Source: Flavobacteriaceae bacterium | GTDB taxonomy: Bacteria > Bacteroidota > Bacteroidia > Flavobacteriales > Flavobacteriaceae | DNA length: 34,421 nucleotides | Assembly: GCA_029861705.1 (NCBI GenBank) | Contig: JAOTYW010000004.1 | Location: 1-34,421 of the forward strand | Direction: 5' to 3' | Shown: positions 1 to 34,421 of the stretch, piece by piece | Layout of the letters: each line of letters begins with the position of its first letter | Numbering within the stretch: position 1 is the first letter of the stretch | Made by a program: the position numbers and the translations under genes | Notes under the pieces: model-generated | The model's database searches: none | Told to the model about the DNA's origin: nothing | Seen by the model: only the letters and a program-made list of their open reading frames with translations

Positions 1-1
1 T

Positions 2-127
2 TTTACCATTCCATCGGGTTCTTGCAATCGCGTAATTACAGATCTGCAGCGATTTGTAAACGTAAAAGGCGGGGCCTACTTCTTTTTTCCGTCGATAACG
101 TCTATAAAATTCCTGTCGACCATTTAA
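2..127 (+). CDS. C-terminal tail of an upstream ORF truncated by the window edge (product uncertain; the KGGAYFFFPSI motif weakly resembles Dyp-type peroxidase C-termini)
   Basis: Frame 2 is open from base 2 to TAA at 125-127: FTIPSGSCNRVITDLQRFVNVKGGAYFFFPSITSIKFLSTI*. Frame 1 is also open, so the assignment is tentative. Confidence 0.3.
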   Translation, partial: FTIPSGSCNRVITDLQRFVNVKGGAYFFFPSITSIKFLSTI

Positions 128-214
128 GGTGGTATTTTTAAGGCGGAAGGGACAGGTATCGTCATCGGGCAGCACAACCAGGAATCAGTCAACTCCTTAA
201 ATTCCCATTTAGCA

Positions 215-3200
215 ATGAGCGCCATTTTTATAAGCCATTCCAGCAAAGACAATGCGTTTTGTGAGAAACTTATGGCTTGGTTAGATGGATTGGGGCATCG
301 TTCGGTGTTCCTGGATTTTGATGCCGAATCCGGTATAGAAGCCGGTACTAATTGGGAACAAAAACTCTATCGGGAACTCCGCTCCTGCAGGGCGGTGATT
401 GTGGTGTGTTCACAAAACCTGATCGATTCTAAATGGTGTTTTGCCGAGATCACCCAGGCACGTTCTCTGGGCAAACACATTTTTCCTTTAAAAATTGCAG
501 AATGTAAGATCGATTCCGTGCTTTCAGATTCGCAGATTGTTAATTTCCTGAAATTAGACGAAAAGGAAGCATTTGAACGTCTTAAAAAAGGATTGGAAAT
601 CGCCGGTATCGATGCTGAAGATCCCTTCGATTGGGATGGGAGCCGACCGCCATATCCGGGACTGCTTGCTTTTCAGGAAGCCGATGCCGCCATATTCTTC
701 GGGCGTGAAACGGAGATAGGCAACGGTCTGGATGTACTCAACAGCAAATACCGTTATGGGGGTTCTGGATTGGTAATGACCTTAGGGGCTTCGGGAAGTG
801 GAAAATCATCTCTTATTCGTGCCGGTATTGTGCCCCGATTAAAGCGTGATCCCGAGCGATGGTTAGTAGTTGATCCATTTCAACCAGGTGAACAGCCTTT
901 TATGGAATTGGCCAAAATATTATCGGTAGCATTCCAAAAATATGGCCGGAAGAAACTAAAGGCCAAGGATCTTTATGCGCGTCTATCGAGTCATGAGGTC
1001 ATAGAACCTCGGGCAAATGTTTCGAATGAACTAGCAGAAATCGAACAAGAGGTAGAAAATGTTCACGGCGCCTCTGAGATGGAGGAATTAGATCATGCGA
1101 TTAAGTCATTGGAAGGGCTGTTAGAGAACAATTCTATTGCTTCAGAAAAAGAGACACATAAGCTCCTACTCTCTAGTTTAAACAACTTGCAATCAAAGCA
1201 AAGCAAACTTGCTGCGGGTGACTCTAAAATCGAAACTGATAAAAACCCGGCTAAAGATACCGAATGGATTGCTGAATTACTTGACGCATCCGGAAGAGAA
1301 CAGGCCAGTTTATTGATTATCATCGATCAATTTGAGGAATTGCTCGAACGGCCACCGGATCACCCAGGCAGCCGGTTTTTGCATTTCCTTCGGGAATTGA
1401 TGGATCAGGAGAACAATCGCTTAATTGTACTTGGTACTATGCGGTCGGATTTCCTGGGTTCCTTTCAACAAAACCAGGCATTAGTCGGATTGGAATTTGG
1501 CCGCATCTTAGTGGGTCCGCTTGACGCTGCTTCACTTGTTGAGGTCATAGAAGAACCAGCTGATTTGGCAGGTGTGAAGATAGAACCAAAATTGTTACAA
1601 GCACTTATTGATGATGCCGGCACCGACGATGCCTTGCCACTCTTAGCCTTTACTTTAAGAGAATTATACGACAAGTTTTCGGAGGATAACCTATTAGATT
1701 ACAGGGAATATAAAGAAATGCTCGGCGGTATACAAGGTGCACTATCTAAGGCCGCAGAAAACGTTCTTAGCAATCCGCCATTGAGTGCAGAACAGGAAGT
1801 TCATTTAAGGCAGGCTTTTCTGTTTTTGGCACGTGTCAATGAGGATGGGAATTATACCCGGGAAGTAGCCAATTGGCTCGACATGCCAAAGCCAGTTCAT
1901 GATGTGCTCAAACGTTTGGTCGACGGGCGTTTGTTGGTTACAAAAGGAGGCGAAAATGGCGAAGAAACAATAGAGGTGGCCCACGAAACCCTATTCCGTT
2001 CCTGGGACCGCTTGCGAAACTGGTTGGACGAAGACCGGGAATTTTTATTGTGGAAGCGCAGGTTGAATAACTCTAAAGAAGAATGGCTGTATAGCAAAAA
2101 AGATAAAAGTGCACTGTTAACCGGGGGAATCTTATCGGAAGCCATGAATTGGCATAGGAGATATGAAATGCAACTTGATGCAGAAGAGCAAGAATTCATT
2201 CTTGCGAGTAAGAAATCAACGGCAAAACGAAATAAGAACCGCGCTTGGTTATTTGCTGGGGTTTTAATTATAATAACAAGCCTTGGGGCCCTTATGGGAG
2301 TTGGTTTTTATAATTCCAATAAAGAGTATAAAAGAGCTCAGGCTAATTATTTAATATCGGAAGCAAATAAAATAGTTGCGGCGGATCCTACTGTGGCAAT
2401 ACGACTAGCTGAGGCCGCACTTCAAATTCAACCACAAGACCCAACTATTATAGGTAGTACCTACGCAATTTATAATGATAACAACTTTTATAGTTTAGTT
2501 GCCACTGATTCAATGTCTTTAACTTCCTCAAGCTTTTCGCCAGATAGGCAGCATGTGTTGACCGGGTCGTTGGATGGGTCGATACGTTTGTGGGATCTCA
2601 AAGGAAATAGAATTCAAGAGTTTATAGGACATGATTCATTCATATCTTCCATGACATTTGACCCGGACGGAAAATACATTTTGACAGGCTCATGGGATAA
2701 AACGGCCCGTTTGTGGGATCTGCAGGGAAATACAGTTCAAGAATTTATCGGACATAATCTGGCAATATTCTCTGTAGCCATCGACCCGGGTGGTACCTAT
2801 GTGTTGACTGGCTCAATGGACAGCACTGCCCGTTTATGGGATCTGCAAGGAAACACTGTGCAAATATTCGAGGGTCATGATGCACCGGTAACATCCATGG
2901 CATTTGACCCAGCCGGGAGATACGTCCTGACAGGCTCAGGGGATAAGACCGCCCGTTTATGGGATCTGCAAGGAAATACACTTCAAGAATTTAAGGGACA
3001 TGATGGTGGGGTAACTTACGTGGCATTTGGTCCAGACGGAAAATATGTACTGACTGGCTCAGAGGATAAAACTGCCCGTTTATGGAATTTGGATGAAAAT
3101 ACATTTCAAGAATTTAGGGGCCATGATGAAGGGATATCTTCTATGACATTTGACCAGAGTGGGAAATACGTGTTGACTGGCTCAGATGATAAAACTGCCC

Positions 3201-4276
3201 GTTTGTGGGATCTGCAAGGAAATAGTATTCAAGAATTTAAAGGACATGATGAACGTGTACTTTCAGTGGCATTTGGCCCGGATGGGAAGTACATTTTGAC
3301 AGGCTCAGATGATAAAACTGCCCTCTTATGGGAGCTGCAAGATAAATCAATTCAAGTGTTCAAGGGTCATGAGGGGTCGGTAAAATCGGTGGCATTTGAC
3401 CCAGACGGGAAATACGTGTTGACAAGCTCAAGCGATAAATCGGCCCGCTTATGGGATTTACAAGGTACTATGATTCAAGAGTTTATTGGACATACATGGT
3501 CTGTAAATTCCATGGCAGTTGACCCAGGCGGAAAATACCTGTTAACAGGCTCCGGGGATATGGCGGCCCGCTTATGGGATCTGCAGGGAAACCCTATTAA
3601 GGTGTTTGAGGGACATGAACAGAGTGTACATTCCGTGGCATTTGATCCTGAAGGAAAATACATTTTGGCAGGCTTGGGTAAAAATGCGCATATGTGGGAT
3701 CTGCAAGGAAATACCATTCAAGAGTTTATGGGACACGAATTGGTAGTAAATTCCGCGATATTTGACCCAGATGGAAATTACGTACTGACCGGCTCTTTGG
3801 ATAATACAGCCCGATTATGGGATCTGCAGGGAAATACACTTCAAGTGTTTAGGGGACATGATGCAAATGTAATTTCCGTAGCCTTTGATCCAGAGGGAAA
3901 ATACGTGTTGACAGGTTCAGGAGATAAAACTGCCCGATTATGGGATCTGCAAGGAAATACACTTCAAGTGTTTAAGGGACATGATGCAAATGTATCTTGT
4001 GTGACATTTGACCCGAATGGTAAATACGTACTAACAGGTTCGTGGGATAATACGGCCCGTTTATGGGATCTGCAGGGAAATACGATTCAAGTTTTCAAAG
4101 GTCATTCTAATGTGGTGAATTCGGTGTCTTTTGACCCATCCGGGAAATATGTGTTGACCGGTTCAGGCGATAATACTGCCCTTTTGTGGGATATCCTTCC
4201 TGTATTAGATAAAATTAGTACGGCTAACATTGAACCACTATCCCCTGAACAGAAAATTAAATATGGGATTGAATAG
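215..4276 (+). CDS. TIR domain - nSTAND NTPase - transmembrane helix - WD40 (14-blade) protein, putative immune/conflict sensor-effector
   Basis: N-term MSAIFISHSSKDNAFCEKL...SKWCFAEI (TIR, catalytic-type Glu78); FFGRETEI and GASGSGKSS (Walker A); LLIIIDQFEELL (Walker B); hydrophobic WLFAGVLIIITSLGALMGVGF; 14 repeats of GH-x-SVAFDPDGKYVLTGSxDKTARLWD. Confidence 0.93.
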   Translation: MSAIFISHSSKDNAFCEKLMAWLDGLGHRSVFLDFDAESGIEAGTNWEQKLYRELRSCRAVIVVCSQNLIDSKWCFAEITQARSLGKHIFPLKIAECKIDSVLSDSQIVNFLKLDEKEAFERLKKGLEIAGIDAEDPFDWDGSRPPYPGLLAFQEADAAIFFGRETEIGNGLDVLNSKYRYGGSGLVMTLGASGSGKSSLIRAGIVPRLKRDPERWLVVDPFQPGEQPFMELAKILSVAFQKYGRKKLKAKDLYARLSSHEVIEPRANVSNELAEIEQEVENVHGASEMEELDHAIKSLEGLLENNSIASEKETHKLLLSSLNNLQSKQSKLAAGDSKIETDKNPAKDTEWIAELLDASGREQASLLIIIDQFEELLERPPDHPGSRFLHFLRELMDQENNRLIVLGTMRSDFLGSFQQNQALVGLEFGRILVGPLDAASLVEVIEEPADLAGVKIEPKLLQALIDDAGTDDALPLLAFTLRELYDKFSEDNLLDYREYKEMLGGIQGALSKAAENVLSNPPLSAEQEVHLRQAFLFLARVNEDGNYTREVANWLDMPKPVHDVLKRLVDGRLLVTKGGENGEETIEVAHETLFRSWDRLRNWLDEDREFLLWKRRLNNSKEEWLYSKKDKSALLTGGILSEAMNWHRRYEMQLDAEEQEFILASKKSTAKRNKNRAWLFAGVLIIITSLGALMGVGFYNSNKEYKRAQANYLISEANKIVAADPTVAIRLAEAALQIQPQDPTIIGSTYAIYNDNNFYSLVATDSMSLTSSSFSPDRQHVLTGSLDGSIRLWDLKGNRIQEFIGHDSFISSMTFDPDGKYILTGSWDKTARLWDLQGNTVQEFIGHNLAIFSVAIDPGGTYVLTGSMDSTARLWDLQGNTVQIFEGHDAPVTSMAFDPAGRYVLTGSGDKTARLWDLQGNTLQEFKGHDGGVTYVAFGPDGKYVLTGSEDKTARLWNLDENTFQEFRGHDEGISSMTFDQSGKYVLTGSDDKTARLWDLQGNSIQEFKGHDERVLSVAFGPDGKYILTGSDDKTALLWELQDKSIQVFKGHEGSVKSVAFDPDGKYVLTSSSDKSARLWDLQGTMIQEFIGHTWSVNSMAVDPGGKYLLTGSGDMAARLWDLQGNPIKVFEGHEQSVHSVAFDPEGKYILAGLGKNAHMWDLQGNTIQEFMGHELVVNSAIFDPDGNYVLTGSLDNTARLWDLQGNTLQVFRGHDANVISVAFDPEGKYVLTGSGDKTARLWDLQGNTLQVFKGHDANVSCVTFDPNGKYVLTGSWDNTARLWDLQGNTIQVFKGHSNVVNSVSFDPSGKYVLTGSGDNTALLWDILPVLDKISTANIEPLSPEQKIKYGIE
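2520..4200 (+). repeat. Tandem WD40-encoding repeats, 14 units, dominant period 123 bp (41 aa)
   Basis: Counted 14 YVLTGSxDKTARLWD-type units in the protein. DNA copies are near-identical, e.g. 3809-3871 vs 3932-3994 match at 61/63 positions with a 123-bp offset. Confidence 0.92.
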
Positions 4277-4277
4277 A

Positions 4278-4727
4278 TTATCCCTGACCAACACTTACTT
4301 CCTGAACCACAGTTCTGCTCCAATCGCCGTTCTCGGCGCGGATGATCCCTTCTACACGGCTTACGAGGATATTATAAGCCTCAGGCCGGTTATAAGGGGC
4401 CGTATTAGAGGCCCAGAGGTATTTTTCGCTTTTAAGTTGTTCCGAAGCCATGCGGTAATTGATCCACTTGTCCTTGAATTTTAATAATCCGGATACTGAA
4501 GATAAAATGGCCACTACAGCGCCAAGCACGCCAGTCATGATATTAGCCGAAATATTGATGACAGCGAACTCATCGAGCCCCGAGATCAAAGGGATCATAA
4601 CAGCGAGAATAATGGTGCTGATCTTAAAACGGTTATAATAGTTCTTGTTAAGCGTACTTTTATCGCTATACCATTTTTGCTGCCCATCGAGTCTTTTATT
4701 GATGTATTCAGAAGCTTCCATTTGCAT
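4278..4727 (-). CDS. SLATT / DUF4231-like small membrane protein
   Basis: 149 aa; N-terminal amphipathic segment (YINKRLDGQQKWYSDKSTLNKNYYNRFK), two TM segments (ISTIILAVMIPLISGL; NIMTGVLGAVVAILSSVSGLL), then FKDKWINYRMASEQLKSEKYLW, typical of SLATT/DUF4231. Confidence 0.82.
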   Translation of the reverse strand: MQMEASEYINKRLDGQQKWYSDKSTLNKNYYNRFKISTIILAVMIPLISGLDEFAVINISANIMTGVLGAVVAILSSVSGLLKFKDKWINYRMASEQLKSEKYLWASNTAPYNRPEAYNILVSRVEGIIRAENGDWSRTVVQEVSVGQG

Positions 4728-6778
4728 TAATTTGGTTCAATTATTATGCTCTTTGCCCCTATTTTCTCAATTTCCTCGATCATATGTTTTGTTCCCCCGG
4801 GGCCATCTGCTTCCTTCCCATCCCACAAGGCCAACAAAGTAATATTTCTACCCCCTGCCGCCATGGCAGAATACAAGATCCATAGATTATTCCGTTGCCA
4901 AAATGTGTAGCTGTTATCTTCCAGGCCCAACCACTGCGGCATTTCTTTAGTTTCGGACATGATATGAAGTGCAATATCAGGATCGCCATTCAGTGCATTA
5001 AACCGATCGACCCATTCATTACCACCCCGACGGACCGAATTCGCTATGAAATCCTCTTCTGGCAAAGACAACAGCATTTCTGATGGAATGCCTAACTCTT
5101 TGCACACTTCATGAAAAATAATGTCCCCGCCACAGGCACCACCTGCAATGCCCAGGAACTTGGCGCGGTTTGCCTCGGAAGAAGCTTCTTTGGTATTAGA
5201 AACCAAGGTTTTCAATTCAGCTTTTATCTTTTTCTTTACGGACTCCGCCTTATCATTTGGAAAACGGGTTTCTTTTCGTCCATCCTCATCGATCATATGA
5301 CCTGAAAATAGGATTACATGGAAATCAACTGATTCAGGTGGCTGAAATTCTCCTTCCTTGTAATGATCCAGGACGGCCGATACATTATCAGGCATGATGC
5401 CAAGCTTTTCGTACAACCTTATCTGCCTTAAGGCAGAGTACATATAAAATTCTTTGTTTTCCTGCTTGGCTACTTCAATCGCATCCTGATAGCGCCGTAC
5501 AACACGATCCGGATTACTATTTGTCAAAAGGGCAAATTCGGCATACGTAAGTTCCAGCCAAAGATCTTTTTGTTCCAGTTGATTCAGTTTGTTTTTATTT
5601 GTTTGTAGTGTTTTGCGAATTACCACAGTCAATATCTCGAATTCCTTTTTAAAGCGTTCCAGTGCGTGATCAGCTTCTTCATCCTCATCGTAGTTATTGC
5701 GCCATATACCAGGTTCGCGTTCGGCTAATTGCAGCATAATTTTGAGCAATCCCAGCGCATTGATAGCAGCATAGCATTCATTCAGATTTTCTTCGAATCC
5801 TTTTAAATAACTTTCGAATGCCTTGCTCAAATAACCGGAGCCAATAGCTTTTTTAGCCACCTCATCACCAGTTTCATCAAACCAGCCGGCAATCCATCTG
5901 CCCTTTTCATTCCGCCCTTTTAAGGAATATGCTTCGGTTATGTCTTTTGGTCTTAACTCCGCTTTTTGACTGATCAAAATTTCAATAGCCTTGTCTGACT
6001 TGGCATATAGTTCTTTCGCCAGATCAGGATGTATCTTCATCTCCACTTCGGCCATGCGTTGGTAGATGGTTGCCAGCCGGCTATGCGCTTGTATATCATT
6101 GTGTCTCAGGGACAAGATAGAATTCCAGGTATCTACGCCATGCCTGTGAAATCCTTTCTGAAATTGTATTTCACCAATCTGTCGTAAGGCAGGCAAGGCC
6201 CAGGTAAAATTAAAGCGCTGAACCTCGTAGGATAAAAGATTTAACATACCCCCCTCGTCATTCTTTGCCTTCTCCAGTTCCACTACAAATGAAGCCGGAA
6301 TGACTAAAAAATTCTCCGGTTCCTGTTTATTAAGTCCAGGTAGCATCCTAAAAACGGGACTGTCTGGATTATGACTTTCCAGGGTGGCCTTTACAGACTG
6401 ATATAAGGCATCTACCCCCGATCCCAGATCGTCAAGATCATAGGCCAGATAGCGATCGGTTTTTAGATCAAATGGAACGTCGTCCTTCCTGCAACGTATC
6501 AAAATGGTATTCTCATCGCGCAAAGCATGTCGGATGCCTAATTCATAGAATACATTGGCATTGTGTATGGAAATATCGGCAATCACCAGGTCGCTGGTAA
6601 GCAACAATTCAAACATATCCTGCCGGATATTACCGGCCTCCAGGATCTTGCCGGTTGTTTCTCCCGAAATACCCGCTTTGGTCAAAGCTGGAACGATCAA
6701 TTCGTTATGAACACGTTCAAAATCAATGTCCTTCTTTGTCCCAAAGGGTCGAACAATAAAAGCCGTAGATGTCGCCAT
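4727..6778 (-). CDS. TPR-S/TRAFs-binding-like scaffold protein with N-terminal deoxyribosyltransferase/DRHyd-like domain and C-terminal SLOG-like Rossmannoid domain
   Basis: N-term TAFIVRPFGTKKDIDFERVHNELIVPAL...SDLVIADISIHNANVFYELGIRHAL; central helical repeats (TPR-like); C-term VILFSGHMIDEDGRKETRFP...FLGIAGGACGGDIIFHEVCKELGIPSEMLLSLPEEDFIANSV. Confidence 0.78.
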   Translation of the reverse strand: MATSTAFIVRPFGTKKDIDFERVHNELIVPALTKAGISGETTGKILEAGNIRQDMFELLLTSDLVIADISIHNANVFYELGIRHALRDENTILIRCRKDDVPFDLKTDRYLAYDLDDLGSGVDALYQSVKATLESHNPDSPVFRMLPGLNKQEPENFLVIPASFVVELEKAKNDEGGMLNLLSYEVQRFNFTWALPALRQIGEIQFQKGFHRHGVDTWNSILSLRHNDIQAHSRLATIYQRMAEVEMKIHPDLAKELYAKSDKAIEILISQKAELRPKDITEAYSLKGRNEKGRWIAGWFDETGDEVAKKAIGSGYLSKAFESYLKGFEENLNECYAAINALGLLKIMLQLAEREPGIWRNNYDEDEEADHALERFKKEFEILTVVIRKTLQTNKNKLNQLEQKDLWLELTYAEFALLTNSNPDRVVRRYQDAIEVAKQENKEFYMYSALRQIRLYEKLGIMPDNVSAVLDHYKEGEFQPPESVDFHVILFSGHMIDEDGRKETRFPNDKAESVKKKIKAELKTLVSNTKEASSEANRAKFLGIAGGACGGDIIFHEVCKELGIPSEMLLSLPEEDFIANSVRRGGNEWVDRFNALNGDPDIALHIMSETKEMPQWLGLEDNSYTFWQRNNLWILYSAMAAGGRNITLLALWDGKEADGPGGTKHMIEEIEKIGAKSIIIEPN

Positions 6779-6781
6779 ATC

Positions 6782-7936
6782 TTATACAAATGATCCGAAA
6801 TGCTCCATTTTCACTTGGTTTTTGGCAGCAGCCATGCCTATATCCATTAGATCCTGAATATTATCGGGCTCGTCCATTTGCCGGATCTTTTTAGGGTCTA
6901 AATGTCCAAATCCCAGGTCTATCAGGCCTTGATCACTCAGGTCTGCGTTATAACGGACATATAGAAAATCTTTTTCCTTTTCCGATGAATAAATCATATC
7001 ATTTACTTCCCTGTCAATCTGGTCGCCAAACATACACCTGCCTGCCATACGGCAATTGAAATCCTGGTCGACTTGCATGGCATACATCAGATTATTGGGA
7101 ATATTCTTAATAATACCTCCCAGGTTGCGATAGCGGCCTTTAGTTGTGCCAGCACCCGTACCTAACGAAACTACTAATAGATCCTTTTCTCCTGTGGGCC
7201 AATTCAATTTATAGGCGGGCAAGGTCGACATTTTGTATAGCAAAAATGCCGGATTATTGTAAGGCGTAACACCCCCGTCGACAAAATCAAACGTTTTTGA
7301 GGGGTCATCTTTGTCCCATGATACAGTTTCTGAGGCAAAGAAGCTGGGTGCTGCTGTACTGGCCCTGACCAGCTGAAAAAGTTTTATTTTTTGATTGTTG
7401 TCCGGTCTTTCCTTGTTGTTGTATTTTGCAAATGGGTTATTGCTGATGGGCCATGGAGAATCTGTACTGCGATTCATGGTGACAACTGTCAAGAGCGATT
7501 TGAATTTTCCGTTGGCAATATCCATATCCGTGTCTGCACCATAAACTTCTTTCAACTTCTCAGTCAAGGGGCCTGATTTAAACTTAAATCCGCTAAAAAA
7601 CCATCCTAACAACGTATAGCGTGACTTGGCGAACATGGCCTTCCCATATTTTTTATAGAAATCCAATAAATCCTGCGCAGACATGCCAATCGCCAGTCCG
7701 GCGGCTATTATTGCCCCGGTACTCGTGCCTCCAAAATGATCGAAGTAATCACAAAGCCTGAAATCGTCTCCCCTTCCTAGTTTTTCCTTTAAGTCAGATT
7801 CTATTTTCGTCAGGATCCCCAACGTAAGAACACCTCTAATACCTCCCCCATCCAGGGCTAGTATTTTTCGGGGTTGTTTAGTCTCAAAACGAGGGGCCAG
7901 ATCGCCCCATAATGAAGAATTATTTTCGTCGGCCAT
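6782..7936 (-). CDS. Patatin-like phospholipase (CapV/CBASS-effector-like)
   Basis: ILALDGGGIRGVLTLGIL (oxyanion hole), FGGTSTGAIIAAGLA (GxSxG nucleophile), FVDGGVTPYNNPA (DGG catalytic Asp). Confidence 0.92.
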   Translation of the reverse strand: MADENNSSLWGDLAPRFETKQPRKILALDGGGIRGVLTLGILTKIESDLKEKLGRGDDFRLCDYFDHFGGTSTGAIIAAGLAIGMSAQDLLDFYKKYGKAMFAKSRYTLLGWFFSGFKFKSGPLTEKLKEVYGADTDMDIANGKFKSLLTVVTMNRSTDSPWPISNNPFAKYNNKERPDNNQKIKLFQLVRASTAAPSFFASETVSWDKDDPSKTFDFVDGGVTPYNNPAFLLYKMSTLPAYKLNWPTGEKDLLVVSLGTGAGTTKGRYRNLGGIIKNIPNNLMYAMQVDQDFNCRMAGRCMFGDQIDREVNDMIYSSEKEKDFLYVRYNADLSDQGLIDLGFGHLDPKKIRQMDEPDNIQDLMDIGMAAAKNQVKMEHFGSFV

Positions 7937-8090
7937 GATGGTTGTTTTAATTAGTAATTGAACTTAGTCATTTTTAATACACTAACCAGGGGAAGAGGAA
8001 AAAGCATGTCGACTCACTTTAATCGCTTTTAATGTCCAGAATCAATAGTTCGAAGTGATATCTTTTTGCGCCTAGTATATTGTTTAAATT

Positions 8091-8122
8091 ACAAATTTTC
8101 ATCGAGAAATGTTAAAATTTGT
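8091..8122. promoter_or_regulatory. Inverted repeat / potential hairpin upstream of the patatin-TPR-SLATT operon
   Basis: ACAAATTTT (8091-8099) and AAAATTTGT (8114-8122) are perfect 9-bp complements; an inner CAT/ATG pairing extends the stem with a 2-nt bulge. No clear U-tract. Confidence 0.45.
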
Positions 8123-8235
8123 TGATCCGGGTCTTAGTAGCCAATTTCCATTTAAAATACGTATCGCCAGGTCATTTATCTTAGTATGAAGTAGCGCGAT
8201 CTTATAAAAATTCAGATAGATCTGCTATTAAGGTC

Positions 8236-8994
8236 TCAACGAATATGACTGCCTGCATTAATGTCTATAGTGGTGCCCGTGGCGTGATCCAACTCACCGC
8301 TGCATAGTAATGCCACTATCGGCGCAATGTCCTCCGGAGTTGTCAATCTATTTAGGGCCAGTTCATCCACAACCTTGTCCTCTCCTATTTTTGAGATGGC
8401 CTCCATTGCCATTTCGGTCCTGATGAATCCCGGAGCTATCACGAAAGCCTTGATGTTATATTTCCCAAACGAACGGGCCACACTTTTGGCCAAAGAACTA
8501 AGTCCGCCTTTAGAAGCTGCATACGCCAGGTATTCTTCCGTTTCACCCCTAACAGCGGCGCGACTGCCTATGTAAATGAGCCTGCCCTGATCATTTTTCT
8601 GGAAATGTTCGAGGAATAACTTCGTCAGTATCCCGGCAGATTCCAGGTTCACCCTCATGGTCTTCTGCCAGATCTTTAACCAGGAATCAAGGGAATCGCT
8701 GATAGGGTGTGGCGGGAAAATCCCGGCATTGAGCACCACCGATTCCAAATTTGGCAATTTTTTTAGTGCATTCCGAAAGAGGGCTGTAGTTTGTTGATTG
8801 TCCTCGAGATCGGCCTGTAAGGGAATCGCACGTTCTGGCCCGAATTCCCCGACCAGTTCCTGAACTCCCTGGGGCGAGCTGTTGTAATGTAAGCCCACGC
8901 TTGCCCCTTGTTTTAATAGCTGTCGTGCAATGGCCTTGCCTATTCCTTTAGAGGCTCCGGTGACAAGGATCTGTTTTCCTGTTAAGTCGTACAT
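8236..8994 (-). CDS. SDR family NAD(P)-dependent oxidoreductase (3-oxoacyl-ACP reductase-like)
   Basis: TGASKGIGKAIA (TGxxxGIG), LNAGIF (NAG), YAASKGG (YxxxK), FVIAPGFIRTEM. Confidence 0.92.
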   Translation of the reverse strand: MYDLTGKQILVTGASKGIGKAIARQLLKQGASVGLHYNSSPQGVQELVGEFGPERAIPLQADLEDNQQTTALFRNALKKLPNLESVVLNAGIFPPHPISDSLDSWLKIWQKTMRVNLESAGILTKLFLEHFQKNDQGRLIYIGSRAAVRGETEEYLAYAASKGGLSSLAKSVARSFGKYNIKAFVIAPGFIRTEMAMEAISKIGEDKVVDELALNRLTTPEDIAPIVALLCSGELDHATGTTIDINAGSHIR

Positions 8995-9094
8995 AGCTTA
9001 AAGATAAGAGAAGTTTACAGGGGCTAAAAATGTATATCTCGAATAGTCTGATTAAATCAAATATTGGCTGTAATTTTGGGCAAACATTTCACTG

Positions 9095-10351
9095 ATGAAC
9101 ATAAATTTCAGCCATATTCTCTATGATTATTTAGTTGAGCAGGGAATGGCCGAGAACCTTGCCAGCTATCTGAATGCCTTAGGCCTGCTAATCGCGGCCA
9201 TAGTCCTTGTTTATATTATCGACTTTATCGTATGGAAAATTTTCAGGCTCATTTCCGTACGCTTGGCAGGATTGACCAAAACCAGTTTTGATGATATCAT
9301 CATAAAAAATCGTGTGCCTCGTTACCTGGCGCATATCATCCCCCTGGCAATTCTCATGGAGCTACTACCCGCGGTTTTCATCGATTTTCAATATGCAGAA
9401 AACATTGCAGTCAAGATCGTATATATACTGGGCATTATACTGGTACTTTACATTGCCAGGAGCCTGCTGAACAGTATCCGGGATTATCTGAAAACTTTGA
9501 CGCAATTCCGGGATAAACCTATAGACAGTTATATTCAGGTGTTTATGATCTTTGCATGGATCGCCGGTCTGATGACCATTTTTGCAATCCTGACAGATAC
9601 GACCATCTGGAAATTCCTTACGGCCATGGGGGCCGCCTCGGCTATCATCCTCCTTGTCTTTAAAGATTCTATCCTTGGCTTTGTGGCCAGCATCCAGGTG
9701 AGCATCAACGACATGGTGCGTATCGGCGATTGGATCTCCTTTGAAAAGTATGGAGCAGACGGCGATGTCACAGAAATCAACCTGGCAACGGTAAAAGTCC
9801 AGAATTGGGACAAGACAATTACCACAATACCAACCTATGCGCTCATCTCCGATTCATTTAAGAATTGGAGGGGGATGTCAGAATCGGGTGGAAGGCGTAT
9901 TAAAAGAGCCATTATTATTAAACAAAAAGGTATCAAGTACCTGACCGAGGAAGATGTAGAGCGGTTAAAGGATGTACAGCTTATCAAAGATTATCTCATT
10001 TCAGCATCAGAAAAGATTAGGTCTTTTAACGAGCAAAATGAGATCGATACCTCACTCGCAATTAATGGTCGCCATCTGACCAACATAGGTGTGTTTAGAA
10101 AGTATATCCAAACCTACCTGGAAAAACACAGCGCCTTGAACAAGGAGATGACGCTGATGACGCGCCAACTTGATCCCACCCCTCAGGGAATCCCCATAGA
10201 GATCTATGCATTTAGCAGCGATCAGCGCTGGCAGAATTACGAATATATCATAGCCGATATATTTGATCATGTGCTGGCGGCCGTCCCTTACTTTGATCTT
10301 GAGATATTTGAGTTGCCCAGCTCACTGCAGTCCCAGACATTATCTTCTTAA
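9095..10351 (+). CDS. Mechanosensitive ion channel family protein (MscS/YbdG-like)
   Basis: Multiple TM helices, then the MscS core: MGAASAIILLVFKDSILGFVASIQVSINDMVRIGDWISFEKYGADGDVTEINLATVKVQNWDKTITTIPTYAL. Confidence 0.93.
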   Translation: MNINFSHILYDYLVEQGMAENLASYLNALGLLIAAIVLVYIIDFIVWKIFRLISVRLAGLTKTSFDDIIIKNRVPRYLAHIIPLAILMELLPAVFIDFQYAENIAVKIVYILGIILVLYIARSLLNSIRDYLKTLTQFRDKPIDSYIQVFMIFAWIAGLMTIFAILTDTTIWKFLTAMGAASAIILLVFKDSILGFVASIQVSINDMVRIGDWISFEKYGADGDVTEINLATVKVQNWDKTITTIPTYALISDSFKNWRGMSESGGRRIKRAIIIKQKGIKYLTEEDVERLKDVQLIKDYLISASEKIRSFNEQNEIDTSLAINGRHLTNIGVFRKYIQTYLEKHSALNKEMTLMTRQLDPTPQGIPIEIYAFSSDQRWQNYEYIIADIFDHVLAAVPYFDLEIFELPSSLQSQTLSS

Positions 10352-11760
10352 TTCGGATCACAATTCGTAAAGTTAGGTTTGGGGCGTACCCATTGGGGGG
10401 TGTTTTCGCTAAAAGAACCGCAAAGAATTACATTGTCTACATTCCAACCACTTAGATCTTGGTTAAATGAAGTAAAATAAAACATCCTATTCATGTACAT
10501 TACATTACTCACATCCCAGGCACTGATATCCTGGTTGAAGGAAGATGTTGAAAACATATAGCTCATATTATTAACACTACTTACATCCCAAGAACTGATA
10601 TCTTGATTGAATTCTGACCCAGAGAACATGTAGCTCATATTAGTTACATTGCCAACATCCCAGGTACCGATATCCTGGTCAAATGGGACAGGTTCACCAG
10701 AATTAAACTCGTTACCATTATCAAACATTCTAGACATATTTGTAACCTGACTTACATCCCAATTCCCAATCGGTTGGTTGAAGCGTGAACTTGTGAACAT
10801 TCTGGACATATCCGTAACATGACTAACATTCCAGTCTCCTATAGGCTGATTGAATTCTGATCCAAAAAACATGTAGCTCATATCCATAACATTACTGACA
10901 TCCCAGGAGCTGATATCCTCATTGAATGAAGAATATTGGAACAGTTCACTCATATTGGTAACTTTGGTAGTACAAACATTGGGTACATTATCTCCGGATG
11001 TTACTAATTGCCTTAATTGTAATTCATCAACGATTGTATAGGCTGTTCCATCTACTACACCCATGTCCCCCACTTCGGCCCATTCGTAACATTTGATAGT
11101 TATCCCATTTTCATCCAAATAAATAGGGGAAGGTGATGGACATCCATATTCACCAACTATTTCTCCTTGTGAAGTATCAAGACATAGGTCAATATCATCT
11201 GTTACACCATCGCCATCAGTGTCTTTTTGGGAATCTGAACAGCCATTCTCATCAATAAGCTGACCCGACGGTGTGTCCGGACAGGAATCAGAGATGTCAG
11301 GTATTCCGTCCCAATCAGAATCTCTTTCGGAATCAGAACATCCATTTTCATCGACTTCTTCACCCTGTGGGGTATCCCAACAGAGATCCAAATCATCTGT
11401 TACCCCATCTTTATCTGAATCTAGTTTTTCAAAAACACAAGTGATATTCTTATCTGAATCCATGGTGACAGATACTGGATTATCTGTGCTTTGCACGCTC
11501 CCTGTCCACTCAGAGAATGAATACCCAGAACTGGGGTCCGCAACTAAATAGACCACAGATCCCGCTTCATGCAATCTATTCAAGACATAAAATCTATCCA
11601 AGCCGGTAATGGTTCCTGCTCCTGTCGGCGTAACAGTAGTTGACAGGGCATATTGTACCGGTAGATCCTCGCCTTCAGGATCTTTGGAACAGGCCATTAT
11701 CAGAACTGTTAATACAAAGAATAGAACTCGGGAAAAAGATGGATGTAATACATTATACAT
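10348..11760 (-). CDS. BspA-family (DUF285) repeat surface lipoprotein with thrombospondin type 3-like Ca-binding repeats
   Basis: Lipobox LIMAC-SKDPEG; SDKDGVTDDLDLCWDTPQG TSP3-like repeats; repeated FNQDISSWDVSNVTNMSYMF units. Confidence 0.87.
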   Translation of the reverse strand: MYNVLHPSFSRVLFFVLTVLIMACSKDPEGEDLPVQYALSTTVTPTGAGTITGLDRFYVLNRLHEAGSVVYLVADPSSGYSFSEWTGSVQSTDNPVSVTMDSDKNITCVFEKLDSDKDGVTDDLDLCWDTPQGEEVDENGCSDSERDSDWDGIPDISDSCPDTPSGQLIDENGCSDSQKDTDGDGVTDDIDLCLDTSQGEIVGEYGCPSPSPIYLDENGITIKCYEWAEVGDMGVVDGTAYTIVDELQLRQLVTSGDNVPNVCTTKVTNMSELFQYSSFNEDISSWDVSNVMDMSYMFFGSEFNQPIGDWNVSHVTDMSRMFTSSRFNQPIGNWDVSQVTNMSRMFDNGNEFNSGEPVPFDQDIGTWDVGNVTNMSYMFSGSEFNQDISSWDVSSVNNMSYMFSTSSFNQDISAWDVSNVMYMNRMFYFTSFNQDLSGWNVDNVILCGSFSENTPQWVRPKPNFTNCDPN

Positions 11761-12089
11761 TGCTAATTCAGCCTATATATATCGTATAAATCTATACCAT
11801 ATTCGAGGTTTATCCTATGATATATATCACCCCATAAATACCTATTCAAAAATTTTCATTTTCCAGCCCTTTTTATCCCTGTTATGAAACTTATGTTACA
11901 TAAGTAACTAATTGATTATCAGTATATTTATGTCTTTTTACATTTCTGATTCCATTCTATGATATTCGTCATACAACAGCAGGTTTTGCGCTTCTACTTT
12001 TACCCAGATTTAATAGCTATTTGAAACAAATATTTGTAGAAATAAGCGGGGTTTATTCCTTCTTTTTTCTCTTACTAAACTATAACAAC

Positions 12090-13400
12090 ATGAAAAATTC
12101 AATCTTGTATTTACTTTTATTATTGTGCACAAGCTTTATGTTTGGCCAGGCCGGTCATATCATGCAAGGGGTTGGTTCGGTAAACATGTCTATGGGCGGG
12201 GCTGCCACTGGTCAGCCGCTGGATATTTCCGGTGCCATTCACTGGAACCCTGCTGCACTCTCAACATTTGATGAGAATATCCTGAAAGCCGATATTGGCT
12301 TTTTCTTTTCATCTCCTGAATTGAGCTCTACAGTTCCTGAATTTGATACTATGGGAATGCCAACAGGAAATTTCTTTAGTGGAACCACAGAAGATGATAA
12401 AGGTGTATCGCCACTACCTTCTATTGCGATGGTCTGGGGCAACGAGTCAAGCAAACACACCTTTGGGGTTTCAGCCTTTGGTATTAGCGGCTTTGGGGTT
12501 ACTTTTCCTGAGAATGCCTCCAACCCGATCACTGCCCCTCAAAGTATGGGCGGTTTTGGTCGAGTCCAATCTGAGTACAATCTTTTGCAGGTTAGCTTTA
12601 GCTGGGCGTACGAGCTTTCTGATCAATTTTCCATTGGGCTGCAACCCAACTTTGATTATTCCTCCCTGGAATTAATGCCCAACCCTACAGCTAATCCTAC
12701 TGCAGCAGGATACCCATCAACAGATGAAACTACTGCACTTGGTTTTGGTGGACAGATAGGTTTGTACTTTGATTCGGGCAGTGGCTTTAAAGCGGGAGCT
12801 GCGTATAAAACCACACAATCTTTTGCGGAATTTGAATTCGACAATGCGTATTTAGATGGCGGTACAGGTACCAATACGTTTCAATTAGATTATCCTTCCA
12901 TGTTGTCATTTGGTGTGGGATATTCTACAGAGAAGATTGACCTGGCTGTGGATTACAGACTGGTTAATTACGAAAATACAGAAGGATTTGAGGCAGTCGG
13001 ATGGACGCCTACTGCTTCTGTAGCAGGATTTGGCTGGGAAAACATGAATGTTATTTCTGCCGGACTTCAATACAAAGGCATAAGCCAACTTCCTTTAAGA
13101 TTGGGCTATACCTATAGTTCGAATCCAATTCCTGAAGACCTTGCTTTTTTCAGTATACCTGCAACAGCTATCATAAAAAACGCTTTTCAATTTGGATTAA
13201 GCTATGAGGCTAGTGAGAAATTCACCTTAGATGCTGTTTATCATTATGGCAGCAGCGGTGATGCCACAACAGGGCAACTTCTCAACCCTCAGTTTATTGG
13301 GAACTTCCCTCCTTATGGGGCGATCCCCGGAAGTGAGGTGTCTTATGATATGACCACATCCATGATCATGGTTGGGGCCAGTTATACCTTTATCAAATAA
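12090..13400 (+). CDS. OmpP1/FadL-family outer-membrane transporter
   Basis: Signal peptide MKNSILYLLLLLCTSFMFGQ, then AGHIMQGVGSVNMSMGGAATGQPLDISGAIHWNPAAL and a C-terminal beta-barrel ending MVGASYTFIK. The ORF opens at 12021, but the internal ATG at 12090 starts the signal peptide. Confidence 0.9.
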   Translation: MKNSILYLLLLLCTSFMFGQAGHIMQGVGSVNMSMGGAATGQPLDISGAIHWNPAALSTFDENILKADIGFFFSSPELSSTVPEFDTMGMPTGNFFSGTTEDDKGVSPLPSIAMVWGNESSKHTFGVSAFGISGFGVTFPENASNPITAPQSMGGFGRVQSEYNLLQVSFSWAYELSDQFSIGLQPNFDYSSLELMPNPTANPTAAGYPSTDETTALGFGGQIGLYFDSGSGFKAGAAYKTTQSFAEFEFDNAYLDGGTGTNTFQLDYPSMLSFGVGYSTEKIDLAVDYRLVNYENTEGFEAVGWTPTASVAGFGWENMNVISAGLQYKGISQLPLRLGYTYSSNPIPEDLAFFSIPATAIIKNAFQFGLSYEASEKFTLDAVYHYGSSGDATTGQLLNPQFIGNFPPYGAIPGSEVSYDMTTSMIMVGASYTFIK

Positions 13401-13433
13401 ATGTAGTTCCTCTATGGAATAGCCTATTATTGG

Positions 13434-13470
13434 AAAAGCAGCCTGTGATTATTCATGGGCTGCTTTTATA
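13434..13470 (+). terminator. Rho-independent-type terminator after the FadL-like gene
   Basis: AAAAGCAGCC (13434-13443) ... GGCTGCTTTT (13458-13467): a 10-bp stem with a terminal T-run. Confidence 0.75.
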
Positions 13471-13563
13471 ATATTAATTTCTATACAGTGTTCTTGTGCG
13501 GATTTATTAAATATCGTCCCAGATCATTTAGCCACTTTCCTTACCTTTATTTTAAACAAACCC

Positions 13564-14199
13564 ATGAAGAAGGGAATTCGCAAAATACTAATCACCCTTG
13601 CTGTCCTTCCATTTCTAGTACTCTTGCTGTGTAATATAATTATAGAGCGAGCCGTAAAAGACAAAACTTTTCATACCATAGAATCTGTTCCCAAGAATAA
13701 AGTGGGCATCATTCTTGGCACTTCACGTCACCTGGTTGAAGGGGGTATGAATCCTTTTTACACTCATCGGATCAATGCTACTATTGCGCTCTTTGAAGCC
13801 GGAAAAATAGAATACGTCCTGGTAAGTGGTGACAATGGAACCGTTTATTACAATGAACCGGATACTATGAAGAAGGACCTGATAAAAGGAGGAATCCCGG
13901 AGGATAAGATCTATATGGATTTTGCCGGATTCAGGACCCTGGATTCCATGGTTCGTGCTAAGGAAGTTTTTGGCCTGACGAATGCTACGGTGATCTCCCA
14001 GGAATTTCACAATGAACGGGCTATTTACCTGGCTCAAAGGCATGGTTTGCATGCCGTTGGCTATAATGCCAAAGATGTGCAGGGAAATAGGGGACTCAAA
14101 GTGCATTTACGGGAATATTTTGCCAGGGTAAAAGTATTTGTAGATATCTTGATGAAGACACAGCCTAAATTCCTTGGTAAAAAAGTGATCATTGAATAA
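13564..14199 (+). CDS. SanA/ElyC/YdcF family protein (vancomycin high-temperature exclusion protein-like)
   Basis: N-terminal TM, then KVGIILGTSRHLVEGGMNPFYTHRINATIALFEAGKIEYVLVSGDNG ... VISQEFHNERAIYLAQRHGLHAVGYNA. Confidence 0.88.
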   Translation: MKKGIRKILITLAVLPFLVLLLCNIIIERAVKDKTFHTIESVPKNKVGIILGTSRHLVEGGMNPFYTHRINATIALFEAGKIEYVLVSGDNGTVYYNEPDTMKKDLIKGGIPEDKIYMDFAGFRTLDSMVRAKEVFGLTNATVISQEFHNERAIYLAQRHGLHAVGYNAKDVQGNRGLKVHLREYFARVKVFVDILMKTQPKFLGKKVIIE

Positions 14200-15452
14200 T
14201 GTCAGGCTTTAAAACATTACTCCGAAATCTCGGCCCCGGACTACTGTTTGCCAGTATGGCCATCGGCACATCGCATCTTGTACTATCTACCAAAGCCGGA
14301 GCACAATATGGCTGGATCATGGTAATCCCTATCGTGCTGGCGAATATTTTCAAATATCCTTTTTTTGAATTCGGGATACGATATACGAATGTCACGAACA
14401 GGTCATTAATAGAAGGTTATAAGTACCGTGGTAAAGGATACTTATGGATCTATACCCTTATCACTATTATCACCACATTTACAATCCTGGCCGCTTTATA
14501 TGTGGTTACTGCCGGCCTGTTTATAAATCTTTTTGACATCCCTAATCTATCTGTGGGGTACACTGCCCTGGGATTATTTGTTTTTATAAGTAGTATTCTA
14601 ATCCTGGGTCGATATAAGTTTTTAGAAACTTCCTTAAAATTTGTTATCACGATTTTATTTGTGGCCTTATTAGTCACGACCATTTTAGTGGTCCAAAAGG
14701 GCCCTGTAATTGCCATAACCAATTTTGAACCCCCTGCCATTTTTAATGAGGTGGGAATCTTATTTCTTATCAGCCTGATCGGTTGGATGCCTACAGCTGT
14801 AGAAGCTTCGAGTTGGATAAGTTTATGGAGCTTGGAAAAATACAAACTACTGGGGGTCAGGCCCAGTTTAAAAGAAGCCCTGCAAGAGTTTAACTCCGGC
14901 TACATTATGACGGCCTTGTTGGCCGTATTCTTCCTGATCATAGGTTGGTTTACGCTATATGGAACAAATACTGAACTCAGCTCAAATTCCACCGTTTTTG
15001 CAGATCAGGTTGTTCAGCTATTCACAACCCATATTGGTAGTTGGGCCTATATCTTTATTGCCGTATCGGCATTTGCGACCATGTTCAGTACTTGTATGAC
15101 TGCTCATGATGCTATAGCCCGTGTCAGTTTAGACATCCTGAAACATCTAACTCCGGAAGAACAGGATTATAGCGGAAAAAAATACTATGTGATCGGCATC
15201 TTATTTTTAGCCCTGGTCAATTATCTCGTAGTAACCGTCTTTAGTGCAAACATGGGACTATTGGTAGCCCTGGCAACTTTTGTTTCTTTTGTTCTGGCTC
15301 CGGTTGTAGGCTATATGAATCTCAAAAATGTCATGAGCCATGATCTCCCCAGTCAGCACAGACCCGGAAAGGGTTTACAAGTGCTTACTTATGTTGGAAT
15401 GCTATTTCTTGGTGGGTTTGCTATTTACTATTGCTGGTTGTTCTTCAGCTAG
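14199..15452 (+). CDS. Nramp-family divalent metal transporter
   Basis: GPGLLFASMAIGTSHLVLSTKAGAQYGW, multiple TM helices, TGS-like substrate region variant, Nramp layout. Start overlaps the upstream stop (TAATG). Confidence 0.85.
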   Translation: MSGFKTLLRNLGPGLLFASMAIGTSHLVLSTKAGAQYGWIMVIPIVLANIFKYPFFEFGIRYTNVTNRSLIEGYKYRGKGYLWIYTLITIITTFTILAALYVVTAGLFINLFDIPNLSVGYTALGLFVFISSILILGRYKFLETSLKFVITILFVALLVTTILVVQKGPVIAITNFEPPAIFNEVGILFLISLIGWMPTAVEASSWISLWSLEKYKLLGVRPSLKEALQEFNSGYIMTALLAVFFLIIGWFTLYGTNTELSSNSTVFADQVVQLFTTHIGSWAYIFIAVSAFATMFSTCMTAHDAIARVSLDILKHLTPEEQDYSGKKYYVIGILFLALVNYLVVTVFSANMGLLVALATFVSFVLAPVVGYMNLKNVMSHDLPSQHRPGKGLQVLTYVGMLFLGGFAIYYCWLFFS

Positions 15453-17383
15453 TACAAGCTATTGTAGTTCAGAATAACGATCAAGTGACGTTCATTTCTC
15501 TTATGAAGTATATCTAAGCAATAAACTCCATCTGTACAATTATTCAAGATTCGCTCTTCGCCATACCCAATACTTTCGGATATATTACTATCTGATACAC
15601 CCCTGGCCTGCAGGTAGCCCTTTATAGCATCGGCACGTTGTTGGGAAAGTCTATTATTGGAGGTCTCACTGCCCCTGCTGTCCGTATGTGCTTCAATGCG
15701 TAATTGTAGATTAGGAAATTGAGATATTGTTTCTACTACTTTGTTCAATTCAACTTCAATATCCTGAGTGATATTACTTTTCCCTTTGTCAAACCAGAAT
15801 TTTTTTAAGCGTATTACCGTCTGTTCTTCTCGTTCCATTACGATATCATCGAGATACACCAATTCAATATTGACATTATTGTCTTTGACGGCTTCAAGCC
15901 CCGCTTCACTAAAACGTCTGTCAAAAAGGGAATATTTAGGTTTTGTACAGCTCACAGAAATGCCCTTTTGCCACGGGATCTCAATTTGATAATCGCCCTG
16001 GGCATTGGTTATTATCTCTTTTAAAACTTTTCCCGCATTATCTTTTACCGTAATTGTCACTTCGGAAATTCCAAATTCTGTATTTGCATTCACTACCTGA
16101 CCTTTTAGAATGAGAGATTTGGGGCCCGGTTTTTTGGCTACTCTAAAACCATAAATATCATCCTTCCCTTTCCCTCCTTCTCTGTTAGAGGAAAAATATC
16201 CAATCAAACCTTCCTCCGCTGGACGAATGATCAAGCTAAACTCATCACTGCGAGTATTAATACTCGGACCTAGATTAATGGGAATACTAAAATAATCATC
16301 CACACCCATGTCCGATTTATAGATGTCCATGCCTCCATGGCCATAGAATATATCCGAAGCAAAATACAGGCTGTTCTCAAATATAAAGGGAGAAATCTCA
16401 TTAGCAGGGGAATTTATCTTTGGGCCAAGATTTACAGGAGCAGACATGATCTGTCCGTTGTTGGTATATACAAAATAAATGTCTGTACCCCCATAGCTAT
16501 CGTCAAACTCAGCCGCAAAGAATAATTTCTGCGTATTATCGTCAAAGAAAGGATAATAAAAGGAAGTACTCAGGTCTCGCATAAGGAAGGTAAACCGATT
16601 CTGAAAATCTGAAGCACCAAGTGCTAATGCATTTTTTCCCCTATCATCAAAAGTGAGTCGTCCGTTTTTTTCGTTTGAACGAATATAGAATAGCCTATTC
16701 AAATTTGATGAATAATAGGGCGTTGCCTGATGAAATCTGGATTCTTCAATGACATTATAAGGGATGGCATTGCTTATAGATCCATCTCCTTGTATTTTGG
16801 CAATAAAAATATCCAGAAACGATTCCCCTGTTGGAAAATATGTATCCTTTGAATCCTGACTCCTACTACTGGTGAATAAGAGGTTATCGCCAAAAAACGA
16901 AGGTGCAAAATCTAACTGTGGAGAGTTGGCCGGTATTTCGAATATCCTGAACTGGCTTTCGGGATCAGTCTCCTCCTGGCGGACATCATAATTGAACAAT
17001 GCATTTTCTACAACTTCGTCCTTAAATACTTCCGTATTGGCAGTCAAAAAGTCTCTTACGTCCTGATCAGAACCTGATGTGAGCTTGACCAAATTCAGCA
17101 TTTTATTTACATAGGTGTTAGAGAGTAAAGAATCTCTTTCGAATAGATCCCGATAAAGTAAAAGGGCTTCATCCCTATTCCCTGTCTTTTCATATGCTTC
17201 AGCCAAATTACGGATCTGAGTCATTGACAAAGGTCCTTTAGCCGTTTCTTTAATATACTCTGCAATGGCCTCTTCAAATGAGTATTCAAAAAAGTACTTA
17301 TCAGCTTTGGATATAGGTTTTTGTGCCCATATCAATGTACTGCTGAGTAATAATAATCCTGTAAATAAAATCCCTATCCTCAT
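15449..17383 (-). CDS. OmpA-family protein with TPR and PD40/WD40-like repeats and carboxypeptidase regulatory-like domain (T9SS/gliding PorE-like)
   Basis: C-term LRIEAHTDSRGSETSNNRLSQQRADAIKGYLQARGV (OmpA); KLFFAAEFDDSYGGTDIYFV and SLYFASDIFYGHGGMDIYKS (PD40-like); LKGQVVNANTEFGISEVTITVKD (CarboxypepD_reg). Confidence 0.88.
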   Translation of the reverse strand: MRIGILFTGLLLLSSTLIWAQKPISKADKYFFEYSFEEAIAEYIKETAKGPLSMTQIRNLAEAYEKTGNRDEALLLYRDLFERDSLLSNTYVNKMLNLVKLTSGSDQDVRDFLTANTEVFKDEVVENALFNYDVRQEETDPESQFRIFEIPANSPQLDFAPSFFGDNLLFTSSRSQDSKDTYFPTGESFLDIFIAKIQGDGSISNAIPYNVIEESRFHQATPYYSSNLNRLFYIRSNEKNGRLTFDDRGKNALALGASDFQNRFTFLMRDLSTSFYYPFFDDNTQKLFFAAEFDDSYGGTDIYFVYTNNGQIMSAPVNLGPKINSPANEISPFIFENSLYFASDIFYGHGGMDIYKSDMGVDDYFSIPINLGPSINTRSDEFSLIIRPAEEGLIGYFSSNREGGKGKDDIYGFRVAKKPGPKSLILKGQVVNANTEFGISEVTITVKDNAGKVLKEIITNAQGDYQIEIPWQKGISVSCTKPKYSLFDRRFSEAGLEAVKDNNVNIELVYLDDIVMEREEQTVIRLKKFWFDKGKSNITQDIEVELNKVVETISQFPNLQLRIEAHTDSRGSETSNNRLSQQRADAIKGYLQARGVSDSNISESIGYGEERILNNCTDGVYCLDILHKRNERHLIVILNYNSLY

Positions 17384-17392
17384 TGCCTCTTA

Positions 17393-18394
17393 TTAAAAAA
17401 ACCTAGGCGTATCTATTTGTTTAGCTTTCCCCTTTTTTGACTTGGATTTAGACGAACCTGTATCCGGATCCCCACTCCCCAAATAAAACTTTAAGATTAC
17501 TTCATGGGAACCACTACTGTAGTCAGCCAGGGAAGTCGTCGCGTAATCATAGGCATAGCCAATGAAAACCGTATTTGAGATTTGAAACCCAGCCAATCCA
17601 CTGATTGCGTTATCAGCCCTATAGGAAACCCCTGCAGTAAACGCATCGCTAAATAAGAAATTAGCAGAAGCATTGATAGTTGCTGGTGCTCCTGAAATAA
17701 AATTAACTAAAAATGCAGGTTTAAATTTTAAATTCTCGTTAAGATCAAAGACTACACCACCGATGAAATTAAATTGTAATTTATCTTCAACAATAGTTGC
17801 CACTTCGGCATTATAGAGGTCATCTGTAAGAAAATTAGGAACCGAAGTACCTATGTACCAATCGTTTCCATACATAAACAAACCAGCCCCAATCGTGGCA
17901 TAGAAATTTTTTACAATCTCGGTATCCAAGATGGGTTCACCCGGATTTTCAAAAGTACCTTTACTAAAATCTACATTGAGGAATGATCCTCCTGCATCCA
18001 GTCCGAACGCCAGCTTCGTTTCATCTGACAAGTTTACCTGAAATGAATAGCCCAGATCTACATAGGTCTGGCTGGACGGCCCTAATTCATCACTCACGAT
18101 ATTAAGTCCAAGTCCGTGTTTATCATTTTTCAACGGGGCATTTACACCTAATCTAAGTGTTCTGGGGGCTCCGGGAATATCTATCCATTGACTTCTGTAC
18201 AACAATGAAATATCTGTTCTCGTCACAGAGCCAATATAAGCAGGATTAAAACTGCCGATATTATACATGTATTGTGTATACTGGGGTTCACGTTGCCCAT
18301 TCACTTCAGCGCAGACCATAAACGCAAGACAAGAGCTTACCAATACCAGGCACATACGCCGACAATCCCATATGTCAATTGGTTTTATTCTCAT
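17393..18394 (-). CDS. PorP/SprF family type IX secretion system membrane protein
   Basis: REPQYTQYMYNIGSFNPAYIGSVTRTDISLLYRSQWIDIPGAPRTLRLGVNAPL ... IGYAYDYATTSLADYSSGSHEVILKFYLG. Confidence 0.93.
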   Translation of the reverse strand: MRIKPIDIWDCRRMCLVLVSSCLAFMVCAEVNGQREPQYTQYMYNIGSFNPAYIGSVTRTDISLLYRSQWIDIPGAPRTLRLGVNAPLKNDKHGLGLNIVSDELGPSSQTYVDLGYSFQVNLSDETKLAFGLDAGGSFLNVDFSKGTFENPGEPILDTEIVKNFYATIGAGLFMYGNDWYIGTSVPNFLTDDLYNAEVATIVEDKLQFNFIGGVVFDLNENLKFKPAFLVNFISGAPATINASANFLFSDAFTAGVSYRADNAISGLAGFQISNTVFIGYAYDYATTSLADYSSGSHEVILKFYLGSGDPDTGSSKSKSKKGKAKQIDTPRFF

Positions 18395-21300
18395 CTGATA
18401 ATTTGTATCCAGCCTTTTTGTATTTCAGATCCATCTCCCAGGTCAAGGATGTAGAAATAGGTACCATCCGGAACTTCCTTATTATTACGAGTACCATCCC
18501 AGGTATTATCGGGTGTCATATTTTTTGCATCAAATACCAGGCTGCCATAGCGATTGAATATCTCAATGGAATTATTTGGATATAGCTCAAGGCAATTGAT
18601 CCGTAAGCGATCATTGGTCCCGTCTCCATTCGGCGAGAATTGATTAAAGAAGAATCCGCAGTCTTCCGTGGTTCTTTCATTTACCTGAACATCGGCCGTT
18701 GCTATGTTATTCGATGGGTCACTATCGGCTGGAGAAGAGCTTAATATGCGCGCCGTGTTAAAATAGGTTCCTGGATTCGGTACTTGTACAACAATCTCCA
18801 AAATTGCTTCTTCATTTTTGGCCAAAGCAGGAATATTCCATAAACCGGTCTCCTGTGAATAATTCCCATTAAACGTTTGATGACTGATGTAAACAAAGCC
18901 ATCTTCGGAACCGAGTGTTACAATATCCTCAACCCTAATATCACTAACTGTATCTTCAAGTGATTGATTCGTTACCATTACGGTAAAGGTCACTTCATCT
19001 CCGACCAAAGGCCTAGAACTCACAGCTTCTTTTTCGATCTTCAGATCCACACCTTCCGGAATATCCAGTGAGATCGTAACACTTGATGAATTATTAGTGG
19101 GATTCCCATCAGCCGGAAAAGATTTACTCAAGGAAGCTGTATTCGTATAATCTGTTCCTTCCTGTACTTCCACTAATATATCCAGTGTTGCTTCACCCAG
19201 CGGCTGCATTTCGTCAATTATCCATTCTCCCCTTTCCGGATCATAGGTACCCAGATCAGAAACATGAGAATCATATAGGAATCCATCAGGCAGACTATCT
19301 AAAATCAAAATTTCCAGGATCCTGCGATCGGATAGATTTGTTGCTGTAACTGTAAAGACCAATAATTGCCCGATTGCTGCTTCCTGTGCATCGGCGATTT
19401 TTTCAATTTGGAGATCTATGGGATCTGGATTACAATCAGGTGTCAAATTCGGGTCACATGGGTCAAAGGGATCCGTTCCATTGGCTATTTCTTCGCCATC
19501 TGTTATCCCGTCTCCATCTGAATCACACAACATAAAGGAATTATCAGGCACACAAGGATCGAGATTCCCCGGATCTTGTTGGTCGTTTACCCCATCCGAA
19601 TCGGAATCCAAAATATTAGAATCTAATGCATCAATGATTCCATCGTTGTCTTCATCCAGTGGGTTATTAATATCCGGTCCTACTTCTGTAAAATCATCGA
19701 TCCCATCCCCGTCTGAATCTTGTTCCAGGGGATTCGTACCCAGTGTTGCTTCTTCACCATCAAATAGTCCATCGCCATCTGAATCAACATCACAATCGTT
19801 CACAAGAATACTGACATCAACAGATTCGTTGACGCATGGAGCAACAGCACCAGTAGTGGTAAAAGTAAAGACATAGATGCCATCTGGCCTGCCTACAAAA
19901 TTCACCACATTGTTATTCGGGTTTATCGTAAGACTTCCTGATGGATCTGTGGTAATGGTCCATTCTCCAGCGTCGGCCCCGGTCAATTGATCATCCAGGT
20001 CTATTGTAGTAGGTCCGTTCGCTTGTACACTACAGGATGACCCATCTATTGGTGTCCCTGCGGAAACCGGGGGTATAACTGTAGCCGTGACTCCTTCCCT
20101 TTCAGAGGTACAGCCGTTAGCAGTGGCCTCTACCCAAAAAGTAGTAGTCACAGATACTGTTGGTGTAAATGTTGCCAGATTTGACAGAACATCTGTGCTT
20201 GTCTGGGAGGCATACCAGAAAAAATTTGGCTGTGTTGCCGAATTGGGAATAAACCCTTCTACTGTTAAGGTTACTTCGCCTTCACCGCATCGGGTATCCG
20301 AAGTAGTGCTGGTTATCTGAGGGGTATTATTTATGGATAAGGTGATCTCCAGTGTCGGGCTTGCACAATCATTCAGCGCATCATAGAAAAAGCCGTAATA
20401 CGTACCCGGAGTAGGGTTGCTAACCTGTGCCGGTGACAAATATCCACTGGGTTCCAAAGGATCCGGATTGATACTCCAGATTAGTGTTGTATCAGTTGGG
20501 GGTGTATCTAATACAAAGTTATCAAGGCTTTCAGTAATAATATCACAAAAGGTAGTAGGTATTCCTGTATTCAATTGAGGAGCTGATGTTCCAGCGCCAC
20601 AAATATCGTCGTTAAGAATTGTTCCTGTTCCCACTCCGGTACCGCTAAGTAATACGTCATTTGTCGGCGTTCCCAATTGAATGGTAAACGTTTCATCATC
20701 TTCTACCAGCGGATCATCATTTATAGTAACAGTTATTGTCTGCGTTTCACCTGCCGCGCCTGTAAACACCAAAGTACCGTCTGCGCCCATATAATCTATG
20801 CCGCCGCCAGTGGCCGTCCCATCCGTAAAGCTAAAGGAAACTTGAGTGCCTCCATTGATACTTTTGTCGAGGGTGACGGTAAAGATCATCTCTCCGCTGG
20901 CAATATCTTCGAGTACTGACTCATCTGTAATGCTCAAGGAAGCGAAGTCATCATCTTCGTTAATGATATTCAGGACGTCGTCCACATCATTGCCTTTCAA
21001 GGTATTAAAAGCCATATCTGCGGATGTAACATTGCCCGTGATGACAGAGTAGGAGATATCGCCATCCACATCATTGTCGTCAGCTCCCGTGACTGTTACA
21101 TTCACTCCGGTATTCCAGGAGTCTGCTGGGATCGATACTGATGCAGGTACAGTCCCTTCCGTAATGTCACTGCTACTAAGATCGATAACTACAGCTGCGT
21201 CAGCAATTGGTTGTGCGTTCAAGCTTATAAGGAAAGTTGCTGTTCCATTGGGCTCTGATGTATTTCCACTTATAGGTCCCACAATTATTCCGGCCGTGTC

Positions 21301-22461
21301 ATCATCTATATTAACAACCGCAACGTCGTCAACATCTGCACCGGTAAGGGCATTATAGGGCGAATTAGTCGAAAACACATCGGTTGTAATAATGGTATAT
21401 GCCACATCATCATCATCAAAATTATCATCTACGCCAGTAACCGTTACAGGAACGCCAGTTGACCAATCAGCTACCGGAATAGTCACATTCAATGGTACGG
21501 ATCCTTCAGAAGGGTCTGAGGATGAAAGTGCAATCGTCACATTATGTGTAGATTGAGCAACCAGGGTTACAAGGAAGTTAGCTGTTCCGCCCGCTTCAGA
21601 AGTATTTCCATCTATAGCACTTACGATCACTCCTGCCACTTCATCATCTTCATTGATCATATTGATATTTGCAACATCCGATCCTATCAGGGCATTAAAG
21701 AATGGATCACCTGAAGATACATTTCCAGTAATAATGGTATAGGGAACATCCCCATCCACCACGGCATCATCAATTCCTGTTACGTCGAATTCCACCCCAG
21801 CGCTCCAATCTGCAGGATCAATTACCACATTAGGAGGTACCGTTCCTTCGAGTGTGTTGGTACTACTTAATGGAACAGTTACGGGAAATGAAGGTTGAGC
21901 CGTAAGCGTCACTGTAAAGGTTGCTTTATCCCCGTCTTCCGTAGTTGTTCCTGTTGCCGGTGTAATAGTTACACCTGCAACATCATCATTCAGAATGGTA
22001 TAAGTTGCTGTCGTGTTAGGCCCAAAGGTTACAAACGGACTTGTTGTAGAGAGGCTAAAATTGATCGTTTCATTAGATTCAACCACAGGATCTCCTACAA
22101 TGGCAAAATCGGTCTGTGCTGTCAAAGGAATTTGGAATCCGGGGAAATAATCTCCTTCAGGTAGACTAATGGTTTGTACAGGACTAGCGTAGATATAATC
22201 CGTACCATTTGTCGCCAATCCTGTTAGAAGATCCGAGACTTCAAAGGTAGCTGTAAATCCTAGAGGTACATTACCAACTACGGCAATGGACGGAACATTC
22301 CCTCCGACATTTTCGTTATCTGAATAATTTGAAAGGGTAAATTGAACAGTAACCTGAGCTGAGACTTCAAAGGAAATCGCTAACAGGAGCAACAAAAAAA
22401 AGATTTTTCTAACGACCCGGGAGTAATTTCCAGATATGTATGTTTGGTGCTTAAAGGTCAT
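18391..22461 (-). CDS. Large T9SS-secreted adhesin: Calx-beta-like repeats, TSP3-like repeats, two DUF11 domains, gliding-motility C-terminal (type B sorting) domain
   Basis: Repeats ending DDD/NEDD with SVSIPADSWNTGVNVTVTGADD; DVDSDGDGLFDGEEATLGTNPLEQDSDGDG; QIEKIADAQEAAIGQLLVFTVTATNLSD; C-term FSPNGDGTNDRLRINCLELYPNNSIEIFNRYGSLVFDA...DGTYFYILDLGDG. Confidence 0.92.
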   Translation of the reverse strand: MTFKHQTYISGNYSRVVRKIFFLLLLLAISFEVSAQVTVQFTLSNYSDNENVGGNVPSIAVVGNVPLGFTATFEVSDLLTGLATNGTDYIYASPVQTISLPEGDYFPGFQIPLTAQTDFAIVGDPVVESNETINFSLSTTSPFVTFGPNTTATYTILNDDVAGVTITPATGTTTEDGDKATFTVTLTAQPSFPVTVPLSSTNTLEGTVPPNVVIDPADWSAGVEFDVTGIDDAVVDGDVPYTIITGNVSSGDPFFNALIGSDVANINMINEDDEVAGVIVSAIDGNTSEAGGTANFLVTLVAQSTHNVTIALSSSDPSEGSVPLNVTIPVADWSTGVPVTVTGVDDNFDDDDVAYTIITTDVFSTNSPYNALTGADVDDVAVVNIDDDTAGIIVGPISGNTSEPNGTATFLISLNAQPIADAAVVIDLSSSDITEGTVPASVSIPADSWNTGVNVTVTGADDNDVDGDISYSVITGNVTSADMAFNTLKGNDVDDVLNIINEDDDFASLSITDESVLEDIASGEMIFTVTLDKSINGGTQVSFSFTDGTATGGGIDYMGADGTLVFTGAAGETQTITVTINDDPLVEDDETFTIQLGTPTNDVLLSGTGVGTGTILNDDICGAGTSAPQLNTGIPTTFCDIITESLDNFVLDTPPTDTTLIWSINPDPLEPSGYLSPAQVSNPTPGTYYGFFYDALNDCASPTLEITLSINNTPQITSTTSDTRCGEGEVTLTVEGFIPNSATQPNFFWYASQTSTDVLSNLATFTPTVSVTTTFWVEATANGCTSEREGVTATVIPPVSAGTPIDGSSCSVQANGPTTIDLDDQLTGADAGEWTITTDPSGSLTINPNNNVVNFVGRPDGIYVFTFTTTGAVAPCVNESVDVSILVNDCDVDSDGDGLFDGEEATLGTNPLEQDSDGDGIDDFTEVGPDINNPLDEDNDGIIDALDSNILDSDSDGVNDQQDPGNLDPCVPDNSFMLCDSDGDGITDGEEIANGTDPFDPCDPNLTPDCNPDPIDLQIEKIADAQEAAIGQLLVFTVTATNLSDRRILEILILDSLPDGFLYDSHVSDLGTYDPERGEWIIDEMQPLGEATLDILVEVQEGTDYTNTASLSKSFPADGNPTNNSSSVTISLDIPEGVDLKIEKEAVSSRPLVGDEVTFTVMVTNQSLEDTVSDIRVEDIVTLGSEDGFVYISHQTFNGNYSQETGLWNIPALAKNEEAILEIVVQVPNPGTYFNTARILSSSPADSDPSNNIATADVQVNERTTEDCGFFFNQFSPNGDGTNDRLRINCLELYPNNSIEIFNRYGSLVFDAKNMTPDNTWDGTRNNKEVPDGTYFYILDLGDGSEIQKGWIQIIR
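20600..21960 (-). repeat. Tandem Calx-beta-like protein repeats within the adhesin
   Basis: Three similar ~115-aa units (NTSEAGGTANFLVTLVAQ / NTSEPNGTATFLISLNAQ / TTTEDGDKATFTVTLTAQ ... VDDNFDDDDVAYTIIT) plus one canonical Calx-beta (GTATGGGIDYMGADGTLVFTGAAGETQTITVTINDD). Confidence 0.8.
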
Positions 22462-22466
22462 AGGCT

Positions 22467-22502
22467 ACATGAAATTCATTTTTAATTGAATTTTCTTCAT
22501 GT
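22467..22502 (-). promoter_or_regulatory. Imperfect hairpin in the immediate 5' leader of the adhesin gene
   Basis: ACATGAA...TTCATGT 7-bp arms plus inner ATTCA/TGAAT, just upstream of the adhesin ATG at 22461 on the minus strand. Confidence 0.35.
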
Positions 22503-22632
22503 GTGATTTACGTTGGTAGCCGATGGAATCAGGACATCAATGATAATAAAAAAAGGGTCCATAAGCTAATAAATAGGTGTAAAACTCGATAATTCTGACG
22601 AAATGCATTTTGCCTCCGTAAAACTCTGATTA

Positions 22633-23514
22633 TTAGGATAATGCTACGTCAAATTCAGCAGTATTATCTATTTTTCGGACTAATCCCTGAAGAACCTTAC
22701 CAGGGCCCACTTCTATAAACGTTCGCGCACCATCTTTTAGCATATTCTCAACACTTTGAGTCCATTTTACGGGTGCCGTCAGCTGAGCGATCATATTTGC
22801 TTTAATCTCTTCCGGATCAAGAATGGCCGTAGTGGGTACATTTTGATAGACTGGACAGATCGGGGTAGTAAAGGATACTCCTTCAATTGCATCTGCCAAC
22901 TCTGCACGTGCTGGCTCCATCAAGGGAGAATGAAATGCCCCGCCAACAGGCAGCATCAAGGCGCGTTTGGCTCCAGCTTCCTTCATTTTATCACATGCTG
23001 TACTAACGGCTTTAAGTTCTCCAGAAATAACCAGTTGTCCCGGGCAATTATAATTTGCAGGAACTACGATTCCCTCTGTGTCGAGGCATATTTTTTCTAC
23101 AATAGCATCGTCCAGTCCCAGGACAGCTGCCATGGTACTTTCCTGCGCTTCGCAGGCCCGTTGCATGGCTATGGCTCTTTGAGCTACCAATTTCAGGCCA
23201 TCTTCAAATCCCAAGGTCTTGTTGGCGACCAATGCAGAAAATTCTCCAAGGGAATGGCCTGCTACCATATCGGGTTTAAAAGCATCACCCATAACTTCAG
23301 ACATAATCACAGAATGCAAAAATATAGCCGGTTGGGTAACCTTGGTTTGTTTTAAGTCCTCAGGAGTTCCTTCGAACATCACATCGGTAATCGGAAAGCC
23401 TAATATATCATTGGCTTCTTCAAATCGTTGCTGGGCTTGGTCATAGCCCTCATACAGGTCCAGACCCATCCCTGGAAATTGAGCGCCCTGGCCAGGAAAT
23501 ATATATGCTTTCAT
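22633..23514 (-). CDS. fabD: Malonyl CoA-ACP transacylase
   Basis: MKAYIFPGQGAQFPGMG, VAGHSLGEFSALVA (GHSxG), VGGAFHSPLMEPA, PVYQNVPTTAI, FIEVGPGKVLQGLVRKI. Confidence 0.96.
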   Translation of the reverse strand: MKAYIFPGQGAQFPGMGLDLYEGYDQAQQRFEEANDILGFPITDVMFEGTPEDLKQTKVTQPAIFLHSVIMSEVMGDAFKPDMVAGHSLGEFSALVANKTLGFEDGLKLVAQRAIAMQRACEAQESTMAAVLGLDDAIVEKICLDTEGIVVPANYNCPGQLVISGELKAVSTACDKMKEAGAKRALMLPVGGAFHSPLMEPARAELADAIEGVSFTTPICPVYQNVPTTAILDPEEIKANMIAQLTAPVKWTQSVENMLKDGARTFIEVGPGKVLQGLVRKIDNTAEFDVALS

Positions 23515-23532
23515 TTATTCTAAATTAAGGGA

Positions 23533-23540
23533 CAAAAATA
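23533..23540 (-). promoter_or_regulatory. Bacteroidota -7 type promoter element (TATTTTTG) for fabD
   Basis: TAnnTTTG match on the minus strand 19 nt before the fabD ATG; no convincing -33 TTG seen. Confidence 0.45.
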
Positions 23541-23593
23541 TGGAAATCTACTCAGTATCCCACCTCATTCAGGCAAGCGTATTAGTTGTTACA

Positions 23594-24103
23594 CTAGGAT
23601 TTGAACCAACTTGAATAGAGGATATAATTATTTGCAATTCGTTTGATCTCTCCTTCGCTTAGCGCGGGGTCTATATCTTTTATTTTTTTTGCCGGCATTC
23701 CTGCATAAACACTACCAGCCGGAACATGTGTGCCCTTGGTAAGTACAGCACCTGCTGCTATAATACTATTGCTTTCCACTACGCAATTGTCCATAATGAT
23801 ACTACCCATGCCTATCAGTACATCATCGTGTATGGTACAGCCGTGAACAATTGCATTGTGTCCAATAGACACATTATTCCCGATCTCTGTAGGTGCAGTC
23901 TTATAGGTACAATGTATAATGGCTCCATCCTGAACATTTACCTTGTTTCCCATTTTAATATAATGAACATCGCCACGGATAACAGCATTAAACCAAATAC
24001 TGCACTGATCGCCCATAACAACCTCCCCGGCTATCGTGGCATTTTCAGCTATAAAACAATCTGTTCCGATCACAGGCGTGATCCCTCTAACAGCTACTAT
24101 CAT
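23594..24103 (-). CDS. Gamma carbonic anhydrase family / left-handed beta-helix protein (PaaY/YrdA-like)
   Basis: FIAENATIAGEVVMGDQCSIWFNAVIRGDVHYIKMGNKVNVQDGAIIHCTYKTAPTEIGNNVSIGHNAIVHGCTIHDDVLIGMGSIIMDNCVV hexapeptide repeats with conserved His residues. Confidence 0.92.
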   Translation of the reverse strand: MIVAVRGITPVIGTDCFIAENATIAGEVVMGDQCSIWFNAVIRGDVHYIKMGNKVNVQDGAIIHCTYKTAPTEIGNNVSIGHNAIVHGCTIHDDVLIGMGSIIMDNCVVESNSIIAAGAVLTKGTHVPAGSVYAGMPAKKIKDIDPALSEGEIKRIANNYILYSSWFKS

Positions 24104-24128
24104 AAGTCTATTTACTAGTGAAACCGGA

Positions 24129-24860
24129 TTATTGAAAGTAAGATAACAAATCCTTTTTTCTCGAAGCGGCTACCTGGATCTCCTTTCCGTTAGACAGCAC
24201 AACGCTTCCGCCTTTTCCTCTGTGATACCTGACAATTTCATTGACATTGACCACATACGATTTATGGATCCTGGCAAAAGGGTAGGCCTCCAGGGCTTGT
24301 TCGAAATATCGAAGCGTCTTACTTACAAGATGCTTTTTATCAGCCAGATAGATCTCAGTATAATTGTCATCTGCTTTGCAATAAAGAATTTCATCAGTAT
24401 TTAATACGATAAATCCATCCAATTGCGGTAAGGTTAGTTTTCCCTGCACTTGTGATAAGGAAGTCGGCAACACCTTATCATGAAGCGCGTTCTCTTTTTC
24501 ACGGATCTCCTTGACATGCGCAACAGCCTTGATCAATTCTTCGATAGCAATGGGTTTGGTCAGGTAATAAGCCGCCTGATTGTTTAGCGCATCCTTTGCA
24601 TAATGATCGTAGGCCGTGACAAAGACGGTTTCAAAGGTTCGTTCAGGCACTTGATCAAGCAGATCAAAGCCATTGCCAAAAGGCATCTCTACGTCCAGAA
24701 AAACCAGGTCCGGATCATTTTCTTTGATCAGGATCAACCCTTCTTGTATAGAAGATGCTTCAGCTGTCAAAATTATATCCGGACAGTATTTTGCCAGGTA
24801 ATTCCGCAAGATCTCGCGGCTGTTAGCTTCGTCTTCTACAACTAGTGCTTTTAATTTCAT
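24129..24860 (-). CDS. LytTR-family DNA-binding response regulator
   Basis: Receiver: ALVVEDEANSREIL, DPDLVFLDVEMPFGNGFDLL; LytTR: CKADDNYTEIYLADKKHLVSKTLRYFEQAL...FARIHKSYVVNVNEI. Confidence 0.94.
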   Translation of the reverse strand: MKLKALVVEDEANSREILRNYLAKYCPDIILTAEASSIQEGLILIKENDPDLVFLDVEMPFGNGFDLLDQVPERTFETVFVTAYDHYAKDALNNQAAYYLTKPIAIEELIKAVAHVKEIREKENALHDKVLPTSLSQVQGKLTLPQLDGFIVLNTDEILYCKADDNYTEIYLADKKHLVSKTLRYFEQALEAYPFARIHKSYVVNVNEIVRYHRGKGGSVVLSNGKEIQVAASRKKDLLSYFQ

Positions 24861-26839
24861 CGATCCTTTTTTAACCGAAGTACAACAACCGTACCTGTTT
24901 CGTCCTCTTGCAGATCATCAATGCTGATATCCACCTTATCATCGTACATCTTATTTAAGATAGCCACCCTTTTTTGGGTTGTGCTCATGCCTTTTGATGT
25001 TTTCTTTTTCTGATGATCCGTCTTTAACTCCGCTGAGCGTTTTCTGCCTATTCCATTGTCTTCAATCCGGATCTCAATATTAGCCGGGTCCCTATAAGTC
25101 ATCTGCACTTTTAAGGTACCCTTATCTTCCTTATATCTCAATCCATGCCAAATCGCATTTTCAATATAGGGTTGCAATAGCATTGGAGGAATCTGGTATG
25201 ATTCTATATCGATCTCGGGATCAACCTCTATTTCATATTCAAATTTATCGGGAAATCGACTGTGCTCTAATTCGAGGTATAGTTTTAATAGCTCCACTTC
25301 CTTCTGCAATGGAATAAAATCCTCTTCAGAATTCTCAAGAACCGAACGCATTAAGGCTGAGAAGTCACTCAGATACTTGTTTGCACTTCGTTCATCGTTC
25401 TTGGCGATATAATTATTGACAGAGTTCAGCGCATTAAAGATGAAATGCGGGTTCATTTGTGTCCGAAGCGATCTCAGGGCAAGTAAATTATTGGCGAATT
25501 GTTGTTGCCTGTTTGCCCTATAAAAGAAAAAGGCTGCCAACGCCATTAAAATGAAACCAATTAAGAGGGAATAAATAAGCCATTGCTGACGCTTGTTAGT
25601 TTCCTGCACCAATTGCTGCTGCGTCAGGGCCAGGTCATACTTGCTCATAGAAAGCTCTCTTTCCTGTTCTAAGCCGGTAATGCGCCCCTGTTGAGCAAGG
25701 ATCTGGCTGGTCAGGCGCTGCGCACTCGCTATCTCTTCCTCTTTTCTTTTATATAAGGTATCTACTACTGCTACATAGGTCTGGTATGTTTCCAGGGCCT
25801 TGGTAAATTCTCCCTGTCTACCATAAACCTCAGATAACTTTCGGGTAGCATCTTTTTGGGTCTCCAGGTCATCCTCGCTCTCAGCTACTTCAATGCTCTC
25901 TTCCAAAAATGGAATCGCTTCCGCATCTTTTTCCTGTGCGATATAGGCATTCGCGATCTTATAATTAATAGCTTGTGAGCTTACTTGTTCATTTAAAGCA
26001 GCTCCCGCTTCAACCTGTGCCGATGGCGGCAATTGCTTTATATCGTCCAGACTCTCTTTTCGCAACTTGATCTCTTCATCAAAATTTTGATTTTTATTAT
26101 AGAAATCGGCCACTTTTTCTTTTTCGCGTACGCCGCGCTGAGGGGATTCTTCCGAAGCTAGTTGCAAGGAACTGTCATAGAGTTCTTCTGCCTTTGCCGG
26201 CTCGTCATACTCAGCATACAGATCCGCTTTCTTGGAATTTAAATCGGCCTGTTTGGGAGTAATATTGTTTTGCACAGCCAGCGCTAATCCGTTCTCATAG
26301 GCCTCCAGGGCAGCAGATCTATTCCCTTCAGCCTTATAGACATCACCCAGTCCTTCATAGAGTTGTATTTGGCGGTATGGAACAGCTGAGTCTATTTCCA
26401 AACCCCGGAGAAAACTGCTGCGTGCCTGTTCGTGATCTCCTGTGATCAAATACGTCTGTGCCAATGACACTATTACATTGAGGTCTTCTGAAGAACGCAG
26501 CGAATTGTTATAATTAGAAATGGCCAGATCATATTGACCATGATACTTATATACATCTCCAAGCAAAGCAAAGGAAGCAGCTTGCTCATTGGCTGAAGCA
26601 GCCCTCCCCAATTGTGTCAGGGAGCGTGCTACATAATCAATACTCTTTTCAATATTGCTTACCTGGAACACCCGGGCGGAGTCCAGAAGTTCGGAATGAG
26701 ACCACAGTCGAGACGCTACATCCATTGCCTGGTCTGCAGCTTCTGCTTGTCTTTTTTTAGACGAGCTGCGTTCTTCCTGACTCCATAACGCCGTTAGGAA
26801 GAAGCAGCTAATGATTACTATGATCCAATTCTTTTTCAT
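24857..26839 (-). CDS. LytS/YehU-type sensor histidine kinase with N-terminal TPR repeats
   Basis: TPR region, TM (WLIYSLLIGFILMALAAFFFY), LRTQMNPHFIFNALNSVNNYI, PPMLLQPYIENAIWHGLRYK, IEDNGIGR. 4-bp overlap with the downstream LytTR regulator. Confidence 0.94.
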   Translation of the reverse strand: MKKNWIIVIISCFFLTALWSQEERSSSKKRQAEAADQAMDVASRLWSHSELLDSARVFQVSNIEKSIDYVARSLTQLGRAASANEQAASFALLGDVYKYHGQYDLAISNYNNSLRSSEDLNVIVSLAQTYLITGDHEQARSSFLRGLEIDSAVPYRQIQLYEGLGDVYKAEGNRSAALEAYENGLALAVQNNITPKQADLNSKKADLYAEYDEPAKAEELYDSSLQLASEESPQRGVREKEKVADFYNKNQNFDEEIKLRKESLDDIKQLPPSAQVEAGAALNEQVSSQAINYKIANAYIAQEKDAEAIPFLEESIEVAESEDDLETQKDATRKLSEVYGRQGEFTKALETYQTYVAVVDTLYKRKEEEIASAQRLTSQILAQQGRITGLEQERELSMSKYDLALTQQQLVQETNKRQQWLIYSLLIGFILMALAAFFFYRANRQQQFANNLLALRSLRTQMNPHFIFNALNSVNNYIAKNDERSANKYLSDFSALMRSVLENSEEDFIPLQKEVELLKLYLELEHSRFPDKFEYEIEVDPEIDIESYQIPPMLLQPYIENAIWHGLRYKEDKGTLKVQMTYRDPANIEIRIEDNGIGRKRSAELKTDHQKKKTSKGMSTTQKRVAILNKMYDDKVDISIDDLQEDETGTVVVLRLKKDR

Positions 26840-26840
26840 C

Positions 26841-26865
26841 GGTATAAAATTAGGGGAATTATACC
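26841..26865. promoter_or_regulatory. Inverted repeat adjacent to the kinase start codon
   Basis: GGTATAA (26841-26847) / TTATACC (26859-26865), immediately upstream of the minus-strand ATG at 26839. Confidence 0.35.
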
Positions 26866-27035
26866 GTACTAAAAAACGGTTCTTCTGTCAAAAGAGCTCT
26901 GAAAATGCCCAAAAACAGGCCTTTACGAGCCGGTTGGGTCTATTCACTCAATGAAAAGACCCTTTCCCTCATTCGCGGTTTTTTACCCCTGAATATCGCC
27001 TTAGCTTTATCCTATAAATCTTTAAAAAATTAGTT

Positions 27036-28199
27036 ATGAAACTCAAAAGAACAAGCCAAATTCTCTCAGCTTTTATACTACTTTTTGTGATGGGGTCATG
27101 GGCTCCTGATCACGAAATGCTACCAATGGAAGAAGATGAGAATATGCATTTGAAAATGTCTAAACAGCGCGTAAGGATCGCCCTGCTTTTGGATACCAGT
27201 AATAGTATGGACGGATTGATCAACCAGGCCAAAGCACAATTATGGGATATTGTCAATGAATTCACCTATGCCCGATGCGGCAATCAGGAACGCCCAAGGC
27301 TGGAGATCGCACTCTACCAATATGGCAATGATAATCTCTCTTCACGTGAAGGATATATTCAGCAGGTAATAGGATTCAGTAGTGATCTTGATGAAATATC
27401 TGAGCGACTCTTTTCATTAAATACCAATGGCGGTGAAGAGTACTGTGGACAGGTAATCCACACCTCATTAAAACAACTGGATTGGGGTAGAAATCCCGAT
27501 GATCTGAAAATGATCTTTATTGCCGGGAATGAGCCTTTCACACAGGGTAAATTGGATTATCGCGATGCCGCAAGTCAGGCTAAAGAAAAGGATGTAGTTG
27601 TAAATACAATATTCTGTGGCGATTACCATCAGGGTGTCCAGACTCAATGGCAAAAAGGAGCCCTCCTGACAGGTGGGGAATATATGGCCATTGATCACAA
27701 CAAACATGTAGTACAAATTGTTACGCCTTTTGATGATATCATAATTCAGCTTAATGCCAAACTGAATAAAACTTATATCGCCTATGGGACACGAGGTGCC
27801 TATAAAAGTGCTGCTCAGGTTGCCCAGGACGATAATGCGATGGAAATGGAAGAAGCCGTAGCTGTCAAACGAGCTGTCAGTAAAAGCTCCAGATTGTATA
27901 ATAATTCAAGCTGGGATCTTGTAGACGCTTCTGAAGAACGCGATTTTGATTTGGGTAAAATTGATAAAAAAGGACTTCCTCCCGCTTTGCAACAAAAAAG
28001 CGAGGCGCAACTTGAAGCCTATATCAAGGAAAAAAAGCGTGACCGTTCCAAAATTCAGGAAGAAATTCAAACGCTAAATGCCAAACGAGAAGTCTATATT
28101 TCTCAACAGCAGGATCAGCAAAAAGGTGAATTGGAGAATGCCATGTTAAATGCCATTAAAAAACAGGCATCTAAGAAAAACTATACCTGGGATAAGTAA
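27036..28199 (+). CDS. VWA (von Willebrand factor A) domain-containing exported protein
   Basis: Signal-like N-term; RIALLLDTSNSMDGLINQAKAQLWDIV (MIDAS DxSxS-type); MIFIAGNEPFTQG. Confidence 0.85.
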   Translation: MKLKRTSQILSAFILLFVMGSWAPDHEMLPMEEDENMHLKMSKQRVRIALLLDTSNSMDGLINQAKAQLWDIVNEFTYARCGNQERPRLEIALYQYGNDNLSSREGYIQQVIGFSSDLDEISERLFSLNTNGGEEYCGQVIHTSLKQLDWGRNPDDLKMIFIAGNEPFTQGKLDYRDAASQAKEKDVVVNTIFCGDYHQGVQTQWQKGALLTGGEYMAIDHNKHVVQIVTPFDDIIIQLNAKLNKTYIAYGTRGAYKSAAQVAQDDNAMEMEEAVAVKRAVSKSSRLYNNSSWDLVDASEERDFDLGKIDKKGLPPALQQKSEAQLEAYIKEKKRDRSKIQEEIQTLNAKREVYISQQQDQQKGELENAMLNAIKKQASKKNYTWDK

Positions 28200-28218
28200 A
28201 CGAGAAATGCTGATAGAC

Positions 28219-28253
28219 AAGGCCTGTTCTAGTAGAAGGATGGGCCTTTTTTA
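28219..28253 (+). terminator. Probable intrinsic terminator after the VWA gene
   Basis: AAGGCC ... GGCCTTTTTT with an inner TTC/GAA pairing, located 20 bp after the stop. Confidence 0.5.
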
Positions 28254-29252
28254 ATAATTGGCCGCAGGACAGAAGCAATCTAAACGGGAGCCATTGTCAT
28301 TCTGGCCAAATTCATATCCAATTGTGATCTGGTGAAAACCGCCACTATCGAGACGAATATCTCCTGATTGGTATGAATAATTATAAGAAAACATCCAGTT
28401 CTTCAAATTAACACCTGCAACAGGCGTAAATAACTGCAGACGTTGTTCTCCAAATTGTCCGTTTGCCAAAAATTGAGCCCCATCAAATCCACGTCGGAAT
28501 GAGAGTCCACCCCAAACCGTTCCAAAAGCCATCCGCCTGTATACCTTGGCATTAAAATCGATGGTTTTTTCCTTAGTGAATTCTGTGAATTGAAATAAGA
28601 CCGAGGGTTCGATCCGCCAATCTCCCCGACCAAAATAATAGCCCGTTTGCATGAGGTAACGTCGCAAATTATCAAATTCGATAGCTGTATAAAGGTCACG
28701 TCCACTTCCCAAGGCATTCAATACCGTTGCATGTGCATAGAACTCCAGGTAGTTATAAGACATTCCAAAATCTACATTAAAATAACTTACGCTGGTTTTA
28801 ACACCTGTCACAATCGGATCGGGGATCACAGAGCGAAATTCGGATTCATCGAGACTGCTTTGTATAAAACCAGTACTCAAGCCAAATGACAATTGATTAA
28901 GGTACCTGGCGTCTGAACCAAATCGCAAATGATGGGCATAAGTGACTTTTAAGCCTGTTTGTGAGTGGTACCCATTGGCGTCATTAAAAATGATTGCACC
29001 GAGACCACTAGGTTTATCAGGCACTCTATAGTGAAAATTTAATGTTTGAAGATTAGGTGCTTCATCTACATCGAACCACTGCTTTCTTGCCGTCATGCGG
29101 ATCTTACCGCCTTCTCCAATACCTGCCATAGAAGGGTGAACCAGGTAGTAATTATCTGAGAGATAATCAAAATATACCGGTATACCTTCCTGAGACTGTA
29201 CGATTTGCCAGGATAAAAAACAAAAAGCAAAGACAAGGGATAGGTTCTTCAT
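28251..29252 (-). CDS. PorP/SprF family type IX secretion system membrane protein (second copy)
   Basis: MKNLSLVFAFCFLSWQIVQSQEGIPVYFDYLSDNYYLVHPSMAGIGEGGKIRMTARKQWFDVDEAPNLQTLNFHYRVP. The signal-peptide Met is at 29252; the ORF opens upstream at 29360. Confidence 0.88.
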   Translation of the reverse strand: MKNLSLVFAFCFLSWQIVQSQEGIPVYFDYLSDNYYLVHPSMAGIGEGGKIRMTARKQWFDVDEAPNLQTLNFHYRVPDKPSGLGAIIFNDANGYHSQTGLKVTYAHHLRFGSDARYLNQLSFGLSTGFIQSSLDESEFRSVIPDPIVTGVKTSVSYFNVDFGMSYNYLEFYAHATVLNALGSGRDLYTAIEFDNLRRYLMQTGYYFGRGDWRIEPSVLFQFTEFTKEKTIDFNAKVYRRMAFGTVWGGLSFRRGFDGAQFLANGQFGEQRLQLFTPVAGVNLKNWMFSYNYSYQSGDIRLDSGGFHQITIGYEFGQNDNGSRLDCFCPAANY

Positions 29253-29347
29253 GGAAGGGGCGCAGATCTGCATCGCTTTGGTCAAATATAAACTATAACG
29301 GGTGAATACATACATTATTATGTATATGCCAAGTGGTAAATAGATCG

Positions 29348-29355
29348 TATTTTTG
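29348..29355 (+). promoter_or_regulatory. Bacteroidota -7 type element (TATTTTTG) upstream of the NifU-like gene
   Basis: TAnnTTTG match 15 nt before the ATG at 29371. Confidence 0.45.
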
Positions 29356-29370
29356 CACAAATTAAGAGCT

Positions 29371-30261
29371 ATGAGTGAGTATGTAATCCGCCTTGAAGAA
29401 ATGTCGGAACCAAGTCTTCTGAAATTTCATGTGAATCAGTCGATCTCGAAGGCGCATCACACCTTTACAAATATTGACGAGGCCAAGGGATCACCCCTGG
29501 CACAAGAACTCTTTTACCTCCCTTTTATAAAATCAGTTCAGATACTTCCGGAGGCCCTCATCCTGGAACGTTTCTCAATTGTAGAATGGGATGATGTCAA
29601 AGATGAAGTTGCACAACAATTAGTGGAATATTTAAACGCCGGGGGAGCCATACTCCATGAAGCAGAATCCAATTCACTTAAAGCGATAACACTCTATGCT
29701 GAGGTCACTCCCAATCCTGCTGTTATGAAGTTTGTAGCGAATAAGCGACTGGTAGACCAGATGTATGAATTCAAAACAAAAGAAGAAGCAGGTCAAAGCG
29801 GCTTAGCAGAAGTCTTATTTGAAAAGCCATATGTCTCCCAGGTATTTTTGGATGAAAATTATGTCTCCGTGTCTAAGGATGAAAGCGCTGATTGGACTGA
29901 TATTACGATGGACTTAAGAGAATTTATCAGGGAATATATAACCAGCGGCGGCATTGTTGTTAGCGATTCGGCCAGGCCTGTTCAAACCGCAGCTGCTCCA
30001 GAAAATTCCAGTGAACTCGATGATATTTCACAGGAGATTATCTCCATTCTGGAACAATATGTGAAACCCGCTGTTGCCATGGATGGCGGCAATATACTAT
30101 TTCAATCTTATAATCCTGATTCTAAGGTTGTTAACGTGATTTTGCAAGGTGCTTGCAGCGGTTGTCCATCATCGACATTTACCTTGAAAAACGGGATTGA
30201 ACAGATGCTGAAAAATATGCTGGGTGACAAGGTAGAAGAAGTTTTTGCCATGAACGGTTAA
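29371..30261 (+). CDS. NifU-family Fe-S scaffold protein with two N-terminal Nfu_N-like domains and a C-terminal NifU domain
   Basis: Two related N-terminal segments (SEPSLLKFHVNQ..., TPNPAVMKFVANK...), then VKPAVAMDGGNILFQSYNPDSKVVNVILQGACSGCPSSTFTLKNGIEQML (CxxC). Confidence 0.9.
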   Translation: MSEYVIRLEEMSEPSLLKFHVNQSISKAHHTFTNIDEAKGSPLAQELFYLPFIKSVQILPEALILERFSIVEWDDVKDEVAQQLVEYLNAGGAILHEAESNSLKAITLYAEVTPNPAVMKFVANKRLVDQMYEFKTKEEAGQSGLAEVLFEKPYVSQVFLDENYVSVSKDESADWTDITMDLREFIREYITSGGIVVSDSARPVQTAAAPENSSELDDISQEIISILEQYVKPAVAMDGGNILFQSYNPDSKVVNVILQGACSGCPSSTFTLKNGIEQMLKNMLGDKVEEVFAMNG

Positions 30262-30333
30262 AGGCCTTCATTATCTTGGTAATTACTGCTATTCTTCGTT
30301 TCTTTAAGGAAAATTCGTAAAACATAGACCATT

Positions 30334-30534
30334 ATGGCAGTATTAAAAGTAATTGAAGTCCTTGCCAACTCTGAAAGGAGCTGGGAAGATGCTACTGCAA
30401 ATGCAGTAAAGCACGCCTCAAAATCCGTAAAAAATATCCGTTCTGTATATGTGAATGAGCAAAGCGCTACGATCAAAAACGGAGAAATCGACGATTTTCG
30501 TGTAAACGTAAAGATCACATTTGAAGTAAATTAA
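30334..30534 (+). CDS. Dodecin family flavoprotein
   Basis: 66 aa: VLKVIEVLANSERSWEDATANAVKHASKSVKNIRSVYVNEQSATIKNGEIDDFRVNVKITFEV. Confidence 0.93.
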   Translation: MAVLKVIEVLANSERSWEDATANAVKHASKSVKNIRSVYVNEQSATIKNGEIDDFRVNVKITFEVN

Positions 30535-30555
30535 CTTCTAAAGATCATCGCATTT

Positions 30556-30579
30556 AAAGCGCCTTTTCGGCGCTTTTTT
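30556..30579 (+). terminator. Rho-independent terminator after the dodecin gene
   Basis: AAAGCGCC-TTTTC-GGCGCTTTTTT. Confidence 0.88.
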
Positions 30580-30635
30580 ATTTCTATACACTTCCGGGCA
30601 AATTAATCCCTACTTTTAAGATAAAGTCGGATTTC

Positions 30636-32660
30636 ATGCATACGAACGATTTGATCCATGAATCGAGTCCTTATTTGCTGCAACACGCACACAATCCTGT
30701 AAATTGGGTAGCGTGGAAAGAAGATGCCCTTGCCAGAGCTAAAAAGGAAGAGAAACTTATTCTGATCAGTATCGGATATGCTGCCTGCCATTGGTGTCAT
30801 GTCATGGAAAAAGAGTGTTTTGAAGATGCGCAAGTAGCAGCAGTGATGAATGCTCAATTTGTCAATATCAAAGTAGATCGCGAAGAAAGGCCGGATGTAG
30901 ACCAGATCTATATGGATGCCTTGCAGCTTATGACGGGCTCAGGCGGCTGGCCTCTAAATATTATCGCATTACCCGATGGTCGGCCCTTCTGGGGCGCTAC
31001 TTATGTCCCAAAAGACAGATGGCAACACACCCTCGCTCAATTAGCACAACTTTACGAGGATGATCCTGCGAAAGTTATTCAATATGCAGAGGATTTGACT
31101 CAAGGCCTTATCTCTATCAATCAGCCTTCAGGACAAGGCTTAAAAATGCCGGAGAAGGAAACACTAGACCTGGCCATTATGAACTGGCTGCAAAAGATGG
31201 ATCCGGAGTATGGCGGGTATAACAGAGCTCCCAAATTTATGATGCCCGTAAATTTGGAATTCCTGATGAACTATTATGCGGTCAGCCAGAAGCAAGAGGT
31301 ACTAGACTATTTAAATACAACCTTAACCCGAATGGCCTATGGTGGCCTTCAGGACCAATTGGCAGGCGGGTTTGCCCGCTATAGTGTAGATATGAGATGG
31401 CATGTACCTCATTTTGAAAAAATGCTCTATGATAATGCCCAGTTGCTGAGTGTTTATAGTAAAGGATATGCCATTACAGGGAATACCTATTACAAACAGG
31501 TAGTGGACGATACTATTTCCTTCCTTACAGAAGAACTAATGCACCCTGAAGGGGGATTTTATGCTTCTTTGGATGCCGATAGCCTGGACGCTCATGGCGA
31601 ACTTGAAGAAGGGGCATTTTATGTTTGGACCAAAGAGGAATTACAGGAGATCCTTATGGATGACTTTCCACGCTTTGCAGCGTACTACAATGTAAATGAC
31701 TTTGGCTTTTGGGAAGCCGATAAATATGTGCTGATCCGCACTTCAAGTGATACTGAGTTTGCACGGAAGTGGCAAATGACCGAAGAAGAACTCCAGGCAA
31801 TGGTACAATCCTGGAAAGAGACTTTACTCCCTATCCGTAAGAAGAGAAGTGCACCCCGACTTGATTCTAAGATCCTGGTTTCCTGGAATGCGCTTGTCAT
31901 CAAAGGACTGGCAGATGCAGCGCGATATTTAGAAGAGTCGAAATGGACAGACCTGGCTGTGGAAACGGCTTCATATATAGAATCTAATCACAGATCGACA
32001 GAAGGTCGCTTATATCGCACCCCATACAATGCTGATGGTACAATCCATGGTTTTGCTGACGACTATGCCCTCTTGGCAGATGCCTACATAGCCTTATATG
32101 AAACTTGTTCTGACCTACAGTGGCTGGAGCGGTCAAAGGGTTTATTTGAGGCCCTCCTATCTCACTTTTATGACCCCAAAAGTGGCTTATTCCACTACAC
32201 CTCTTCAGATGACGCCAAACTTATCAGGCGCAGCTTTGAGCGAGAAGACAATGTGATTCCCGCTTCAAATTCTGTCCTTGCCCAAATTGCATTTAAATTG
32301 GACAGGTATTATCCTCATGCTAAATTTGGTGAAGTCTATGCCAAAATTCGTACCCATATTCCTGAAGCCGGCAAATCAATGGGCGCCTATGCCAATTGGA
32401 TGCAACTCTATTTATGGGAACTCTATCCATATCATGAAGTAGTTATAACTGGTAAAGATTATAAACATCAGTCTGCATTGATTCGACGCACTTATTTGCC
32501 ACAAAGTATCCTGGCCGCAGGGAATTCCGAAGTAGATCTTGATCTCTTTAAAGGACGTTTAGAAGATGAGAAAACCCTCTTTTATATTTGTGAACATGGA
32601 TCCTGTCAATTGCCTCTTGAAGATTCGCAGGAAGCCCTACTAAAACTTATTGGCGCTTAG
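30636..32660 (+). CDS. Thioredoxin-domain-containing protein, YyaL/SSP411 (spermatogenesis-associated 20) family
   Basis: [61 protein letters not shown]...[23 protein letters not shown]. Confidence 0.95.
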
Positions 32661-33318
32661 CTGCCATTATGAATTCTTTGAGATAAAAAGGTTCAAAATA
32701 AGCCACCTCTTCAAAAATTTTCTTTTCCCATTTAGAATAGGCAGTAGGGATCATTTCATTCGCAGAAGGTAGGGTTTTGGCATAGAAAACAGCATTTTCA
32801 TGGCTAATCACTTCAGAACACTTTTGAGCCCCGGGTCCGATGATATGACACACTCCCTTTTCCAGGAACTCAGCGAAGGAATTTTCATCAATAATTTCTG
32901 CTGCTACACCCCTTGTTTCCTTAATTTCAGAGGTGTATACCGATGAGTATACCTCCATCCTCCTCGCATCCAAAACAGGAATTATAAAGTCTTCATGACC
33001 TTGCTGGTGACGCGCTAATGATTCGAGTGTTGAGACGGAGATTAAAGGAATATTCAGTGCATAACACAAACCTTTAGCGGCCGATACGCCAATTCGTAAT
33101 CCGGTATATGACCCCGGGCCTTTACTTACAGCCACTGCCGAAAGTTCTGCAAAAGACTTCCCGGCCTCCTTCATTAATTGCTGGATAAATATATGCAGTT
33201 CCTCTGCATGGCTGTATTGTGGACTAGCGTGCTCTTTTAAACGCAACAATTGTCCTGATTCAGCCAGGCTGACAGAACAATTGGTCGTTGCTGTTTCTAT
33301 ATGGAGTAGTAAGGCCAT
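32647..33318 (-). CDS. tsaB: tRNA threonylcarbamoyladenosine biosynthesis protein TsaB
   Basis: [62 protein letters not shown]. The ORF opens at 33327, but the Met at 33318 fits the family and leaves the promoter-like TATCTTTG outside the CDS. Confidence 0.93.
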
Positions 33319-33326
33319 TGCGGCCA

Positions 33327-33334
33327 CAAAGATA
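33327..33334 (-). promoter_or_regulatory. Bacteroidota -7 type element (TATCTTTG) for tsaB
   Basis: TAnnTTTG on the minus strand, 9 nt upstream of the preferred tsaB ATG. Confidence 0.45.
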
Positions 33335-33336
33335 CG

Positions 33337-34421
33337 CTAGTTCAAAGTGATAGGCAGGCCGAAATAGAATTCCAGTACTTTGATTCGGAAAATATAGTTG
33401 TATTTCGTTCGGATCACTTCTGCTTCGGCATTATCAACACGTGCCTGGGCCTGACTGAAATCAAAAGAATTCATCAAACCTACATCGAATCGTTCTTTGG
33501 AATACTCATAAGCCAGCTTACGCGCTTCCAATGTTTTCTGAGCTGCTTCGTATGATTTTGCAAAACTTTGTACATCTACATAAGCTATGTTGATGGTGTT
33601 CTCAAGATCTAATTTATCCTGCTCGAACTGCAACCGCGCTTTCTCCAGGCTTATCTGGGAACGCTTAATATTATTTCCTGTACTGAATCCATTAAAAATC
33701 GGGATAGTCAATTGGGCCCCATAAGATATACCATCGTTTAGGTACAATTGATCCCGGAACGGAATGGTCTCACCCGTTAACGGGTCTATTGTTTGATCTG
33801 AATAACGTGTATTGTAGTTTATAAAAGCGCCAATAGTGGGAAAAATTGCGCCTTTGGCGATCTGAAGGTCCTTCTCAGCCAAATCTACATTCGCTTGAGA
33901 GAATTTAATATCATTCCTAAAAGTAAGGGCTTTATCAAAGATCACTTTAGGAGAGCTATCCAGTATATCTGAAGGAGGTACTGCAAATTCCTCGTCGGCA
34001 ATATCAAAATTTTCATAATCCGTGATCTGTAGCAACTGCGCAAGACTAATAAGGGATAAGGTAACTTGATTCTCCCCATCTACGATCTGTTGTTCCTGGT
34101 TCGCTGCTGTGGCCTCAATTTCCAGGAGATCACCTCTTGGCACCACTCCCGAATCTACCAATTCCTTAGTCCTTTTCATGTCCTGTTCTGTTACAGCAAA
34201 TTGTGCTCTAAAGACTTTTAGCGATTCTTTATTAGACAGCACCAGCAAATAAGCATTGGCTACATTTAAACGAATGTCGTCAATAAGATTATCCAGGCGG
34301 TATTGATTGGCAACTTCATTTAAGCGTGCCCGGTTCATTTGATAGACATTGCGTAAACCGTCAAATAAGGTCAGTCCAGATGTTATATTACCCGATGCAG
34401 AGAAGATGGTACCCGTAACAA
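33337..34421 (-). CDS. TolC family outer-membrane efflux protein (5' end outside window)
   Basis: The frame stays open to the window edge (upstream residues VTGTIFSASGNITSGLTLFDGLRNVYQ precede MNRARLNEV); GISYGAQLTIPIFNGFSTGNNIKRSQISLEKARLQFEQ; ERFDVGLMNSFDFSQAQARVDNAEAEVIRTKYNYIFRIKVLEFYFG. Confidence 0.93.
   Translation of the reverse strand, partial: VTGTIFSASGNITSGLTLFDGLRNVYQMNRARLNEVANQYRLDNLIDDIRLNVANAYLLVLSNKESLKVFRAQFAVTEQDMKRTKELVDSGVVPRGDLLEIEATAANQEQQIVDGENQVTLSLISLAQLLQITDYENFDIADEEFAVPPSDILDSSPKVIFDKALTFRNDIKFSQANVDLAEKDLQIAKGAIFPTIGAFINYNTRYSDQTIDPLTGETIPFRDQLYLNDGISYGAQLTIPIFNGFSTGNNIKRSQISLEKARLQFEQDKLDLENTINIAYVDVQSFAKSYEAAQKTLEARKLAYEYSKERFDVGLMNSFDFSQAQARVDNAEAEVIRTKYNYIFRIKVLEFYFGLPITLN

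What the first reader, a model, noticed from the sequence alone, without database searches (positions are those of the whole stretch)
215..7936. Candidate undescribed immune/conflict locus: TIR-nSTAND-WD40 converging on a patatin / TPR-S-SLOG / SLATT triad
Seen directly: four adjacent genes with 1-3 bp spacing or overlap, encoding a TIR-STAND-TM-WD40 sensor (+) and a minus-strand triad of patatin, a DRHyd-like/TPR-S/SLOG-like protein and SLATT. Established knowledge (from memory): TIR domains can hydrolyse NAD+ or make NAD-derived signals. Burroughs and Aravind predicted that TPR-S scaffolds, later recruited to the animal ASK signalosome, recognise NAD+-derived signals. SLATT proteins are predicted membrane effectors, and patatins (CapV) are CBASS phospholipase effectors. 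Inference: the WD40/STAND module senses an invader, the TIR makes a nucleotide signal, the TPR-S/SLOG protein reads it, and patatin plus SLATT breach the membrane to cause abortive infection. I do not recall a named, tested system with this exact four-gene layout, but I cannot search.
Basis: partly seen in the sequence, partly recalled or inferred. Interest (0 to 1): 0.93.

Follow-up and report, generated by a model that had tools for sequence, protein, structure and literature searches.

The report
Modular bacterial TIR–phospholipase–SLATT immune locus
A bacterium carries four packed genes (an alarm sensor with a signal-making enzyme, a signal-reading hub, a lipid-cutting enzyme and a membrane pore protein) whose parts travel together in many unrelated bacteria, so this is very probably a modular anti-virus self-destruct system built around a hub protein that no database used here names as an immune system.

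Summary
Four genes lie at 215-7936 with gaps of 1, -1 and 3 bp. They encode TIR-nSTAND1-TM-WD40 (+) and, converging on it (-), patatin, a DRHyd-TPR-S-SLOG hub and SLATT. Pfam/NCBIfam confirm TIR, nSTAND1, WD40, SLATT, TPR-S and patatin. SLOG is supported by a modelled fold, and DRHyd by a weak but exact match to DNPH1's catalytic motif.

A survey of 80 full-length hub relatives (64 clusters, many phyla) shows a core of hub plus patatin: 38/64 clusters, always within 2 kb. TIR genes are about 9-fold enriched within 2 kb. SLATT sits almost only where a TIR does (10/11 rows against 15/73 without SLATT), and nSTAND always does (10/10). Patatin is indifferent to TIR. All four functions recur in Flavobacteriaceae and in a distant Bacteroidota clade. 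The nearest relative keeps the convergent layout, though cut by its contig end.

Its linear pathway is not: hub plus patatin usually stands without TIR, and a 68% identical TIR-STAND-WD40 gene occurs alone. I favour a two-armed, threshold-gated abortive system. No phage or enzyme assay exists. It is a new variant of a predicted kind (TPR-S/NAD-signal systems).

The parts
215..4276 (+). TIR-nSTAND1-TM-WD40 protein, 1353 aa; candidate membrane-anchored sensor and signal enzyme
   Evidence: ORF; Pfam; relatives beside the hub in L068, L081, L082, L102, L109, L142; alone in L236
224..583 (+). TIR domain; putative catalytic Glu78 at 446-448
   Evidence: TIR_2 match; Glu conserved in 31 of 33 aligned TIR rows
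650..2107 (+). nSTAND1 NTPase domain (residues 146-631)
   Evidence: PF20703 E 6e-92
2249..2305 (+). single TM segment (residues 679-697) with basic N-terminal flank; WD40 part predicted outside by the positive-inside rule
   Evidence: hydropathy scan; TM also in 9 of 10 other nSTAND/WD40 partners scanned
2537..4204 (+). WD40 repeats (about residues 775-1330), candidate ligand-sensing propellers
   Evidence: PF00400, 14 stretches
4278..4727 (-). SLATT (2TM, DUF4231/SLATT_1) predicted pore-type membrane effector, 149 aa
   Evidence: Pfam and NCBIfam; two TM segments
4727..6778 (-). DRHyd-TPR-S-SLOG hub protein, 683 aa
   Evidence: AlphaFold2 model pLDDT 92.8
6329..6775 (-). DRHyd-like nucleotide hydrolase domain; invariant N73, N75, Y78, E79, D104 (E79 codon 6542-6544)
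   Evidence: 62/62 conservation; DNPH1-type alignment, E 0.15-0.34; PADLOC 'TIR effector' model in 61/62 members
5354..6301 (-). helical TPR region including the Pfam TPR-S match (5747-6133)
   Evidence: PF20308 E 3.5e-10; all-helical in the model
4730..5344 (-). SLOG domain (residues 479-683), probable nucleotide-ligand binder
   Evidence: model; fold matches; invariant D497, G550, W589, R629, W633
6782..7936 (-). patatin-like phospholipase, 384 aa; GGGxRG, Ser72 (7721-7723), Asp220 (7277-7279)
   Evidence: Pfam; CBASS-lipase-like below cut-off; PDB profile hit CapV 8zr9 2e-34; Ser and Asp in 40/40

Best explanation
The locus is a modular, threshold-gated, abortive-infection-type immune system. 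Its core is the DRHyd-TPR-S-SLOG hub plus the patatin. The hub's DRHyd domain cleaves a nucleotide and/or its TPR-S/SLOG parts bind a nucleotide-derived ligand; the ligand-bound hub then switches on the patatin, which cuts membrane phospholipids. A second, optional arm is added here: the membrane-anchored TIR-nSTAND-WD40 protein detects a trigger, oligomerises through the STAND domain, and its TIR makes an ADP-ribose-type signal that opens SLATT in the membrane and probably also feeds the hub. Shown by sequence: gene set, linkage, conserved active-site residues, domain folds, co-occurrence pattern. Inferred: phage as trigger, identity of the signals, who activates whom, cell death as outcome.
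For: Hub relatives in 64 clusters from Bacteroidota, Proteobacteria, Acidobacteria, Nitrospira, Planctomycetes, Actinobacteria and others. Patatin within 2 kb in 38/64 and never farther; TIR 19 genes in 240 kb near against 4 in 482 kb far; SLATT 7 against 1; nSTAND 5 against 1. In the reverse direction, 8 of 9 close patatin relatives in 396 Bacteroidota genomes adjoin a DRHyd-TPR-S gene. SLATT tracks TIR (10/11 v 15/73, p 1e-5), nSTAND tracks TIR (10/10, p 1e-6), patatin does not; on the hub tree TIR changes at least 18 times, SLATT 8, nSTAND 7. Full sets: window, L068, L052, L053, and a caspase-lipase-TPR-S variant L241 with patatin, SLATT, SIR2-TIR and nSTAND. Rhizobium plasmid L227 carries separate SLOG, DRHyd, SLATT, patatin, DRHyd-TPR-S and convergent TIR genes. 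Catalytic residues kept: TIR Glu, DRHyd E79, patatin Ser/Asp. In the SLOG, the acidic residue after PGGT (E669 in the window) is present in only 16/62, which fits a binder rather than an enzyme. Published predictions: SLATT as ADPr-regulated membrane effector beside TIR in phages (PMC9503650) and with nucleotide enzymes (PMC7159879).
Against: No phage, NAD or lipid assay. Co-occurrence shows partnership, not the order of steps. Row counts are not phylogenetically independent: in independent pairs TIR and SLATT agree about 3.5 to 0, not significant. No TIR lies within 5 kb of most patatin-hub pairs, so either the TIR arm is dispensable or signals come from elsewhere. The flanking genes in this window are housekeeping, not a defence island. 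Other stress-triggered or interbacterial-conflict roles fit the same parts.
Confidence: 0.6

Rival explanations
1. One reading: the TIR makes the only signal, the TPR-S/SLOG hub reads it, and both patatin and SLATT are its outputs.
For: TIR enriched beside the hub; TIR Glu conserved; SLOG fold in the hub; SLOG reading a TIR product is established for Thoeris ThsA (own knowledge).
Against: 36 of 52 scored patatin-bearing rows lack a TIR within 5 kb, and patatin does not track TIR; the hub has its own conserved DRHyd active site; the TIR-STAND gene exists alone.
Confidence: 0.25
2. Two independent systems that happen to abut: a stand-alone TIR-nSTAND-WD40 defence gene and a patatin/TPR-S/SLATT operon, with no crosstalk.
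For: L236: a TIR-STAND-WD40 gene, 68% identical over TIR-STAND, stands alone among metabolic genes; opposite strands here.
Against: The convergent WD40 gene is kept beside SLATT in L067; TIR/nSTAND are co-directional with the triad in L068 and L052/L053; nSTAND and SLATT occur beside the hub together with TIR.
Confidence: 0.2
3. Not antiviral: an envelope-stress or programmed-death switch, with the WD40 part outside the membrane sensing envelope damage.
For: nSTAND partners have a TM segment with a basic N-terminal flank, and their C-terminal parts are WD40, PKD or CarboxypepD_reg folds; the effectors act on membranes; the locus lies among housekeeping genes.
Against: Patchy distribution with repeated gains and losses on the hub tree, presence on a conjugative plasmid, and CBASS/Thoeris-like parts fit conflict better.
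Confidence: 0.15

Closest known systems
TPR-S (MAP3K/ASK-related) nucleotide-signal systems predicted by Burroughs and Aravind 2020 (J Bacteriol; paper not held, recalled)
   Same: The hub has the Pfam TPR-S domain, described from memory as a predicted NAD-signal sensor scaffold, with conflict-type partners
   Different: I could not read the paper, so I cannot say whether this exact DRHyd-TPR-S-SLOG plus patatin pairing is listed; no experimental system was found in the library
Thoeris (TIR ThsB + SIR2-SLOG ThsA)
   Same: Catalytic-type TIR next to a SLOG-domain protein; effector arm expected to be signal-activated
   Different: No SIR2 NADase effector; the SLOG is fused to DRHyd-TPR-S; effectors are patatin and SLATT; TIR is fused to STAND-WD40. 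Thoeris TIR models match only weakly
CBASS with CapV phospholipase
   Same: Patatin of the CapV kind: PDB profile hit 8zr9, PADLOC phospholipase effector models
   Different: No CD-NTase seen in the locus; NCBIfam CBASS_lipase score 112 against cut-off 200
TIR-SLATT gene pairs in phages and conflict systems (PMC9503650, PMC7159879)
   Same: SLATT accompanies TIR, as found here across hub loci
   Different: Here both are added to a hub-patatin core
TIR-STAND/NLR-like defence proteins
   Same: TIR-nSTAND1 plus repeat domain architecture
   Different: nSTAND1 family with TM and WD40; PADLOC TIR-NLR model matches only the TIR part

Membership tests
TPR-S nucleotide-signal conflict systems | TPR-S domain above the Pfam gathering score | tested here: met
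   40.8 bits against 27.6
TPR-S nucleotide-signal conflict systems | neighbouring nucleotide/NAD enzyme and effector genes, recurrently | tested here: met
   patatin, TIR, SLATT, nSTAND enrichment near the hub
TPR-S nucleotide-signal conflict systems | binding of an NAD-derived or nucleotide ligand by the hub | not testable with these tools
   needs purified protein; SLOG fold supports it indirectly
Thoeris | ThsB-type TIR above family cut-off | tested here: inconclusive
   ThsB_TIR 28.8 bits, above 21.2, but TIR_2 fits much better (78.4 bits)
Thoeris | ThsA (SIR2-SLOG) effector | tested here: not met
   no SIR2 domain in the four proteins
CBASS | CD-NTase synthase in the locus | tested here: not met
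   no CD-NTase match in the four genes or the SDR gene beside them, nor among the ten further window genes scanned with Pfam; the few remaining small ORFs and sequence left of base 1 were not seen
CBASS | CBASS lipase equivalog | tested here: not met
   112 bits against cut-off 200
SLATT | SLATT profile and two TM segments | tested here: met
   NCBIfam SLATT_1 120.7 against 41 bits; two TM
SLOG superfamily | Rossmann-like SLOG fold | tested here: met
   probability 1.00 matches to DprA-like and YspA/YpsA SLOG models, best E 4.5e-7 to an unnamed viral protein; PDB matches weaker, E 0.003-0.04
DRHyd (DNPH1-like) | catalytic YELG glutamate in a nucleotide hydrolase fold | tested here: inconclusive
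   E79 aligned to the DNPH1 glutamate but E 0.15-0.34
PADLOC named systems | complete match to a catalogued system | tested here: not met
   only single-protein partial matches; DefenseFinder not available

The most novel reading that the evidence does not exclude
A distinct, untested immune class in which one DRHyd-TPR-S-SLOG protein both makes and reads its own nucleotide signal to fire a phospholipase, with a plug-in TIR-STAND/SLATT arm, a bacterial counterpart of the animal ASK signalosome scaffold.
Probability: 0.3. Interest if true: 0.85.

Novelty: new variant of a known kind. Interest (0 to 1): 0.62.

Why it matters
TPR-S is known as a Pfam domain and, from memory, as a prediction linked to the animal ASK (MAP3K) signalosome. 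The survey gives a defined minimal unit (hub plus patatin) found in many phyla and a separable TIR/STAND/SLATT arm, which turns that prediction into a system that can be tested with two to four genes. It also adds a likely case of phospholipase immunity not tied to a CD-NTase.

Tried and rejected
Single-sequence search of viral contigs found nothing; the profile search of viral contigs gave only DRHyd-containing partial relatives. Full-length Foldseek of the hub was swamped by TPR proteins, so the SLOG part was modelled alone. PDB profile search with the SLOG alignment gave only chance hits. A Bacteroidetes-type promoter search gave one hit, outside the locus and at chance level; sigma-70-type and terminator-like sites were near the number in shuffles. 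I considered that SLATT was missed in many loci: a Pfam tally of 92 unclassified co-directional neighbours showed no SLATT among the 25 families listed (only the 25 most frequent of 94 are shown) and no dominant missing partner; CAP12-type TIR (3), LCAT lipase (2) and GH19 (2) appeared. CBASS and Thoeris membership was tested and rejected. Library papers for TPR-S, patatin-SLATT or this gene set: none found; the two founding papers are not held. Right-flank comparison with a same-genus genome (G001) shows the SDR and channel genes kept without the cassette beside them, but the left flank is missing, so the empty site could not be defined.

Full report
OBSERVATION. The stop of the + gene (4276) and that of SLATT (4278) are 1 bp apart, SLATT overlaps the hub gene by 1 bp, and the hub gene and patatin are 3 bp apart. 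Pfam: TIR_2, nSTAND1 and 14 WD40 stretches; SLATT_1/DUF4231; TPR-S; Patatin. PADLOC gave no named system. The window begins at the contig end, so anything before base 1 is unseen. The rest of the window is ordinary (SDR, MscS-type channel, T9SS, OmpA, histidine kinase).

HUB PROTEIN. The 683-aa middle protein has three parts. The first 150 residues contain N73, N75, Y78, E79, R83, H84 and D104 in 62 of 62 aligned relatives. A profile of this part matches DNPH1, a deoxynucleotide N-hydrolase, below significance (E 0.15-0.34) but with E79 on the YELG glutamate, which is the catalytic one in DNPH1 (own knowledge). The middle is helical and holds Pfam TPR-S. The last 205 residues model at pLDDT 91.6; the viral model library returns DprA-like and YspA/YpsA SLOG proteins at probability 1.00, and the most probable PDB matches are TM1055, ShosA, DprA and, weaker, the TRPM2 channel. 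The PGGT motif of SLOG/LOG proteins is kept, but E669 after it is present in only 16 of 62, so I infer binding rather than catalysis.

SURVEY. A profile scan of one genome per species returned 513 relatives, of which the best 80 are full-length or nearly so and come from many phyla; they form 64 clusters at 70% identity. Near (under 2 kb) against far (4.5-10 kb), gene counts were: patatin 38 v 0, TIR 19 v 4, SLATT 7 v 1, nSTAND 5 v 1, with 240 kb near and 482 kb far. In reverse, 8 of 9 patatins with E below 1e-40 among 396 Bacteroidota genomes sit beside a DRHyd-TPR-S gene. The window's nearest relative, L067 (Robiginitalea MAG), keeps patatin (84%), hub (71%), SLATT (73%) and a convergent WD40/TM gene (52%) cut by the contig end, with two extra genes between hub and SLATT. 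L068 has TIR, nSTAND-WD40, patatin, hub and SLATT on one strand. L052/L053, from a distant Bacteroidota clade, have SIR2-TIR, nSTAND, SLATT, hub and patatin on one strand. L102 has hub, TIR-nSTAND-WD40, SLATT; L081 and L082 have patatin, hub, TIR, nSTAND. A Rhizobium conjugative plasmid has the parts as separate genes with convergent TIR genes.

COUNTER-EVIDENCE. Genome G693 has a TIR-STAND-WD40 gene (68% identical over the TIR-STAND part) alone among metabolic genes. The same genome has, on another contig, a caspase-lipase-TPR-S gene near patatin, SLATT, SIR2-TIR and nSTAND. So the sensor is a movable module, and the TPR-S hub can swap its N-terminal enzyme.

WHICH PARTS BELONG TOGETHER. Over 85 rows, SLATT goes with TIR (10 of 11 against 15 of 73 rows without SLATT), nSTAND goes with TIR (10 of 10), and patatin is independent of TIR (16 of 25 rows with TIR, 36 of 59 without). 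Related rows are not independent; on the tree TIR changes at least 18 times, SLATT 8 and nSTAND 7, and independent pairs agree about 3.5 to 0 for TIR-SLATT, not significant. The tree was a quick one with a long-branch warning at L146. I read this as a hub-patatin core with an optional TIR/nSTAND/SLATT arm.

MECHANISM. Shown: active-site residues kept in TIR (31 of 33 rows), DRHyd and patatin; TM anchoring of 9 of 10 other nSTAND/WD40 partners scanned, with basic residues on the N-terminal side in most. Inferred: WD40 part outside the inner membrane, STAND oligomerisation, a TIR-derived ADP-ribose signal, ligand-gated hub, patatin activation, SLATT pore, cell death. Published support for SLATT as a predicted ADPr-regulated membrane effector beside TIR is in PMC9503650 and for SLATT with nucleotide enzymes in PMC7159879.

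NOVELTY. Neither CBASS nor Thoeris defining sets are met (membership table). The TPR-S idea is published (recalled; paper not held), and the Pfam family exists. I therefore file it as a new variant of a predicted kind. Limits: search patterns lay in the DRHyd part, so hubs without it were not sampled; gene calls in the survey are simple ORFs; only the best 80 of 513 hits were kept; co-occurrence cannot order steps.

Noticed in passing
L236 6492-10994 and L241 2-11185 (genome G693): A TIR-STAND-WD40 gene (68% identical over TIR-STAND) stands alone, while another contig has a caspase-esterase-TPR-S gene near patatin, SLATT, SIR2-TIR and nSTAND-PKD: a second TPR-S hub type with the same partners.
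   Followed up: partly
L067 12131-14960: Two minus-strand genes, one matching Dyp-type peroxidase domains (DyP_N 5.8e-10), sit between hub and SLATT in the nearest relative.
   Followed up: partly
L147-L226 (viral contigs), phage hits H61-H90: Short DRHyd-containing relatives of the hub occur in Staphylococcus and Streptococcus phages and many viral contigs; role unknown.
   Followed up: no
L089 12315-14751 and Bradyrhizobium relatives L090-L097: Hub-patatin pair followed by a conserved 148-157 aa protein of unknown family and an HSP90-like protein in most of these Bradyrhizobium genomes.
   Followed up: no
L059 8264-17999 and L062 3-10390: Run of two nSTAND genes, a 268-aa protein and a SLOG-containing protein of another type, without patatin.
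   Followed up: no
L227 5300-6151; L068 12951-13601; L241 6032-7285: Peptidoglycan-type genes (DUF3380, GH19-like, PG-binding) recur in or next to hub loci, hinting at a further wall-directed effector.
   Followed up: no
L237 27-1376 (G000 contig C98): The window's own genome has a TIR gene elsewhere whose start resembles SIR2-TIR proteins of L052/L241.
   Followed up: no
window 10348-11760: Surface-type protein with DUF285 and InlB-B-like repeats near the locus; not linked to it by any evidence here.
   Followed up: no
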